Source of the DNA: Planctomycetia bacterium
GTDB lineage: Bacteria; Planctomycetota; Planctomycetia; Pirellulales; JACPPG01
Direction of reading: 5' to 3'
NCBI GenBank assembly: GCA_016191115.1
Contig: JACPPG010000026.1
Location: 1-64,000, forward strand
Length of the DNA: 64,000 nucleotides
The notes below the pieces were generated by a model. The model was not told where the DNA came from. It searched no databases and saw only the letters and a program-made list of their open reading frames with translations. Shown here one piece after another: positions 1 to 64,000 of the stretch. Made by a program: the position numbers and the translations under genes. Positions within the stretch are counted from its first letter, which is position 1. Every line of letters begins with the position of its first letter.

Positions 1-1
1 C

Positions 2-106
2 GCCTCCAAAAGATGGCGGCTGTTGAACGGTTCACAGCTACTAGCAGACGTGATCGCCGGAGCTCAATTCATCGACGGAATCAAACCCCAAGAAACCGCC
101 GCCTGA
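2..106 (+). pseudogene. C-terminal tail of a transposase (IS256-like?), cut by window edge
   Basis: The frame is open from the window edge and stops with TGA at 104-106. It encodes a tail containing KRWRLLNGSQLLADVIAG and FIDGIKPQ, which resembles the C-termini of mutator/IS256-type transposases of GC-rich bacteria. Only 34 residues are visible, so the family is a guess and the gene may be intact to the left. It abuts a serine-recombinase remnant, which suggests an insertion next to or into an integrated element. Confidence 0.45.
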
Positions 107-119
107 AAATTCCCCATCC

Positions 120-545
120 ACAACTTATTGCAATAGCTCAGAGTCGCTTGCTCAAAGAGACGAACTCCAGCGGCAAGAGACGCTCTTAGTTGCGCAGCAA
201 GATCGCCTCCTCAACATGCGCCTCACCGACGAGATCACGCAGGAGAGGTTCGCCGCCAAGCAGACTGAGCTGCGAGACCGATTGGCTTCGATCAAGCTTC
301 AACTTGATGTGCTCGACCGCTCACACGACGAAGTCGCCGACTTGGCGGCCAAAGTTTTTGAACTTTCGCAAACGCTGAGCGAGAAATGGCTTAGTGCTGA
401 CAACGCAGCAAAACGTCGCATTCTGGAAATCGTCTTTTTGAACTGCCACCTCAATGACGCAACTCTTGTCCCGCAAATAAGAAAGCCCTTCGACGTTTTG
501 GCCGAAGGGCTTATTTCGAGGAATAGTCGGGGCGACTGGATTTGA
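120..545 (+). pseudogene. Serine recombinase, C-terminal remnant
   Basis: The frame is open from about 120 to TGA 543-545. It encodes the coiled-coil and C-terminal part of a large serine recombinase: a basic/glutamine-rich helix (LQRQETLLVAQQDRLLNM), FAAKQTELRDRLASI, then FELSQTLSEKWLSAD and VPQIRKPFDVLAEGL, which are typical of the end of these site-specific recombinases. The catalytic resolvase domain and the zinc-ribbon region are absent, because the frame joins transposase sequence upstream. An ATG at 216 could start a 109-residue peptide, but I read it as a fossil. The reading frame ends inside the tRNA-Pro gene on the other strand. Confidence 0.7.
478..512 (-). terminator. Rho-independent terminator of tRNA-Pro
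   Basis: A perfect 10-bp stem (AAGCCCTTCG at 483-492 with CGAAGGGCTT at 503-512, 10-nt loop) lies 15 nt beyond the 3' end of tRNA-Pro on the minus strand and is followed there by the U-rich tract TTTCTTATTT. The same bases code for KPFDVLAEGL of the recombinase remnant on the plus strand, so the hairpin serves two readings. Confidence 0.65.
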
Positions 546-601
546 ACCAGCGACCTCTGCGTCCCGAACGCAGCGCTCTATCCAGGCTGAGCTACGCCCC
601 G
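527..601 (-). tRNA. tRNA-Pro (anticodon CGG)
   Basis: Read on the minus strand, the cloverleaf is complete: acceptor CGGGGCG/CGCCCCG, D arm GCTC...GAGC, anticodon stem CTGCG/CGCAG with loop TTCGGGA (anticodon CGG, G37 as expected for tRNA-Pro), T arm GCTGG-TTCAAAT-CCAGT, and discriminator A. No CCA is encoded. The recombinase remnant ends inside the 3' half, the position where integrated elements often join tRNA genes. Confidence 0.93.
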
Positions 602-647
602 CTGTGGGTTGTTCCTCCCGAACCCGCCAAACTAGCGAGAAACGCGC

Positions 648-675
648 ATTTTAGTCGGCCACCTGAATCGGTCAA
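648..675 (-). promoter_or_regulatory. Sigma70-type promoter for tRNA-Pro
   Basis: On the minus strand TTGACC (670-675) and TAAAAT (648-653) are separated by 16 bp and lie about 47 bp upstream of the mature tRNA 5' end. Both hexamers are close to consensus. The palindromic element copy at 695 inserted just upstream of this promoter. Confidence 0.6.
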
Positions 676-694
676 CGGCGCCTCGGGCCGGGCC

Positions 695-850
695 CAGGGC
701 CGTTCACAGATTCAAGCTTGCCGGCGACGCACCGGCGGGAAAGTGGGACAGGCACCGAGACGCAACGTTGGTCTGAAAGGGCTTGCGCTGTTTATGCTCG
801 GAGCCAGTCCCATTTTCCCGCCTCGCCATTTTGAAAAACAGAATGGCCGT
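695..850 (+). mobile_element. Palindromic MITE-like element, copy 1
   Basis: About 155 bp. It starts with CAGGGCCGTTCACAGATTC, has 26-bp inverted arms (734-759 and 797-822, 23 of 26 matching) around a 37-nt centre, and ends GAATGGCCGTG. It lies between two copies of GGGCCGGGCC (685-694 and 851-860), which look like a target-site duplication. There is no coding capacity. The sequence is nearly identical to the copies at 3563, 15401 (inverted) and 33796, and to the truncated copy at 46263. Confidence 0.8.
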
Positions 851-977
851 GGGCCGGGCCATGGTGCCGGGCCGCCTCAGGGCACGGCCAGCTACGCGCG
901 GGGGGCACGTACTGGCGCGTCGCCCGCACTGCGGCGCGATTGTCGAAAGACCGTGCGCGACCAACCTCAACGCCGGC

Positions 978-1532
978 CTAATTCATCGATGGGTCGCTGG
1001 GCAAGTCCTTGATCTTGAGCGCCGCGAGAACTTCCCAGCCGGCTGCCTCGGTCATCGATCGATCCCACAGTCCTTGGTCGGACCCAAAGACGTGTTTGAT
1101 CGCCGCCGGCTCGGTCCGCCAGGCGCCACCTTCGAGCTCCATCTCCAATTGTCCCGCGCCCCAGCCCGCGTACCCAAAAAAGAACCGCACGTCGTCGCGG
1201 GGTTCGCTGACAAGCTGCTTCAACTGATGACCGTCGGCCGTAAAGTAAACGCCTGGCAGCACCTCCATGTCCCCCAGCGCGCTCTCGGTGTGCAACGCCA
1301 TCAGGGGACCTTCGCAGGGGCCGCCCAGGCTGAGGGGCGTTTCGTTGCCGCACTCCTCCTGGCGGACTCTTTCCCACAACTCCTTGATGGTGGCGCTGGT
1401 CCGGCGATTCAGGACGAGACCCACCGCGCCATCCTCGTCCGAGTGCCGAACGATGAGCACCACGGTCTTGCGAAAGTTGGGGTCCAGTAGCGCCGGCGAC
1501 GCCACCAGCAGCGAGCCTTGCAATGATGTCAT
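978..1532 (-). CDS. YqgE/AlgH family protein
   Basis: 184 residues, the normal length for the UPF0301 (YqgE/AlgH) family. The start is MTSLQGSLLVASPALLDPNF, followed by KTVVLIVRH and GAVGLVLNRR, LGGPCEG and a C-terminal FFFGYAGWGAGQLE, all family hallmarks. I chose the ATG at 1530-1532 because homologues begin at this motif and GAGGGA lies upstream; the frame is open further upstream to 1799 without recognisable sequence. Proteins of this family are small cytoplasmic proteins of unsettled function (AlgH influences alginate production in Pseudomonas). The gene stands alone, divergent from the MORN-type gene. Confidence 0.88.
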   Translation of the reverse strand: MTSLQGSLLVASPALLDPNFRKTVVLIVRHSDEDGAVGLVLNRRTSATIKELWERVRQEECGNETPLSLGGPCEGPLMALHTESALGDMEVLPGVYFTADGHQLKQLVSEPRDDVRFFFGYAGWGAGQLEMELEGGAWRTEPAAIKHVFGSDQGLWDRSMTEAAGWEVLAALKIKDLPSDPSMN

Positions 1533-2031
1533 CGCGGCTGTTCCCTCGGCGGCATGCCCACTCGCCCGATCGAGTTGCGTGAGTTGGGCCGGTTCATATT
1601 GCTGAATCGTCAAAGTCGAAGGTCGGGCATCCGGGGGCGATCCGTTCACTTCGCGGCAACGGCCGTGGCTGCCCAACAAACCAGGTTGCGTTGCCCCCTG
1701 ATTGGCCTCGGCACGCCCCTTGTAAGTTAGCGGTTCGGCGAAGGAGAACAAAGTCGGGGCGCCCTCAGCGGTCGCTGTCATGGCGGCCCCACCCGGCAAG
1801 CCAATGGTTGCCGCGCTGTGAGGTCGATTTGCCGCAGGTTAGTGATGCGCCGCGACTTAGGAGGCTGGCATGTCGCGTCTCGTCGAGCGTCCGGTTGTGC
1901 CGGTCGGAGCGACTTTGTCGAGCGATCCACAAATTTTAAAACGTCCGATAGCACGGACCGATTCGCCTTTAAGCGACGTGTCGGATATTCCAGGAAAGCC
2001 GGTCAACATGCTTGCAAAGGGGGGCCAGCTT
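1533..2031. other. Divergent intergenic region, yqgE / MORN-type gene
   Basis: No gene is supported here. A good Shine-Dalgarno sequence (TAGGAGG) precedes an ATG at 1870 that is in frame with the MORN-type gene, so translation could begin there. That would put 54 unusual residues ahead of the signal peptide. Confidence 0.5.
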
Positions 2032-3333
2032 ATGGCGCCATCAATGAAGTCAATGATTGTAACCATTGGAGCTAGCTTGCTGATGGCGGCGCCGTGTCTG
2101 GCCGACGTCATCGAGCCCACCTCGATCGACTTCTTTACCGCGCCGACCCAGCGCGAAGCGACCGAGCCCGCCGACATCGATCCGGGCGTCACGGCGGCCG
2201 ACCCAGGCTCCTCGTCGGCCGGTGAGGGGACCGTGGAAGTCGAGAAGACGGGCGACACCGAAGTCATCCACGAGCGCTATCCGAACCGCGCCGTGAAGGT
2301 CGAGCGGCACGTCGTGCAGGACGCCAGCGGCAACTACGTCAATCACGGTCTGTGGACCATGTTCGACGAACAGGGACGCGTGATCGGCCGTGGCGAATAC
2401 CGCTACGGCGAGCGGCACGGACCCTGGACGCGCTGGCACTTCAACCATACGAGCGAAATGCTCTCGCACCCTCCGTACAAGCTCTTCCAGCAGCCGTTCG
2501 TGTCGCAGGCCACGTTCGAGAACGGCCGCCTGCACGGCACGTGGGTGATCTATGACGCCCGCGACCACAAGGCCAGCGAATTCTCACTGGAGAACGGCGA
2601 GCGGCAGGGCAAATGGATCTGGTACTACCCCAGCGGCCAGAAGATGCGCGAAGTCGACTTCGTCGGCGGCTACGTCGACGGCAAGTGGCAGGAATGGGGC
2701 CCCAACAAGAACGTCACGATGAACGAGACGTACATCAACGGCCGCCGCCTGGCGAAGAAGACGGAATACCACTCCGCCAAGAGCCCGAAGGACGAAGGCA
2801 CCTACCTCTTCGCCCGCGAGTCGTTCAAGAGCGACTTCGACTGGTGGAACGGATCGATCACGACCAAGGCCACCGGCAAGGAAGGCAAGGATCAACGGCA
2901 CGGCCAGTACACGTCGTGGCACAAGAACGGCCAGAAAGAAATGGAAGGCCGGTACGTGAACGACCTGCCTGTCGGCAAGTTCACCTGGTGGTACGACAAC
3001 GGTCAAAAGGCGATCGAGGGGCAGTACGACGCCGGTCAGCAGATGGGCGTGTGGGACTGGTGGCACCAGAACGGTCAGAAGGCGACCCACGGTGAGTTCG
3101 TGAAGGGGGTCGAGACCGGCAAGTGGACGTGGTGGCGCGAGGATGGCAAGGTCGCCAACTCGGCCCGCATCACCGAGAAGCCGGGCAGCACGGCGGTGGC
3201 GGGTGAAGTGATCCCGAGCGTGCCCGTCACAGTGGCGCCGCCGGTGCCCGGCCAGAAGCCCGCGGCCAAGCCCAGCCGCACCGCCCGCCAGGCGTCAGTG
3301 CCGGGCAAATTGCCCGCGACCCAGCGCCGCTAG
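2032..3333 (+). CDS. Secreted MORN-type (YwqK-like) repeat protein
   Basis: 433 residues from the chosen ATG, which has GGGGGG upstream and begins MAPSMKSMIVTIGASLLMAA, a signal peptide with a cut expected near CLA-DV. The rest is a series of about 20-25-residue MORN_2-type repeats of the pattern G-x-W-x-x-W-x-x-N-G-Q-K, clearest near the end (GKFTWWYDNGQKAIEG, GVWDWWHQNGQKATHG, GKWTWWREDGK). Such repeats form extended beta-sheets; in annotations they appear as toxin-antitoxin system YwqK family antitoxin, but no toxin gene is next to it. The C-terminus is Pro/Ala/Lys-rich and disordered. An alternative start is the ATG at 1870. A strong terminator follows. Confidence 0.8.
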   Translation: MAPSMKSMIVTIGASLLMAAPCLADVIEPTSIDFFTAPTQREATEPADIDPGVTAADPGSSSAGEGTVEVEKTGDTEVIHERYPNRAVKVERHVVQDASGNYVNHGLWTMFDEQGRVIGRGEYRYGERHGPWTRWHFNHTSEMLSHPPYKLFQQPFVSQATFENGRLHGTWVIYDARDHKASEFSLENGERQGKWIWYYPSGQKMREVDFVGGYVDGKWQEWGPNKNVTMNETYINGRRLAKKTEYHSAKSPKDEGTYLFARESFKSDFDWWNGSITTKATGKEGKDQRHGQYTSWHKNGQKEMEGRYVNDLPVGKFTWWYDNGQKAIEGQYDAGQQMGVWDWWHQNGQKATHGEFVKGVETGKWTWWREDGKVANSARITEKPGSTAVAGEVIPSVPVTVAPPVPGQKPAAKPSRTARQASVPGKLPATQRR

Positions 3334-3364
3334 CCGCCCACCGCGGTACGATCGCCCAACAGCG

Positions 3365-3396
3365 ACACGGCTTGCCCATTTTTGGGCAAGCCGTGT
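3365..3396 (+). terminator. Strong hairpin terminator after MORN-type gene
   Basis: A perfect 14-bp stem (ACACGGCTTGCCCA / TGGGCAAGCCGTGT) with a TTTT loop begins 31 bp after the stop codon. The downstream tract is only weakly T-rich (TGCGTTAG), so part of the effect may come from the stem itself. Confidence 0.65.
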
Positions 3397-3464
3397 TGCG
3401 TTAGTGCGGATCGGATCCGCCGCTGTTCCATATCGGCCCCCCATCTGGCACAACCGCAAAGTCC

Positions 3465-3543
3465 GGGGTCTGGCTCATTTTTCGGCACATACAGTCCTCA
3501 ATTCTTCCGAAGGGACCTTCGGCCGAAAAATGTGCCTGACCCC
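3465..3543. repeat. Second palindromic repeat family (GTGCCTGACCCC type)
   Basis: Arms 3465-3486 and 3522-3543 pair over 20 of 22 bases. The two mismatches are A/T swaps that turn GTGCCTGACCCC into GAGCCAGACCCC. Inside is a second perfect small hairpin (CCGAAGG / CCTTCGG). No open reading frame fits. It ends 19 bp before MITE-like copy 2. GTGCCTGACCCC-type arms are reminiscent of REP sequences associated with RAYT transposases, but none is in the window. Confidence 0.7.
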
Positions 3544-3562
3544 CTCCCCCAGACATCTGGTC

Positions 3563-3718
3563 AGGGCCGTTCACAGATTCAAGCTTGCCGGCGGCGCACC
3601 GGCGGGAAATTGGGACAGGCACCGAGACGCAACGTTGGTCTGAAAGGGCTTGCGCTGTTTATGCTCGGAGCCAGTCCCATTTTCCCGCCTCGCCATTTTG
3701 AAAAACAGAATGGCCCTG
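3563..3718 (+). mobile_element. Palindromic MITE-like element, copy 2 (best target duplication)
   Basis: This complete copy has perfect 7-bp ends, CAGGGCC and GGCCCTG (the first C, 3562, is shared with the flanking repeat). It lies between exact 11-bp direct repeats GACATCTGGTC (3552-3562 and 3719-3729). Internal arms GGCGGGAAATTGGGAC... and ...GTCCCATTTTCCCGCC match copy 1 with one extra substitution. It has no coding capacity. Confidence 0.85.
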
Positions 3719-3940
3719 GACATCTGGTCCGGCTGTTTGCAGTCGATTTCCTTGCCCACTACCATGATATCTATTCGCAACTTGGAGCACGCCAGTGCCC
3801 GCTATCTAAAACGTGGTCCCGCGTCCATCGGCGCATTTTCTCTTTGACCACTTCCCCTTCGTTCACTGCGCCGGCTCAGCCTCGCATCCGGCGTTGCTTC
3901 GAATACGACTCGCATCGTGCATCCACAGGAGGGCCAGCTA

Positions 3941-4717
3941 GTGACAACTCCCCGAATCGACGGTTGCGGCAACCGTCGCACGTCTTTTGTCGCTTTCTTG
4001 TCGTTCGCCGGTATCACGTCGCTCCTCTTTGTTTGGCCGGCTTATTCCCATGCGGTCGAGCTGCATCCGGGCGACATTGTGGTCGCGGGGTTCACCGCGC
4101 TCAGCACTCCAGGTCCCGTAAACCGTGGCATAGTTCGCATCGACCCTGCGACTGGGGAGCGCACGATCATCTCGGACGATGCGCACGGCGCCGGGCCACC
4201 GCTCAGTTTTCCGCAAGGAATCACACTTTCACCCGACGGCAGCATCTTCGTCGCCGACCCGGACTATCCCGCCGTCTTTCGCGTCGATCCGGCGACGGGC
4301 GATCGGACCATTGTCGGTTCCGGCTCCCCATTGGATACTCCGTACGGGATCAAGCAGGTCGGAAACAGGCTTCTTGTGGCGGACGCTGCTTACAACGGCG
4401 TGATAAGCCTCGATCCTGTCACGGGCGTCCTCACCCCGTTCTCAAAACCGGGAGTTGTTGGCTCCGGCGGGATCAATTCTTTTATTGAGCCGGTTGCACT
4501 TCTTCAATCGGGCAATGACGTTCTGGTGGCGAACTTCGGTCGGAGCGTTGGGATCACGCGAGTTGACTTGGCCACGGGAAACCGATCTACCCTGTCGGGA
4601 TTCGCGGTGGGAACTGGTCGAACGCTGTCTCAGCTAACGGACCTTGCCTTCGACCTGACGGGAAACCTGCTTGAAAAAGTATCCGGCCGGTGCCAAAACC
4701 GGGCGCGCCGCCGGTGA
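3941..4717 (+). pseudogene. Secreted beta-propeller (NHL/SMP-30-like) protein, 3' truncated
   Basis: Starts at GTG 3941, supported by AGGAGGG seven bases upstream; an upstream GTG at 3917 is less likely. Residues 1-40 form a signal peptide (FVAFLSFAGITSLLFVWPAYS). Then come propeller repeats with the pattern RIDPATGERTIIS, RVDPATGDRTIVG, SLDPVTGVLTPFS, RVDLATGNRSTLS and GITLSPDGSIFVADPD. The repeats stop abruptly at DLAFDLTGNLL (about 4670), followed by 14 unrelated residues. Beyond the break the sequence belongs to a minus-strand open frame, so a deletion or rearrangement has probably removed the last blades. I infer a non-functional or shortened protein. Confidence 0.65.
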
Positions 4718-4808
4718 CCACACCGGCCAGCAGACTCGCGGCTAGTGCCGCAAGTCCGATCACCAGCGCGGCGATTCGAGAATACGTAAATGACTTCATA
4801 GCGCTCAT
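4587..4808 (-). pseudogene. Signal-peptide fragment joined to the broken propeller gene
   Basis: A minus-strand frame of 73 residues begins directly after the methyltransferase stop (TGA then ATG). It opens with a clear signal peptide, MSAMKSFTYSRIAALVIGLA followed by a hydrophobic run and GGAPGFGTGRILF. From about 4675 it reads antisense through the propeller gene and looks non-native. I take it as the 5' end of the last gene of the eutB operon, cut off by the same rearrangement that truncated the propeller gene. Confidence 0.45.
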
Positions 4809-5756
4809 TCATGCTAACGTGGGCCCAAACGCACCGCCACATGGTCCTACACTGGCTGTGCCCGTGCCAAACATGGCCGGCTGCGGCACCCGGGCCTCGG
4901 CGATGTGATAGAACTCGTAGCCGGTGGCCGGGCGATAGTTGGCGCTCGCGTAACGTGCACGGAACTCGCGCGCGGCCAGATCGCTTACCAGCGCGAGCCG
5001 ACGCCCGGCGAGGAAATCGGCGAGCGCCAGCGGATCGAGACCGAATGTCCACGGCTCGCTCGAGCGGCGGAGCGTGCGAAACAGCTTCTCCGTGCCGGCG
5101 AAGGCGCTTGGATCATCCAGCACGCGCCGGTCGACGTACGTGAACACCATGCGGCTCCCCGCAGCGCCGCCCGCAAACCACCGCAGCGTCTGATCGACCG
5201 CCTCGGCAGTCAAGTAGTTCGTGACTCCCTCCCAGATGACAAGTGCCCGTTTGCCAAGATCGAAACCGGCTTGCGCCATCGTCGCGGCCAGGAGCTGCTC
5301 GTCGAAGTTCGTAGCCACATAGCAGACGTGCGGCGGCGGCGACAAGACCGCGGCCAGGCGGCGCCGTTTCTCGGCAAGCGTGCTCGGGTGATCGACCTCG
5401 AAGACGCGCGTCCGGTCGATGCCGGGTACCCGATACGCCCGGCAGTCGAAGCCGGCCCCCAGGATGACGACTTGCTCGGTACCCTCGACCAGGGCCGCGC
5501 CAACGACGTCGTCGATGTACCTGGTCCGCGCGATGCCGGCCGACATGGCTCCTGGCCACCGCGCATCGATGAGCGCCGCCACAGCCCGACGGCACAGCGG
5601 CACGCGCTGCAGTCCCAAGACGAAGCGCAGCGACTGGCGCAGGAACAAAGGCGCGAAGCGATCCTCGAACAGCCGCTCTCGTGCCGGCAGAGACGACTCG
5701 ATCGCGCGGAACAGCGCCATGAACTCGGCGGTCGTGCTGGCGCGGCCAGGTTGCAT
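4809..5756 (-). CDS. SAM-dependent methyltransferase, LCMT/PPM family
   Basis: 315 residues. Motifs visible: the AdoMet loop VVILGAGFDCRAYR, the acidic EVDHPSTLAEKRRRL, FDEQLL, and VIWEGVTNYLTAEAVDQTL, together typical of the class I methyltransferases related to leucine carboxyl methyltransferase (TIGR00027-like). The methyl acceptor is not evident; relatives act on small acids or remain uncharacterised. The start ATG follows TAAGG and lies 6 bp after the stop of the alpha/beta hydrolase, so the two are co-transcribed behind eutB. It is cytoplasmic, with no signal peptide. Confidence 0.8.
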   Translation of the reverse strand: MQPGRASTTAEFMALFRAIESSLPARERLFEDRFAPLFLRQSLRFVLGLQRVPLCRRAVAALIDARWPGAMSAGIARTRYIDDVVGAALVEGTEQVVILGAGFDCRAYRVPGIDRTRVFEVDHPSTLAEKRRRLAAVLSPPPHVCYVATNFDEQLLAATMAQAGFDLGKRALVIWEGVTNYLTAEAVDQTLRWFAGGAAGSRMVFTYVDRRVLDDPSAFAGTEKLFRTLRRSSEPWTFGLDPLALADFLAGRRLALVSDLAAREFRARYASANYRPATGYEFYHIAEARVPQPAMFGTGTASVGPCGGAFGPTLA

Positions 5757-5762
5757 GGAGCC

Positions 5763-6602
5763 TTACTTCGGAAGCCCCGCGAAAAATTCGTCCATCGCCG
5801 CCAGCCACTCGCTCGTTCGTGGATCGTTGTGGTCGCCGCCGCGGACGACGATCAGCCGCTTGGGCTCGTTGGCGGCTTCAAAAAGAGTCCGCCCGAGCGC
5901 GAACGGGATGATGCTGTCGGCGTCGCCGTGACACTGCAGTAGCGGTCCGTGGTAGTCGCCGATCTTAGCCAACGAATCCAGCCGCGTCCGCATCACGGTC
6001 CGCACCGGCAGCCATGGGTAGTGAAACGCCGCGACGTCGGGAATGGACGTGAACGTGTTCTCCAGGATCACACCGCGCGTGCCGTCGCGGGCAGCCAGGT
6101 CCACGATCACCGCGCCGCCGATGCTCTCGCCCACCAGCACAATCTCCCTCTCGGGCACGCCGGCGCGGTTGCCGAGCCAAACGCGGGCCGCGCGGGCGTC
6201 GGCCAGGATGCCCGGCTCGTCGGGCCGTCCCTCGCTGCGGCCGTAGCCCCGGTAGTCGAACATCAGGATCGACACGCCCAGCTCGCGGGCGAAGACCCGC
6301 GCCAAGTCGGCACGATCGGCCAGGTGCCCGGCGTTGCCGTGGGCAAACAGTGCGACGGCCCGGGGGTTCTCGGCCGGCACGTACCAACCGTGCAGGCGGA
6401 CGGCGTCCGCGGCCGTGAACCACACGTCCTGGAAGTCCAGCTCGCGCGGCTCCCAGTCGCCGATTGGATAGCGCGTGGGAAAGAAGATCAACGACTCTTC
6501 GAACAGCATGGGGACCAAGAGAGCGATAAGGAGGCCGGCCGCCAGGAAGCGCGCCGCGCGCAACAACCGCCGCGGCATTGTCGGGAACGTTCCAGCCGCC
6601 AT
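5763..6602 (-). CDS. Membrane-anchored alpha/beta hydrolase (BEM46-like)
   Basis: 279 residues from ATG 6602 (a second ATG at 6578 is possible). A hydrophobic N-terminal anchor (FLAAGLLIALLVPMLFEESL) precedes FPTRYPIGDW. The fold markers are HGNAGHLADR, DYRGYGRSEG, the nucleophile elbow GESIGG (Ser), the acid in HGDADSIIP and the base in GGDHND, giving a complete Ser-Asp-His triad. The substrate is unknown. The open frame continues upstream into eutB, but homologues begin near the chosen start. It is the middle gene of a three-gene minus-strand operon (eutB, hydrolase, methyltransferase). Confidence 0.82.
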   Translation of the reverse strand: MAAGTFPTMPRRLLRAARFLAAGLLIALLVPMLFEESLIFFPTRYPIGDWEPRELDFQDVWFTAADAVRLHGWYVPAENPRAVALFAHGNAGHLADRADLARVFARELGVSILMFDYRGYGRSEGRPDEPGILADARAARVWLGNRAGVPEREIVLVGESIGGAVIVDLAARDGTRGVILENTFTSIPDVAAFHYPWLPVRTVMRTRLDSLAKIGDYHGPLLQCHGDADSIIPFALGRTLFEAANEPKRLIVVRGGDHNDPRTSEWLAAMDEFFAGLPK

Positions 6603-6642
6603 CGAATCGTTGACTGTGAGCTTCGCTCGCGCTCTTGAGCGC

Positions 6643-8082
6643 TCAATGTGGATTCTTGCCAGATGCGCTGCCTCCTTCTCCAACGGCCCGGCGCCCGCTG
6701 CCTGCTGCCTGCCGGGCAAGCAGCCGATGCCTTTCGCCGATCGGCAGCAGGCGGTTCTGTTGGTCCATGACGCCGATCGATTGCAACCAATCCTCGAACT
6801 CGGGCGCCGGCCGCAGCCCAAGGACCTGCCGCAGGTAGTGGCTGTCGTGAAACGACGTCGACTGGTAGTTGAGCATCACGTCGTCGGCCCCCGGCACGCC
6901 CATGATGTAATTGCAGCCGGCTACGGCCAGGAGCGTCAAAAGCGTGTCCATGTCGTCCTGGTCGGCCTCGGCGTGGTTGGTGTAGCAAATGTCGCAGCCC
7001 ATCGGCACGCCCAATAGCTTGCCGCAGAAGTGATCTTCCAGTCCGGCGCGAATGATCTGCTTGCCGTCGAACAGGTATTCGGGCCCGATAAATCCGACGA
7101 CGGTGTTGACCAGGAGCGGCTCGAAGCGCCGGGCGACGGCGTAGGCCCTGGCTTCGAGCGTCTGCTGGTCGACGCCGTGATGCGCGCCGGCCGACAGGCA
7201 GGAGCCCTGCCCCGTCTCGAAGTACATGACGTTGGTGCCGACGGTGCCGCGGCGCAGCTCGTGCGCCGCCTGGTGTGCCTCGGCCAGCAGGGCCAGATTA
7301 ATGCCAAAACTCTTGTTGGCTGCTTCCGTGCCGGCAATCGATTGAAACACCAGGTCGACCGGCGCGCCGCGCTCGATCGCGGCGATCTGGTTGGTGACGT
7401 GCGCCAGGACGCACGATTGCGTGGGGATCGCGTGCCGCTCGATCAATTCATCGACGAGCTTCAATAGCTCGATCGTCACCGGCATGTTGTCGCCGGCCGG
7501 GTTGATGCCGATCACGGCGTCGCCGCAGCCGTAGCACAGCCCGTCGACGATCGACGCGGCGATGCCGCGCGGGTCGTCGGTCGGGTGGTTCGGCTGCAAC
7601 CGGACGGAGAGTCGGCCGGCGAGCCCAATCGTGTCGCGAAACCGCGCGACAACGCGGCACTTGGCGGCCACGAGCACCAGGTCCTGGTTGCGCATCAGCT
7701 TGCTGGTGGCGGCGACCATTTCTGGCGTAAGGCCCGGCGCCAGCGCGGCGAGCGCGTCGGCGCCCACGTCGTAAGAGAGCAGCCATTCGCGGAACTGGCC
7801 GACCGTCCGATCGGCCACCGGCGCCATCGCCGCGCGGTCGTGGCCGTCGAGGATCAACCGCGTGACCTCGTCGGTCTCGTACGGCACGGCCGGCTCGGCC
7901 AGAAACTGGGCGAGCGGGACGTCGGCCAAGAGCGTCTGCGCCGCCACCCGCTCCTCGGCACTTTCGGCCGCGACGCCGGCCAGGGCGTCGCCGCTGCGCT
8001 GGCGGCTGGCTTTCGCCAGCAGCGTCCGAAGATCGGCGAACGCATAGTGCCGATTGCCGAGTGTCAAGGCGTATGCGGACAC
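6643..8082 (-). CDS. eutB: Ethanolamine ammonia-lyase, large subunit
   Basis: 479 residues, close to the usual ~450-465, beginning at GTG 8082 with YALTLGNRHYAFADLRTLLA as in EutB. Conserved stretches include LTPEMVAATSKLMRNQDL, RLQPNHPTDDPRG, GINPAGDN, QSIAGTEAANKSFG, YFETGQGSCLSA and LGVPMGCDICYTNHAEADQ. EutB binds adenosylcobalamin and the substrate and, with EutC, converts ethanolamine to acetaldehyde and ammonia. The small subunit gene eutC normally follows; here an alpha/beta hydrolase follows instead, and no eutC or microcompartment gene is visible in the window. Upstream sequence is gene debris, so the operon may have been rearranged. Confidence 0.93.
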   Translation of the reverse strand: MSAYALTLGNRHYAFADLRTLLAKASRQRSGDALAGVAAESAEERVAAQTLLADVPLAQFLAEPAVPYETDEVTRLILDGHDRAAMAPVADRTVGQFREWLLSYDVGADALAALAPGLTPEMVAATSKLMRNQDLVLVAAKCRVVARFRDTIGLAGRLSVRLQPNHPTDDPRGIAASIVDGLCYGCGDAVIGINPAGDNMPVTIELLKLVDELIERHAIPTQSCVLAHVTNQIAAIERGAPVDLVFQSIAGTEAANKSFGINLALLAEAHQAAHELRRGTVGTNVMYFETGQGSCLSAGAHHGVDQQTLEARAYAVARRFEPLLVNTVVGFIGPEYLFDGKQIIRAGLEDHFCGKLLGVPMGCDICYTNHAEADQDDMDTLLTLLAVAGCNYIMGVPGADDVMLNYQSTSFHDSHYLRQVLGLRPAPEFEDWLQSIGVMDQQNRLLPIGERHRLLARQAAGSGRRAVGEGGSASGKNPH

Positions 8083-8175
8083 GGTCAGAGACCAAGCGTG
8101 ATTCGTTCGGCGGAGAGGGCCAAGACTCCATCTTCCTGCCGGCGTTCTCTGTGGTCAACGGCGGCGAGGGGCGGG

Positions 8176-8306
8176 CTAGGCCTTCCCTTTAAGATCACCA
8201 GCTACAGCAACACGGGCGGTACTACCGTCGTCAACCAGGTGCAGGACGCCTACAATGCGCTCGGCCAGTTGACGACGGAGTACCAGGAGCACACCGGCGC
8301 GGTGAG
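8176..8306 (+). pseudogene. RHS/YD-repeat protein fragment
   Basis: A short frame with [20 protein letters not shown] followed by [17 protein letters not shown] matches the YD-repeat pattern of RHS-family secreted proteins. It has no start, and it runs into an unrelated YjbQ-like fragment at about 8305. I read it as a degraded remnant. Confidence 0.55.
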
Positions 8307-8480
<174 letters not shown>

Positions 8481-8749
8481 TGGTTTGGATTTCGTTCTTC
8501 TTTCGACATTCGAGCTTCGTCATCCGTCATTTTCTCCCTTAGCGCTCTTCGCGTCTTGGCGGTTCCCTCGCCGCGTTGGTTTCTCCGCAGCCCACTTGGC
8601 TGGCGTACTTGGCGTGCGCGGGCAATAAAATGAGGGGAATAGGTTGTTGGCACTTCTGAATGGACCAACGCGATTGCAGTGATTGGGGGAAAAACTCCGA
8701 TTGTAGGGATTGTATCGCCCGTGCCTGCCCATTTTGAGGCCATCTGACT
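8481..8749. repeat. Spacer with interspersed-repeat debris
   Basis: No gene is supported. At 8487-8590 are fragments of repeats also seen around 19.65-19.8 kb and 34.0 kb (TTCGACATTCGAGC, CGTCTTGGCGGTTC). The remainder, up to the porin start, holds nothing I recognise. Confidence 0.4.
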
Positions 8750-10339
8750 TTGTTTCGGGACGACACGCATCATTGGCCGCTCGTTGATGGCGCGCGACGA
8801 GTTGAACGCGGACTCGGCGTTTTAGCGGTCGTCTCATTGCTAGTTACGTCGCTCTTCATGGACACAGCGACGGCCGAGGGAACGTCAGGTGTCTCCCCCT
8901 CGATGCTAGATAGTTGGGGGCCGACCGCGCCGTTGACCTCTGAAATGGCGCTACCTCAGTTCCAACCGCCGGGGCCGCCACCTCAGTGGCTGGACGGCGT
9001 CCCATCAGGTGAGCCGCCAGCGAGGAGGCAGTCACCGGTTCCCGCGGAAACCCAACAGGCATCGCCGCTCGCTGCACCCACGGTTTCGCTGCCAAGCGAA
9101 ACTATCTTCAGTCTCGAGCAGCGAATCAACGACTTGGAGCGACGGCTTGCAGATCGAGAAGCGGCGCCATCCCAGCGACCTGCGGTATTCCCGATTACTT
9201 TTCAGACGACGCTGGAATTTCAGACGGACGCCGCCTGGTTCAACCAGGACGCTCTGAATCGCGAGTCCGTAGGCCCCGCGCAGGACGGCGTGGATTTCCG
9301 CCGGGCCCGACTAGGAGGCTACGGCAACGTGGGCGAATTCACCGACTACCGCGCGGAGTGGGACTTCGCCTTGGCCGGTCGGCCGAGCTTCTTGGACGTC
9401 TATGCGACGCAAAGCGAACTGCCCTTTTTGGGAAATGTGCGCGTGGGCCATTATTTTCAGCCGTTTGGCATGTCGCGGATCGTGTCAAATCGTTTTGACG
9501 TTTTCATGGAACGCCCGCTACTTACCGTCTTTGCGCCCGCACGGCGCACGGGCGTGATGGCCTTCAACCAGAATGAGAGTCTGACGGCGACTTGGGCGGC
9601 CAGCGTCTATGGCAGTAACAACGACAACTTCGGGGCGACCATCGCGCATTCAGGCGGTTGGGCCGGCGCCGGGCGATTCACCTATCTCCCTTACTACGAC
9701 GAACCATCGGGGGGCCGTTACTATTGTCACCTTGGCGCCGCCTACAGCTACAGCGGCGTGGACGACAATTCGTTGCGCTTCGCGTCGACTCCGGAAATCA
9801 GGCTGAGCGAAGGCAACTTCATCGAACCGATATTCGTCGACACAGGCATCTTTGCGGCCCGCCGCTATCAGCTCGTAGGCGGCGAAGCGGCGTGGAATCA
9901 AGGCTCGTGGCTGCTGCAATCGGAATTCGTCTACGTCCCCGTTGACCGGTTGGGCGGCCCAAACGGCTCATTTCACGGCGCCTATCTTCTTACGAGTTAC
10001 TTCTTGACCGGCGAGCACCGTCCGTACAATCGCCAAACAGGCAACTTCGCGCGCGTCATTCCGCTGGAAGATTTCTTTAGCCTCAGAAACGGTCGCCGCC
10101 TTATGACGGGCAAGGGCGCATGGCAGGTCGCCGCGCGCTGGTCCTATCTGAACCTCAATGGCGCCGACGTCCGCGGTGGCGTGCTGAACGACTTGAGCGT
10201 CGGCCTGAACTGGTACCTGAACAGGTACACGCGCGTCTATTTCAACTACGTCCATGCCATTCTGGATGACCCTGTTCGCGGCACGAGCCAAGCGAATGCC
10301 TTTGGAATTCGACTTCAAGTCGACTATCAGTCGTTTTAG
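8750..10339 (+). CDS. OprP-like outer-membrane porin (paralogue A)
   Basis: 529 residues from TTG 8750; the start is uncertain because no ATG lies upstream of the hydrophobic signal (LGVLAVVSLLVTSLFMDTATA). A Pro/Ala-rich spacer and a short coiled coil (FSLEQRINDLERRLADRE) lead into the barrel, whose strands alternate aromatic and polar residues (FDVFMERPLLTVFAPARRTG, PYYDEPSGGRYY, FLTGEHRPYNRQTGNF) and which ends in an aromatic residue (VDYQSF), as outer-membrane proteins do. This resembles the phosphate-selective porin O/P family (PF07396). It is strongly similar to the gene at 13742 along its whole barrel. The solute is not evident. Confidence 0.8.
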   Translation: MFRDDTHHWPLVDGARRVERGLGVLAVVSLLVTSLFMDTATAEGTSGVSPSMLDSWGPTAPLTSEMALPQFQPPGPPPQWLDGVPSGEPPARRQSPVPAETQQASPLAAPTVSLPSETIFSLEQRINDLERRLADREAAPSQRPAVFPITFQTTLEFQTDAAWFNQDALNRESVGPAQDGVDFRRARLGGYGNVGEFTDYRAEWDFALAGRPSFLDVYATQSELPFLGNVRVGHYFQPFGMSRIVSNRFDVFMERPLLTVFAPARRTGVMAFNQNESLTATWAASVYGSNNDNFGATIAHSGGWAGAGRFTYLPYYDEPSGGRYYCHLGAAYSYSGVDDNSLRFASTPEIRLSEGNFIEPIFVDTGIFAARRYQLVGGEAAWNQGSWLLQSEFVYVPVDRLGGPNGSFHGAYLLTSYFLTGEHRPYNRQTGNFARVIPLEDFFSLRNGRRLMTGKGAWQVAARWSYLNLNGADVRGGVLNDLSVGLNWYLNRYTRVYFNYVHAILDDPVRGTSQANAFGIRLQVDYQSF

Positions 10340-10354
10340 GGCACGGCCCCACAC

Positions 10355-10460
10355 GCCGTTCTGGCGGGCTTGCGCCCCGGGGATCATATCCTGGCGGTCC
10401 TCCGACATACAGCTCCGTCACGACCACATGTCCGGCCTGGTCGGCAACCGCTAGCGTCGG
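10355..10460. pseudogene. PDZ-domain gene remnant with an internal inversion
   Basis: On the plus strand 10355-10399 reads AVLAGLRPGDHILAV, the carboxylate-loop half of a bacterial PDZ domain. On the minus strand about 10460-10400 reads LAVADQAGHVVVTELYVGGP, the half that should directly precede it (compare the PDZ protein at 17202: EAGRVVITSLYIDGPAQVAG...LRTADQILSING). The two halves face opposite ways and meet at about 10397, which suggests a small inversion inside a former PDZ gene. Confidence 0.55.
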
Positions 10461-10613
10461 GATACGCCTCCAAACCTTTCCAATTTGGAAGATTGTGGCG
10501 ATTGCGTGAACTTTTAGGATTGAGTAGACGATATAGCCACGCACGGCGGACGCTGCGCTCACGGGGCCGCCGGACACTTGCGGGGGGGGACAATCCAGCA
10601 ATGTGTGCCAAGG

Positions 10614-12773
10614 ATGCCCAACCCTGCGCTGCGGGCGAAGTTCCGCTCTCTCAGCTTTCCTGGACGGGGTAGATGGCCTCCGTTTTCCAAGCTGCAACAT
10701 GTCGCGTGCTTTTGCGCGGCGGCCTACGCCGTTGGATGCTCTTGCCCAATGGCCCGCGCGCAGACCATCACGATCGGGGGCCCACAGGGACCGGTCCCCG
10801 CGTCGCCTGCGCTGCTGCCAGCCGCGGCGGCGAATCTGCCTTCAGCCCCGCCGGCTACGGCATCGCCTGGCCTTCCTAGCGGCGGAATGGCGTCAGCAGG
10901 GCGCCAGTCGGGCTATCGCGCGGCGCCGCCTAGCGCGGCAATTGGGCAGGCTAGCTACCAGCAAGCGGTAGCGGCAACGCCTGACCGGCAGATGGTGGCA
11001 CAACCCGCCATAACCACATCTGGCGCGGCTGCGACAGGCCCCGCGAACTACACCGCGACTTCCGCAGGCGTACAAAGGTCGCTGTACCAGCCAAGCGGTC
11101 CATCGCAACCGGCGGCGCCGGTGGGGTTCCAGCAACCGATGGCAGCCCCTGGGCCAAACGCCAGTCCCACAGTCGGCGGCGCACCGGCCTCCGCGGTGTC
11201 CGATCCGATGCCTCCGCGTGAAGCGGGGCAAGGCGATCGGTCCGCCATCGCTCTCCAAGGTTACCAAGCGCCCACGCCGCCTGCGGCGAGCTACAACGCG
11301 CGGTTCGCCAGCCAGCCCGGCGTTGGCCCAGATGACGCGCCGCCGGCCGGGGCTGTCAACGACACCGAGATATTGCAACGGCTCGAAGCCGCCGAGGCTG
11401 AGTTACGCGCCATGCGGGAGGAACTCGAGCCGGCCAAGCGTCTGAAAGACCTGGAAGAGGCCGAACGGAAAGCCAAGGCAGTCGACAAACCGCTCCCGCT
11501 CATTCGCCTCAGCGGCTTCTTTCACTACGACACGGGCATGTTCAGCCAAGATGCCAACAGCAACGCCGTGCTAGGGGACATCCAAAATGGAAGCGGCTTC
11601 CGCCGTGCGCGTCTGCAAGGTCTCGGACAACTTACCGAATTTACGACGTTCAGCGTCGAAATGGACTTCGGCTCTCCGGGCCGCCCGAGCTTCCAGGACG
11701 TGTGGGGCGAACAGTCCAACCTGCCCCTCGTTGGCCACGCTCGCATCGGACAATTCCGCCAGCCCGTGACGATGGACTCGTGGACGAACATCAAGCACTT
11801 GGAATTCCTGGAACGGTCGGCGCCGTTCATTGCCTTCGATCCGTTCCGGCGCGTGGGCATCATGGGCTGGGACAACAGCGAAGATGAACGGACCATGTGG
11901 GCGTACAGCTTGTTCGGCACGGGCTTCACGTTCTGGAATGGCGCTTCGACGACGTACAGCACGGAGGGCAACGACAATCGATTCGCCACGCAGATCGGCG
12001 ACAGCGGTGGCGTGTCGTTCGCCACCCGCGCCACGCACCTCCTCTATTACGACCCCAACGCCAACAATCGCTACCTGGTACACGTCGGCGGTGGATACGT
12101 GTTCGGCGAAATAGGCGGCAAGGGAACGACCGGCACGTTCGCCAAGGCATACGAGGCGCGGAGCATCCCGGAATTCTTCGTCGGCGACCAGGCCGGCGGT
12201 TTCTTGACCGCGGCGGGCACGCCCAACGTTGTCGACACCGGCCGCTTCCTGGCGGGCAACTACCAGATGCTGCACGCCGAACTAGGCGGGAGCTGGGGGC
12301 AAGCCCATTGGCAGACCGAGTACATGGCGCAATTCATCAACCAGCGGAACGGCGGTCTGGTGTTCTACGACGGTGGCTATATCCAGGCCGGCTATTTCCT
12401 CACCGGCGAGAACACCGGCTACAACAAGCTCATGGGAGCGCTGGACTACAACGTGAAGCCGAATAGCGAGTTCTTCGGCATCGGCCGCAAGAAAATGATG
12501 GGCGGCTGGGGCGCCTGGGAATTGGCCGGGCGTTGGTCCTGGCTGGATCTGAGCTCTACAAAGATCCGCGCGGAGAACTATCTTGCCGCGCCCGCGGTCG
12601 TTCCGCCGGTAATCAACCCTGGCGTCCTCAACGAACCAACAGTCGCCCTGAACTGGTGGTGGAACCAGTACATGCGCGTGCAGTTCAACTACATCCACTC
12701 GATGGTCAACAGCAATCTGTTTGGCAAGTACGCGACCGATATCTATGCCATGCGGTTCCAAGCGGAGTTCTAG
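10614..12773 (+). CDS. OprP-like porin with long Pro/Ala-rich linker (paralogue B)
   Basis: 719 residues from ATG 10614; the start is uncertain, since the frame is open from 10578. A hydrophobic stretch (HVACFCAAAYAVGCSC) ending in MARAQT looks like a signal peptide. About 200 residues rich in Pro, Ala, Gln and Ser follow, then a charged coiled coil (ILQRLEAAEAELRAMREELE), then a barrel of about 420 residues (PLIRLSGFFHYDTGMFSQDA, FEFL..., terminal RFQAEF with a final Phe). It belongs to the same porin family as its neighbours but is clearly more divergent. The linker and coiled coil could span the periplasm or bind peptidoglycan; this is inference. Confidence 0.78.
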   Translation: MPNPALRAKFRSLSFPGRGRWPPFSKLQHVACFCAAAYAVGCSCPMARAQTITIGGPQGPVPASPALLPAAAANLPSAPPATASPGLPSGGMASAGRQSGYRAAPPSAAIGQASYQQAVAATPDRQMVAQPAITTSGAAATGPANYTATSAGVQRSLYQPSGPSQPAAPVGFQQPMAAPGPNASPTVGGAPASAVSDPMPPREAGQGDRSAIALQGYQAPTPPAASYNARFASQPGVGPDDAPPAGAVNDTEILQRLEAAEAELRAMREELEPAKRLKDLEEAERKAKAVDKPLPLIRLSGFFHYDTGMFSQDANSNAVLGDIQNGSGFRRARLQGLGQLTEFTTFSVEMDFGSPGRPSFQDVWGEQSNLPLVGHARIGQFRQPVTMDSWTNIKHLEFLERSAPFIAFDPFRRVGIMGWDNSEDERTMWAYSLFGTGFTFWNGASTTYSTEGNDNRFATQIGDSGGVSFATRATHLLYYDPNANNRYLVHVGGGYVFGEIGGKGTTGTFAKAYEARSIPEFFVGDQAGGFLTAAGTPNVVDTGRFLAGNYQMLHAELGGSWGQAHWQTEYMAQFINQRNGGLVFYDGGYIQAGYFLTGENTGYNKLMGALDYNVKPNSEFFGIGRKKMMGGWGAWELAGRWSWLDLSSTKIRAENYLAAPAVVPPVINPGVLNEPTVALNWWWNQYMRVQFNYIHSMVNSNLFGKYATDIYAMRFQAEF

Positions 12774-12877
12774 GCCAGACGAGACCATCGTCAGCGTTCT
12801 GGCCCCCCTCTTCACGCGACTTGGTTGCTCGTCATGCGCCGGACCGCCTGCGCACAACCTTGTTCGTCCTCGCCTGG

Positions 12878-13426
12878 TTACTTCGGAACGCCCGGGCGCT
12901 CGATGAAGCCGGCCGCCACAACATGGTTTGCCTGGTATGGTTCGGCCACGGAATCGGGACAAGCGGGTAATTCCACTTTCGGGTCCTTGACCATGGCCAC
13001 GGCGGCCTTCGGATCGTCAGCCGTCGGGTAATCGAGCCTGTTGGCACAATGGCCGCAGCGGGTACACACTTCTTCGACGACGCACTTGTACGATGGCACC
13101 GTCTTCGTCTCATTCGTAATCACGGGCACCACGCGCGTGCGGACGCAGCCGCAGGTCGGCTTGTACGTGTAGTGGTCGCAGAACAGACCGCAAAGCCCGT
13201 GGCAATCGCAGGGTTTCTTGCAGCAGATGCTTCGGCCCGGTATGCAGAAATCCTCGCATTTGCACGAGTAGACCTTCTTGGTGACTTCCTTGGTTTCGCA
13301 GACCAGGCGGCACACCTTCTTCGTGCAGGGCCGGCAGCCGCATCCTTGACAACAGGGTTGGTCGGCAGATGCCACGCCACATTGGCAGACGGCAAAGAGC
13401 AAAACAGGCGGGAGCCACCGGCTCAT
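12878..13426 (-). CDS. Cys-rich secreted protein
   Basis: 182 residues. I start at the ATG at 13426 because AGGAG lies eight bases upstream and the product begins MSRWLPPVLLFAVCQCGVAS, a signal peptide; the frame is open further upstream to 13621. The mature protein has more than 20 cysteines in the first 110 residues, in clusters such as CCQGCGCRPC, CKCEDFC, CCKKPCDC and CTRCGHC, with KEVTKKVY between them. This suggests metal binding or a disulfide-bonded exported domain. I know similar Cys-rich proteins from planctomycetes but no assigned function. It faces the porin at 10614 tail to tail. Confidence 0.72.
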   Translation of the reverse strand: MSRWLPPVLLFAVCQCGVASADQPCCQGCGCRPCTKKVCRLVCETKEVTKKVYSCKCEDFCIPGRSICCKKPCDCHGLCGLFCDHYTYKPTCGCVRTRVVPVITNETKTVPSYKCVVEEVCTRCGHCANRLDYPTADDPKAAVAMVKDPKVELPACPDSVAEPYQANHVVAAGFIERPGVPK

Positions 13427-13741
13427 GGGAAGCATCTCCTGTGAAACATGATACCGCGACGAGGGAGTGGAGCCCGTTTTGGAGATATCGACCTTTCCAG
13501 CGGAAAGCAGCCGCGTCGCACGGCATATGCGCAAAACTCTTCGCAAAGTTCCAAAGCTGCCCGGAGCGCGAATCACAGAATGGGAGGCCTGACGAGTTTG
13601 CGGCATCCTTTCTGGCGCCAACCTTGCGGTCGAACCAAACTTGGGGATTTAGGCGATGAATAAGGGTTGTAGGGAGAAATATGGCGCGCCGGCGCCCGCT
13701 TTTGCCGGCTACCTCTTGGCCGAGTTGGCCCAGGTTCCAAT
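13427..13741. other. Intergenic, nothing recognised
   Basis: This separates the divergent Cys-rich gene and porin C. It should hold both promoters, but I see no convincing hexamer pair and no gene. Confidence 0.4.
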
Positions 13742-15358
13742 TTGCCACTGTTTCACGACCCGCCCCCCGCGTACGGACACAAGCCCGCGCTGTCGTGGAG
13801 CGAGGCGCGCCTGTGGTTGCGCGCCGGCGGGATTCTTCTGATTCTGATCCTCTGCGACGGGCCAGGGCGTTGTCTCGTGCGAGCCTTGCCCCCGCCTTCT
13901 ATTGCCGACGGGCCATCGCCAGCGGGGCGACAAACCATGGCGCCTTCGGCCCCTCCTCGCAACTTGCCTGTGCCGACTGTCGCGCCATCGCGTAGCGGGC
14001 TTGACGTCGCTCGTCTCCCGCCACCTTCCACCGAAGCAGCGTCGATGCCTGCCGAGGCGTTGCCATCTCCTGGGGATGCGCCGGGACGTGCGCCGGGCGC
14101 CGAGGCACTGCCACCCGGCCCGTCCACGATCGACCTGCAAGAGCGGCTTCAAAAACTCGAGCAGGATATTGCCAAGACTCAGCAACTCCTCCACGGCCCC
14201 CCTCGTCCGCCGTTGCCGTTTCCACGCAACCTGTTGATCGGCGAGATGCAGTCCGACGTGGCGATGTTCAGTCAGGACGCGCTAAATCGCGCCGCAGTAG
14301 GGGACGCCCTGAACGGCGTCGACTTCCGCCGGGCCCGACTGGCCGCGGTCGGACAATTGACGGAATTCAATGACTACCGGCTGGAGATGGATTTTGCTTT
14401 GCCGGGCAGACCGCAATTCCTTGACGTTTATCTGTCGCAATACGCGCTGCCGGCAATCGCGAATTTCCGGGCGGGCCGCTTCTTCGAGCCATTTGGCATG
14501 TCACGCATCGTCGACAACCGCTTCGACGTGTTCATGGAGCGACCGCTTTTGACGGTCTTCGCGCCGGCGCGCCGCACCGGATGCATGGCGTTCGGAGTCG
14601 CCGAGGATCTCTCGGCCACGTGGGCGGCCAGCGTCTACGCCAGCGCCGACGATTTCTTCGGCGGCAACCTCACCGACGTGGGCGGATGGGCCGGAGCCGG
14701 TCGCGTCACCTGGCTTCCCTACTATGACGAGCCCTCCGGCGGTCGGCACTACGTTCATCTCGGCGGTGCATACAGCCTCAGCGGCGTCACGAATCATCAA
14801 TTGCAATTCTCGACGACCCCTGAACTGCAATTGATCAACGGAAACAACTTCGTGCCCATTTTCCTCGATACGGGCGCGTTCGCGGCCCGCCAATATCAAT
14901 TGATCGGAACCGAGTTTATTTGGACCGCCGGACCATGGTCGATCCAGTCCGAATGCGTCGCCGTGCCCATCAACATGATGGGCGGCCCGACCGCGACATT
15001 GTGGGGAACCTACGTCATGGGGTCGTATTTTCTTACCGGCGAGCACCGTCCCTACGATCGCACGATCGGAAATCTTACGCGCGTGATACCTTTCGAGGAC
15101 TTTTTCCGCGCGCGCGGCACCCCGCGCCTCCGCGGTGGGAAGGGCGCCTGGCAGGTAGCCGCGCGTTGGTCGTATCTCAATTTCAACGGCGGCGACATCC
15201 GCGCGGGAGTCCTCAATGACCTGACCTTTGGTCTTAACTGGTATTGGAATCCCTTCGTGCGGTGCTACTTCAACTACGTTCACGCCATCCTTGACGACCC
15301 CGGCCGTGGCACAAGCCAGGCCGACGCATTTGGCCTGCGCTTTCAGCTCGATTTCTAG
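13742..15358 (+). CDS. OprP-like outer-membrane porin (paralogue C)
   Basis: 538 residues from TTG 13742; the true start is uncertain. A hydrophobic segment (AGGILLILILCDGPG) acts as the signal, followed by a Pro-rich spacer and a short coiled coil (DLQERLQKLEQDIAKTQQLL). The barrel is nearly superimposable on paralogue A: DVFMERPLLTVFAPARRTG, PYYDEPSGGRHY, LTGEHRPYDRTIGN, GKGAWQVAARWSYLNFNG, and a last residue Phe (FQLDF). Two near-identical barrels flanking a divergent one suggest duplication of one porin. MITE-like copy 3 inserted 42 bp after its stop. Confidence 0.8.
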   Translation: MPLFHDPPPAYGHKPALSWSEARLWLRAGGILLILILCDGPGRCLVRALPPPSIADGPSPAGRQTMAPSAPPRNLPVPTVAPSRSGLDVARLPPPSTEAASMPAEALPSPGDAPGRAPGAEALPPGPSTIDLQERLQKLEQDIAKTQQLLHGPPRPPLPFPRNLLIGEMQSDVAMFSQDALNRAAVGDALNGVDFRRARLAAVGQLTEFNDYRLEMDFALPGRPQFLDVYLSQYALPAIANFRAGRFFEPFGMSRIVDNRFDVFMERPLLTVFAPARRTGCMAFGVAEDLSATWAASVYASADDFFGGNLTDVGGWAGAGRVTWLPYYDEPSGGRHYVHLGGAYSLSGVTNHQLQFSTTPELQLINGNNFVPIFLDTGAFAARQYQLIGTEFIWTAGPWSIQSECVAVPINMMGGPTATLWGTYVMGSYFLTGEHRPYDRTIGNLTRVIPFEDFFRARGTPRLRGGKGAWQVAARWSYLNFNGGDIRAGVLNDLTFGLNWYWNPFVRCYFNYVHAILDDPGRGTSQADAFGLRFQLDF

Positions 15359-15400
15359 CCGGCGGCGTCGTCTTGCCATCACGCCCTCGGGGACGAAGCT

Positions 15401-15556
15401 CAGGGGCATTCTGTTTTTCAAAATGGCGAGGCGGGAAAATGGGACTGGCTCCGAGCCTAAACAGCGCAAGTCCTTTCAGACGAACGTTGCGTCTCGGTGC
15501 CTGTCCCACTTTCCCGCCGGTGCGCCGCCGGCAAGCTTAAATCTGGGAACGGCCCT
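15401..15556 (-). mobile_element. Palindromic MITE-like element, copy 3 (inverted)
   Basis: The same element in reverse orientation: CAGGGGCATTCTG at the left, AACGGCCCT at the right, with the two GTCCCA/TGGGAC arms inside. It is flanked by 13-bp direct repeats CGGGGACGAAGCT (15388-15400) and CGGGGACAAAGCT (15557-15569), which differ at one base. It sits directly downstream of porin C. Confidence 0.8.
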
Positions 15557-15659
15557 CGGGGACAAAGCTTTCCCGCGTTGACCTTGGCAAGCATCACTCC
15601 TACAATCCCACCCCTCTCATGTCGACTGGGTCGCCGACCGTGGCTCCGGGAAGCGGATC

Positions 15660-15860
15660 ATGAACACCAGGACTTTGTTTTGCACGCTGCTCGCGGGCAC
15701 CGCCTGGCTATCCACGGGTTGCCGTAGTTCACCAAACGCGGCAGACACCGCGGCGACTCCGCCGGAGGCATCTTCGCAAGACGGTTCAAAACCGGCCTCG
15801 ATGTCTTTCCGCCGCGTGCCGCGCATTGTGTTCGGCGGACCATCGACCGACTCCGGTTGA
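15660..15860 (+). CDS. Small lipoprotein
   Basis: 66 residues beginning with a lipoprotein signal, MNTRTLFCTLLAGTAWLSTG-C, with lipobox LSTGC at 17-21. GGGAAGCGG lies before the ATG. The mature part is short, rich in Ser/Ala/Pro, and ends SMSFRRVPRIVFGGPSTDSG. No family is recognised. It precedes two PDZ proteins and may belong to the same envelope-associated group. Confidence 0.6.
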   Translation: MNTRTLFCTLLAGTAWLSTGCRSSPNAADTAATPPEASSQDGSKPASMSFRRVPRIVFGGPSTDSG

Positions 15861-16030
15861 GAGCTTCTCCCGCGCGGGCACCCGACACGTCTCTTAACGG
15901 GCCAGCGCGAATCCCGCAGACCATCGCGAGGATTCGCTTTCCTGATATCTTAGGAACTACTATAATCCTCTTTCCGCGAACAAATCTCCAAAGGCGCTCT
16001 GCCGCACACCCTAGTCCGGAGCGACGCTCG

Positions 16031-16882
16031 ATGACTGGTTGCAAAGACCGTAGAAGGACTCATGGCCGGGGCGCCGCTTGGTTGACGTTCGGCGCCCTCG
16101 CGCTCGCCATAGGAGCAACCGCGGGCACGCCCCTGCGTGGGCAAGATGAGGGAACGCAGCAGGCTAAGTCGAACGATCTTGCGGAATCCATCTTGGGCGC
16201 AAGGCTTCGTTTCAGCGACGGCCAGGTGATCGTCTCCCATGTCAAGCGCGGCGGCGCGGCGGAACGCGCCGGCGTGCGCCCCGGTGACACATTGCAGTCG
16301 ATCGAAAAGCACAAAATTGCCTCGCTGCAAGATGTCGTCAAAGTTCTCCAGCATTTCAAGCCCGGACACGGCATCGTGATGAACGTCGTGCCAAAAGCCG
16401 GCCCGCGCCAACTCTACGTAACGCCGGCTGCGCCAACGTCCGGCATGTCGCCATCCGGGCGCGCGATGCTCGGCGCGAATCTCAGCGACGCATCGGGAGC
16501 GGTCGTTGCCGGAGAGTTGTCCATGGGAGGACCAGCGATTGTTGCAGGTCTGCGGTCGGGCGACCGACTGGTCGCCTTCAATGGGAAACCCATCAAGTCC
16601 AGGGCACAACTATTGGGGCTCGTCAACGATTGCCGTCCGGGCGATCGAGTCGATCTAACGATTCAGCGCGCGGGCTGGCAGCGTTCCTTGGTCGTGACCC
16701 TCGCCGCCCGAGATCAGGTCGCGGCGCTCCCTAAAATGCTAGTGCCGAGCCAAGCCGAGGGCCAAGCCAATGCCCCGGCTGCAGCCGATTCGCAAGTCCA
16801 ACCGGATGGTTGGGTCGATGAGCAACGGGCGGAAGATCTGTACAACGTGAACGATCGTGCGCTGTACACCGACTTTGATTGA
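16031..16882 (+). CDS. Secreted protein with two PDZ domains
   Basis: 283 residues from ATG 16031. It starts MTGCKDRRRTHGRGAAWLTF with a hydrophobic export segment (GALALAIGATAG). PDZ 1 covers about 50-130 (LGARLRFSDGQVIVSHVKRG, GVRPGDTLQSI). PDZ 2 covers about 140-230 (MLGANLSDASG, MGGPAIVAGLRSGDRLVAFN). There is no protease domain, unlike DegP/HtrA, so it is probably a scaffold or binding protein in the periplasm. The C-terminus ends RALYTDFD, which matches the end of the next PDZ protein. Confidence 0.8.
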   Translation: MTGCKDRRRTHGRGAAWLTFGALALAIGATAGTPLRGQDEGTQQAKSNDLAESILGARLRFSDGQVIVSHVKRGGAAERAGVRPGDTLQSIEKHKIASLQDVVKVLQHFKPGHGIVMNVVPKAGPRQLYVTPAAPTSGMSPSGRAMLGANLSDASGAVVAGELSMGGPAIVAGLRSGDRLVAFNGKPIKSRAQLLGLVNDCRPGDRVDLTIQRAGWQRSLVVTLAARDQVAALPKMLVPSQAEGQANAPAAADSQVQPDGWVDEQRAEDLYNVNDRALYTDFD

Positions 16883-17201
16883 TGTCGCGGTTGCCAGGCA
16901 GCGCAGATCCACATTCTTTCCGTGGACACCTTTGGCTCGCAGCAGGGCCATCGTCGCGCCGGCCGCCAGCTTCCAACGATCGACGTTGCTGCCGCCAAGC
17001 CTCGATCCATTTAGCGGATAAGCACTTACGTTAAGTCGCCCATCCCATTGACTTTAACGATCCGCTTAGCGATTCTCCCGCGCTTGCCTAGTTATTCGTA
17101 TTCCCGCTGTTTTTTGGCGATACAATTATTACAAGACCGTTATTTAACGGCAGCGGCGGGGCGGTGTGCCGCGACCAAAAGCAGGTCCCGGGAGGTGTGC
17201 G
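16883..17201. other. Intergenic between the two PDZ genes
   Basis: No gene is visible. At 17007-17077 an imperfect inverted pair is present (TAGCGGATAAG...CTTACGTTAA and TTAACGATCCGCTTAG), and TACAAT near 17128 is a possible -10 box for the following gene without a clear -35. Confidence 0.35.
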
Positions 17202-17777
17202 ATGTTCAGACGTCGCTGTTCAGTCCGCCGTGGGTCCGCTCCGCTTCTTCGAGGCCTATACGTCCTGCTAGCAGTCGCCGCGGCGGCGCATTCGGCAAGT
17301 GCCGCGGGCCAACCGATTAGTGGAGGCGAGGCCCTTCCGCGCGACCGCGCGGTGCCCAACGAGCGCGCCATGCTCGGTGTGGTCGTGTCAAGCGAAGCCG
17401 GACGCGTGGTGATAACTTCCCTGTACATTGATGGGCCCGCCCAAGTGGCAGGGCTGCGGACGGCCGATCAGATCTTGTCGATCAATGGACAAGCACTGAT
17501 CACCAAGGCACAACTGATCGACCTGGTCGATCGCTTCCAGCCCCGCGAACGAGTCGACGTGTTGGTTGCCCGCAATGGCTGGACCAATCATTTCTTTGTT
17601 ACGCTGGGGCAACGGTCCATGGTTGCCAGCCTACCCAGAACGCAACAGCCCACCGTCGCAAATCGACGCGTAGAGCGGCGCTATAGCTACAAGCCTGGCG
17701 AGTATATCGACGATCAGAGAGCGCTTATGATCTACGACCCGTATCTGCGGGCGCTCTATACCAACTTCGGTCCATGA
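17202..17777 (+). CDS. Secreted single-PDZ protein, paralogue of the preceding gene
   Basis: 191 residues. The ATG at 17202 has GGGAGGTG upstream. The signal peptide is GLYVLLAVAAAAHSASAA. The PDZ domain runs about 55-140 (MLGVVVSSEAGRVVITSLYI, GPAQVAGLRTADQILSING, LIDLVDRFQPRERVDVLVAR). The tail has YSYKPGEYIDDQRALMIY and ends RALYTNFGP, close to the tail of the two-PDZ neighbour. Together with the inverted PDZ remnant at 10.4 kb this suggests local expansion of a small planctomycete PDZ family. The role is unknown. Confidence 0.8.
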   Translation: MFRRRCSVRRGSAPLLRGLYVLLAVAAAAHSASAAGQPISGGEALPRDRAVPNERAMLGVVVSSEAGRVVITSLYIDGPAQVAGLRTADQILSINGQALITKAQLIDLVDRFQPRERVDVLVARNGWTNHFFVTLGQRSMVASLPRTQQPTVANRRVERRYSYKPGEYIDDQRALMIYDPYLRALYTNFGP

Positions 17778-17835
17778 ATCGAACCGCTTGTCGTACATCG
17801 GCAGTCCGCAGTGCGCGTAGCGGTCTGAGATCCTT

Positions 17836-17961
17836 TTAGCGTGCCTTGTTGGCGCACCGCGAGTTTCGTTGGCCGGAGCACGCGGTAGACGGTGGATTCA
17901 CTTCACCCCACCGAGACGCGCGGCCGACCAACGGGCTCGTATCGACGACCGCGGCGGTCAT
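17836..17961 (-). pseudogene. PIN-type toxin, N-terminal stub
   Basis: The ATG at 17961 overlaps the stop of the upstream small gene by four bases (ATGA), the usual toxin-antitoxin arrangement. The product begins MTAAVVDTSPLVG, matching the first strand of PIN-domain toxins including the first catalytic Asp. It then loses all similarity and stops after 41 residues. The rest of the toxin is missing. Confidence 0.45.
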
Positions 17962-18212
17962 GGCGCGCGTCGACCGCGGACCTTCTTCACGGCGTCGCGC
18001 ATCTCGCGCTCGATCACGCGGGCCGGCACGTCCCTGTTGCGCTCGTGCGAGCGATTCAACTGCTTCTTGACGCCGCCGAGAAGTGCGTCGATCTCGTCGC
18101 GCGCAAGCTGGTTCGGCGGCGTAACCCGGCACAGCACCGCGCCATTGAACTCCAACTCCACCCCGCCCGGCGCTATCGGCAGCGAGCGAACGAACCGCTT
18201 GACAACTGCCAA
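17958..18212 (-). CDS. Putative antitoxin or conserved small protein
   Basis: 84 residues from TTG 18212; no better start is seen. The sequence contains LEFNGAVLCRVTPPNQLARDE and ends with a basic region (VIEREMRDAVKKVRGRRAP). The CRVTPP motif occurs in small proteins encoded beside PIN toxins, and the ATGA overlap with a PIN stub fits an antitoxin. The assignment is inferred from context; no DNA-binding fold can be named. Confidence 0.5.
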   Translation of the reverse strand: MAVVKRFVRSLPIAPGGVELEFNGAVLCRVTPPNQLARDEIDALLGGVKKQLNRSHERNRDVPARVIEREMRDAVKKVRGRRAP

Positions 18213-18371
18213 TGGACATTCGCCGGTCGCGATGGCGAACCTGCTTCGGCCCTGCTTGTCCCTCCATCACCGCTCCGCTAAGGTACGATTTTGCCCGCCG
18301 CGGCCGCCGTCGTTACATCCACACGGCCAGAAGCAACCGCAACCTGCCGCTAACCAACCGCACCACTCGCC

Positions 18372-19604
18372 ATGACCGATCCCTATTTCCAACCCCTCTT
18401 CGCCAACCGCATCGGCGGCGCCAATTACGGCAAGGGGACCGAAATCTACAAGTTCGAGAAGATCAAGCGGGCCAAGCGGAAGGCGCTGGCCGAGCATCCC
18501 GAGCGGCGGCTGGTGGATTTCGGCATCGGCGAGAACGACGAAATGGCGCCCGAGAGCGTCCGCGCCGCGATGGCCCGCGAGATCAATCAACCCGGCAACC
18601 GCGGCTACGCCGATAACGGCATCGCGGAGTTCAAGGAGGCGGCGGCCCGGTTGATGAAGCGGCGGTTCGGCGTCGAGCTCGATCCGGCGACCGAGGTGAA
18701 CCACTGCATCGGCTCGAAGACGGCGCTCGCCATGCTGCCGGCGGCCTTCATTAACCCGGGCGACGTGACGCTGATGACGGTGCCGGGCTACCCGGTGGCC
18801 GGCACGCACACCAGATACTACGGCGGCGAGGTACACCGGCTGCCGCTGGTGGCCGAAAACGGCTTCCTGCCCGACCTCGATGCGATCCCGCCCGACATCG
18901 TCAAGCGGGCAAAACTGCTCGTGCTCAACTACCCCAACAGCCCGACCGGCCGGGTGGCCACGCGGGCGTTCTACGAGCGGGTGATCGACTTCGCGCGGCG
19001 CAATAGCATCGTGGTCGTGCAGGACGCGGCCCACATCTTCCTCACGTACGAAGGGGAGCCGCTCAGCTTCCTCTCGGTGCCGGGGGCGAAGGACGTGGGC
19101 GTCGAGGTCCATTCGCTGTCGAAGGGCTTTCACATGATCGGGTGGCGCTTGGGCTGGGTCTGCGGCCACCCGCGGATCGTGCAGGCCTTCGCCGACATCA
19201 AGGACAATAGCGACTCCGGCCAGTTCATCGCCATCCAACGGGCCGGCGCCGCCGCGCTCGACGACGACGCGATCCCGCGCCAGGTGCGGGCCAAGTACGA
19301 GCGGCGGCTGAAGAAGCTCGTCGAGACGCTCTCGCGGTGCGGCTTCGACTGCCGCATGCCGGGCGGGACGTATTTTCTGTACACGCGCAGCCCGCGCGGC
19401 ATCGCCGGCGGCCCAAAGTTCGACTCGGCCGAGGCGGCCAGCCAGTACCTCATCGCCGAGAACTCAATCTGCACGGTCCCCTGGGACGACGCGGGCGCTT
19501 ACTTGCGCTTCTCGGTCACGTACGAAGCGGCCGACGAACGGGCCGAGGACGCGCTCATGGCCGAAACGGAAAGCCGCCTCAAAAAAATCCAGCCGGTCTT
19601 CTAG
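18372..19604 (+). CDS. dapL: LL-diaminopimelate aminotransferase
   Basis: 410 residues, the usual DapL length. It is a fold-type I PLP enzyme: EIYKFEKIKRAKRK and FGIGENDEMAPESV at the N-terminus, NYPNSPTGRVA, the cofactor loop DAAH, and the PLP lysine in HSLSKGFHMIGWRLGW. C-terminal GGTYFLYTRSPRG and LRFSVTYEA are also present. DapL converts tetrahydrodipicolinate to LL-diaminopimelate in one step using glutamate, in the lysine/peptidoglycan precursor pathway. The gene stands alone between the toxin-antitoxin remnant and putA. There is no clear Shine-Dalgarno before the ATG. Confidence 0.9.
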   Translation: MTDPYFQPLFANRIGGANYGKGTEIYKFEKIKRAKRKALAEHPERRLVDFGIGENDEMAPESVRAAMAREINQPGNRGYADNGIAEFKEAAARLMKRRFGVELDPATEVNHCIGSKTALAMLPAAFINPGDVTLMTVPGYPVAGTHTRYYGGEVHRLPLVAENGFLPDLDAIPPDIVKRAKLLVLNYPNSPTGRVATRAFYERVIDFARRNSIVVVQDAAHIFLTYEGEPLSFLSVPGAKDVGVEVHSLSKGFHMIGWRLGWVCGHPRIVQAFADIKDNSDSGQFIAIQRAGAAALDDDAIPRQVRAKYERRLKKLVETLSRCGFDCRMPGGTYFLYTRSPRGIAGGPKFDSAEAASQYLIAENSICTVPWDDAGAYLRFSVTYEAADERAEDALMAETESRLKKIQPVF

Positions 19605-19622
19605 TGGCGGAACCGAGGGGAG

Positions 19623-19770
19623 GAACCGCCAAGGCGCCAAGGCCGCCAAGGAAAGAGATGACGAATGTCGACGCTCGGATGTCAAAAGAAGCACGAAATC
19701 CGAAGCACTAAACATTTATTTTTAGACCTTCGACATTCTCGTCTTGGCGTCCTTGGTGCCTTGGCGGTTC
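19623..19770. repeat. CCGCCAAGGCGCCAAGG inverted-repeat element
   Basis: The left arm 19623-19651 (GAACCGCCAAGGCGCCAAGG...) and right arm 19743-19770 (CTTGGCGTCCTTGGTGCCTT...) are inverted relative to each other. Inside are ATGACGAATGTCGA and TTCGACATTCTCGTC, a second inverted pair. The adjacent GATCCGCGTTCATCCGCGTT (19785-19804) is another common repeat and runs into the last codons of putA. Fragments of the same motifs occur at 8.5 and 34.0 kb. Confidence 0.6.
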
Positions 19771-19793
19771 GCTCCTTTCTCCTTGATCCGCGT

Positions 19794-22700
19794 TCATCCG
19801 CGTTGATCCGTGGCTTCTGATTCCGCGGTGGCCGTGGGCGCGAAGCCGCGGCGCATCGTGTTTTCGCTGATCGTTCGCGGCACCATGAATTGCAGCAGGT
19901 AGTCGACGCCGCCGGCCTGGCTGCCGATCCCCGACATCTTGAACCCGCCGAACGGCTGCCGGCCCACCAAGGCCCCGGTGATCGGCCGGTTCAGATACAG
20001 GTTCCCCACCAGAAAATCGCGCTGGGCGATCTGGAGATTGTGCGGGCTGCGCGAATAGATGCCGCCCGTGAGCGCGTAGTCCGTGCCGTTAGCGATCGCG
20101 AGCGCTTCCGCAAGGTTGCCCGCGCGGATCACCGCCAGCACGGGCCCGAAGATCTCTTCCTGCGCGATGCGAGCCTCGGAATCGACGTCGGCGAAGATGT
20201 GCGGGCCGATATAGAAGCCGCGGGCCGCCAGCTCGCCCACTTCGACGGAGAGAACGCAGCGCCCCTCGTTGCGGCCGACCTCGATGTACTTCTTGACCCG
20301 CTCGAACGCCTCGGCGTCGATCACCGGGCCGACGCTGGTGCCTGGCTCTTCGGCCGGGCCGACCTTCAGGCTGCGCGTGGCGTCGACCAGCCGCGCGAGA
20401 AACTGGTCGTACACCTTCGCGAGCACAATCGCCCGTGAGCACGCCGAGCACTTCTGGCCCTGGTAGCCGAACGCGCTGCGGACCACGCCGAGCACGGCCT
20501 CGTCCAGATCGGCGTCGTCGTCGATGATGATGGCGTTCTTGCCTCCCATCTCGGCGATGACCCGCTTCACGATGGGCGCCGTGCCCTGGCCCGAGGTTTC
20601 GGCCGCGCGGCGATTGATGGCCAGTCCCACGGCCCGCGATCCGGTGAAGGCGATCACCGCCGTGTCGGGATGCTCGACCAGCGCGGCGCCGGCCGTTTCG
20701 CCGCTGCCCGGCAGATAGTTGAGCACGCCGGGCGGCAGTTGCAGCTCGCGAAAGATGTCCATCAATTTCGCGGCGACGACCGGCGACTGCTCGGCCGGCT
20801 TCATCACCACGGTGTTGCCGGTCACAAGCGCGGCCGTGGTCATGCCGGTGAGGATGGCCAGCGGAAAATTCCACGGCGCGATCACCACGGTTACGCCCCG
20901 CGGCAGGTACACGAAGCGGTTTTCCTCGCCCGGCACGTCAACGCCGTGCTCGGACTGCAGGCGGACGGCTTCGGCGGCGTAGAACTCGCAAAAGTCGATC
21001 GCCTCGCACACGTCGGAGTCCGCCTCGCGCCACTCCTTGCCGCATTCGTACACTTCCCAGGCGGCCAGCTCGACGCGTCGGGCCCGCATCGCCGCGGCCG
21101 CGCCGCGCAAAAACTCAGCTCGCTCCTCGACCGGCCGGGCGCGCCATGCGGGCAGCGCCGCGCGGGCGGCGGCGATCGCGCCGGCAGCCTCGTCCCGCCC
21201 CGCGGCGGCGACCACGCCGACGACGCGATCACGCTGGCTAGGATCGATCGACGTGAGGTGATCGGCCGTCTCGACCGCTTCGCCGCCGATCGAGAGCGGA
21301 TAGAAGCCGCCGAGCTCGCCGCGGACTTTTTCGAGCGCCTCGCGCATCGCCCGGCGGTTGTGCTCTTTGGCGAAGTCGGCGGTCGGCTCGTTTTCGAAGT
21401 GGTGGCTCACCGGTTGCGACTCCGCGGGGGAGGGCGCCGCATCCCGCCGCTTACGCCCGCTTCCGCCTGTTTCGATCGGGTTCATAAGCAAGGTCTCCGG
21501 CGAGACGTGCTCGGCAAAGCTCGCCCGCAAGAAGGAATCGTTCGACGTGTTCTCCAAGAGCCGCCGCACAAGGTACGCCATGCCGGGGATCAATTCGCCG
21601 TAGGGCATGTAGATCCGCATGCGATAGCCCATATCGACCAGGGCGTGTTTCTCCGAATCCCCCATGCCGTAGAGCATTTGCAGCTCGAGCTCGCTGTGCG
21701 GCACGCCCAGCCGCCGCGCCACGGCGATGCCGTGGGCGAGCGAACGGATGTTGTGACTCCCCAAGGCCGGCCGCAGTTGCTCGTGGCTCGCGATCAAGAG
21801 CCGAGAGAGCCGCTCGAAGTTCGCGTCGGTCTCCCACTTCTGCTCGAACACCGGCACCGGCCAGCCAAGCGATCGGGCAAGCACGGTCTCGTAGTCCCAA
21901 TACGCCCCCTTCACCAGCCGCACCCACACCGGCGTGCCGCGGCGGCGGGCCCAATCCAGAAGCGATCGCAAGTCCGCTTCGGCGTCCTTCAGATACGCTT
22001 GGATGACGATCCCGACGTCGCGCGAATCGCGGAACTCTTCTTCGGCCAAAATCTCGCGGAAAATCGCCAGCGTCAGGTCCTTCGTCTTGTACGATTCCAT
22101 GTCGACGTTGACGAAGGCGCTATAGTCGCGGGCCACGCGCAGCAGCGTCCGCAGCCGCCGGCCGACGCGCTCGGTGGTGCCGGCCGGGTCGATCGGATCG
22201 AACTGGCTGTCGAGCGCCGAGAGCTTCACCGAGACGTTCACCCGCGGCAGCTCGTGCGTGAACTCCCGGTCGATCTGCGGCACTTCCGGCCAGGAGTTGA
22301 CGGTGGGGGCGATGCCCTGGATCAGGTCGATGTACGCCTGAAGGTACCGATCGGCCTCGGTCTCACTGGTGACCGCCTCGCCCAAGAGGTCGAGCGTGAA
22401 GGCCCGGCGGAGCTTTCGCTCGCGCATGGCGGCGGCGAGCACTTCGGCGGTATTGGTGCCGGCGATGAAGCGCCGCGCGTGCGACAGCGCGTTCCGCCGC
22501 GCGGCGATCGCCAGCGCCCTGCCGGCGATCGAGCCCGGCGTGCCCACCGCCAGGCCCAATCGCACGGGGGCGGGCAGGAACCGCTCGACGTCTTGAAAGT
22601 ACTCTTGCAGGTGCTGGGCGAGCGACTCGCTCGAATCGAGCATCGGCAGCACGTCCAACAGGCGGAACATCTGCACTTTGACCGACTCGTCGCGCATGGC

Positions 22701-22844
22701 CCAGGCCATGATGCGGTCGTCCCACCAGCGGCGTTCGAGGATGCCCGGCCGCCGGTCCGAAAGATGCTCGAAGATATGGCGGCCGATTTCGCGGGTCGAC
22801 GCTTCGATCGCCAAGAGGTCGTTGTCGGTCAGTTGCGCGATCAA
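19794..22844 (-). CDS. putA: Bifunctional proline dehydrogenase / P5C dehydrogenase
   Basis: 1016 residues from TTG 22844, chosen because GGGAGA lies six bases upstream. The frame extends to 23357, but that part overlaps a palindrome and the divergent SDR gene. The N-terminal half is FAD-dependent proline dehydrogenase (VNVDMESYKTKDLTL, VWVRLVKGAYWDYE, SHNIRSLAHGIAVARRLGV, RMRIYMPYGELIPGMAYLVR). The C-terminal half is aldehyde dehydrogenase (APWNFPLAILTGM, catalytic Glu in AEMGGKNAIII, catalytic Cys in GQKCSACSRAI, QEEIFGPVLAVIRA). It oxidises proline to glutamate. No DNA-binding domain precedes it, so it should not be self-regulating like enteric PutA. The last residues come from an interspersed repeat. 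Confidence 0.92.
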   Translation of the reverse strand: MIAQLTDNDLLAIEASTREIGRHIFEHLSDRRPGILERRWWDDRIMAWAMRDESVKVQMFRLLDVLPMLDSSESLAQHLQEYFQDVERFLPAPVRLGLAVGTPGSIAGRALAIAARRNALSHARRFIAGTNTAEVLAAAMRERKLRRAFTLDLLGEAVTSETEADRYLQAYIDLIQGIAPTVNSWPEVPQIDREFTHELPRVNVSVKLSALDSQFDPIDPAGTTERVGRRLRTLLRVARDYSAFVNVDMESYKTKDLTLAIFREILAEEEFRDSRDVGIVIQAYLKDAEADLRSLLDWARRRGTPVWVRLVKGAYWDYETVLARSLGWPVPVFEQKWETDANFERLSRLLIASHEQLRPALGSHNIRSLAHGIAVARRLGVPHSELELQMLYGMGDSEKHALVDMGYRMRIYMPYGELIPGMAYLVRRLLENTSNDSFLRASFAEHVSPETLLMNPIETGGSGRKRRDAAPSPAESQPVSHHFENEPTADFAKEHNRRAMREALEKVRGELGGFYPLSIGGEAVETADHLTSIDPSQRDRVVGVVAAAGRDEAAGAIAAARAALPAWRARPVEERAEFLRGAAAAMRARRVELAAWEVYECGKEWREADSDVCEAIDFCEFYAAEAVRLQSEHGVDVPGEENRFVYLPRGVTVVIAPWNFPLAILTGMTTAALVTGNTVVMKPAEQSPVVAAKLMDIFRELQLPPGVLNYLPGSGETAGAALVEHPDTAVIAFTGSRAVGLAINRRAAETSGQGTAPIVKRVIAEMGGKNAIIIDDDADLDEAVLGVVRSAFGYQGQKCSACSRAIVLAKVYDQFLARLVDATRSLKVGPAEEPGTSVGPVIDAEAFERVKKYIEVGRNEGRCVLSVEVGELAARGFYIGPHIFADVDSEARIAQEEIFGPVLAVIRAGNLAEALAIANGTDYALTGGIYSRSPHNLQIAQRDFLVGNLYLNRPITGALVGRQPFGGFKMSGIGSQAGGVDYLLQFMVPRTISENTMRRGFAPTATAESEATDQRG

Positions 22845-22905
22845 GGCCGGTCTCCCGGTGCGTTCAGCTCTCGCGGTTAACCTGGCGAATTTGAAGCGAT
22901 GTTCG

Positions 22906-22980
22906 GGTGGCTGGGGCAAAGCGGAGCGTGCCCCAGAACATCGCGCACCCTGGGGCACGCTGCGCTTTGCCCCAGCCACC
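22906..22980. repeat. Large near-perfect hairpin between putA and SDR gene
   Basis: 31-bp arms (22906-22936 and 22950-22980; GGTGGCTGGGGCAAAGC...) match at 30 of 31 positions around a 13-nt loop. It lies in the 297-bp divergent region. The arms look like an interspersed palindrome (GGGGCA...TGCCCC) rather than a terminator, since both flanking genes point away from it. Confidence 0.75.
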
Positions 22981-23141
22981 CGCGCGTCAGCTGGTGCGTC
23001 CACAACCGTGATCGCATTCCCGCCTCCCGCGGCGCTTGCGGCGGCGATGCGTTTGTGTGATCCTGTGGCTCCTTGCGTAAATCGTAGTATATCGGCTTGG
23101 ATCGACCAGTCGGGCAGCGTTCGTCGTGCGGGAGGGAGGAC

Positions 23142-23879
23142 ATGCCAAAACGTCTTGCGGGAAAAACGTGCGTGGTCACGGGCGGCGGCACGGGCATCGG
23201 CTTGGGCATTGCCGTGGGCCTGGCGCGCGAGGGATGCCGTGTGGCCATCGCTGGGCGACGACAAGAAGTAGTCGAAGCCGCCTGCCGGCAGTTCGACGGC
23301 GAGCCACGCTTGATCGGCCACGCTGTCGACGTCAGCGACGCGTCCAGCGTCGAGCAATTGTTCCGCTGGGCCCGCGAGCAGTTTGGGCCCATCGACATCC
23401 TGGTCAATAGCGCCGGCGTCAACGTCCCGCGGCGGAGCATGGCCGAGCTCGATCCGGCCGACTGGGAGGCGATGCTAAAAATCAACGTCACCGGCGCCTA
23501 CCATTGCATGCGCGCCGTCCTGCCGGACATGCGAGCCAAGAAGGACGGCCTCGTCGTCAATATCTCCTCGATCGCCGGCATCCGCGCGTCGCTTTTGGGC
23601 GGGGTCGCCTACACGGCGTCGAAATTCGCCATGACTGGCCTGGGGGCGACCGTCGGCCGCGAAGAGGCGGAGCACGGCATCCGCGTCACCAACATTTATC
23701 CCGGCGAGGTCGAGACGCCGATCCTGGCCAACCGGCCCGTGCCTGTCTCGGCCGAGCACCGCGCGCGGATCCTGCAGCCCGACGACGTGGCCGCGGCCGT
23801 GGTGATGGTGGCCTGCCTGCCGCCGCGGGCCCATGTGACCGACCTGGTGATCAAGCCGACGACGCAGGATTTTGCGTAA
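23142..23879 (+). CDS. Short-chain dehydrogenase/reductase
   Basis: 245 residues. The ATG at 23142 follows GGGAGGGAGG. It is a classical SDR: cofactor loop VVTGGGTGIGLGIA, NSAGVN, active-site Ser in NISSIAGIR, and YTASK with the catalytic Tyr and Lys, then YPGEVETPI. AGRR after the second strand suggests NADP(H) preference. The substrate is unknown. It is divergent from putA and tail to tail with the CBS gene. Confidence 0.88.
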   Translation: MPKRLAGKTCVVTGGGTGIGLGIAVGLAREGCRVAIAGRRQEVVEAACRQFDGEPRLIGHAVDVSDASSVEQLFRWAREQFGPIDILVNSAGVNVPRRSMAELDPADWEAMLKINVTGAYHCMRAVLPDMRAKKDGLVVNISSIAGIRASLLGGVAYTASKFAMTGLGATVGREEAEHGIRVTNIYPGEVETPILANRPVPVSAEHRARILQPDDVAAAVVMVACLPPRAHVTDLVIKPTTQDFA

Positions 23880-23902
23880 CGCTCGATCGTTTGACGCGCG
23901 CT

Positions 23903-25015
23903 CTACGATCGCACTTCCTGCACCGTGCCGCTCGACTCGGGGTCGATGACGGAATCGTCGGCCAGTGCGTTCGTGCAGAGCGTTTCGATATTGGAGATCA
24001 GGACCGTGTCGGGCACGCGGGTCGCTTCGCGCGCCGCCAGCTTGTGCACGGCCTCGAGCAGGCAATGCAATGCCACGGCCAGGTCGCTTAAGGTGAGCGC
24101 GCCGCGGATGCACCCTTTCTCGACCACCGGAAGGCACGAAATCTGATTGTCGACCATGATCGTCACGGCCGGGCCCAAGAGGGCGCCCGGTGGAACGCAC
24201 ATTGGCTCGCGCGTCATCACGTCGGCGGCGGTCTTCCCGGTGCGCAAACGCAGGTCGCGGCCGCTGACGATGCCCACCACGCGATTGGCGTCGTCACAGA
24301 TCACGACGTGCCGCAGCGGCGTGGACACCAGCATGTTTCCTAGCGCCTGAATTGTCGCCGTGGCCTGGGCCACAAGTACGCTGTCGGTCATTACCTGCCG
24401 CACGGTCAGGCGACTTTGGCACAAGTCGTTCACACTTTGGCCGAGCGCGGCCCGCACGGCGTCGCGTTTGGCGGCCACGAGCGCGGGCGGATGATTCGAC
24501 CTTGCCCGCCCCTGTCCATTGCTTTGCCGCTCGGTAGCGCGGCGACGGCTCCATACGACGTACCATGCCGCCAGGGCGACCCCGATGGTGCCCAGCGAGA
24601 TGGCGCCCGGGCGCGCGACTCCGATCGACTTGATCCAACTGGTGGCCGCCGCCGGGTTTACCGGCTCGGTGGGGACATCGACGACGTAGTAGCCACTGCC
24701 GACATCGTCCATGGGCGTAATGTGCGCGGCGAGCGACTCGAACGTGCGTTGCCGCAACGAGACGATCATCACCGTCGCCAAAAGCGCGAGCACGCCCACC
24801 GTCGCGAGCAACAACGCATACTCGATTCTCAGGCTGGCCCGATCGTCGACTAGGATGCGGACTGGCCACGAGGCGCGCGCTGGCGGGCGGACATCAAAGT
24901 GCGGACCACGGCCGATCATCGACGTCACCGGGGGGGACGACGCGGGGAGCGAAGCTACCGAAACGTAGCTCCCGGCTGCTTCCGCGTCGCACGGCGGAAC
25001 CTCCGCGACGGGCAT
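23903..25015 (-). CDS. CBS-domain membrane protein with Flp-pilin-like helix
   Basis: 370 residues from ATG 25015 (TTG 25027 also possible). Around residue 65, IEYALLLATVGVLALLA resembles the conserved helix of Flp/Tad pilins (EYALL). A second membrane helix follows at about 140-160 (SLGTIGVALAAWYVVW). The C-terminal half has two CBS motifs (VRQVMTDSVLVAQATATIQA; VVGIVSGRDLRLRTG; VMTREPMCVPPGA; CIRGALTLSDLAVAL), which usually sense adenylates. The combination suggests a membrane sensor built on a pilin-type segment. No Tad genes are adjacent. The leader upstream may be structured. Confidence 0.75.
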   Translation of the reverse strand: MPVAEVPPCDAEAAGSYVSVASLPASSPPVTSMIGRGPHFDVRPPARASWPVRILVDDRASLRIEYALLLATVGVLALLATVMIVSLRQRTFESLAAHITPMDDVGSGYYVVDVPTEPVNPAAATSWIKSIGVARPGAISLGTIGVALAAWYVVWSRRRATERQSNGQGRARSNHPPALVAAKRDAVRAALGQSVNDLCQSRLTVRQVMTDSVLVAQATATIQALGNMLVSTPLRHVVICDDANRVVGIVSGRDLRLRTGKTAADVMTREPMCVPPGALLGPAVTIMVDNQISCLPVVEKGCIRGALTLSDLAVALHCLLEAVHKLAAREATRVPDTVLISNIETLCTNALADDSVIDPESSGTVQEVRS

Positions 25016-25204
25016 CGACCCCTGCAACCAAGGGGCACGCTGTGAGCCGGACTAGCGGCCGTCGGCATCCCGCCTCATCGGACTGACCGCTCCAACCCGC
25101 AAAACTGGGCCAAGCACGTCCGCCAAGCGAGTCTCCGGGTTTATCCCGGAGGTCTCCCAGCCGAGGCACGGCTCGGTCGCAACCTCACCGCTCCCGATCG
25201 CGAT
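25016..25204 (-). promoter_or_regulatory. Possible structured 5' leader of the CBS gene
   Basis: Read on the minus strand toward the CBS start, this 177-190-nt spacer folds into several GC-rich stems: CCGAG-CCGTGC-CTCGG, CTCCGGG-ATAAA-CCCGGAG (perfect 7 bp), and CTGGG...CCCAG enclosing the second. It does not match the riboswitch consensus sequences I know (cobalamin, c-di-GMP-I, glycine, TPP). It could also be a terminator region for the TPR gene's side. The unusually dense pairing is the only evidence. Confidence 0.35.
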
Positions 25205-27316
25205 TCACTTCCGCCGGGCGCCGCCGGCGCGGGCGGCCAAGTTGGCGAACGCTTCGGCCTGCTCGTCATCCCCCAGGAAGCGGTGCATGGTCATCAGGTT
25301 GGTATACGGCACCTTGAGCGCCGCTTCCTCGAGGATGCCATCCTTGACGGCCCGCTCCATCAGTTTGACGCCTTGCCGGGTCAGCCGCATCGATTCCTCG
25401 TGACTCCCCACCGTCCAGTACGTGACGGCCATGCTGACGAAACTCTCCCCCTGCCGGCCGCCGTCGGAGAGCGCCGCGACGGGCACCGGACGCTCCAACA
25501 GCGGGATCGCCCGCTCGAACCACACCACGGCCGTGGTGGGTTGCTTTTCGTGCAGGGCATACACGCTTCCAACGCGGAAGTACAAGCGGCCCAGCATGTA
25601 CGCTTCGACCGGTTCGAGTTGGCGGTCCTTCGCGCCGGCTTCCATGTGTTCCACGGCGAGCGTGCCGTACTTGAGCGCTTTTTCCGCGTCGTCGGCCACG
25701 TGATAGACCTGCAGCGCATCGTACAGCAAAGCGCCCAGTTCCCACTGGAGCTGCTGGCGCCGCAAATCATCCTTGGCCGCGGCAAGGATCGGCTCGCCGA
25801 CCGCCAGGGCCTTTTCGACCCACGGCGTCGGGTCCAAGTCACCTTCCATGCCGACGCAGGCACCGATCGCCTCTCGACAAAGCCGCATGCCGTAGTTGGC
25901 GGTCGTATCCGTTGCGGCTACCTGATCGGCCAGCTCCTCGGCCCGCGCGAGCCATTGGGGGACGATCTTGGATTTCATCTTCCAGTGTCCCCAGGCGATG
26001 TCGTGCGCCGCGGCCAGGTGCGCCGCGACCGCCGCCTGCTGCGCCATGTGACGCACGGCGACGCGCCGATCTTGCAGCAAGGGCTCAGCCAGCTTGATTG
26101 CCTGCGTGTGCAGTTGCAGCGCCTGCTTGTAGTCCCGATCGGGGGCAGCGGCGAGGTGGTCGCCTAGTTGAGCGAGGCCAAGGGCCTTGAGTTCGGGCTG
26201 CAATGCCGCCAGCGCGATCGCTTCCTTCGTCTCTCCGATGGCCGCCGCGAACTGGCCCCGCTCCGCCAACAGCGACGCGCGCGTCAACCGATACTCGGCG
26301 TTCTTGGGCTCGAGGCGCAAGGCCTCTTCGGCGGCCTTCGTCGCGGCATCGACCTGCCCGATAGCGGTTAGCACCCGCGACCGCAGCCAATAGGCGCGGC
26401 CCAGTTGCGGATCGATCGATAGGGCGATGTCGAGGTCCCTGTGGCAACCGGTGTAGTCGTTGGCCAGTCTTTGCTCGGCGCGTAGGAGGAAAGCCTGGGC
26501 ATCGATCGGCTCGAATATCGCTTGCGCGGCTTTGCGGTCGCGGCTGCCCGGCTCAAACGCGACCATCACACCCGCCTCGGGAAATGCCGCGCCGAGGGCT
26601 TCGCCAAATTCATCGGTGACGTCGACGCTCTCGATCTCCGCGAGGCCCAGCTTTTCCGCCAGGTCGCTGAGGGCTGGCTTCTCGTGGCAGTGCACGATGA
26701 CCGACTGTACCGTGTCCCGGTAAGAGCGGACCTCGACGCGACCGAAATCCTCGACGCGGTACGTCTGTCGCACGACGTCCTTTTGCTTCAAGACGTCGAG
26801 CGGCGTGCCCCACGTCTTCTGGACTTCGGCAATTTTCGTGCGACCCGGCCGCACACCGTGAAACTCGGCCGGCTGCGGTGGCGCGAAGTCGGCCGTGGCC
26901 TTGCGAATCTTGTCCAAGAGGCTCGTGCCCGCCGGGTCCGGCGCGGGCGGTTCCTCGGCGTCGTCATCGTCCGGTGGCGCCGCGTCGCCAGCGTCGTCCG
27001 GCCCGGGTTTGGTCAAGTCGCCGTCCGGGCCATCCGGTAAGTCAGAGTCGGCCGCGTCGCCGCTGGCATTGTCGGTCGAGGCGTCGGGCTCGGCGGTGGC
27101 GTCTTCGAGCGGCTCGGCAGGCGCGGGCCGCACGGCGCCGCGCACGGCTGGCCGCGGCGGCAACGCGGCGTCTTCCTGCCGAGGCGTCGGCCGTGGCGCC
27201 CGCGTCGGCGGTGCCCCGCGTCGCTGGTCCTTGGCCGTCATCGTTGTGCCGCCGCAAAGGACCAAGGCGATGGCGCAGCACAAAGTGCTCAACCAGCCAA
27301 CCGCGGTGGAGTGCAT
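25205..27316 (-). CDS. Exported TPR-repeat protein
   Basis: 703 residues. The ATG at 27316 follows GAGGAG. The N-terminus carries a hydrophobic signal with a possible lipobox-like LVLCGG, then about 110 residues of Pro/Ala/Asp-rich low-complexity sequence. A domain of about 130 residues (FHGVRPGRTKIAEVQKTWGT) precedes TPR-type helix pairs (RAYWLRSRVLTAIGQVDAA, AEYRLTRASLLAERGQFAA, GRLYFRVGSVYALHEKQP). It is probably a periplasmic scaffold. The GRTKIAEVQKTWG segment resembles domains that sense or bind small ligands, but I cannot name it. Confidence 0.7.
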   Translation of the reverse strand: MHSTAVGWLSTLCCAIALVLCGGTTMTAKDQRRGAPPTRAPRPTPRQEDAALPPRPAVRGAVRPAPAEPLEDATAEPDASTDNASGDAADSDLPDGPDGDLTKPGPDDAGDAAPPDDDDAEEPPAPDPAGTSLLDKIRKATADFAPPQPAEFHGVRPGRTKIAEVQKTWGTPLDVLKQKDVVRQTYRVEDFGRVEVRSYRDTVQSVIVHCHEKPALSDLAEKLGLAEIESVDVTDEFGEALGAAFPEAGVMVAFEPGSRDRKAAQAIFEPIDAQAFLLRAEQRLANDYTGCHRDLDIALSIDPQLGRAYWLRSRVLTAIGQVDAATKAAEEALRLEPKNAEYRLTRASLLAERGQFAAAIGETKEAIALAALQPELKALGLAQLGDHLAAAPDRDYKQALQLHTQAIKLAEPLLQDRRVAVRHMAQQAAVAAHLAAAHDIAWGHWKMKSKIVPQWLARAEELADQVAATDTTANYGMRLCREAIGACVGMEGDLDPTPWVEKALAVGEPILAAAKDDLRRQQLQWELGALLYDALQVYHVADDAEKALKYGTLAVEHMEAGAKDRQLEPVEAYMLGRLYFRVGSVYALHEKQPTTAVVWFERAIPLLERPVPVAALSDGGRQGESFVSMAVTYWTVGSHEESMRLTRQGVKLMERAVKDGILEEAALKVPYTNLMTMHRFLGDDEQAEAFANLAARAGGARRK

Positions 27317-27536
27317 GGCATGCTCCTCGTGGTAGAGTCCGCCGGGCGGCGGACCGTTCCCGCTCGCAAGTCGTCCGGGCGACGGGACACGGAGATGATG
27401 GGCCGCGCGATGCCAATAGCCGCGCGCAAGCCGGCCGTCGCCTTGGAAAAAGCCGCGTGAGTATAGCGGCGGGGTGGCCGGAGTCCATACGAATCGACCG
27501 TCTTCCGGCGTGGCGCGGGCAGCAGTGAGACGTCCG

Positions 27537-28691
27537 TCACCGATCGCGGGCCGGCGGCAGCAGAGTTTCCAGCGATTGCATCGCTAGCACGGCATCGTTC
27601 TGCTCGACCGCCGCCAGGGCGCGCTCGATCCCGTCGACTTGTCCGCGCGTGAACGGGACGCCTGCGCCGGCCTGCGGAGGTGTCGGCACCAGCCGCCGAC
27701 CGATCTCGGCCACGAGTGCCTTGATGCCGGCGCCAGAGACGGCGCTTGTCATGCGCTGGGACGCGGTATCCGCCAACGCTCTCGCGCCAACAACGTCGCA
27801 TTTGTTGTACACCACGAGCGCCTCGGGAAAGCCGTCTTGCAGACGCCGGTCGTCATCCGGCGAGGCCTCACTCGCGTCGAAAACGAGCACCACCAGATCG
27901 CAACGGTCTAGCCGCTCGCGCGCCAGTCGACCGCCGGCTTCCTCCACCGGGTCAAACGTCTCGCGCAGCCCGGCGGTGTCTGATAGCTCGACGGGCCAGC
28001 CGTCGATGGCGGTCACCGCGGTGACTACGTCGCGCGTCGTGCCGGGCTCGGAGAAAACGATCGCCCGCTGGTAGCCGACTAGCGCGTTGATCAAGCTGCT
28101 CTTGCCGACGTTCGGCCGGCCGGCCAGCACGACCTGGAAAGGCGTCACAAGATGCAGGCCGACGCTCGCGCGAGTGCCGAGCTCGCGGAGGGCCGAAGCC
28201 GCCGCGGCAAGTTCGCCCCGAGCGAGCTCCGCATGGATGGCCTGTAGTTCATGGGCGAGCGCGCCGGCGAGTTGATCCAAGAGCACGACCGCCGCCCGCT
28301 CGGTCCGCGCGTCGGCCAGCGCCTCGAGGGCGGCCCGGCGAATTGCATCAGGCGCGTGGCCAGCGAGCCACGCTCGCCAGTCGACGAGCTTGCCGCCGGC
28401 ATCGACCAGCGACTCGACAATCGCGGCGACGGCAGCGGTTCCACCGTGGCAATGGATATCGAACTCGCGCTCGCCGGCGCGGCAAACGACAACTTCCTCG
28501 CCTTGCTGCGACGACCAATGGCCGTACGAGATGCGCCCCACCTTCACGTTCGCCATCGAAACGCCCGCCGCGCTGCGAAATAATCGATCGAGGGCCGCAG
28601 CCGCGTCCGACCCCGCGGCAACGACCGTAGCCAGAGCGCCCCGCCCAGGCGGCGTCAACACAGACACGTCAAACGACCGGTCGGGTGACAT
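27537..28691 (-). CDS. MnmE/TrmE-like GTPase, divergent, lacks C-terminal Cys motif
   Basis: 384 residues, shorter than MnmE (~450). The N-terminus resembles the folate-binding domain (LTPPGRGALATVVAAG, DIHCHGGTAAVAAI). The G domain is complete: AGRPNVGKSSLINAL (G1), TTRD (G2), DTAGL (G3), YNKCD (G4), SAVSGAG (G5). The C-terminal CIGK-type motif needed for tRNA wobble-uridine modification is absent; the protein ends LETLLPPARDR. It is the last gene of obgE-coaX-this operon, one base after the coaX stop. It may be a paralogue with a different task. Confidence 0.8.
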   Translation of the reverse strand: MSPDRSFDVSVLTPPGRGALATVVAAGSDAAAALDRLFRSAAGVSMANVKVGRISYGHWSSQQGEEVVVCRAGEREFDIHCHGGTAAVAAIVESLVDAGGKLVDWRAWLAGHAPDAIRRAALEALADARTERAAVVLLDQLAGALAHELQAIHAELARGELAAAASALRELGTRASVGLHLVTPFQVVLAGRPNVGKSSLINALVGYQRAIVFSEPGTTRDVVTAVTAIDGWPVELSDTAGLRETFDPVEEAGGRLARERLDRCDLVVLVFDASEASPDDDRRLQDGFPEALVVYNKCDVVGARALADTASQRMTSAVSGAGIKALVAEIGRRLVPTPPQAGAGVPFTRGQVDGIERALAAVEQNDAVLAMQSLETLLPPARDR

Positions 28692-28692
28692 T

Positions 28693-29490
28693 CTAGGACG
28701 CGGCCTGGTGCGCCGCCGTTAGCGCGATGCCGGCCAGCGTCAGATGCGGCACGTACTCGGCGTGCTCCGACAGGAGCGGCGCGACCGAGGGGGCCGCACC
28801 ACCGGTGAGAAACACGCGCGGCTTCGTGGCCTGGCCGACGCTCAGCCGCTCGATCAACTCGCGAATGCCGCCGACTGCGCCCCAGAAGAGGCCGGACCGC
28901 ATCGCCTCGGCGGTGGCCGTGCCCAAGGGCGCGGGGGGCGCGTCGAGCGTCGCCATGTCGACTAGCGGCAACAGATCGGTGAACTGGTGCATGGCTCGAG
29001 CCGCGGTGCCGATGCCCGGCAGGATGGCGCCGCCGAGAAAGGCTCCGTCGGCCGAGAGCAGATCGACCGTGATCGCCGAGCCGAGGTCGACGATGATGGC
29101 AGGCTCGCCGGCCGGGCGCAGCCGGTTCGCGGCGACCGCGTCGACCAGCCGGTCTATGCCCACCTTGTCCGGCCGCGCCACCGTTACCGCAAGCGGCAGG
29201 TCGGGGGCCGAGAGCATCATGATTTCGTTGGTCCCCTGGTCGCGCAACCAACCGATCAGTTGTCCGGCCACGCGCCGCTCGACGCTACTGATCCACCAGG
29301 GTGGTTGCGACACAGGCACGTCGGCAAGCCACGTCGCCACTTGGGCGAACTGGGCGGCATCCGGCCCGATATCGAGTGTGCGCACCGGCTGCGGCAGCGG
29401 CTTGCCGTCGACCTCGGTAAACAGTCCCAGCTTCACGCGGCTATTGCCCACGTCGACGGCCACCAGCGGAAGCGTGCTTGATGTGGTCAT
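28693..29490 (-). CDS. coaX: Type III pantothenate kinase
   Basis: 265 residues. Motifs of CoaX: the phosphate loop DVGNSRVKLGLF, VGIDRLVDAVAA with the catalytic Asp, VDLGSAITVDLL and GGAILPGIGTAARAMHQ. CoaX phosphorylates pantothenate, the first step of coenzyme A synthesis, and is not inhibited by CoA. The start codon overlaps the obgE stop by four bases (ATGA), so translation is coupled. Planctomycetes commonly use this type. Confidence 0.88.
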   Translation of the reverse strand: MTTSSTLPLVAVDVGNSRVKLGLFTEVDGKPLPQPVRTLDIGPDAAQFAQVATWLADVPVSQPPWWISSVERRVAGQLIGWLRDQGTNEIMMLSAPDLPLAVTVARPDKVGIDRLVDAVAANRLRPAGEPAIIVDLGSAITVDLLSADGAFLGGAILPGIGTAARAMHQFTDLLPLVDMATLDAPPAPLGTATAEAMRSGLFWGAVGGIRELIERLSVGQATKPRVFLTGGAAPSVAPLLSEHAEYVPHLTLAGIALTAAHQAAS

Positions 29491-30497
29491 GCGGCCGGCT
29501 CGGTGGCTCGCCCTGCGGCCAGTTGTCGGTCGATCGCCCCCAGCACCTTGTCAAGCCCCTGGCCGGTGACGGCCGACATTGCCAGCACGTCCCGCCCGAC
29601 CGTGGCCGCCAGGCGGGCTTGCACTTCGCTGGCGCCGGGCAACTCGCACTTCGACACGACGACGATCTCCGGGCGTCGGGCCAGGCCCTCGTCGTACAGT
29701 GCCAGCTCGTTGCGGATCGATTGGTAGTTCGCCACCGGATCGGTTTCGTCGGCCGGCAGCGGCTCGACGAGATGCACCAGAATACCGGCCCGTTCGATAT
29801 GCCGCAAAAACTCATGTCCCAGGCCGGCGCCGGCGTGCGCCCCTTCAATCAACCCTGGCAGGTCGGCCATGACGAACGAGCGTTCCGCGTCGAGCCGTAC
29901 CAGGCCCAGGTTTGGATACTTGGTGGTGAAGGGATAGGCGGCGACTTGCGGCCGGGCGTGCGATACGCGGCTTAAGAGCGTGCTTTTGCCGGCGTTCGGC
30001 AGGCCGATCAGGCCCACGTCGGCGATGACTTTCAATTCCAGCACCAGCTCGCGCGATTCGCCGGCCTGTCCCTTGGTCCATTGGCGCGGGGCGCGGTTCG
30101 TGGCCGACTTGAAGTGCAAGTTCCCCTTGCCGCCCCGGCCGCCGACGGCGGCGGTAACCCGTTCGCCGGATCGGGCCAGGTCCTTGATCGTGTGTCCCGC
30201 CACGGCGTCGATCACTACCGTGCCCGGCGGCACTTGGATCAGAAGGTCCTCGGCGCTGCGGCCCTGGCAATTGGCGCCGCTGCCGGCCTGTCCGCTGTCG
30301 GCCCGCCAGTGGTAGCGGTGCGACAAGGCGGCCAGGTTATTGACGCCGTTCTGGGCTTCGATGATGACGCTGCCGCCGTCGCCCCCATCGCCGCCGTCGG
30401 GACCGCCGTAAGGGATGAACTTCTCTCGGCGGAAGCTTCGGCAACCGTCGCCGCCGTCGCCCGCATCGACTTGGATTTTTACGCGATCGACGAACAT
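29487..30497 (-). CDS. obgE: Obg family GTPase
   Basis: 336 residues from ATG 30497. The Gly-rich Obg fold is clear (GDGGDGCRSFRREKFIPYGG, PDGGDGGDGGSVII), followed by the G domain (LPNAGKSTLLSRVSHARP, DLPGLIEGAHAGAGLGHEFL). The G4 motif is SKCE instead of NKxD, an unusual change for guanine recognition; G5 is SAVTGQG. No C-terminal OCD extension is present. Obg acts in 50S ribosome maturation and stress control. It lies downstream of rpmA, the standard arrangement, and overlaps coaX. The frame is open upstream to 30584. Confidence 0.92.
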   Translation of the reverse strand: MFVDRVKIQVDAGDGGDGCRSFRREKFIPYGGPDGGDGGDGGSVIIEAQNGVNNLAALSHRYHWRADSGQAGSGANCQGRSAEDLLIQVPPGTVVIDAVAGHTIKDLARSGERVTAAVGGRGGKGNLHFKSATNRAPRQWTKGQAGESRELVLELKVIADVGLIGLPNAGKSTLLSRVSHARPQVAAYPFTTKYPNLGLVRLDAERSFVMADLPGLIEGAHAGAGLGHEFLRHIERAGILVHLVEPLPADETDPVANYQSIRNELALYDEGLARRPEIVVVSKCELPGASEVQARLAATVGRDVLAMSAVTGQGLDKVLGAIDRQLAAGRATEPAA

Positions 30498-30664
30498 GGG
30501 AGGAGCAGTAGGCGGTGAGAGTGCGGCGTGCGGTTTAGCCGCCGCGGCCACGCGGCGCGATACACGCGCTCGCATTCTACGCAAAACAGAAACGGGGACG
30601 CGTCCGCTGGGACCGTCCCCGAGTATTTCGATCGAATTGTGGAATCGCGCGCTCTGACGAATCC

Positions 30665-30913
30665 TCAGCCGGCCGTGACCACGTTCACGCGGCGGCCTCC
30701 CCGGTCGAACGACACCACGCCATTCACCAGGGCAAAGAGCGTGTAGTCCTTTCCCTGGCCGACGCCGCGACCGGCAAGGTAGCGGGTGCCGACCTGTCGG
30801 ACGAGGATGTTGCCGGCGGTGACTTCCTCGCCGCCGTATCGCTTGATCCCGCGGCGCTGGCCGTTGGAATCGCGACCGTTGCGGCTGGAGCCTTGTCCCT
30901 TTTTATGTGCCAT
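30665..30913 (-). CDS. rpmA: 50S ribosomal protein L27
   Basis: 82 residues. It starts [20 protein letters not shown], the standard L27 N-terminus that reaches the peptidyl-transferase centre, and contains [19 protein letters not shown]. It starts directly with the mature MAHKKG form, without the Firmicutes-type cleaved extension. The usual upstream partner rplU (L21) is absent; a secreted hypothetical gene lies three bases upstream instead. Confidence 0.95.
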
Positions 30914-30916
30914 GGG

Positions 30917-31909
30917 TTAGGAATTCGGGTTTGGGGGTTGGGAATTGGGGGCCGGATCGGGCTTTTTAGCGACAAAACCCTGCGGCGTCAATTGCCCGTA
31001 CTCCCACTGGTAGTTGTCGAAGCGAATTTCGTCTTCGTGCTCGTATTCCTTGTCGCTGGGGCGCCAGAAGTTAAGGATCAGCGTCTTGGCGAAAAACTCC
31101 CTCCCCGTGCCGGGCTGATCCCCCTCTTTGAACGCCCCCGGCGGGTCGATCCATTCGTAGGCGTTGGTGAGCCCTTGAATGTAGATCGAGAAACGGTCCG
31201 TCGTTGGGTCGATGTCTTCCCACGTGGCCACGCCCCACACGCTGCCGTCTTGAGCCTTCGTGGCTGGCGGGATACGGCCGGTGATCTCGATTGTGTTCAG
31301 CAGCGGCCGATTGCGGTCTTCGCGGCCGCGAATCAGGGGCACCGCCAACGGTACAAGCCGGTCCGGATACACCTTGCCGGTGTCTTTGCTCATCAGCACA
31401 ATCCGCGGCACGAAGGTGATCGGAGCGTCGGTGGTGTTCTTCAGCGAATAGACGAGGTACCAGACGAGCTTGTTCTGCAAGCGGCCTTCAGGCGCCGGCA
31501 CGTCGACGCGGACGAATCGCACCGGTTTGAAGGCGAAATCGAGCGTCCATATGTCGCGGCGGATGACCGTGTTCTTCGCAGGCGACGTGCCGGCCGACCA
31601 ATCGCGCTCCGCGAACTTGGGATCGGCCGCGAGCACCTCGACCATGTCGCGGCGGGTGAACGTTTCGGAGGTTTGCCGCCGGGGATCGACCTCGCGCATC
31701 ACGCCCGGCGCCAGCGCGCGGTACTTGGGCCGCTGCCGAGCGGCCGTGGCCGCGGGGGCCTTGCGGGCCGGCTGTGCTGGCGCCGTCGCCGCGGCAGGCT
31801 TTTTTTCGGCCGGGGGATTCTGCGCGGAAACGGAACTGCGTTCTCCGGCGACGACGCAAAGCGCCACGACGAAGCACGCGGATGGGCACAAGCGGCAGAC
31901 AGATCGCAT
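30917..31909 (-). CDS. Secreted hypothetical protein
   Basis: 330 residues with a signal peptide (LCPSACFVVALCVVAG) and a Pro/Ala/Lys linker to about residue 60. The conserved body includes YRALAPGVMREVDPRRQTSE, IPPATKAQDGSVWGVATWED, GLTNAYEWIDPPGAF and FNYW-like LILNFWRPSDKEYEHEDEI. No known domain is recognised; I recall similar proteins only from planctomycetes. The last ten residues (NSQPPNPNS) come from a GGGTTGGG-type repeat that runs to the rpmA start, so the C-terminus may have been rewritten by the repeat. Confidence 0.65.
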   Translation of the reverse strand: MRSVCRLCPSACFVVALCVVAGERSSVSAQNPPAEKKPAAATAPAQPARKAPAATAARQRPKYRALAPGVMREVDPRRQTSETFTRRDMVEVLAADPKFAERDWSAGTSPAKNTVIRRDIWTLDFAFKPVRFVRVDVPAPEGRLQNKLVWYLVYSLKNTTDAPITFVPRIVLMSKDTGKVYPDRLVPLAVPLIRGREDRNRPLLNTIEITGRIPPATKAQDGSVWGVATWEDIDPTTDRFSIYIQGLTNAYEWIDPPGAFKEGDQPGTGREFFAKTLILNFWRPSDKEYEHEDEIRFDNYQWEYGQLTPQGFVAKKPDPAPNSQPPNPNS

Positions 31910-32164
31910 GAGGTCGGCAGCCGTGGTTAGGCAAATGCGGTCGGCTGTTCCATGCCGGCCGACGAGAAGTGGTAAGTATTTAGCTTAATTGGCATTCCAG
32001 CCACCGGTCAAGCGGCGAAAACGCTCAGTAGTGATACCGTTCGCACTGCCAAACGCTCGCAGCGGCACCCGGGGGGCAGGTGCAGCGGAATAACCTGCCG
32101 CCCGGGGCCGGTATGATGGGGTTATCTAGTATCGGGCTTCCACTCTTTCGAGAGACCATGACCA

Positions 32165-33346
32165 GTGGCCGATGCGACCATAGTGCAGCCGCCCGACAAC
32201 CCACAGGACCAGCCACAGTCCGGCGAGCCGCCGCCGGAGCCGACCGAGATGTCCCCGACCGAACTGGTCGAGGCCAAGCAGTACGGCCGGTGGCAACTCT
32301 GGCTCGACCTGGCTGACGCTGCGCTCGACGTCGTCTATTTGAGCGTTTTCGCGTTGCTTGTGGCGGTGCCGCTCGACGCCTGGCTCGCCCATCGCCTGCC
32401 GTCCGATTTGCTACGGTTATTGGCGCTCTACGGTGCGATGATCGGGCTGCACGAGTGCGTCTCGTTTCCGCTCGCCTGGTTCTCCGGATACACAGTCGAG
32501 CACCGCTTCGGGCTCAGCCGGCAGTCGTTTGCCGGGTGGCTCTATCGGCACGCAAAGCGGTTCGCCCTGGCGGTCGTGTTCGGCACTGTCATGGTGCTGG
32601 CGCTGTACGCCCTGTTCTGGCACGTCGGCGCCTGGTGGTGGCTGGCCGCGGCCGTGGCGTTTTTCCTGGTGAGCGTGGTCCTCGGGCAGCTTGCGCCGGT
32701 ATTGATCCTGCCCCTGTTCTACAAGATCGAAAAGCTGGAGCACGAAGAGCTGGCCGCGCGCGTCGGCGCTCTCGCGCGCGAAAGCGGGCTGTCGATCGAG
32801 GGCGTGTACCGCATGGTCTTGAGCGACGAGACGGCCAAGGCCAACGCCATGCTGGCCGGACTGGGCCGCACGCGCCGCGTGCTGTTGGGCGACACGCTCT
32901 TGGACCGTTTCACGCTCGACGAGATCGAGGTGGTGTTCGCGCACGAAATCGGCCATCACGTTTATCGCCACATCCCCAAGCTGATGGCCGTCGGCTTTTT
33001 GTACAGCCTCGCCGGCTTCTGGCTGTGCGATCGGGCACTGGCGGTGTGGATCGGGCCGGCGGTGTACGACCCGCACACGATGCCGGTGTACGCGATGCCG
33101 ATGTTGATGCTGGTGTTGGCGGTGTTTTCGCTGGTGCTGGTGCCCTTGCAGAACGTGATGAGCCGCCGCTTTGAGCGACAATGCGACCGCTTCGCGCTAA
33201 CGCGCACCGGTTTGCGCGACGCGTACGTGTCGGCGTTCCGCAAGCTATCGAAGCTGAACAAAGACGACCCCGACCCACCGCGCCTGGCCGTGATTTTGTT
33301 TCACAGCCACCCGCCGATTGCGGAGCGGATCGCGGCGGCGGGGTAG
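32165..33346 (+). CDS. M48 family membrane metallopeptidase (Ste24/CAAX-type)
   Basis: 393 residues from GTG 32165, with GAGAG upstream. A Pro/Gln-rich N-terminal 40 residues precede several membrane helices (VVYLSVFALLVAVPLDAWL, FALAVVFGTVMVLALYALF, FFLVSVVLGQLAPVLILP). The zinc site is HEIGHH with the downstream Glu in RRFERQCDRFAL, and ANAMLAGLGRTRRVLLGDTL lies before it. This is the Ste24-like layout, with the active site inside the membrane bundle. It probably acts in membrane-protein quality control. It is monocistronic. Confidence 0.87.
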   Translation: MADATIVQPPDNPQDQPQSGEPPPEPTEMSPTELVEAKQYGRWQLWLDLADAALDVVYLSVFALLVAVPLDAWLAHRLPSDLLRLLALYGAMIGLHECVSFPLAWFSGYTVEHRFGLSRQSFAGWLYRHAKRFALAVVFGTVMVLALYALFWHVGAWWWLAAAVAFFLVSVVLGQLAPVLILPLFYKIEKLEHEELAARVGALARESGLSIEGVYRMVLSDETAKANAMLAGLGRTRRVLLGDTLLDRFTLDEIEVVFAHEIGHHVYRHIPKLMAVGFLYSLAGFWLCDRALAVWIGPAVYDPHTMPVYAMPMLMLVLAVFSLVLVPLQNVMSRRFERQCDRFALTRTGLRDAYVSAFRKLSKLNKDDPDPPRLAVILFHSHPPIAERIAAAG

Positions 33347-33398
33347 CATCGCGGGGCCAAAATGTCTCGACGGGCGGGCCTTTTAGGTTTTCGCGGGA

Positions 33399-33779
33399 TC
33401 ACGCCAGGAAGCGGGCTAGCTTCTCTTCGGTCGCAGGCGTGGCCAGTTCCGCCTTGCCAAAGCCTTCGACCGCGCCCGCTTCGACGGCCGAGCGTTGGTA
33501 CTCGGCGTAGTTGCTTACCAGCATCACGGGGACGCGGGACAAATCGGGATCGGCCTTGATGGCCCGCACCACCTCGAGGCCGTCGCTATAGTCGGCGTCG
33601 AGCTTGCGGTTCACCAGCACCAGGGCGAACGGCCCGAGGCGCAGTTGCGAGATCGCGTCGCTCGTGCCGTGGACCTGTACCACCTCGGCGCCAAACCGCG
33701 TTTCGAGCAAGCGCCGGATCGCCGCGTGGTCCGGCCGGCACTGCCCGACGTCCAGGATCCGCTTTGGCATACCGCACAC
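33399..33779 (-). CDS. Degenerate response-regulator receiver domain
   Basis: 126 residues (123 if the ATG at 33770 is used), one receiver-like domain. The phospho-acceptor position is Asn (LVLVNRKLDADYSDG where LVLLDL is expected), and the acidic pair near the N-terminus is missing (ILDVGQCRPD). The conserved Ser/Thr (VMLVSN) and Lys (GFGKAEL) remain. It is probably a pseudo-receiver that binds partners without phosphorylation. It is a single-domain protein with no kinase or output domain nearby. MITE-like copy 4 lies 17 bp upstream of its start. Confidence 0.7.
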   Translation of the reverse strand: MCGMPKRILDVGQCRPDHAAIRRLLETRFGAEVVQVHGTSDAISQLRLGPFALVLVNRKLDADYSDGLEVVRAIKADPDLSRVPVMLVSNYAEYQRSAVEAGAVEGFGKAELATPATEEKLARFLA

Positions 33780-33795
33780 TCCGGCGTGGTTTCAC

Positions 33796-33952
33796 CAGGG
33801 CCGTTCACAGATTCAAGCTAGACGGCGGCGCACCGGCGGGAAAGTGGGACAGGCACCGAGACGCAACGTTGGTCTGAAAGGACTTGCGCTGTCTATGCGC
33901 GGAGCCAGTCCCATTTTCCCGCCTCGCCATTTAGAAAAACAGGATGGCCCTG
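33796..33952 (+). mobile_element. Palindromic MITE-like element, copy 4
   Basis: A complete copy, with CAGGGCC at the left and GGCCCTGG at the right. It lies between exact 10-bp direct repeats GTGGTTTCAC (33786-33795 and 33953-33962). Several substitutions (AAGCTAGACGG, CTATGCGCGG, TTAGAAAAACAGG) mark it as the most diverged complete copy. Confidence 0.82.
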
Positions 33953-33968
33953 GTGGTTTCACGGCGAA

Positions 33969-34066
33969 ATGACGAATGTCGAAAGCCAAATGTCTAAGCT
34001 AAAGAAATCCGAAATCCGAAGGTCGAATGACGAACGAACGCACCCCTTCGGACATTCGACATTCCT
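33969..34066. repeat. ATGACGAATGTCGA-type short-repeat tract
   Basis: This is a tract of related short words: ACGAATGTCGAAAG, AAATCCGAAATCCGAAGG, TCGAATGACGAACG, GGACATTCGACATTCC. The same words occur at 8.5 kb and 19.66-19.73 kb. They flank the stop of the PQQ propeller gene. Confidence 0.45.
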
Positions 34067-34069
34067 GCT

Positions 34070-35824
34070 CTACTCGTCGCCCGCTTGGATCGCGAACAGG
34101 TGCGTCTTGTTGGCCACGTAGAGGATGTTGTCGGCTATGACTGGCGTGCTGTAGACGGAGTTGCCCATGTTGTTTTCGGCCAGAATCTCCTTCTCCTTGC
34201 CGAACTTGAACACGGTCACTTTGCCTTCCTCGTCGCCGATGTAAACCTTGCCGTCGACGATCAGGGCCGAGCCCCACGTGGCCGCGAACAGGTCGTGCGT
34301 CCAGTAGGGCTTGCCGGTCTTGGCGTCCAGGCAATGGAACAGGCCGCTGAAATCGGACAGGTACAGGACGTCGTCTTTGATCGTCACGGTGCCGCAGGTG
34401 CGGTGCATCGTTTCCTCGAAGTCGATCTTGCCGTCGCCGTTCTGATCGAAGCCGCCGTAATGCCAAACGAGCGCGGAATTGGGATTCGGCCGGGCCACTT
34501 CATCCAGCTTCGGATCGACGGCTTGCAGCCGCTTGTGCGGCATCGGCTTCGAGAGGTCCTTCAAACTAAAGGCCAGCTCAGGGCTGACGTCGCCGCGCTT
34601 GGCGGGGTCAATGCACCACAGGTGGCCGGGCCCTTCGCCGTGCTCGGGATCCTGGCCGACTGCCAGGTACACGAGATTGTTGTAGACGACCGGCGTTCCG
34701 ATTATTTCGTTGCGCGTGCCGCGCCCGCCCAGGATGTACTGCGATTCCTTGGGATTGGCGTCGAACTGCCACAAGTGCTCGGCCTTGCCGCCCGGCTTGG
34801 CCTCGCCCAGGAAGCTGTACAGGTATCCATCGCCGCCAGCGAACATCACCTGCGGCACGCCGCCCAGCACGGCGTACGTGGGCGACGACCATTGGCCGTG
34901 CAGGATGTTCGTGCCGGGCGAATTGTCGCTCCACAACACCTTGCCCGTGTTCTTGTCGACGGCCAGGAAGCTGGGCGCCTGAGGCGCGGGAATATTGACG
35001 TGCGATTCATCGACGCCGTTGGACGTGCAGACCCACAGGACGTCGCCCGTGGCGGTGATCGAGCAACTGCACATGTTGTGCTGCGAGACGCCGAGCTGCC
35101 CCATCATGTCCAAGTACCAGATGGCGTCGGCATCGTCGATTTCCTGGCTCTTCTCGGACTGGAACGGCCCGTCGTTCTTGCCGTCGCGGAAGCCCTCGGT
35201 GTCGAGGCACACGACCTCGCCGCGGCTGGTGACGAACCACAGCCGCTTGCCCTCGACATATGGGGCGCAGCAGATGCCCTGCAGCGGCCAGTCGTGTACC
35301 CGGCCGGTGGGCAGCTTCTCGCTCGAGTGCTGCCAGAGGAACTTGCCGTCGGCCTCGTTGAAGCACAACAGGCATCCCAAATCGGTGTCGGCCGGATAGC
35401 GCTTCAAGTAGCCGGCGCCGTTATTGGTGCCGACCCAGATCTTGCCGTCGGCAACCACGGGGTTGCCGTAGCTTTGCGACCCCAGCTTGGCGACCCACTT
35501 GATGTTTTTGCTCGTGTCCTTCTTCCAGTCGCCCGTCTTGCTGTCGAAGTCGCCCGGCTGGAACTCGGCGGGGATGTTCTTGCCGACGGGCGTGTTGTTG
35601 CGGATCGAGGAGCCGCCCCACTGGTTCCACCAACGATTGGGCGTGTCGGCGGCGACTTTGGCATCGCTTTTGGCGTCGGCCTTGACCGCGGCCGCGACCT
35701 TTCGAGCGGGCTGCTTCGGTGCCGGTTGCTTCGCTGCCGGCTGTTCGGCGACTAGTGCCGCGGCACCACAAAGACCCGCGATCAAGAGGCCCACGGTAAA
35801 GGTCGCGCTGCGCTTCAATTTCAT
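34070..35824 (-). CDS. Exported PQQ-binding-like beta-propeller protein
   Basis: 584 residues from ATG 35824. The signal peptide is TFTVGLLIAGLCGAAALVA, followed by a Lys/Pro/Ala linker. Propeller blades carry the tryptophan-dock pattern (GKFLWQHSSEKLPTG, GEVVCLDTEGF, LAVDKNTGKVLWSDNSPG, GLFHCLDAKTGKPYWTHDLF, GKVYIGDEEGKVTVFKFGKE). QNGDGKIDFEE inside the propeller is an EF-hand-like calcium loop. No quinoprotein catalytic residues can be named, so it is a PQQ-like fold rather than a proven dehydrogenase. It is co-oriented with the next propeller gene 60 bp upstream. Confidence 0.8.
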   Translation of the reverse strand: MKLKRSATFTVGLLIAGLCGAAALVAEQPAAKQPAPKQPARKVAAAVKADAKSDAKVAADTPNRWWNQWGGSSIRNNTPVGKNIPAEFQPGDFDSKTGDWKKDTSKNIKWVAKLGSQSYGNPVVADGKIWVGTNNGAGYLKRYPADTDLGCLLCFNEADGKFLWQHSSEKLPTGRVHDWPLQGICCAPYVEGKRLWFVTSRGEVVCLDTEGFRDGKNDGPFQSEKSQEIDDADAIWYLDMMGQLGVSQHNMCSCSITATGDVLWVCTSNGVDESHVNIPAPQAPSFLAVDKNTGKVLWSDNSPGTNILHGQWSSPTYAVLGGVPQVMFAGGDGYLYSFLGEAKPGGKAEHLWQFDANPKESQYILGGRGTRNEIIGTPVVYNNLVYLAVGQDPEHGEGPGHLWCIDPAKRGDVSPELAFSLKDLSKPMPHKRLQAVDPKLDEVARPNPNSALVWHYGGFDQNGDGKIDFEETMHRTCGTVTIKDDVLYLSDFSGLFHCLDAKTGKPYWTHDLFAATWGSALIVDGKVYIGDEEGKVTVFKFGKEKEILAENNMGNSVYSTPVIADNILYVANKTHLFAIQAGDE

Positions 35825-35884
35825 GTCTCTCACGTCTTAACAAGGGAAGTTTTTGAAAGATGGCATCGTAGGGCCGTCTGGTCG

Positions 35885-38314
35885 CTACTTTGCGGACGCC
35901 GGCGTCACCAGGATATTGTCGTAAAACAACTCGGCGTTGCTGGCGTTGCCGAACAGGCCCGGGCTGCCCGTCAGGTTCGGCGTTTCGTCCACGGCTTCGA
36001 TCGTCCACTCCTTGGGCTCCGACTGCCCGCGCGGCCAGACCTTGCCGCGGAGCAGGGCCTTTCCATCGACGACGTTGGCCTGGAACTTCATCGTGTACCA
36101 GGTGTCAGGTTTCCAGGCGAACGGCACCGATTTGCTGAACCGATCGAGCATCGCCGTCCACGAGCGGATCTGCACTTGCTGGCTGGCCCCCATCAAGTCC
36201 AACGTGTACCGCTGCGCGATGAGGCCGATGTCGGGCATCTTGCCTTCTTTCTCTCCGCTGCTTTCGCCGCCGGCCGCGGCCGGCACGTCGATGTAGGCGA
36301 TGCTGCCTCGCACGTCGGCCTGCACGCAATAGTCGTGCAGGTCGGTGGGCCCCATCCAGCTTTGGCTGCGCGTTCCCTTGGGGATGGTCGTGATCTTGAC
36401 CATCACCTGCTCGCCATCCATCTCGCGTATCTGATGGCGGTAGCGGGCGCCGACCCAGGTGACCGGCACCTGCTTGTCGGCGAAATCGAATTTCCACGGC
36501 AGCGGCGGCTCGATCCGCACGCGGGCCGTGCCGGTCGAGTCCCCCACCTTCGCCGTGACAATCGCGCCCGCGTGGCCGGCCGAGCTGTCGGCGGTGAACT
36601 GTCCTTGCTTGTCGATCTGGCCCGGCCCCTCGACCGAATACATGGCGTCGGTGTCCTTGATGAACTGGCCGAGCGCGTTGAATAGCCGCGCGCGGAATTT
36701 CACCTTCTCGCCCGGCTTGATGAGGGCCTCGGCCGGTATGACCTGCACCTGGGCCGGTTGCGCGTTCGCGGCGAGCGGCGCCTCGCGCGCGGGCTCAGGC
36801 CGCTTGGTGGCCGCCGGCTTCGCGTCGGCCTTGCCCAGGCAATAGAGGTACTCCGTCGTGGGCAGATAGATCCGGCCGTGCGAGACGACCGGCGAGCCGT
36901 GAATCTCCTCGCCGTCGGGGAAGCGCAACCGCTGAGCTATTTTCACGCCGTCGTCGCTTGGTGTAAGCACGTGCCAGGCGCTGGTGGTGCAAGCGTATAT
37001 CTTGCCGTCGGCGTGCAAGGGACTGGCGCGCGTGATTGTGCCCACCAGGCGAGCTTTCTTGCCGACTTCCGCGCCAGTCTTGGCGTCGCGCACGTAGACG
37101 ATGTTCGAGTCATCGAGCGCGTACAGCCGGCCGTCGACCAGGAGGGGCGAGCTCTTGCCGACCATCAACTCCTTGACGCGCCATAGCTCGTTCGTCTTGG
37201 TGATGTCGACGCCGCCGGGCTGGCCGGGCGCCTTGTTCGTGGCGGCAGGCACTTTGTCCGGCGGGGGGAGCACGCCGCTGTACGCGCCCAGGGCGCCCAT
37301 CGTGCTGTCGTCCCAGTTCTCTTCGCTCTGACCCATGTAGATCGTTTCGCCATCGACCAGCGGCGAAACGTTCATGCCGCGGAGCGAGAAGCGGAAGCTC
37401 CACACCGGCTTGCCGGTTCTCGGTTGGAAGGCCCACACCGAGCCATCGCCCGAGCCGAAAATCATCAGCGGTTGCCCCTTGATCACGGCCAGGGTGGGCG
37501 TGCTGTAGGTGGTGTCATCGGGCAGCGGCCGCGTGCCGCTCATCCACACCAGTTCGCCCGTGGCCTTGTTGAAGGCCAGGAAGCGATGCACGGGCCGGGC
37601 CAGCTCCCCCCAACTGGTCATCACCGCGCTAATGATCGTCAGGTCCTCGAACAGGATCGGGACGTTGGTCCGTCCCCCGTACGTGCTCAACAGGCCGTAC
37701 TCCTCATTGAGCGAGTGCGACCAGATGGTTTTGCCCGTCTCGCCGTCAATGCACTGAAAGTAGCCGCACACGCCCATGGCGTACACGCGGCCGGTCACGG
37801 GATCGCCGACGCAGCAGCTCCAGGCGACGCGGGTGTCGGGCACGTCGGACAAAAAGACGTTGAACTTGTTCTCCCACAGCACTTTGCCCGTGGCGGCGTC
37901 GGCGCAGATGACTTTCTCGCCCTCGGCGTGCGTGGCCGGTTCGCTGCGGGCAAGGGTGTACAGCTTGCCGTTCATGACGATGGGGGTGCTGCGGGTCCGC
38001 AGCTCGGCGCTCTTCCAAAGCAGGTTCTTGCCGCTCTTGGGGTCCCAGGAGTCGATGAGGCCCGTCTCGCGGGAGATGCCGTTCTGCTCCGGCCCGCGCC
38101 AATTGGGCCAATCGAGCGGATCGATCTTTTTGACGGCCGCGGCGGTGGGTTGCTCGACGGGCTTGAGCGCGGCGGCTTGGACGCGTGCCGGCTGGGCCTG
38201 ACGCGCGCGGCGGGCCGGCTGGCCCTGCTGCGCCGCGTCACTGGTGACCAACAGGGCAAGAACCAGGAGGGCGACGGCGCCGGTCAACAGTCTGGCAATC
38301 AGTTTTGCTGGCAT
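35885..38314 (-). CDS. Exported PQQ-binding-like beta-propeller protein, long form
   Basis: 809 residues from ATG 38314. The signal peptide is LTGAVALLVLALLVTSDAA. The propeller follows ([89 protein letters not shown]), and after about residue 520 a beta-sandwich and a C-terminal lectin-like part (FARLFNALGQFIKDTDAMYS; WYTMKFQANVVDGKALLRGK). Such two-part proteins are common in planctomycetes, where they may bind polysaccharide. It is in tandem with the shorter propeller. A Pro/Gln/Ala-rich linker joins the signal to the propeller. Confidence 0.8.
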   Translation of the reverse strand: MPAKLIARLLTGAVALLVLALLVTSDAAQQGQPARRARQAQPARVQAAALKPVEQPTAAAVKKIDPLDWPNWRGPEQNGISRETGLIDSWDPKSGKNLLWKSAELRTRSTPIVMNGKLYTLARSEPATHAEGEKVICADAATGKVLWENKFNVFLSDVPDTRVAWSCCVGDPVTGRVYAMGVCGYFQCIDGETGKTIWSHSLNEEYGLLSTYGGRTNVPILFEDLTIISAVMTSWGELARPVHRFLAFNKATGELVWMSGTRPLPDDTTYSTPTLAVIKGQPLMIFGSGDGSVWAFQPRTGKPVWSFRFSLRGMNVSPLVDGETIYMGQSEENWDDSTMGALGAYSGVLPPPDKVPAATNKAPGQPGGVDITKTNELWRVKELMVGKSSPLLVDGRLYALDDSNIVYVRDAKTGAEVGKKARLVGTITRASPLHADGKIYACTTSAWHVLTPSDDGVKIAQRLRFPDGEEIHGSPVVSHGRIYLPTTEYLYCLGKADAKPAATKRPEPAREAPLAANAQPAQVQVIPAEALIKPGEKVKFRARLFNALGQFIKDTDAMYSVEGPGQIDKQGQFTADSSAGHAGAIVTAKVGDSTGTARVRIEPPLPWKFDFADKQVPVTWVGARYRHQIREMDGEQVMVKITTIPKGTRSQSWMGPTDLHDYCVQADVRGSIAYIDVPAAAGGESSGEKEGKMPDIGLIAQRYTLDLMGASQQVQIRSWTAMLDRFSKSVPFAWKPDTWYTMKFQANVVDGKALLRGKVWPRGQSEPKEWTIEAVDETPNLTGSPGLFGNASNAELFYDNILVTPASAK

Positions 38315-38440
38315 GGAAGGGAGGCTCACGGGGGTCCGGTTATCCGGTCCTGGCAAGGCGGGGATGCTTTAAGGATAAAGTACCGCGTGAAGGCGAGCAA
38401 GCATGGGCAGGGCCGTGAAGGAACGTCTGGGTATCACACC

Positions 38441-38501
38441 AGCCCGAAGCGCAAGAGCGCAAGCGAGGGTCGCATCATTTCCCTCGCAAGCGCTTCGGGC
38501 T
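38441..38501. repeat. AGCCCGAAGCGCAAG palindrome, copy 1
   Basis: The left arm AGCCCGAAGCGCAAGAGCGC... (38441-38469) and right arm CCCTCGCAAGCGCTTCGGGC... (38481-38501) are inverted around a short loop. A diverged second copy is at 46137-46217. It lies upstream of the propeller pair. Confidence 0.6.
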
Positions 38502-38566
38502 AGTGCAGCATTTGCTCGATTTCTCGCGAACAAGACAATGGATGCCGACAATCGAACGGGCGGCCC

Positions 38567-38869
38567 CTATTCCGGCACGTTGTCGATCGGCGTCGCGCCG
38601 GGCGGCGGGGTGCCCCCGCCCGCGCGAACGTAACGGGCCCGCGCGCGTGCGTATTCCTGGGGTGTCGGCTCCTCCGCCTCGGTCACTCCCCCCTCGACGG
38701 CCGAGCGGAACATCCGCTTCAAGTACGTGCGGCACCAGCCGCAGCCGGTGCCTGCTCCGAAACATTCGCTCATTTGCCCCGCCCGGCGCGGTTTCTCGAC
38801 GCGCAGGAAATTCACGAGCTTTCGCTTGGTTACGTGAAAGCACAAGCAGACTTCGTCGTCGAGTTCCAT
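38567..38869 (-). CDS. BFD-like [2Fe-2S] binding protein
   Basis: 100 residues. It has the BFD signature: C-x-C near the start (DDEVCLCFHVTKRKLVNFLR), then GAGTGCGWCRTYLKRMF with a C-x-x-C pair, giving four cysteines for a [2Fe-2S] cluster. Relatives (bacterioferritin-associated ferredoxin and NirB-type domains) move electrons to other proteins. The tail is Pro/Gly-rich. It directly follows the M20 peptidase gene on the same strand. Confidence 0.82.
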   Translation of the reverse strand: MELDDEVCLCFHVTKRKLVNFLRVEKPRRAGQMSECFGAGTGCGWCRTYLKRMFRSAVEGGVTEAEEPTPQEYARARARYVRAGGGTPPPGATPIDNVPE

Positions 38870-38881
38870 TGTCCGCTCGAT

Positions 38882-40120
38882 TTACTCGGTGCCCGTGGCC
38901 AATCGCAATGCGACGCGGCAGGCTTGGCGAAACGCCGCCAGGTCCAGTTGTTCGGCCGTGGTGTGCGCGTTCAGTTGTCCGCAGCCGAGCGTCACGGTGG
39001 GGATGCCGCGTGCGGTGAGCCAATTGGCGTCGAGGCCGCCGTTGCTGACGGCGCGGAACGGCTGCCCGCCGACGGCGTGCACGGCTTTATCCGCCGCCAG
39101 CACGCTGGCGTCGTTGTCCGGCAGGCAAAAGGCCTCATAGTCGTGCCGGCTCTCGAAGACGATGCGCCCGCGGACGCCCTCGACATTGCGGACCTCTCCG
39201 GCGGCGTGGTGGAAGGCCTGCTCGATCGCGCCCAGAATCTGGCGGCGAAACTCGGGATCATGGCTGCGGGCCTCGGCCTTGATGTCGACGCGGTCGGTGA
39301 CGACGTTCGTCGCGGCGCCACCCTGGATGACGCCGATGTTGCTGGTGCCGCGCGCGTCCCCCTTGCGGACGTCGCCCAGCCAGCCGTCGCGCGCCAGTTC
39401 GGCGATGGCGAGCCCGGCGATCGTGATGGCGCTGACGCCGCGTTCGGGGGCGCCGCCGGCGTGGCTGGCGAGACCTTCGATCATGATTTGGATGCGGTAG
39501 GCGCCCGTGGCGCCGATGGTGAGCTTCTCGGCCGGCCCGCCGTCCCAATTGAAGGCCAGCTTGGGCCCGCCCAAGAGGGCCAGGTTGGCGTTCCGCGCCC
39601 CGTAGAGGCCGATCTCTTCCTGCACGGGCCAGAGAAACACCAGCGGCGGATGCGGCAGCTTGCGACGCAGGATCTCCAGCGCCGCGGTGAGGATTACGGC
39701 ACAACCGGCGCGGTCGTCCGCGCCCAGCCCGGTCTGCCTGCTCGCCGAACGAACAAACTGCCCCTTCACGACCGGCTTCGCGCCGACGCACAAGGGAACG
39801 GTGTCCATGTGCGCGACCAGCAGCCGCCGCGCCCCGGGCGCCGTGCCAGGAAGCCGCATGATCAAGTTGCCCACTTCGCCGGCGATGGGCGTCCGGCGAT
39901 GGGCATGATCGCTGCGAATGGCCGCGGGGGGCGCCCCCGCGCGGCGCAATTGGTCGGTTATGAAATCGCGGACCTGCCGCTCGCCCCCGCTCGTGCCGGG
40001 AATCCCCAATAGCGATAAGACGAGCTTCTGCGCGGCCCGCAAGTCGGGCTCGGGCGCGACGACGTGCGGGGGCGGCGGAACGCGACGGGCGCGCTTGGGC
40101 CGGGATCGGGTAATGCTCAT
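38882..40120 (-). CDS. M20 family metallopeptidase (PepT-like)
   Basis: 412 residues. The zinc ligands and catalytic residues are visible in VAHMDTVPL, GLGADDRAGCAVI and PVQEEIGLYGAR; FNWDGGPAEKLTIGATGAYR and IEGLASHAGGAPERG mark the lid domain, and GLDANW and NAHTTAEQLDL follow. This fits the tripeptidase T/M20 group rather than M42. The N-terminus is a Pro/Arg-rich tail. AGGA precedes the ATG. It should cleave small peptides in the cytoplasm; the substrate is not determined. Confidence 0.85.
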   Translation of the reverse strand: MSITRSRPKRARRVPPPPHVVAPEPDLRAAQKLVLSLLGIPGTSGGERQVRDFITDQLRRAGAPPAAIRSDHAHRRTPIAGEVGNLIMRLPGTAPGARRLLVAHMDTVPLCVGAKPVVKGQFVRSASRQTGLGADDRAGCAVILTAALEILRRKLPHPPLVFLWPVQEEIGLYGARNANLALLGGPKLAFNWDGGPAEKLTIGATGAYRIQIMIEGLASHAGGAPERGVSAITIAGLAIAELARDGWLGDVRKGDARGTSNIGVIQGGAATNVVTDRVDIKAEARSHDPEFRRQILGAIEQAFHHAAGEVRNVEGVRGRIVFESRHDYEAFCLPDNDASVLAADKAVHAVGGQPFRAVSNGGLDANWLTARGIPTVTLGCGQLNAHTTAEQLDLAAFRQACRVALRLATGTE

Positions 40121-40343
40121 GGGTGGTTCCTGAACGTGGCGCGCTTTTCAAAAGGTCCCGGATCGGCCGGTGGACACGCAATGGGGCCTCGGGCGCGCTC
40201 TTATCCTATCCCTTGCCCTAGGATTGCGACATGGCGGTGGCCGGCCCCAAGGCCGAGCGGGACTTAAGAATGGTCCACTTGTGCGGGTCCTGGCGTTTGC
40301 ACGCCATTGCCCGCCAACGGCCGCGACGCCCACGGTTCGCGGT

Positions 40344-40372
40344 TTGCCGGCGCCGCCATTGCGGCCTATATA
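40344..40372 (+). promoter_or_regulatory. Promoter-like pair upstream of hdeD-type gene
   Basis: TTGCCG (40344-40349) and TATATA (40367-40372) are spaced by exactly 17 bp, about 135 bp before the start codon. The rest of the 387-bp spacer (40121-40507) shows no gene. Confidence 0.4.
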
Positions 40373-40507
40373 ACTAACGGCAGCGGCGCAAGCGGACCCG
40401 AAGTCCCCTCGCCGGGGCCGGCACAACTCGACTGCATCCGCGCTTGCCTGGCGCGGCCGCCTTATATCGCCCGTCCCCACACACCCAAACGCTAGTGAGG
40501 TGCCGCC

Positions 40508-41086
40508 ATGGCCGCGAACATGATCCGCCCCGCCGAAATGCTCCAGCACGAGCTGCATCGCCTGCGCAAGGAATGGTACTGGTTCCTGGCGTTGGGCATC
40601 CTGTTGATCCTCGCTGGAACCGTCGCCATCGGCCATTCGTTCATGGCCACGGTCGTCGCGGTGAAGCTGCTCGGCTTCTTGCTCTTGATCGCCGGCGGCG
40701 CTCAAATCGTCAGCTCGTTTTGGGCGGGCCGCTGGAGCGGCTTTTTGCTCTCGTTGCTGGCCGGCATCCTGTACGTGGTCGTCGGCGGCATGATGGTTGC
40801 CCGCACCCTCGAGTCCGGATTGGCCCTGACGCTTCTGATCGGCGCGTTCTTCCTCGTGGGCGGCATCTTCCGCATCGTGGCGGCGATGACGCTGCGATTG
40901 CACCACTGGGGGTGGATGCTGCTCAACGGCGTGGTCACCGCGCTTTTGGGATTGCTCGTGCTGGCCGAATGGCCGGACTCCGCCCTGTACATCATCGGCC
41001 TGTTCATCGGCATCGATATGCTGTTCAACGGCTGGTTCTGGGTGATGATCGGCTTCAGCCTCCGCAGCCTGCCGGAAGAACAGTAG
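40508..41086 (+). CDS. HdeD family membrane protein (DUF308)
   Basis: 192 residues with six membrane helices in three pairs (WYWFLALGILLILAGTVAIG, LLGFLLLIAGGAQIVSSFW, GFLLSLLAGILYVVVGGMMV, LLIGAFFLVGGIFRIVAAMT, WGWMLLNGVVTALLGLLVLA, IIGLFIGIDMLFNGWFWVMI). This is the HdeD fold, linked in E. coli to acid resistance. AGGTG precedes the ATG. The gene stands alone; an acid-stress role here is inferred by family only. Confidence 0.88.
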   Translation: MAANMIRPAEMLQHELHRLRKEWYWFLALGILLILAGTVAIGHSFMATVVAVKLLGFLLLIAGGAQIVSSFWAGRWSGFLLSLLAGILYVVVGGMMVARTLESGLALTLLIGAFFLVGGIFRIVAAMTLRLHHWGWMLLNGVVTALLGLLVLAEWPDSALYIIGLFIGIDMLFNGWFWVMIGFSLRSLPEEQ

Positions 41087-41155
41087 TAGGCATTAGGGAC
41101 AGTAGGCGGCAGGGGGCAGCCGGCAGAGGGAAGCACGCGGGGCGGAAGCGCTTCG

Positions 41156-41737
41156 TCATCGCGCCGCTTCGGGGAACTGCTCGACGAGGAAGCTTTTGAT
41201 TTCGGCGGCTGCTGGGCGGATTGAGGCCGTGCGGTCGCTCTCGACGAGCGCGATCCGCCCACAGTTGAAGGCAAAGGCCACCACCGCGCGCTCGCCGCGG
41301 TCCTCGAACTCGATCGCATACTCCCACTTCGGTTGGCAGTCGCCTGCCGGCTCATCCCAGGCGAAGCTGGCGTTGTGCACCAGGCTCTGGCGGATGTGCA
41401 GGAAGCCCTTCGCGCGGCTCACGTCGCGCGCCGCGGTGCCGCGAAACGGCTCGCCGTCGACCGCAAACACGGGCTGGCCCGGTGCGGCGTCACCGGCCGC
41501 CGCGTCGGCCATTGGCTCCAACCGATACGCCCGCGCGGTTGGAGCCCGCATCATGAGCGCCGCGGCGTGGCTACCCCACAGCGCGAGCGGCCGCCGCTGC
41601 AGCCAAGCAAAGTAAAACCAACTGAACGCCCCCGCGGCGACGGCCAGCGCCACGATAGCGAGAATGACCCACTTCCCCCGCACGAGCTGCCCGGCGTCGG
41701 TTGCGTCCGCGGGGAAGTTCCGGCTCGCGTGCGGCAT
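41156..41737 (-). CDS. Membrane-anchored hypothetical protein
   Basis: 193 residues with one N-terminal membrane helix (WVILAIVALAVAAGAFSWFY). The outer part contains FLHIRQSLVHNASFAWDEP, WEYAIEFEDRGERAVVAFAF and a Cys in FNCGRIAL. No domain is recognised. It lies between the HdeD gene and a G-rich inverted repeat, on the same strand as the CoA transferase upstream. Confidence 0.6.
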   Translation of the reverse strand: MPHASRNFPADATDAGQLVRGKWVILAIVALAVAAGAFSWFYFAWLQRRPLALWGSHAAALMMRAPTARAYRLEPMADAAAGDAAPGQPVFAVDGEPFRGTAARDVSRAKGFLHIRQSLVHNASFAWDEPAGDCQPKWEYAIEFEDRGERAVVAFAFNCGRIALVESDRTASIRPAAAEIKSFLVEQFPEAAR

Positions 41738-41740
41738 CGT

Positions 41741-41899
41741 CGGGGGTAGGGGGTAGGGGCTAGGGGTTGGGGATTAGAGGCGAAGAAAACTGCGGATCAC
41801 CGTTGCCTGCTGTCTGAAATCATCCGAAACCAACTGCGTCACCACCCGACATCTGCAATTCGAGATTCCCGACCCCCTAACCCCCAATCCCTAGCCCCT
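41741..41899. repeat. G-rich telomere-like inverted repeat, pair 1
   Basis: The left arm 41741-41776 (GGGGGTAGGGGGTAGGGGCT...) and right arm 41869-41899 (CCCCCTAACCCCCAATCCCT...) are inverted, about 90 bp apart. The middle shows no gene. It fills the gap between the anchored hypothetical and the CoA transferase. Confidence 0.65.
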
Positions 41900-41910
41900 G
41901 CGGCAATCCT

Positions 41911-43119
41911 TCAGCCCACGGCCCCGCGGCGGCGGAGCGCCTCGATCGCCGTTGCGTCATAGCCGAGCCAGTCGTGCAGCACTTCAGCGGTGTGCTGCCC
42001 GAGGTCCGGCGGGGCCGCCGCCCGCCGCGGGGGCTCACCCCGCCAGTGAACGGCGCCCCCGAGGACCTTGTAGTGCCGCCCGTGGCTGTCGGTTACCGGC
42101 AGGACCATTTCGCGGGCCGCGACGTGGTCGTTCGCCAGCACTTCGTCCACTGCCAGCACCGGCCCATGCGGCACGTCGACGCCGGCCAACAGATCAAGCC
42201 ACTCGCGCGTGGCCTTCGACTGCACCAGCGGCCGCAAGATCGCGACCAGCTCCGCGCGGTGTTCGACCCGCTTCGGATTGGTTGCGAAGCGCGGGTCGGT
42301 GGCCCAGTTGCCGCGGCCCACCGCGTGGCAGAATTTCCGCCACTGCCGGTCCGCGCCCACGCCTAGCACGATATGTCCGTCGGACGTGGCGAAGAGTTCG
42401 TAGGGGACGATCTGCGGGTGCGCGTTCCCCCACCGCGCGGGGCGCTCTCCGGTCACGAGGGCGCTTTGGGCGACATTTACCAGGCTCGCCAGCGTGCAAT
42501 CCACGAGCGACAAGTCAAAGGCTAGCCCCGGCTCGCCGCGGCCGCGCCCGATCAGGCCCGCCAGCACGCTCGCGGCGGCGTACAGGCCGGCGACCACGTC
42601 GGTGATCGCCACCCCGACTTTCATCGGCGCGCCGTCCGGCTCGCCAGTGATCGCCATCAAGCCGGCGCCCGCCTGCGTCACCAGGTCGTAGCCCGGCTCG
42701 CCGGCCTGCGGACCCGTGCGGCCAAAGCCCGAGATCGAGCAACTCACCAGCCGCGGGTTGATCTCGGCGAGTCGCTCTGGCGAAAGGCCGAACTTTGCAA
42801 GCGCGTCGGGCAGGAAATTCTCGACCATTACGTCGGCCGTGCGGAGCAGTCCGTCGAGCACGCCCCGCGCAGCCGCGTCGCCAAGGTCGAGGGCCAGCGA
42901 CCGTTTGCCGCGATTGGCCGACAGGTAGTAGGCGCTCGGCCCGTTGCCATCGAGAAACGGCGGCCCCCATTGCCGCGTGTCGTCGCCGGTGCCGGGACGC
43001 TCGACTTTCACCACGTCGGCCCCCAGGTCGGCCAGCAATTGCGTGCACACCGGCCCCGCCAGCACCCGCGACAGGTCGAGCACCCTGATGCCGGACAGCG
43101 GGTAGCCGCGGTTGGTCAT
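41911..43119 (-). CDS. CaiB/BaiF family CoA transferase
   Basis: 402 residues, a family III CoA transferase: GIRVLDLSRVLAGPVCTQLL, DLGADVVKVERPGTGDDTR, GKRSLALDLGD, the catalytic Asp in EPGYDLVTQAGAGLMAITG, and VAITDVVAGLYAAASVLAGL. These enzymes transfer CoA between carboxylic acids such as oxalate/formate, carnitine or succinate/malate derivatives. The substrate cannot be read from sequence. Alone on its strand, it is bracketed by G-rich inverted repeats on both sides. Confidence 0.87.
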   Translation of the reverse strand: MTNRGYPLSGIRVLDLSRVLAGPVCTQLLADLGADVVKVERPGTGDDTRQWGPPFLDGNGPSAYYLSANRGKRSLALDLGDAAARGVLDGLLRTADVMVENFLPDALAKFGLSPERLAEINPRLVSCSISGFGRTGPQAGEPGYDLVTQAGAGLMAITGEPDGAPMKVGVAITDVVAGLYAAASVLAGLIGRGRGEPGLAFDLSLVDCTLASLVNVAQSALVTGERPARWGNAHPQIVPYELFATSDGHIVLGVGADRQWRKFCHAVGRGNWATDPRFATNPKRVEHRAELVAILRPLVQSKATREWLDLLAGVDVPHGPVLAVDEVLANDHVAAREMVLPVTDSHGRHYKVLGGAVHWRGEPPRRAAAPPDLGQHTAEVLHDWLGYDATAIEALRRRGAVG

Positions 43120-43126
43120 CGACGTA

Positions 43127-43247
43127 AGGGTTCGGGGTTAGGGGGCTGCAAAATAATGATGAATGATGAATGCGGAATGATGAATGGGTGCCTAGACCGC
43201 ATCAATGTCGATCATGGTCTCCTAGGTCCCAAGCCCCCAACCCCTAC
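43127..43247. repeat. G-rich telomere-like inverted repeat, pair 2
   Basis: Left arm 43127-43147 (AGGGTTCGGGGTTAGGGGGC), right arm 43228-43247 (CCCAAGCCCCCAACCCCTAC). The middle holds ATGATGAATGATGAATG words. It starts eight bases upstream of the CoA transferase start codon. Confidence 0.6.
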
Positions 43248-43320
43248 ACGCTGCCCGCTGCGTCAGTATACTGGCTTGGTATTGTACCGGACCAAGAGCA
43301 CGCACTCACCGCATCGAACC

Positions 43321-43551
43321 ATGGCCAACGCCTTTGACCCCTATCGGGAAGCGCTCGTCGTCGAGACCGCCACCATCTGGCCCGAGGAGTACGACGCCTG
43401 GGAGCCGGGCGAGAAGATCCGACTTGCCGAGCTATTGCACGCCGACCCCCAAGCGGCCGCCGAGATGGATTACGTCCGCCTGCACACCGGCTTCTGCCGC
43501 CAAATCACCGTCACCGCGGCGGACGTCGAGCGGGTGAAAGTTAGGGGTTAG
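43321..43551 (+). CDS. Small hypothetical protein
   Basis: 76 residues starting MANAFDPYREALVVETATIW, then PEEYDAWEPGEKIRLAELLH and HTGFCRQITVTAADVERVKV. It is acidic, with no signal or membrane helix. I recognise no family. The stop codon lies inside the first arm of a G-rich repeat, so the last residues (VKVRG) may be repeat-derived. It lies upstream of aroB, 115 bp apart, on the same strand. Confidence 0.5.
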   Translation: MANAFDPYREALVVETATIWPEEYDAWEPGEKIRLAELLHADPQAAAEMDYVRLHTGFCRQITVTAADVERVKVRG

Positions 43552-43660
43552 GGATTGGGGGTTGGGGGTTAGGGAACGCAATGATGTACGATGAATCCGA
43601 GGGCGACGCGACCCCCTCTTCGCATTCATCATTTCCCCTAACCCCCAATCCCTAACCCCT
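43541..43660. repeat. G-rich telomere-like inverted repeat, pair 3 (G4-forming)
   Basis: The left arm 43541-43574 contains GGGGTTAGGGATTGGGGGTT followed by GGGGGTTAGGG, a canonical G-quadruplex pattern like vertebrate telomere repeats. The right arm 43634-43660 is its inverse (CCCCTAACCCCCAATCCCTA) and ends six bases before the aroB start codon. Confidence 0.7.
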
Positions 43661-43665
43661 ACGCC

Positions 43666-44745
43666 ATGACCGTCGTCGAGGTTCTTCTCCACGAGCGCGG
43701 CTACACGATCGAGATCGGCACGGGCAACCTGGCCGACGCGGGCCGCTTTGTCACCGCGCGGCTGCCGGCAAAGCACGTCGCGCTTGTGACCGATGAAAAC
43801 GTCGTCGACACTCATGCCCGCCATGTGGCCGACAGCCTGGCCGCCGCGCAAATCGACGTCGACGTGTTGGCCATCGAGCCGGGCGAGGCGTCAAAGACCG
43901 TCGCCACGGCCGAGGGGCTGTGGCAGAAGCTGCTCGACATCGGCGCCGATCGTCGCACCGTCGTCGCAGCCGTCGGCGGCGGAGTCGTGGGGGACGTGGC
44001 CGGCTTCGTCGCCGCCACGTTCGCCCGCGGGCTGGCCTTCGTGCAGGTTCCCACCACGCTTTTGGCGCAAGTCGATAGCTCGGTCGGTGGCAAGGTGGGC
44101 GTGAATCTGGCGAGCGCGAAGAACATGGTCGGCGCGTTCTGGCAGCCGCGCGGCGTGCTCATCGACACCGCCGTCCTGGCCACGCTGCCGGACCGCGAGT
44201 ACCGGGCCGGGCTGGCCGAGGTGGTGAAGTATGGTGTGATCCTGGACGCCGAGTTTTTCGCCTACCTGGAATCGCACGTCGACGATCTGGCGAAGCGGCG
44301 CGACGACGCGCTGCGGCACGTGATCGCCCGCAGTTGCCAGCTCAAGGCGGCGGTCGTGGCCGAGGATGAGCGCGAGGAGACAGGCCTGCGCGCCGTGCTC
44401 AACTACGGCCACACGTTTTGCCATGCCTTCGAGGCGGTGACCGGCTACGGGCAGCTTCTGCACGGCGAGGGGGTGGCGATCGGCATGCTGTGCGCCTCGC
44501 GCCTGGCGGAGCGACTCGGACGCGTCGACGCCGCCTTCACCCGCCGGCAGCGCGATCTATTGACGGCACTGGGCCTGCCGACAACGCCGCCCCGTGTCCC
44601 CGCCGATGAGTTGCTCGCGGTCATGTCGCACGACAAGAAAGTCGCCGCCGGGCAATTGCGCTTCGTCCTGCCGACGCGGATGGGGCACGTCGAGCTGGTC
44701 GGCGGCATCGACCCGGCGGATATCCGCGCGGCCGTTGCGGAATGA
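43666..44745 (+). CDS. aroB: 3-Dehydroquinate synthase
   Basis: 359 residues, normal length. NAD-binding DENVVDTHA and VGGGVVGDVAGFVAATFARG; PTTLLAQVDSSVGGKVGVN; metal site with Glu in LAEVVKYGVI and His in NYGHTFCHAFEAV and HGEGVAIGM. AroB turns DAHP into 3-dehydroquinate, the second shikimate step, with NAD and a divalent metal. The right arm of a G-rich repeat covers its ribosome-binding region, so the repeat might influence expression. dprA follows after 87 bp. Confidence 0.94.
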   Translation: MTVVEVLLHERGYTIEIGTGNLADAGRFVTARLPAKHVALVTDENVVDTHARHVADSLAAAQIDVDVLAIEPGEASKTVATAEGLWQKLLDIGADRRTVVAAVGGGVVGDVAGFVAATFARGLAFVQVPTTLLAQVDSSVGGKVGVNLASAKNMVGAFWQPRGVLIDTAVLATLPDREYRAGLAEVVKYGVILDAEFFAYLESHVDDLAKRRDDALRHVIARSCQLKAAVVAEDEREETGLRAVLNYGHTFCHAFEAVTGYGQLLHGEGVAIGMLCASRLAERLGRVDAAFTRRQRDLLTALGLPTTPPRVPADELLAVMSHDKKVAAGQLRFVLPTRMGHVELVGGIDPADIRAAVAE

Positions 44746-44832
44746 TTCTCGCCGGATGCTACCGCGGCGCATGGCGCGCGAGTAAGCTGGACGGACGCGA
44801 ATCGTCACTCAGTAGCCGGTCGTCCAGGGCAA

Positions 44833-46023
44833 ATGAATCCTTCCCATCCGCGTACGTCCGGCGAACCTCTGCCAGAGCAATCGCACGACGATTCAGCCGG
44901 TTCGGCCGGCGCGCCCACTGACGAAGACGACCTGCACTCCGCCCTGCGGTTGGCGATGGTGCCAGGCATTGGGCCGCGGTTGACGGTGGCGCTCTTGGAT
45001 CGCTTTGGCACCGCGGCCGACGTGCTGGCCGCCCCGCCCAGCGAGCTGCGGGGCGTGCAAGGGATCGGCCGGAAGCTGAGCCAGGCCATCGCCGAGGCCC
45101 GCGAGCAGGTTGACGCCGATAGCGAGATCGAACTGTGCCGCGGCGCGGGCATCGCCATTCTCACGCCCCGCACCACAGGCTACCCGCGACTCTTGCGCGA
45201 GATACCGGACCCGCCGGGCGTGCTGTTTGCGCGCGGGGCGGTCGAGACGCGCGATTCGCTGGCGATGGCCATTGTCGGCTCGCGGCACGCCACACCGTAC
45301 GGCCTGGCCACGGCTGAGCGGCTGGCCGGCAGCCTCGCCCGCGCGGGGCTCACGATCGTAAGCGGCCTAGCGCGCGGCATCGACGCGGCGGCCCATCGCG
45401 GGGCGCTCGCGGCCGGTGGGCGGACGATCGCCGTCCTGGGAAGCGGACTCTTGAACATTTACCCGCCCGAACACAAGGACCTTGCCGAGGAGGTGGTGGC
45501 CCACGGGGCGATGCTCAGCGAAGCCCCGCCGCGCAGCCAGCCCTTAAGCGGCGCCTTTCCGCAACGCAACCGGCTCATCAGCGGGCTGTCGCTGGGCGTG
45601 ATTGTCGTTGAGGCGTCGAATCATTCCGGGGCGCTCATCACCGCCCGGCATGCTACCGAGCAGGGGCGCGACGTGTTCGCCGTGCCGGGCCGGGTGGATA
45701 GCCGGATGTCGCACGGCTGCCACCGGCTGATTCGCGACGGGGCGAAGCTGGTGGAATCGGCCGAGGACGTGCTCGAAGAGCTGGGCCCGCTGGTCGAGGC
45801 CACGAGCGACGCCGATGGCCAAAGCGTGCATCACCCGGCCGAGCTATTGCTCAACGACCTGGAGCGCCAGGTGCTGGCGGCGATCGGCATCGACCCAACG
45901 ACGATCGATCAGGTGGTAAGCACGAGCGCCCTGCCGACGCCGCAGGTGCTCTCGACCGTCAGCGTGCTCGAAATGCGCCACCTGGTGCGGCGCGTGAGCG
46001 GCAACCTGGTGGCGCGGGTGTGA
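44833..46023 (+). CDS. dprA: DNA-processing protein DprA
   Basis: 396 residues. After a disordered N-terminus (about 35 residues) a helix-hairpin-helix region (VPGIGPRLTVALLDRFG, GVQGIGRKLSQAIAEA) precedes the Rossmann-like DprA/Smf core: MAIVGSRHATPYGLATAERL, IVSGLARGIDAAAHRGAL, VLGSGLLNIYPPEHKDLA, AFPQRNRLISGLSLGVIVVE, SGALITARHATEQGRDVFAV. A C-terminal winged helix ends the protein (VLAAIGIDPTTIDQVV). DprA loads RecA onto incoming single-stranded DNA in natural transformation. Confidence 0.93.
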   Translation: MNPSHPRTSGEPLPEQSHDDSAGSAGAPTDEDDLHSALRLAMVPGIGPRLTVALLDRFGTAADVLAAPPSELRGVQGIGRKLSQAIAEAREQVDADSEIELCRGAGIAILTPRTTGYPRLLREIPDPPGVLFARGAVETRDSLAMAIVGSRHATPYGLATAERLAGSLARAGLTIVSGLARGIDAAAHRGALAAGGRTIAVLGSGLLNIYPPEHKDLAEEVVAHGAMLSEAPPRSQPLSGAFPQRNRLISGLSLGVIVVEASNHSGALITARHATEQGRDVFAVPGRVDSRMSHGCHRLIRDGAKLVESAEDVLEELGPLVEATSDADGQSVHHPAELLLNDLERQVLAAIGIDPTTIDQVVSTSALPTPQVLSTVSVLEMRHLVRRVSGNLVARV

Positions 46024-46136
46024 GAACCCGTTCCGTCGCCGGCCCTCGGGTGGTGCGAAATTGTTTCGCCTTTCGGCTGTTTGTTCGCCGTCATTGCGGG
46101 CTTTCCACTCGTGACTTGCGCATTCCCGGCCGCACA

Positions 46137-46217
46137 CAAGCCCGACTCGCAAGCGAGGGACCTTACGCAACACGCGGCTGCACACTCGCTTGCGCTCTTG
46201 CGCTTCGGGCTAGTGTT
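46137..46217. repeat. AGCCCGAAGCGCAAG palindrome, copy 2
   Basis: Left arm CAAGCCCGACTCGCAAGCGA (46137-46159), right arm CTCGCTTGCGCTCTTGCGCT... (46186-46217), about 26 bp loop. It belongs to the same family as 38441-38501, but the left arm is shorter. Confidence 0.6.
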
Positions 46218-46262
46218 GAGTTGCATCGGCCACCGTTTCCAAGGGTATAACACCGGCCTTTC

Positions 46263-46397
46263 CAGGGCCGTTCACAGATTCAAGCTTGCCGGCGGCGCAC
46301 CGGCGGGAAAGTGGGACAGGCACCGAGACGCAACGTTGGTCTGAAAGGACTTGCGCTGTTTATGCTCGGAGCCAGTCCCATTTTCCCGCCTCGCCAT
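46263..46397 (+). mobile_element. Palindromic MITE-like element, copy 5 (right end missing)
   Basis: It matches the other copies from CAGGGCCGTTCACAG up to CGCCTCGCCAT, then stops at 46397; the last ~21 bp including GGCCCTG are gone. No flanking direct repeat is found. The palindromic arms are intact. A promoter-like pair begins 10 bp after the break. Confidence 0.8.
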
Positions 46398-46406
46398 CCG
46401 CTCGGT

Positions 46407-46436
46407 TTGGCGCACCCGGGCGGCAATGGCTATACT
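46407..46436 (+). promoter_or_regulatory. Promoter-like pair for the DUF1501 pair
   Basis: TTGGCG (46407-46412) and TATACT (46431-46436) with an 18-bp spacer lie 28 bp before the first DUF1501 start codon and directly after the truncated element. Confidence 0.5.
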
Positions 46437-46463
46437 AAGGCGGCCTGCCACCGGAGCCGCCCG

Positions 46464-47888
46464 ATGCTGCGCATCACCACCGCGCCTGTTCGCCTTTGCG
46501 ACCACGTCTCGCGCCGCGAGTTTTTGCGGATTGGCGGGCTGGGGGCGGTCGGGCTGTCGCTCGTGGATCTGATCCGCCATCGGGCCGACGCCGCGACGAC
46601 GTCCGCCGCGCCGGGCACCAGCGCGGCACCATCAAGCAAAGCCCGCTCGTGCATCGTGCTGGTGCTGATGGGTGGGCCGCCGCAGCATTCGACGTGGGAT
46701 CCCAAGCCGAATGCCCCGGCCGAAGTTCGCGGCGAGTTTGCGCCGATCGCCACGCGCGTGCCCGGCCTCTCCGTCAGCGAGCTACTCCCGAAGACGGCGA
46801 CCCTGGCCGAGCACCTGTGCCTGCTGCGGGCGGTGCGCACCGGCGACAACGCCCATTCGTCCAGCGGCTATTACATGTTCACCGGCGTGCCGCACCAGCC
46901 GATGAACATGGAGAACGCCAATCCCGGCGCGCCGAACAACTGGCCGCACTTCGCCTCGATCGTCCGCCACCTGCAATCGGGCGCCTCGACGATTCCCGCC
47001 GCCGTCCGACTGCCGCATCACATCTGGAACACCGATGGATCGGTGTGGCCCGGTCAGGACGCGGGCTTCTTGGGCCGGGCCGTCGATCCGTGGCTCTTCC
47101 GCTGCGAGCCGGCCGCGCCTGAGTTTCGCATTCCCGAGTTTGCGCTGCCGGCCGAGTTGCCGTTCGACCGCTTCGAGCAGCGCCGCTCGCTGTTGGGCGA
47201 ATTGGATCGACTTGCCGCCACCGCCGAACGACGCGCCAACACGACCGGCCCGTACGACAAGGCGACCGCGCAAGCGTTCGACCTGTTGACCTCGGCCAAA
47301 TCGCGTGGGGCGGTCGACCTCTCGGCCGAGCCAGACGAATCGCGCGACCGCTACGGCCGTTCGCAATTCGGGCAGAGCGTGCTTTTGGCCCGGCGTCTGG
47401 TCGAGGCGGGCGTGCGGCTGGTGCAAGTGAACTGGTTCCGCGGCGCCGACGAACCGTCGGACGCGCCGTGCTGGGACTCGCACGTCGGCGAGGCCAAGCG
47501 ATTGAAGACCGTGCTCCTGCCGCCGTTCGACCAGGCATATTCCGCGCTGTTGACCGACCTGGTATCGCGCGGCCTCTTGGACGAAACGCTGGTCGTGTGC
47601 ATGTCGGAGTTCGGCCGCAGCCCGAAGATCAACGCGGCCGGCGGGCGCGACCACTGGGGGAGCGTGTTCTCGGTCTCGCTGGCCGGCGGCGGCATTCGCG
47701 GCGGGTTCGTCCACGGCGCTTCGGATGCGCTGGGTGGCGAACCGAAGGACGGCCTGGTTCGCCCGCCCGATCTGTTGGCCACGATCTTCCATAGTCTGGG
47801 GATATCTCCGTCGACCGAGATGCACGACCCGCTGGGCCGGCCGTTCGCGATCGCCCGCGGCGAACCGATACGCGAGATTCTTGGCTGA
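46464..47888 (+). CDS. Tat-exported DUF1501 protein (1)
   Basis: 474 residues from ATG 46464. The Tat-type signal is CDHVSRREFLRIGGLGAVGL. The DUF1501 body belongs to the alkaline-phosphatase/sulfatase superfamily: VLVLMGGPPQHSTWDPKPNA, FGQSVLLARRLVEAGVRLVQ, MSEFGRSPKINAAGGRDHWG. These proteins are typical of planctomycetes and are usually encoded with DUF1549/DUF1553 proteins; the substrate is not known. The open frame extends upstream through the MITE-like element, but the Tat motif sets the start. A second DUF1501 gene follows 19 bp later. Confidence 0.87.
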   Translation: MLRITTAPVRLCDHVSRREFLRIGGLGAVGLSLVDLIRHRADAATTSAAPGTSAAPSSKARSCIVLVLMGGPPQHSTWDPKPNAPAEVRGEFAPIATRVPGLSVSELLPKTATLAEHLCLLRAVRTGDNAHSSSGYYMFTGVPHQPMNMENANPGAPNNWPHFASIVRHLQSGASTIPAAVRLPHHIWNTDGSVWPGQDAGFLGRAVDPWLFRCEPAAPEFRIPEFALPAELPFDRFEQRRSLLGELDRLAATAERRANTTGPYDKATAQAFDLLTSAKSRGAVDLSAEPDESRDRYGRSQFGQSVLLARRLVEAGVRLVQVNWFRGADEPSDAPCWDSHVGEAKRLKTVLLPPFDQAYSALLTDLVSRGLLDETLVVCMSEFGRSPKINAAGGRDHWGSVFSVSLAGGGIRGGFVHGASDALGGEPKDGLVRPPDLLATIFHSLGISPSTEMHDPLGRPFAIARGEPIREILG

Positions 47889-47907
47889 TTCCGCCGGCGG
47901 TGCAGCG

Positions 47908-49413
47908 ATGCTGAGAATCCTCGGCTCACCAAAACGATTGTGTGATGGGCTCTCGCGCCGCGATCTGTTGAAGGTCGGCACGTTGGGCGCGCTGTCTGCC
48001 GGCTTCGATTGTCTGCTACCGCGGCAGGCTGCCGCCGCGCCGGTCGCCGGAGCGCCCGGCGGGTTCGGCCGCGCGAAGTCGTGCATCCTGCTCTACCTCT
48101 ACGGCGCCGCCAGTCAGATCGAGACTTTCGACCCGAAGCCGCAGGCGCCCGTCGAAATCCGCGGCGAGCTGGGGGCGATTCCCACGATCGTGCCCGGCGT
48201 GCAGATCGGCGAGCTACTGCCGCATACGGCGCAGATCGTGGACCGCACGGCGATCGTTCGCTCGATGACGCACCCCTACCCGCTGCACGCCAGTGCGTAC
48301 ACGATGACGTCGAACCCGACGATCGACGTGCCGCTGCAGATGAGCCCGCGCGACCCGCGGCACTGGCCGTTCATCGGCTCGGTGATCGAGTATCTCGACA
48401 GCCGCGCGGCAGGCGGCAGAGCGCGATCGGGCATCGCGCGCAACGTCGGGCTCCCCTGGCGGCTGAGCTCGCGCCGGCAGTACGCCGCGGGCGACAACGC
48501 CGGGCCGTATGCCGCGTTCCTCGGCTCGGCGTGGGACCCCGTGTGGACCGATTTCGAGGGTGAAGGGACGCGCGAATCGACCTACACCTTCGACAATAAG
48601 ACGATCACCTGCCGCGATCCGTACGGCCCGCTTAAGCCCGGCGCCCGCTTCGGCCTGGCGAAAGAGGCCGAGCTGCCCGTCGATGTGACGCTCGACCGGT
48701 TGAACCATCGCCGCTCGCTCCTGTCGCAGTTCAACGACGCGCGGCGCGTGCTTGACCGGCGCGGGCGTGAGCAGGGCTTCGACCGCTTCCAGGAAATGGC
48801 GTTTTCGTATCTCACGACTGACGCCATGCGCGATGCCTTGGACGTCGACCGCGAGCCGGCCGCCATCCGCGAGCAATACGGCATGACGCTCTTCGGGCAG
48901 AGCACGCTGGTGGCCCGCCGGCTGGTCGAGGCGGGCGCCCGCTTCGTCACCGTGCTGTGGGACGAGTACGAGATGGTGAATAGCGCGTGGGACACGCACT
49001 TCTACCACTACTCGCTGATGCGCGGGCAGCTTTGCCCTGGCTTCGATCGGGCCTTCAGTGCCTTGATCCTCGATCTGGAAGCCCGTGGCCTGTTGGACGA
49101 GACGCTCATTATCTGCACGACCGAGCACGGCCGCACGCCGAAGATCGTCAGTGCCCAAGGGGGCGGGCGGGACCACTGGTCGCGGGCCTATTCATCGGTG
49201 CTGGCCGGCGGCGGCGCCGCGCGGGGCAAAGTCGTGGGCCGCACCAACGCCATCGCCGGCGAAGTCACCGACACGCCCATCTCGCCCAAGGACATCCTGG
49301 CGACGGCCTATCACCTCCTGGGGGTGGACCCACACACGCTAATCACCGACCGCCTCGGCCGGCCACTACCGATCGGCGGCGAGGGGCGGGTGGTGGCGGA
49401 ATTGGTGGGTTAA
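47908..49413 (+). CDS. Tat-exported DUF1501 protein (2)
   Basis: 501 residues from ATG 47908. Twin-arginine signal CDGLSRRDLLKVGTLGALSA. Core motifs: ILLYLYGAASQIETFDPKPQ, FGQSTLVARRLVEAGARFVT, CTTEHGRTPKIVSAQGGGRD. It differs from its neighbour by a central insert of about 70 residues (DSRAAGGRARSGIARN to YAAFLGSAWDP). The short spacing indicates co-transcription with gene (1). Tandem DUF1501 genes without the usual DUF1549 partner next to them are notable; that partner is 8.5 kb away. Confidence 0.87.
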   Translation: MLRILGSPKRLCDGLSRRDLLKVGTLGALSAGFDCLLPRQAAAAPVAGAPGGFGRAKSCILLYLYGAASQIETFDPKPQAPVEIRGELGAIPTIVPGVQIGELLPHTAQIVDRTAIVRSMTHPYPLHASAYTMTSNPTIDVPLQMSPRDPRHWPFIGSVIEYLDSRAAGGRARSGIARNVGLPWRLSSRRQYAAGDNAGPYAAFLGSAWDPVWTDFEGEGTRESTYTFDNKTITCRDPYGPLKPGARFGLAKEAELPVDVTLDRLNHRRSLLSQFNDARRVLDRRGREQGFDRFQEMAFSYLTTDAMRDALDVDREPAAIREQYGMTLFGQSTLVARRLVEAGARFVTVLWDEYEMVNSAWDTHFYHYSLMRGQLCPGFDRAFSALILDLEARGLLDETLIICTTEHGRTPKIVSAQGGGRDHWSRAYSSVLAGGGAARGKVVGRTNAIAGEVTDTPISPKDILATAYHLLGVDPHTLITDRLGRPLPIGGEGRVVAELVG

Positions 49414-49504
49414 AGGCCCCGATTTGCTGACGTCGGCTCAGCGTTGCCGTCCGGTAGTGGCACGACTATGCTGGCAGCCGGCTATTGGGAGCTTCGGCAA
49501 AAGC

Positions 49505-49533
49505 TGGACAAGACCGCTGGACGAATCTAGGAT
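49505..49533 (+). promoter_or_regulatory. Promoter-like pair for the YwgA-HD module
   Basis: TGGACA (49505-49510) and TAGGAT (49528-49533) with 17 bp between them lie 33 bp upstream of the GTG chosen as the YwgA-like start. Confidence 0.4.
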
Positions 49534-49565
49534 AGTGTCCATACGTACACATGGAGGGCGTCGCG

Positions 49566-50108
49566 GTGACGAACTATCAGCTTGCAAAACTTGTCGTGAT
49601 GGCGGGTGCCGGCGGATTGCGCTCGCGCAAGCGGATTCAAAAGACCGTTCATTTGCTCAAAGCTTCCGGCTGCGCGCTCAATGTCGATGACTTCCGAATG
49701 CACTACTATGGTCCATACAGTGCACAACTAGCGGCACGCCTCGATCGAATGAGTGCCACGAAGATGCTCAGCGAATCGCCAGAAGTGACGACGGTAGGGA
49801 CCCAGTATACGTACAGCTTGAGCGATCATTTCAGAGAGAGCTTCTACGCGTACGAGGCAACGCCAGAGGGAAAACGCGCGAAGGAGGATTTGGAGAGACG
49901 CGAGCCGCTACTGCGCATGCTCTACGACGCAAGGCCACGTGTGCTTGAACTTGCCTCAACGATCGTCGAGTTTTTTCTTGGATCGGGGCGAGACTGGAAT
50001 ATCGCTTCAACAAAGGCGGCCGAGTTCAAGGGCGAACCACCTGAGTCGCCGAACATGCGCGACGCGCAAGCGCTAGCTCAGAGCGTTGTTGGATGCGCGG
50101 ATGGCTGA
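49566..50108 (+). CDS. YwgA-like protein
   Basis: 180 residues from GTG 49566 (GGAGG upstream; the ATG at 49551 would add five residues). It starts MTNYQLAKLVVMAGAGGLRS, then RIQKTVHLLKASGC, FRMHYYGPYSAQLAARLDRM. KTVHLL...YYGPYS is the pattern of YwgA-type proteins, whose gene neighbours a COG1078 HD phosphohydrolase in Bacillus. Here too, an HD gene follows and overlaps by eight bases. The role is unknown; the pair may act in nucleotide or stress control. Confidence 0.6.
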   Translation: MTNYQLAKLVVMAGAGGLRSRKRIQKTVHLLKASGCALNVDDFRMHYYGPYSAQLAARLDRMSATKMLSESPEVTTVGTQYTYSLSDHFRESFYAYEATPEGKRAKEDLERREPLLRMLYDARPRVLELASTIVEFFLGSGRDWNIASTKAAEFKGEPPESPNMRDAQALAQSVVGCADG

Positions 50109-51422
50109 CACGGACAAAATCTTCCGCGATCCGCTCTACAACTACGTCGCGGTGGACAAAGGGCGAGACAAATGGCTGCTTGACCTGATCGATACGCCGG
50201 AGGTCCAGCGGCTGCGTCGGATTCGCCAACTCGGTGTGAGCGACATCACGTATCCCGGTGCGGACCACAGTCGGCTATGTCACACGCTTGGTGTATTGCA
50301 CTTGATGCAGCAGGCGTGGCATCGTGTCGAAATGCTCGAAGAAGGACCTGCAGTCGAGCGCGCACGGCACGTTCTTCTTGCCGCTGCTGTCCTTCATGAT
50401 GTGGGGCACGGGCCGTTTTCACATCTGTTCGAACCATCCCTAGGCACCCAGCATGAGGATTGGTCGTGCGAAGTCTTGCGATCAGCCGACACAGCGGTGC
50501 GTCAAAAGCTAGACGAGCACGACATCCCGGCCGACCAAGTGGCCGCGCTGATTCAAAAGAATAATCGAGCGCGGCCACCCTGGCCGAAAACGCTGCTATC
50601 CAGCGAACTAGACGTCGACCGCCTAGACTACCTTCGCCGCGATAGCTATTTTACCGGGTCCGGTTACGGCCATTTCGACTGTATCGCATCCTCAACTCAT
50701 TCACGCTGCAAACGAACGACGATGGGTTCAAAGTTCTTGTGTGGCCGGCGTCGGCGATGTATGCGATCGAGGAGTACATCTTTGCACGCTTCTACATGTA
50801 CAACAACGTGTACCAACACAAGACGACCAGGGGATTTGAGAAGCTTGTTGACGCGTCGTGGAGATGCGCGAAAGATATCAAGGCGAGCGGCGGTGACGCT
50901 TATCTCGTAAACGAGATTGCCGAATTCCTCGATGCGGCACCGGCGACGGTGAAGCAATACCTTGCCCTTGAGGACGCAACGCTCCTTTATCAGATGCAAG
51001 TATGGCAGCGACATCCGGATTCCACCCTCCGCGACTTAGCAAGACGATTCTTGGAGCGGGATCGGCTGCGAGCGATTGATGACCCCGTCAAGCAAGCCGG
51101 GTTTGCCGACGCGCGCGAAGCGTGGGAGCGCGAGCTGAGGCAAGTCGTCTCTGCCAAGGGCTTCAACCCTGACTACTATGCCCTCCGTGATGACCTGCGC
51201 CTGACGATCTACGATCCTTACACTCCTGAAAAAGACGAGGAGGAGCAAGACCCGTACAACGCGATCTTCATTCAGCCGGCGCGCGAAGGGCGACCTCGGG
51301 AGATTTCGACTCTCCTTCCGCGACTTGCGCCCGTTACCGGCGCGCGCAGCCAACAATATCGGTACTATGTGCCGGAGGAATGTCGTGATGACGCGAGAAC
51401 CATCGCTGCGCGAAGCTGGTGA
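50101..51422 (+). pseudogene. HD-domain phosphohydrolase (COG1078), frameshifted
   Basis: About 440 residues in two frames. Frame 1, from ATG 50101, holds the HD site: HTLGVLHL, VLHDVGHGPFSHLFE, LDVDRLDYLRRDSYFTGSGY. After YGHFD (near 50680) the frame shifts by one missing base; frame 2 continues LYRILNSFTLQTNDDGFKVL and on to SQQYRYYVPEECRDD at 51422. Adding one base in GACTGTAT restores the family's FDLxRIL. Related enzymes hydrolyse dNTPs. Both halves are otherwise clean, so the lesion is recent or a sequencing error. It overlaps the YwgA-like gene. Confidence 0.75.
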
Positions 51423-51476
51423 TTTCTGTAGTTCGCGGGCCAGCATGCCCCGAATTCGCTAGTGGAGGCCAACAGC

Positions 51477-53246
51477 ATGTCAAGGCTCACCATCGCCATT
51501 GCGATGCTGGTAGTTTGTGTTGCTCGCCGGTGTAATTCAGAGGAACTGACAGCCAAGCCCGCCGCCCGCGATATCCGTAAGCTCAGCCAGCATTTCATCG
51601 CGCGCGACGATGCGACCGGGCCGTGGAAATTCGTGCCGGCGGAGAATATTGCCCGGCTGTCGACCAGCGAGCATGCCGGCGTCGTCACTATCGCCGAGGC
51701 CGGCAAGGGGAAAGACATCAAGGGCGTGCTCGACGCGCCGATCAAGATCGACGACTACCCGCTCCCCTGGGAGTTCCACCTGGGCCTGATCCAGAACTAT
51801 CAGGCCATGAAGGGCTTGAGCGAGCGGCAGATCAACTACGCCATCGGGCTCAACCTGGCCGTGACCTTTTCGGACCCGGCCACGTGGCCGGCCGATCGCG
51901 AGCAGACGCCGCCGGATACGCACGTGCTGCAACTGTTGGTCGTGCACCTGGGCAACGTCGGCGAGAACTATCGCACCGGCGTGCCGCGCGTGAAAGGGAC
52001 CGCGCTCAATCAGTTCGACCCGTCGCCGGAAGTGTATCTCGTCTACGGTCGCGGCGACCTGGCGCCTACGGCCAACGGCAACTGGAAAATGAACTACACG
52101 TGGCTGGGCTTCGAGGGGAGCGTGTCGGGCTCGTGGTCGAAGGGCGAGGGACCGGCCAATTCGATCCTGCGCTTCCGCACCGGCGTGCTCAACCCCACCA
52201 CGCTGCAAGTCGGCGTCGGCTACGGCGACCATGCAGGCTGGCGGATGCGAACGATCGACGTGTCGCGCTTCGGCAAGATGACCGGCATCTGGGAGATCGG
52301 CCCGGTGATCTCGGCCGATCGCTGGATACCCGACGTGCTGGCGGCGGAGCTGGATCTGGACAAGCCGCCCGAGTGGCTGAAGAGTTTTCGCGAGCGGCTA
52401 CCGGTCGAGGGAAAATCGGCCCCGACCGACGCGGCGCTCGTCAAGCGGATCGAGGACCTGTTCAAGGTCGATCCGCCCGATCCGGCGTTTGAATACTACG
52501 TCGACTACGCGGTGTTCTACGGCAACGGGCCGGAGAACTTTGATCACCTGTCCGACGAGTTCGACGTGCCGGGCTTCCTGGCCGATCAGAAGTGGTACAT
52601 CGAGGGGAACGGCATCGCCGAGACGTACTCGAACCCCGGCTACTGCACCGTGACGCTCTTGGGCATGAACGGCGGTTGGGCGATGTGCCCGATCGTCTCG
52701 GGGGACGGGATCGACCTGGCCCGCTACAAGCCGCCCTTTGAATTCGAGACGGCGTTCATTGCGCCCGACGACGCGATCCCCTGGAACCTGTGGTGGACGT
52801 TCAACCTGTTCGACACCGACGGCAAGAACCTGGGGCAGGGCTGGAACCCCGGCGTGCAGAACGTGCCCGGCCAAGGGCGGGCGTTCATCAACCACTTCGG
52901 CTTCGATCCGAAACGCGTGGTCGCGAGCCCGCTACTGAACGTCGAGTTCGCCGAGCCGCCGCCGCAGTCGCTCTTGGCGGCTAAGCCGCTTTCGATGCTG
53001 GTGCAGGTGCTGGACGACGCGCATTTGCGGGTCGGCTTCCGCGCGGCCAGCGGCGACGCGTGGCGATTCTCGCAGGTCTTCGACACGCAAAAGACGCTCG
53101 GCAGGCGGATCGCCAAGATCGGCTACCCATGCCTGGCCTCGATGCAAGGGAAGCAAGGGGACCGCGGCTGGGGCGTGGGCAACTATCCGACCTACCAACG
53201 CTTCCTAATCGACCGCGTGCGGTTCGGGTATGGCGTGTCGAAATAG
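51477..53246 (+). CDS. Large secreted hypothetical protein
   Basis: 589 residues. The ATG at 51477 is preceded by GGAGG. The signal peptide is MSRLTIAIAMLVVCVARRCNS. The body is rich in Trp, Tyr and Gly and looks beta-structured (DYPLPWEFHLGLIQNYQAMK, NYTWLGFEGSVSGSWSKGEG, WNLWWTFNLFDTDGKNLGQ, GWGVGNYPTYQRFLIDRVRF). No family is recognised; the size and pattern resemble planctomycete-specific exported proteins with concanavalin-like folds. It faces the third DUF1501 gene tail to tail. Confidence 0.65.
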   Translation: MSRLTIAIAMLVVCVARRCNSEELTAKPAARDIRKLSQHFIARDDATGPWKFVPAENIARLSTSEHAGVVTIAEAGKGKDIKGVLDAPIKIDDYPLPWEFHLGLIQNYQAMKGLSERQINYAIGLNLAVTFSDPATWPADREQTPPDTHVLQLLVVHLGNVGENYRTGVPRVKGTALNQFDPSPEVYLVYGRGDLAPTANGNWKMNYTWLGFEGSVSGSWSKGEGPANSILRFRTGVLNPTTLQVGVGYGDHAGWRMRTIDVSRFGKMTGIWEIGPVISADRWIPDVLAAELDLDKPPEWLKSFRERLPVEGKSAPTDAALVKRIEDLFKVDPPDPAFEYYVDYAVFYGNGPENFDHLSDEFDVPGFLADQKWYIEGNGIAETYSNPGYCTVTLLGMNGGWAMCPIVSGDGIDLARYKPPFEFETAFIAPDDAIPWNLWWTFNLFDTDGKNLGQGWNPGVQNVPGQGRAFINHFGFDPKRVVASPLLNVEFAEPPPQSLLAAKPLSMLVQVLDDAHLRVGFRAASGDAWRFSQVFDTQKTLGRRIAKIGYPCLASMQGKQGDRGWGVGNYPTYQRFLIDRVRFGYGVSK

Positions 53247-53269
53247 GGAAAGACCGGTGGCGCTCAACC

Positions 53270-54724
53270 TTACCCGAACACCGCGAGCGGACGGCCCCCT
53301 TCGACGAGCTTCACGGGTCTTCCTTGTTTGTCTTGGATGAACTCGTGCGGATCGATGCCCAGGCTGTCGAAGATCGTAGACGCCAGGTCCTCGGGGCTGA
53401 CGGGCCGGTCGACAGGATAGGCGGCGTCCTTGTCGGACCGGCCGTAGGCAATACCGCCGCGAACGCCGGCGCCGGCCAGCAGGCACGGAAAGCAATAGCT
53501 CCAGTGGTCGCGTCCGTCGGCGTTGCCACGATTCTGAAACTTTGGCGTCCGCCCTATCTCGCCCAGGCAGACCACCAAGGTCTCATCCAGAAGTCCGCGG
53601 TCGCTCATATCCTCCAACAGGGCCGACAATCCTTGATCGAGCCCGGGCAGCAAGTGGTCCTTCAACGTTGCTTGAAGTCCTTCGTGCGAGTCCCACCCGG
53701 CGAAATTGTCACCCCGCACGGCGACGTCCCACAGGACGTTGACGAAGCGTCCGCCGGCTTCGACCACGCGCCGGCCCATCAGCAACGACTGCCCGAACAG
53801 GTTTCGGCCGTAACGGTCGCGGAGCCGGTCGCTCTCGCGGCGGATGTCGAATGCGACGCGCATCGGCTCGGACGTGACGAGCGTGAGCGCCTGCTCGCGC
53901 AATCGCTGGAAGTCGCGCGTGGCAGCCGGCGCGTCGAGTTGGCGTCGCCGGTCGTCGAACTGCTCGAGGAGGCCCTTGCGACGATCGAGCCGATCGAGCG
54001 TCACGTCGACGGGAGTTGCCAGGCCGGAAAGGCGAAAATCCAATTCGGCGTCAGTGCACGCGCGGAAATAGGGATTGTCGGCCGCGTCGCGCTTGCGAAT
54101 GTCGGTCGTCACCGGGTTGTACGCCCGGCCCAACCAGCCCGCGTACTGGCCCGAGTAGTCGTAGCCGGCAAAATGTCCCAGCCGCTGCGGCAGGTAGACG
54201 TAGCTGGGCACCATTCGCGGCGTATCGCCGGCGGCGCGCTGGTCCAGGTATTCGACGACCGAACCCATCGCCGGCCAGTCCTTGTCGGTGGCATCGACAT
54301 TGGCCGCGCCGCGATCGGCCGGCGGCAACGGATGGCCCGTCTGAATGTGATGGCAGGCGTTGTGGCTGTTCTCCGCGTGATTCACGGTGCGGACGACGCA
54401 ATATCGGTCGGAGGCGGCGGCCAGCCGGGGCAGGTGCTCGCAGATTCGCAGGCCGGGAGTGCGCGCCGCGATCGGCCGAAACGGTCCGCGGATGCCGCTG
54501 GCGGCGTCCGGCTTCATGTCGAACGTTTCCAACTGGCTTGGCCCGCCAAAGAGAAACACGAAGATGACCGATTTTGCCCGCGCCTTGCGAGCCGACTGGG
54601 CCTCCTCAGCGGCCAGGACGTTGGGCAGGCTGAGTCCGAACAGCCCGGCCCCGCCGACTTGCAGCAGTTTGCGGCGCGTCAACCCGGTGCAAACGCGCTG
54701 TGGATGGCCCAACACGGTCAGCAT
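53270..54724 (-). CDS. Tat-exported DUF1501 protein (3)
   Basis: 484 residues. Twin-arginine-like signal CTGLTRRKLLQVGGAGLFGL. Body: FVFLFGGPSQLETFDMKPDA, FGQSLLMGRRVVEAGGRFVN, CLGEIGRTPKFQNRGNADGR, DHWSYCFPCLLAGAGVRGG. It is on the opposite strand to the other three DUF1501 genes, co-oriented with the cyclase-fold CxxCH gene upstream (70 bp gap), so the two may be co-transcribed. Confidence 0.87.
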   Translation of the reverse strand: MLTVLGHPQRVCTGLTRRKLLQVGGAGLFGLSLPNVLAAEEAQSARKARAKSVIFVFLFGGPSQLETFDMKPDAASGIRGPFRPIAARTPGLRICEHLPRLAAASDRYCVVRTVNHAENSHNACHHIQTGHPLPPADRGAANVDATDKDWPAMGSVVEYLDQRAAGDTPRMVPSYVYLPQRLGHFAGYDYSGQYAGWLGRAYNPVTTDIRKRDAADNPYFRACTDAELDFRLSGLATPVDVTLDRLDRRKGLLEQFDDRRRQLDAPAATRDFQRLREQALTLVTSEPMRVAFDIRRESDRLRDRYGRNLFGQSLLMGRRVVEAGGRFVNVLWDVAVRGDNFAGWDSHEGLQATLKDHLLPGLDQGLSALLEDMSDRGLLDETLVVCLGEIGRTPKFQNRGNADGRDHWSYCFPCLLAGAGVRGGIAYGRSDKDAAYPVDRPVSPEDLASTIFDSLGIDPHEFIQDKQGRPVKLVEGGRPLAVFG

Positions 54725-54794
54725 CAGGTGCGCTCCCTTGCTGCCTGGCTTTCGCCGCCGCGCAGCACTGATCGTCAGTCGGCGGCCGGTTTGC

Positions 54795-55784
54795 TCACAG
54801 GCTTCGCGCCAATCCCATGACCGCCCACGCGCTGCCGGCGCCGGTGATGGGAATAAGACTCGTCGATCCTGCGCCGCCGGGCGCGATCGGGCGCGAGGTC
54901 ATCGGCCATGAGCCATCTTCGCGTTGCGTCTTGATCAGGAAGGCGTGGGCGCGCTGGACGGCCGGATCGGCGGACTTGATGCCCGCGTGCGCCAGTGCAT
55001 AAAGGGCCTGGCCGGTCGCCCAAGCGTCGCTCGCCATTTCGGACGTCTGGCTCCAGCCGCCGTCGGCGTTCTGCCGCTCGCGGATCCGCTTCACAAGCGG
55101 TTCGCATTCTTCGGCCGGACGGCCCAGCCGCTGCCAGAGCACGAGGCGCAGGGCGACCGACTGCGGGTCGTCATCGGTCTTGGTTTCCGCGAGCCACTGC
55201 GCGCCCTTATCGCGGGCCGCCTTGGCCGACTCGTCACCGGCCGCGGCCGCTGGCAATAACGCCAAAGTCGCAGCCGCCGTCGTCCGATCGTCGGAGTTGC
55301 CGAAGATTGGCGGCCGGGTTTCAGGCCACGAGGCCCAGGACCCGTTCTCGATCTGGTCGCTCTTCACCGTGGCCAGAAGGAGCTTCAGCCCCTCACGCGA
55401 GGCGTCGTCCGGATCGGGGTCGGCCTCAAGCGCGAGCGCCAGGGACACCGCCTTTTCGTTGAGCGCCCGGGGGATGTTGGCTGGCCGGGGAACACCCGTC
55501 TTGCCGTCGCCGGACTGGGCAATCCAGGTGGTCAGCTTAGCCAGCAGCGGCTCGTCGACGGCACGGCCGCGGGCTTTTGCTTCGCGCATCGACCACACGA
55601 CCAGACCGGCGTGATGACAAGAGACGCAGTTGTGCTCGTTCTTCCAGGCCATCGCGTCCTTGGCGAGAAAGGCGAGTCCGCGATCGATGGCCGCGTTGGC
55701 GTCAGGCGGCGGGGCGGGAGGCGCGTCGGCCAGCGCCACCGCCGACCAGCCCAACCAGCTCAGCGCGGCAATAAGGTATCGCAT
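54795..55784 (-). CDS. Exported squalene-cyclase-like alpha-barrel protein with CxxCH
   Basis: 329 residues from ATG 55784 (frame open to 55805). The signal peptide is LIAALSWLGWSAVALADA. NCVSCHH is a c-type heme-like motif near residue 58. The rest consists of helical repeats with QNADGGW and REDGSWPM, the QW-type signature of terpene-cyclase/prenyltransferase alpha-alpha toroids. No DxDD catalytic motif is visible, so it is probably a binding protein, not a cyclase. It is co-oriented with DUF1501 (3). Confidence 0.7.
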   Translation of the reverse strand: MRYLIAALSWLGWSAVALADAPPAPPPDANAAIDRGLAFLAKDAMAWKNEHNCVSCHHAGLVVWSMREAKARGRAVDEPLLAKLTTWIAQSGDGKTGVPRPANIPRALNEKAVSLALALEADPDPDDASREGLKLLLATVKSDQIENGSWASWPETRPPIFGNSDDRTTAAATLALLPAAAAGDESAKAARDKGAQWLAETKTDDDPQSVALRLVLWQRLGRPAEECEPLVKRIRERQNADGGWSQTSEMASDAWATGQALYALAHAGIKSADPAVQRAHAFLIKTQREDGSWPMTSRPIAPGGAGSTSLIPITGAGSAWAVMGLARSL

Positions 55785-56118
55785 ATCGCAAGCTCCGGAC
55801 GCCAAGCTTGGGAATCACAACGCCCAGTGGCGGTCAGCCAGACGCGTCTCAGTATACCCACCTCGCGATGCGATGCTAATCAAGACCTCGCCGTGAGGCG
55901 TTGAGGAGCGGCCGTCCCCCCGAGGAAGGCTCTTGGCGGATGGATGTGCTGTAAACCCAACTTGCGTGCCGCGGCCATGGCAGGAGCCTCGCGGTGGCGA
56001 GCACTGGCGAAGCCAGTGGCACACAAGAGCCAGCGGCCGACCTTGTGCGGCAACACCTTTCGGCCTGCCCCGCGGCTCGCTAGATTCTTCGTAGCTTTGT
56101 CCGGTGACGGAGAACCTC
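55785..56118. other. Divergent spacer, nothing recognised
   Basis: This separates the cyclase-fold gene and the symporter. I see no gene, repeat or clear promoter pair. Confidence 0.4.
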
Positions 56119-57765
56119 ATGCCCGGTTGCATCCCGATTCTGATAGCTCAATCGGCCAGCGTGCCGCTGCAGTGGCTCGACGTGCTGGTGCTGGCCACGA
56201 GCGTCGTGGGCGTGACCGCGTTTGGCATGTGGATCGGACGCAAGGAAGAGAACACGACCGACTACTATCTGGCCGGCAAGACTGTTGCCTGGTGGGCCGT
56301 GGCCGGATCGATCTTCGGCACCAACATCAGCTCGCACCACATGGTGGGCATGATGGGAGCCGGGCTGAAGGAGGGATTCGCGCAGGCCAATTTCGAGTTT
56401 GGCGCCATTTTCGGCCTGTTGATGCTGTGCTACTTCTTCTTGCCCTTCTATCGCCGCATGGGGCTCTACACGCTCTCCGAGTACCTGGGCCGCCGCTTCG
56501 ACGATCGCAGCCGGCTGCTGTACTCGATCACCAACATGGCGTTCCTTCTGATCCAGATGGTCGGCACGATGATCCTGGGCGCGCTCACGATCGCCACCTT
56601 GACCGCCGATTCTGACTACGCCATCAGCTACGAGCTGGCCGTCTGCCTGTTGGCCGCCGTCGCCGCCGGCTATACGTTCTTCGGCGGGCTCAAAGCGGAC
56701 ATCTTCAACGACGTCGTGCAGAGCGTGTTGCTCTTGATCGGCAGCGGCATGCTCGCCGTCCTGGCCATCTGGCATCCCAACGTCGGCGGGCTCTCGGGCC
56801 TGCTCGAAAGGCAGCCAGAAAAGTTTCACGTCTTTTTCGAGGCCAGCCACCCCGAGCTTCCCTGGAGCGGCGTGCTCAGCGGGCTGATGGTCTTGCACCT
56901 CTACTACTGGGGCACCAACCAGTTCATCGTGCAACGCACGATGGGCGCACGCAGCGACTGGGATGCGCGGATGGGGACGATCACGGCCGGTTTCTTCAAG
57001 CTGTTGATCCCATTTTTGTGCATCGTGCCCGGCATGGCTGCGGGCTATATCCTGGCGATCGATCCGGCCACGGAAAGCGACACGGCATTCGCCGGCCTGA
57101 CGCGCGAGCTGCTGCCGGCCGGCTACGGCCTGGTGGGCTTGGTGATGGCGGGGCTGGTGGCCGGAATCCTATCGACGATCGACTCGATGATGAATTCCAC
57201 CGCCACGCTCTTCACGTTCGACATCTACAAGAAATACATCCGCCCGCAGGCTTCCGAGATGCGGCTCATTTGGGTGGGCCGCGGGGCAATGATGTTGATG
57301 GTCAGCGCGGCGATCTGGTTGTCGTTGTATTTCGGCCAGACGAAGGGGGGCATCTTCAATCGCATGGCCGACTACAACGCCTACCTGGTGCCGGGCGTGA
57401 TCGTGGCCTACGTGGCCGGCATCTTGCAGCCGCTGGTGACGCGGACGGCCTCGTTCGTCTGCATAGTGGCCGGTCCACTATTGTCCATCTTGTTCGAGCA
57501 AGGCGCCTACCACGGCTTCGATCACCAACTGCAAGCCTTCCATCGCGCCGCCCTGGCCACGCTTGGCTGCTACGCGGTGCTGGTGGTTGTGAGCCTCGCG
57601 ACGCAGGGCGAGCGCGACAACGAGCGGGAGCAATTCACCTGGTCACGCTTCAAGGGCCGGCGGCAGGAGGGACAGGGACCGCCGCGTCTGTGGTGGCAAA
57701 ACGACAAGTTGTGGGCCGTCGTCCTGGTGACTTGTACGCTCTCAATGTGCTGGTTCTTCCGGTGA
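56119..57765 (+). CDS. Sodium/solute symporter (SSS family)
   Basis: 548 residues from ATG 56119, with GGAG seven bases upstream (GTG 56104 possible). SSS/SGLT hallmarks: TTDYYLAGKTVAWWAVAGSI, GTNISSHHMVGMMGAG, EYLGRRFDDRSRLLYS, GYTFFGGLKADIFNDVVQS, GLVMAGLVAGILSTIDSMMN. About 13-14 membrane helices are visible. It imports a solute with Na+; sugars or organic acids are both possible. It precedes DUF1549/DUF1553 and DUF1501 genes on the same strand. Confidence 0.88.
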   Translation: MPGCIPILIAQSASVPLQWLDVLVLATSVVGVTAFGMWIGRKEENTTDYYLAGKTVAWWAVAGSIFGTNISSHHMVGMMGAGLKEGFAQANFEFGAIFGLLMLCYFFLPFYRRMGLYTLSEYLGRRFDDRSRLLYSITNMAFLLIQMVGTMILGALTIATLTADSDYAISYELAVCLLAAVAAGYTFFGGLKADIFNDVVQSVLLLIGSGMLAVLAIWHPNVGGLSGLLERQPEKFHVFFEASHPELPWSGVLSGLMVLHLYYWGTNQFIVQRTMGARSDWDARMGTITAGFFKLLIPFLCIVPGMAAGYILAIDPATESDTAFAGLTRELLPAGYGLVGLVMAGLVAGILSTIDSMMNSTATLFTFDIYKKYIRPQASEMRLIWVGRGAMMLMVSAAIWLSLYFGQTKGGIFNRMADYNAYLVPGVIVAYVAGILQPLVTRTASFVCIVAGPLLSILFEQGAYHGFDHQLQAFHRAALATLGCYAVLVVVSLATQGERDNEREQFTWSRFKGRRQEGQGPPRLWWQNDKLWAVVLVTCTLSMCWFFR

Positions 57766-57916
57766 GCAGCGGCCTCCGCCCGCGGATCCTACCCCGATCT
57801 CACCCCGGCCAGCAGTGCTCGCGACGAGGGCACGGTTGAACGCCGGGGCGAATCTCCTTAGGCTAGCGGGTGGCCCGCCACGACTCTTGTCCGGGTTACC
57901 GGTGAGTCTTCGTCTC

Positions 57917-60244
57917 ATGCGACCGATATCGCCTATGACGCGAATTCGATCACTGCTGTCCGTCGTTCGGGGCGGAGACGCAAAGTCGCACTCGTGGCAA
58001 GCGTTAGCGGTCGCATCGCTCGCAGTGTCGTGCACCTGCTGCCTACAGTCGCCAACGCTGGCGGCTGCCGTGGACGTGGATGGCGCCTTCAGCGACGCGG
58101 ACCGCGACTATTGGATCTGGCAGCCGGTTCATCGCCCGCGGGTGCCGGACCTCGCCATTGAGAACGAGTGCGCTATCGATGCTTTCTTGCGCGACCGGTG
58201 GCGGACGACTGGCATCACGCCGGCGCCGGAGGCGGACCGCCGAACGTTCATTCGCCGCGCGACCTTCGACCTGCACGGTCTGCCGCCCACCCCAGAAGAG
58301 GTCGCCGCGTTCGTGGCGGATGACAAACCTCTCGTCTACGAGCGGCTCGTCGATCGGCTGCTCGATTCGCCGCGCTACGGCGAGCACTGGGCCCGCTATT
58401 GGCTCGATCTGGTTCGTTTCGCGGAGAGCGACGGCTTCAAATCCGACGACATTCGGCCGAGCGCCTGGCGATACCGCGACTATGTGATCCAGGCCCTCAA
58501 CCTAGACAAGCCGTACGACCAGTTCATTGTCGAGCAGTTGGCCGGAGACGAGTTGGACGGCGACGATCCCGCGGTCCGCACGGCCACGGGCTACCTGCTA
58601 TTGGGGCCCTACGAGGAGAATGGCCGCGACGTGGCCGATCAGCGGAGCAACATTCTCAACGACATCACGGACGTTACCGGACAGGTGTTCCTCGGCCTGA
58701 CCATCGGTTGCGCACGATGCCACGATCACAAGTTTGATCCGATCCTTCAGAAGGACTACTTCCGGCTGCAGGCGTTCTTCGCGGCGCTGTCGTTCGATGA
58801 GGACGCGCCGCTGGCAAGCCGCGAAGAGGAAACGCGTTACAAGGAGCGCCTCACGGCGTGGGAAGCCGCGACGAACGAAGTGCGGAAGCAAATGGCCGAG
58901 CTCGAGGCGCCGTACCGCGCGAAGATTCGTGCGGAAAAGCGTGTTGTGTTCCCCGACTACGTGCAGGTCGTGCTCGACACGCCCGTGGATCGGCGGGCGC
59001 CGCTCGAGGTGCAGATGGCGGCTTTGGCCGAGCGGCAATTGATTGTCCCGACAGAGGAGCTGGTCAAGCGGATGCCCGCGGAAGACCGCGCGCAATGGGA
59101 GGAGTTGCAGACGAAGCTAACGGGATGCGGGGTGTCGCGCCCGACGCCCTTGCCGCGAGTCATGATTGCTAAAGACATAAGCGCCGTGGCGCCCCCCACG
59201 GTAGTGCCGGGCAAAAACGTCACCGTTGAGCCGGGCTTCTTGACTATTCTCGACGCCGGTCCCGCGCGCATCGACCCCGTATCCAAGCCGAGCACAGGTC
59301 GGCGGCTGGCTTTGGCGCGGTGGATCGGTCGCCCTGACAATCCCCTCGCGGCCCGCGTGGCCGTGAATCGCATCTGGCAACAGCATTTCGGCCGTGGCAT
59401 CGTGGCCACCAGCGGCGATTTCGGCGCGCAGGGCGAACAGCCGTCGCACCCGGAATTGCTGGACTGGCTGGCGGCGCAGTTTATCGACGGCGGCTTCCGC
59501 CAAAAGCCGCTCCATCGTTTGATCATGACGTCCGCGGCCTACCGTCGGGCTTGCGCGGCGCCAGGGGCGGCAACGCCGGAGCAAGACCCCGACAACACCT
59601 ATTGGGCCCGCTTCGCGCGGCGGCGGCTGTCGGCCGAACAATTGCGGGACGCGATGCTGGCCACGAGCGGGGAATTGAATCCGCGGATGGGCGGAGAGAG
59701 CGCCCGTTCCGAGCTTCCCCGCGGGATCAGTGCCGCATATGCCTGGAAGGCCGACGCCGACGAGACGCAGCGCAACCGGCGCTCGATCTACATGTTCTCG
59801 CGCCGCAACTTGCGAGAGCCCATTCTAGACGTGTTTGATCTGCCGGACCCGCACGAGTGCTGCACGCGGCGAATCGAGACGACAACGGCGCCGCAGGCCC
59901 TGCAGTTGATGAACGGCCAGTGGTCGCTCGACCGGGCGCGGGCCTTCGCCGGCCGCGTGCTGGGCGCGTGCGGCGGCAATCCCGATCAGGCGGTGTCGTG
60001 CGCGTACCGAATGGCCTTTGCCCGCAACCCCGAGGCCCACGAGCTGGCGGCTAGCCAGCGCTTCTTCGTGGACCAAAGGGCGATCATCGCTGACCGGCTC
60101 GCTGGCGGCATTCCGGTCTTCCAATCGGTTCTCTTGCCGCGGGGCGCGCCGCCGGCCGCGCTTGCGGATCGAACGGGGGCCGCGGCATTGGTCGACTTTT
60201 GTCATGTGCTTTTGAACAGTAGCGAGTTCTTGTACGTCGATTGA
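57917..60244 (+). CDS. DUF1549/DUF1553 protein with CxxCH
   Basis: 775 residues from ATG 57917 (ATG 57935 also possible). A hydrophobic export segment ([20 protein letters not shown]) is followed by DUF1549 ([56 protein letters not shown] with CxxCH) and DUF1553 ([58 protein letters not shown]). In planctomycetes such proteins are nearly always encoded upstream of a DUF1501 gene, as here (40 bp). The CxxCH suggests c-type heme. The function is unknown. Confidence 0.92.
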
Positions 60245-60284
60245 GGCTGTAACCGCCGGGCCAACGGACTTCAGGATTTTATCC

Positions 60285-61748
60285 ATGCACGACTCGTTGG
60301 ACGAGAACGCGCGGTTCCCATCGCACCGGCCGCCGGTCCGCTCGCGGCGCGATTTTCTGGTGCGCTGCGGGGCCGGATTCGGCGCGTTGCCGCTCGTCGC
60401 GCTTTTGAGCGAAGGCGGTTGGGCGTTTGATGGAAACACGGCGAACCCCTCGCCACTCGCGCTTAAGCCTGCGCATTTCGCGCCCCGTGCGAAGCATGTG
60501 ATATTTCTCTTCATGGACGGCGGCCCCAGCCAGCTCGACACGTTCGATCCCAAACCTAAGGTGAACGAGCTGGCCGGCCAGCCGCTGCCGCCAAGTATCA
60601 AGCGCCCGATCACCCCGATGGGCGTCTCCAACAACGCGCTTTTGGCGAGTCGGCGCACCTTCCGCCCGGCCGGCCGCAGCGGGATCCCCGTTTCGGACTG
60701 GCTGCCGCACATCGCCACGTGCGCCGACGACTTGACGGTCATTCGCTCCTGCTGGGCCGATGGTTTGAATCACGTGGGCAGCGTGTGCCAGATGAACACC
60801 GGCTCGGTGCTGGCGGGCAGGCCTAGCCTGGGAAGCTGGGTCACTTATGGGTTGGGGACTGAGAACCAGAACCTGCCGTCGTTTGTCGTGCTGACCGACG
60901 GCGAGCGCGAACCGCCGGGGGGCGCCCGCAACTGGGGCACGGGCTTCATGCCTGGCACCTACCAGGGGACGCGCTTCCGCAACGGGGCGCAGCCGGTGCT
61001 GAGTTTGCAGCCGCCCGCCCGCGTCGCCCCGGAGCAACAACGGCGGAAGCTTGAGCTGTTGTCGGAGATCAATCGGCAACACGCGCTTGCGCGCGGCGAC
61101 GATCCCGAGCTGGAAGCCCGCATTGCCAGCTACGAATTGGCCTATCGGATGCAGGCCGAGGCGCCGGAAGCCATCGACCTGGCGGCGGAGACCGCCGAAA
61201 CGCGGAGACTGTATGGGCTGGACTCCGCCCCCACCGCCAACATGGCTCGGTCTTGTTTGATGGCGCGGCGACTGGTGGAGCGAGGCGTGCGCTTTGTGCA
61301 GATTTATTGCGGCTCGGGCAGTCGCTGGGACGCGCACAGCAAGATCGAACAGAACCACAGCGAGTTGTGTCGGGCGAGCGACCAACCGATCGCGGGACTC
61401 ATTCAGGATCTCAAGCGGCGCGGCCTGCTCGCCGAAACGCTCGTGATTTGGGGCGGCGAGTTCGGCCGCACGCCGATGTCGGAAAAAGGGGACGGGCGCG
61501 ACCACAATCCTTACGGTTTCTCCATGTGGATGGCCGGGGCCGGCCTCGCGGGCGGACGGACCATCGGCGCCACGGACGAGATGGGGCTGTTCGCCATCCA
61601 GGACCGCATCCACGTCCACGACTTGCACGCCACGATTCTGGCGCTTTTGGGCCTGGACCACAAACGACTGACGTGGCTGCACAACGGCCGCGACGAACGG
61701 GCCACGATCAATGGGGGGGAGCTCATCCCGCGGATCTATCCGGGGTAG
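60285..61748 (+). CDS. Tat-exported DUF1501 protein (4)
   Basis: 487 residues. Twin-arginine signal PPVRSRRDFLVRCGAGFGAL. Body: VIFLFMDGGPSQLDTFDPKP, ARSCLMARRLVERGVRFVQI, IWGGEFGRTPMSEKGDGRDH, DLHATILALLGLDHKRLTWL. It pairs with the DUF1549/DUF1553 gene directly upstream, the standard arrangement. It is the most complete example of the group in this window and lies tail to tail with fabH. Confidence 0.9.
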   Translation: MHDSLDENARFPSHRPPVRSRRDFLVRCGAGFGALPLVALLSEGGWAFDGNTANPSPLALKPAHFAPRAKHVIFLFMDGGPSQLDTFDPKPKVNELAGQPLPPSIKRPITPMGVSNNALLASRRTFRPAGRSGIPVSDWLPHIATCADDLTVIRSCWADGLNHVGSVCQMNTGSVLAGRPSLGSWVTYGLGTENQNLPSFVVLTDGEREPPGGARNWGTGFMPGTYQGTRFRNGAQPVLSLQPPARVAPEQQRRKLELLSEINRQHALARGDDPELEARIASYELAYRMQAEAPEAIDLAAETAETRRLYGLDSAPTANMARSCLMARRLVERGVRFVQIYCGSGSRWDAHSKIEQNHSELCRASDQPIAGLIQDLKRRGLLAETLVIWGGEFGRTPMSEKGDGRDHNPYGFSMWMAGAGLAGGRTIGATDEMGLFAIQDRIHVHDLHATILALLGLDHKRLTWLHNGRDERATINGGELIPRIYPG

Positions 61749-61773
61749 TCAGAGAGGCGTCGCAAGCGCTCCT

Positions 61774-62865
61774 TCACATTCTGACGACCGTCGCTCCCCA
61801 GGTTAGACCGGCGCCGAAGCCCAGCAGAATGGCCGTGTCTCCGGGATTCAGTCGGCCCTGCCGCCGAGCCTCGTCCAGCGCGATCGGCACGCTGGCGGCC
61901 GAGGTATTGCCATAGCGATCGATGTTGACGAAGCACTTTTCGGCCGGCATTCCCAGTTTGCGCATCGCCGCGTCAATGATGCGCTCGTTGACCTGGTGGG
62001 GGACCACCATGGCCACGTCCTCGAAGGCCAATCCGCACGCCGCCAGCGTCTCTTCGATGAGTTGCACGAAGATGTTCGTGGCGAACTTGAAGACGTGCCT
62101 TCCCGCCACGCGGAGGTAATGCTGCCGCGCGTCGACCGTGGCGTTCGACGACGGTCGCGCACTTCCACCGCCGACAATTTGCATCAGTTTCGCGTGTTCT
62201 CCGTCGGCGTAAATCTTGGAATAGAGAACGCCCCTGCCGTCGCGCCGCGCGGTGAACACGGCCGCGCCGGCTCCGTCGCCGAACAAGACGCACGTATTGC
62301 GGTCGGTGTAGTCGGTGAAGCGTGACAGCGTCTCCGATCCGATGACAAGCACGCGCTGGTGCATGCCCGAACCGATCATGCCGGCCGCCACGTTCGATGC
62401 GTACAGAAAACCGGTACACGCCGCGTTGAGATCGAACGCCGCGGCCCGTTTGGCGCCCAAGGCGTCTTGCACGAGGCAGGCTGCCGCGGGAACAAGTTGG
62501 TCGGGGGTGATCGTCGCCAGGATGATCAGGTCGAGTTCCGCGGGATCGATTTCCGCGTCGGCACAAGCGATCTTGCCGGCCTCGACGGCCATCGACGAAG
62601 TGGTTTCGTGCGCCGCGGCGATTCGCCGTTCGCGAATCCCGGTCCGCTCCATGATCCACTGATCGTTCGTGTCCACCATCCGCTCGAGCTCGAAGTTGTC
62701 GAGCACGCGTTCGGGCAGGTAGCTGCCGGTGCCCTCGATACTCGCCCGAAGCTGGAGGCTCACCTGATAGTCGCGAATGAGTTCGACCCGCGTTCGCGCG
62801 ACGTGTGCGGCGCGCAATTGGGCTAGCGTCGGGCTGTCGCCGCTGCGGTCGAAGGCGGTCGCCAT
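61774..62865 (-). CDS. fabH: 3-Oxoacyl-ACP synthase III
   Basis: 363 residues. Catalytic Cys in FDLNAACTGFLYASN, His in VVPHQVNERIIDAAM, Asn in RYGNTSAASVPIAL; GTGSYLPERVLDN and TGIRERRIA near the front. The enzyme starts fatty-acid synthesis by joining an acyl-CoA to malonyl-ACP. A 42-residue extension (MATAFDRSGDSPTLAQLR...) precedes the usual start (ASIEGTGSYLP). It is supported by a strong GGAGGAGGG ahead of the ATG, while the inner GTG at 62763 has no ribosome site. Confidence 0.92.
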   Translation of the reverse strand: MATAFDRSGDSPTLAQLRAAHVARTRVELIRDYQVSLQLRASIEGTGSYLPERVLDNFELERMVDTNDQWIMERTGIRERRIAAAHETTSSMAVEAGKIACADAEIDPAELDLIILATITPDQLVPAAACLVQDALGAKRAAAFDLNAACTGFLYASNVAAGMIGSGMHQRVLVIGSETLSRFTDYTDRNTCVLFGDGAGAAVFTARRDGRGVLYSKIYADGEHAKLMQIVGGGSARPSSNATVDARQHYLRVAGRHVFKFATNIFVQLIEETLAACGLAFEDVAMVVPHQVNERIIDAAMRKLGMPAEKCFVNIDRYGNTSAASVPIALDEARRQGRLNPGDTAILLGFGAGLTWGATVVRM

Positions 62866-63372
62866 GCGTCGCCCTCCTCCTGAGGGCTTGCCACAATCGA
62901 GTACTCAAGCGCCGCCCGGCCGTCGACAATTTCCGTCAATCAGGCGCGGTGCTACCGCCAAATCGGCACCGGCCGATCAGAAGGTCGTTCCCGTGTGGAA
63001 TGCACGTGGGAGAACGCTAGATTGCGTGGCGGGGCGGAGGAGTCTAGCAGGGAAGGGGGAGTTGGGCCAGATGAATCGCAATCCTGCCTGACGAAGGGCA
63101 GAACCCAATACTCTTTTCGGTCGCGCGGATGGTGCCGGTAGAGGAGAAGTTGGTGCTCAGGTCGAGCTTTACGGCCGGGTGCGGACGGCGGCTCGTTGGA
63201 GGGGCCGCGACGGCCGCTGGGATTTTGGCCGTAATCTCCTTGAGAATTCCCCAGCCGGGCGATAGCTTAAAGCCCTGAAAACCTCGCGAAGGGACGGACG
63301 ATCGCGGGAATTCCGGCATGGACCAATGCTGGCCGGTCTTTGCTTCACGCCGATTCCGCACGACAACAGACG
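62866..63372. other. Long spacer, nothing recognised
   Basis: A 507-bp spacer between divergent fabH and the LEPR-XLL gene. I see no RNA gene, repeat or convincing protein; an antisense frame at 63044-63436 shows no known motif. Confidence 0.35.
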
Positions 63373-64000
63373 ATGATTCGCACCAGAGAAGCGGGCAGAA
63401 GTTCCGTGCGCTCCCGTCGCGCCGCTCGTTGCACATCGCGCCGCAAGCGCATGCTACTGGGCGAAGTCTTGGAAGCCCGCTGGATGCTCGCGCAGACCAC
63501 CGGGCTGCCGCTCGATGATATCGATGCGGCGAATCCTTCCGCGCTTCTGTCGGCGAATGCCGGCGGCGGCGCCGATGCCGCCGGCCCCAGGATCACAAAT
63601 CTGCTAGTGGCCGGCACTGACTGGTCGAGCCTGTTTCGAGGGCAATTGGTGGCCGGCGGCTTGGGAACTACGGCTGGTTACGCCATCCCGGCCGGCGCTA
63701 ACCAACTGAAGTCCTTGCCCTGGAGCGGCCTCAATCAAATTGTCGTGCAGTTCAGCGAGGACGTGAACGTTCAGCAGGACGATCTTGCCGTCAACGGCGT
63801 GGCGGTGCCCCTCTATGGTTACAACGGCTTCAGCTACAACGGGGCAACGTTCACGGGCACCTGGACCCTGACGACGGCAATCGGCAACGACAACGTGACG
63901 CTCGCTCTGGACGGCCATTCGGCGACCGGCGTGCGCGACACCGGCGGCAACCTGCTCAACGGCGAATGGACCAACGGCGCAAGCAGTTTTCCTTCGGGCG
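63373..64000 (+). CDS. Large secreted protein with LEPR-XLL-type signal, partial
   Basis: At least 209 residues; the frame is open to the window edge. The basic N-terminus (VRSRRAARCTSRRKRMLLGE) leads into VLEARWMLAQ, the planctomycete LEPR-XLL-type export signal (LEPRxLL). Then an ASANAGGGADAAG linker and a beta-rich domain with QIVVQFSEDVNVQQDDLAVN and LTTAIGNDNVTLALDGHSAT, which looks like an Ig/cadherin-type fold. Such genes usually encode very long cell-surface proteins, often with a dockerin end; none is visible here. Confidence 0.7.
   Translation, partial: MIRTREAGRSSVRSRRAARCTSRRKRMLLGEVLEARWMLAQTTGLPLDDIDAANPSALLSANAGGGADAAGPRITNLLVAGTDWSSLFRGQLVAGGLGTTAGYAIPAGANQLKSLPWSGLNQIVVQFSEDVNVQQDDLAVNGVAVPLYGYNGFSYNGATFTGTWTLTTAIGNDNVTLALDGHSATGVRDTGGNLLNGEWTNGASSFPSG

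Follow-up and report, generated by a model that had tools for sequence, protein, structure and literature searches.

The element and its copies in the window

The 64-kb window (the whole stretch of DNA that was analysed, 64,000 nucleotides of a planctomycete draft genome) carries the same short palindrome several times over, which raises the question of what kind of element this is, how it moves and where its hairpin came from. The element, here called MITE A, is 157 bp long with ends CAGGGCC...GGCCCTG, and has no room for a transposase gene. Its copies in the window, with one copy of a second family, MITE B, are as follows.

695..851, + strand: MITE A copy 1; 3' end GGCCGTG; repeat GGGCCGGGCC before and GGCCGGGCC after, one base out of register
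3449..3551, - strand: degraded MITE B, directly upstream of copy 2's 10 bp; BLAST match to B positions 19-119, 91%
3552..3561: left 10-bp target duplication of copy 2, GACATCTGGT
3562..3718, + strand: MITE A copy 2, full length 157 bp; the query for the searches
3601..3689, + strand: core hairpin of copy 2, arms GGCGGGAAATTGGGACAGGCACCGAG and CTCGGAGCCAGTCCCATTTTCCCGCC
3719..3728: right 10-bp target duplication of copy 2, GACATCTGGT
15401..15557, - strand: MITE A copy 3, diverged, first base C to G; flanks AGCTTTGTCCCC and AGCTTCGTCCCC
33796..33952, + strand: MITE A copy 4; duplications GTGGTTTCAC at 33786-33795 and 33953-33962
46263..46397, + strand: MITE A copy 5, without the last 22 bp and without a target duplication; probably an assembly artefact

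The five near-identical copies of the original prediction are all present, close to the positions first proposed, as are the 26-bp arms, and the description of a non-autonomous palindromic element encoding no protein is borne out. The 19 bp at the 5' end of A are matched five times in the window with up to three mismatches, against 0.03 expected. The direct repeats are exactly 10 bp at the copies at 3562 and 33796; at 695 and 15401 they are out of register and the ends are changed. The right flank of copy 4 (33953-34045) contains another dispersed repeat, GACGAATGTCGAAAGCC..., with 13 BLAST hits for this right flank in 864 kb.

Copy number and distribution

The host draft genome (G000; 6.03 Mb in 93 contigs, 94% complete) contains 343 matches to the 19-bp 5' end with up to two mismatches, against none for the reversed control. 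Within the stretches that were analysed, which with the window make up 2.46 Mb or 41% of the genome, BLAST gave 189 hits, comprising 117 full copies, 66 lacking one end (33 on each side) and six others; by proportion this suggests, as an extrapolation, about 460 hits genome-wide, or about 1% of the DNA. The full copies are on average 96.5% identical to their own consensus (n=117). Palindromes so alike, several hundred of them in a single genome, also bear on how it is assembled and rearranged.

A search with the full element found matches in 4 of 57 genomes, namely the host and three others (G015, G020 and G024) over the core or one end alone, and none of the four genomes of the same genus was matched by the full-length search; the pattern of the 3' end of A gave one weak match, with two mismatches, in the same-genus genome G004. 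Within the host, A is depleted in open reading frames, though present in some: by crude ORF calls, 61 of the 189 hits have their midpoint inside an ORF of at least 150 aa, and such ORFs cover 85% of the sequence.

A 10-bp target duplication

The target-site duplication of A is 10 bp. In 864 kb, the flanking repeats of 38 of the 49 full copies match in at least nine of ten bases, as opposed to 1 of 2352 mispaired flanks, and most of the full copies are flanked in this way; with one mismatch allowed, other lengths are seen in one to three copies at 6, 9, 11 or 12 bp and in none at 7, 8, 13 or 14 bp. The range of 10-13 bp given in the original prediction is not upheld. In 1.66 Mb with 92 full copies, 61 are in register, 16 more (counted without a chance control) match in at least nine bases after an end shift of up to 4 bp, and 15 do neither. 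The target repeats have no common sequence apart from a slight preference for G and C at their edges.

Empty target sites are provided by another repeat, C, of about 107 bp with inverted ends AAGGATCGACCG... In the 2.46 Mb, BLAST finds 12 uninterrupted copies of C and six sites at which A has gone into C; the insertion point is identical at five of the six (C positions 71-81), and A is found in both orientations relative to C. The uninterrupted copies displayed hold the 10 bp once (CCTCAATACC in L086, CCTCAGTACC in L087), and in the copies that A interrupts it stands both before and after A, with at most two differences. The uninterrupted copies of C show the empty target and are direct evidence that A was inserted; the proposal of transposition with duplication of the target is upheld, and the flanks are specific to each site. 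Repeat C is itself dispersed (L086:4980-5085 and L087:560-662), with inverted ends AAGGATCGACCGAAAAATAACTTC.

A is thus short, has terminal inverted repeats and many copies, and duplicates its target at sites also found empty, and it is a new family within a known kind, the MITEs. It shares with Chunjie, ERIC, QMITE1/2 and Nezha, the last another prokaryotic MITE of the same general form, a small size, the lack of a transposase gene, terminal inverted repeats and a normally intergenic position. The review PMC10969869 covers Chunjie, ERIC and QMITE1/2 and quotes as many as 711 copies of ERIC in Photorhabdus luminescens. A differs from these MITEs in its ISAs1-type 10-bp duplication, in a core held in common with stand-alone hairpins, and in sharing single 10-bp insertion sites with a second MITE family; the stacking on one target and the hairpin, probably captured, are its features of note.

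With REP, BIME and REPIN sequences A has in common an imperfect hairpin core and a bias to gaps between genes, its core is also found alone, and there are three Y1 matches in the host genome, all of which would suit a REP/BIME-type element mobilised by a RAYT (Y1) transposase. Such an origin is nevertheless highly improbable. The 10-bp duplications and empty sites are at odds with the lack of duplication expected of REP elements, A has transposon ends, and no link to a RAYT was found: no hairpin was present at the three Y1 loci, scanned over about 1.5 kb on each side for the core arms of A and B and for one other palindrome, though two single-arm matches with one mismatch occur, both at one locus. 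A RAYT/REP origin was rejected on the duplications and on these Y1 loci. The contrast with REP elements drawn in the original prediction holds as regards the flanking repeats, but the core is itself a hairpin also found alone.

Relation to the ISAs1 family

The ISAs1 family has CAGGG ends and 8-10 bp repeats, and A has both a CAGGG end and a duplication of the length found for the family in our data set. Matches to the ISAs1 transposase model NF033564 were obtained in 24 of 57 genomes, over the cut-off in 19; in the host they were confined to small pieces, all below the cut-off. Among 30 loci from this search, four (L092, L094, L100 and L115) have CAGGGC ends with perfect 10-bp repeats, and a fifth pairing, at L114, has an 8-bp repeat and poor end similarity. 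A wider set was drawn from 80 ISAs1 loci fetched with organism names, of which 76 were tested with an end-similarity threshold of at least 10 of 14 bases. The ends were recognisable at 48 loci, which do not count as independent, several being copies from a single genome, and for which the script favoured end pairs with a repeat of at least 8 bp where several pairings were possible: 27 have a perfect 10-bp repeat, two a perfect 9-bp repeat and 19 none of 7-12 bp, and no repeat length other than 10 and 9 bp appears. The view that the repeats of A fit no known family is not supported: 10 bp together with CAGGG ends is the pattern of these elements. In 864 kb of the host, all 24 of the 24 CAGGG-to-CCCTG pairs within 8 kb that have a perfect 10-bp repeat are A itself.

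The ISAs1 elements with identified ends are about 1.2-1.5 kb long and encode a transposase, in which they differ from A. What they share with A are the CAGGGC ends and, for many copies, target duplications of 10 bp; beyond CAGGGC the ends of A agree with theirs only in part. The host genome has six ISAs1 left ends, each close to the end of a contig, and their flanks differ. Among named loci, the best matches to the ISAs1 alignment, which came from relatives, belong to Planctomycetota, headed by Blastopirellula marina at 70%; ten proteins of the window gave Pfam matches of a general kind. The ends of B, CAGGAGAACTGCAAAGTC, resemble the ISAs1 end in L256, CAGGGCAATCGCAAAGTC. An ISAs1 element carrying the ends of A was sought among the 76 loci and in 864 kb of the host and not found; the ISAs1 interiors of the host draft are mostly unassembled. 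Nor did the open-access papers searched show an ISAs1 MITE of A's kind.

Some IS4 subgroups make 10-13 bp repeats, and A might on that ground be a MITE of another DDE family with a stagger of about 10 bp, such as the IS4-like groups; the interior of A and most of its end sequence do differ from the ISAs1 end present in the host (CAGGGCGATTGCGCC), which has only CAGGGC and scattered bases in common with A. Against this, ISAs1 pieces and the six left ends are present in the host, and CAGGGC ends with exactly 10 bp are the ISAs1 pattern. A DDE_Tnp_1 transposase was also sought and rejected, the draft having no PF01609 match, a weak argument since the interiors of multi-copy insertion sequences may be unassembled. 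We consider another DDE family very doubtful, and that A is a MITE of the ISAs1 kind probable, at about 80%. Counting against this assignment are the lack of an ISAs1 element with the ends of A in these searches, the 19 of 48 loci without a perfect repeat, the 15 of 92 full copies of A without a match of at least nine bases, and the weak repeats around most of the related mini-elements in other genomes.

From the ends and the duplications, mobilisation of A by an ISAs1-type system is well supported. Two short ISAs1-type ends (CAGGGCC...) would enclose a hairpin and no gene; an ISAs1-family DDE transposase would act on them in trans, and joining to a target cut with a 10-bp stagger would produce the 10-bp flanking duplications. 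We infer from this that an ISAs1 transposase moves A. Placing A, so far unassigned, in the ISAs1 family would strengthen the comparative case for a 10-bp stagger among its members.

The core hairpin

The whole of A folds end to end as a single hairpin (z -5.2 as DNA, -7.4 as RNA), with a core at about positions 33-131. Cores without ISAs1 ends occur in the host at C47:51488 (86% identical) and C83:58598 (77%); a third, at C84:68374 (74%), has no ends of its own and adjoins a copy of B, and two further host cores, at C21:24729 and C47:13344, fall below BLAST similarity. One arm, GGAGCCAGTCCCATTTT, is found with at most one mismatch in 5 of 57 genomes, the host included and no other of its genus, and the seven hairpins displayed from 15 arm-bearing loci have conserved arms and variable loops. 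The cores of A and B keep the same two mismatches (CAGGCAC vs. GAGCCAG), and the adjoining pairs differ between them (GGGAC/GTCCC vs. GGGTC/GACCC).

Conservation of arms in stand-alone cores with variable loops, and retention of the same two mismatches by A and B while adjoining pairs differ, could also mean that the core is a functional hairpin, e.g. a terminator or a protein site, which selection maintains, with the transposon only its carrier. This we regard as rather unlikely. Among 123 copies of A lying between two called ORFs, 9% are in convergent gaps (vs. 21% of all gaps) and 40% in divergent ones (vs. 23%), unlike a terminator, these being raw values from crude ORF calls irrespective of gap length. 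Rfam gave two weak matches in window positions 3400-3800, neither over threshold, and a known RNA family was rejected on that result.

Because stand-alone cores exist, the core was probably captured as a hairpin already standing in such genomes, between ISAs1 ends, as opposed to arising by internal deletion of an ISAs1 copy, although the direction, capture or loss of ends, is itself inferred. Capture, if true, would be a route to the birth of a MITE besides internal deletion.

MITE B and stacked insertions

MITE B is 124 bp long with ends CAGGAGAACTGCAAAGTCC. It has 44 end-paired copies in the 2.46 Mb, and in 26 of these nine or ten of the ten flanking bases match. In the same 2.46 Mb there are 13 A-B pairs and one A-A pair whose members are separated by 9-12 bp repeating the outer flank (on host contigs C83, C86, C47, C8, C17, C21, C24 and C55). 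Random placement of B on its contigs gives a mean of 0.03 such pairs and a maximum of two in 2000 trials; the placement ran over whole contigs, and confinement to intergenic gaps would raise the expectation somewhat. Two A-B neighbours at 7 and 11 bp (C84:68374 and C31:84099) were left out, A being incomplete and the repeat not common across A.

At nine of the 13 A-B sites the repeat is visible three times, either exactly (GCGCGCGTTG, CCGACCTGGC) or slightly changed or shifted (e.g. CGTCCAAGAG twice and CCTCCAAGAG); in the remaining four, A's outer flank has been lost by truncation or lies past the end of the stretch. Copy 2 of the window belongs to the same picture, being preceded by the degraded B, on the far side of which CATCTGG at 3442-3448 represents seven of the same 10 bp as in the flank of copy 2 (compared by eye). 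A single A-A pair was seen, a rarity that recombination or assembly collapse could explain.

The A-B pairs are most simply explained by one insertion after another into the same 10 bp, and A or B would also insert at 10 bp adjoining the other family; the arrangement itself is observed, and the choice of site is our interpretation. Either a bound end would steer the second insertion, or the target would be favoured in its own right, as in repeat C. Copies of B agree less well with their own consensus than those of A (0.931, n=44, vs. 0.965, n=117), which makes insertion of B before A the likelier order, though not a proved one. We hold only tentatively, at somewhat less than even odds, the joint proposal that a resident related element guides ISAs1-type transposition, the second mini-element going precisely into the 10-bp duplication of the first and giving the order same 10 bp, B, same 10 bp, A, same 10 bp, and that the families arose by capture of standing hairpins. 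Stacked insertions are a natural setting in which to ask whether a transposon end already present directs where the next element inserts.

A few 5'-truncated copies of A are B-A hybrids (C83:123472, C76:13002, C89:124141 and C26:66762). The outer flanks match in 9-10 of ten bases in the first three and only roughly in C26:66762, and the hybrids look like stacked pairs that have lost their inner ends by deletion.

Copies lacking one end

The fifth copy of the window had been presented as a truncated variant of the element, which is probably not biology. Of the 66 copies lacking one end, 45 keep 137-143 bp; host contigs that end in A keep 138-139 bp of it (C26, C76) or, by arithmetic from match positions, 137-140 bp (C2, C4, C11, C15), and five of six contigs ending in ISAs1 keep exactly 140 bp of ISAs1. 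These kept lengths match the overlap of an assembly with k = 141, and the truncated junctions are on that account probably mainly assembly artefacts. B, which at 124 bp is shorter than the overlap, has unpaired ends and no such cluster of lengths. End-trimming at the base of the hairpin was the first reading of the truncated copies and was set aside for the match to the k = 141 overlap.

Two counts speak against an artefact, since a plain misjoin would predict many more such 10-mers: the 10-mer of the intact side lies within 60 bp of the broken side in four of 45 truncated copies (two more were dropped at stretch ends), and beside another A end in one of 66, a tandem. At C83:157717 the two flanks are found together on a single contig in each of the genomes G001, G002 and G004, separated by 0.5-2.9 kb. 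The genes flanking the truncated copy of the window are on different contigs in these three genomes, which decides nothing because synteny also breaks at full copies with target duplications. Synteny with the same-genus genomes is too poor for a comparison of empty sites at orthologous positions. A motif, GCCTAGAATGCCGACTTGGC, that three relatives have upstream of one and the same gene is absent at C83:157859-157897 (L058:17859-17897) beside a truncated A; the host genome has one match to it with three mismatches, at C70:36398.

Related mini-elements in other genomes

Mini-elements with ends like the 3' end of A were found in 22 of the 396 genomes of the order, the host included, with 58 matches in G015. 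When 28 loci were re-read (30 minus two of the host), ten showed both ends, 82-201 bp apart. Good repeats are few among these 28: L342 matches in ten of ten bases, L339 in nine and L335 in eight, and L329 has an 11-bp repeat by eye. One locus of G015 (L034, on C242) has ends like the 3' end of A, a palindromic core TACAAGCCCGCAGCGCCAGCAAGGG... and, again by eye, an 11-bp direct repeat, GACACTCTAGC.
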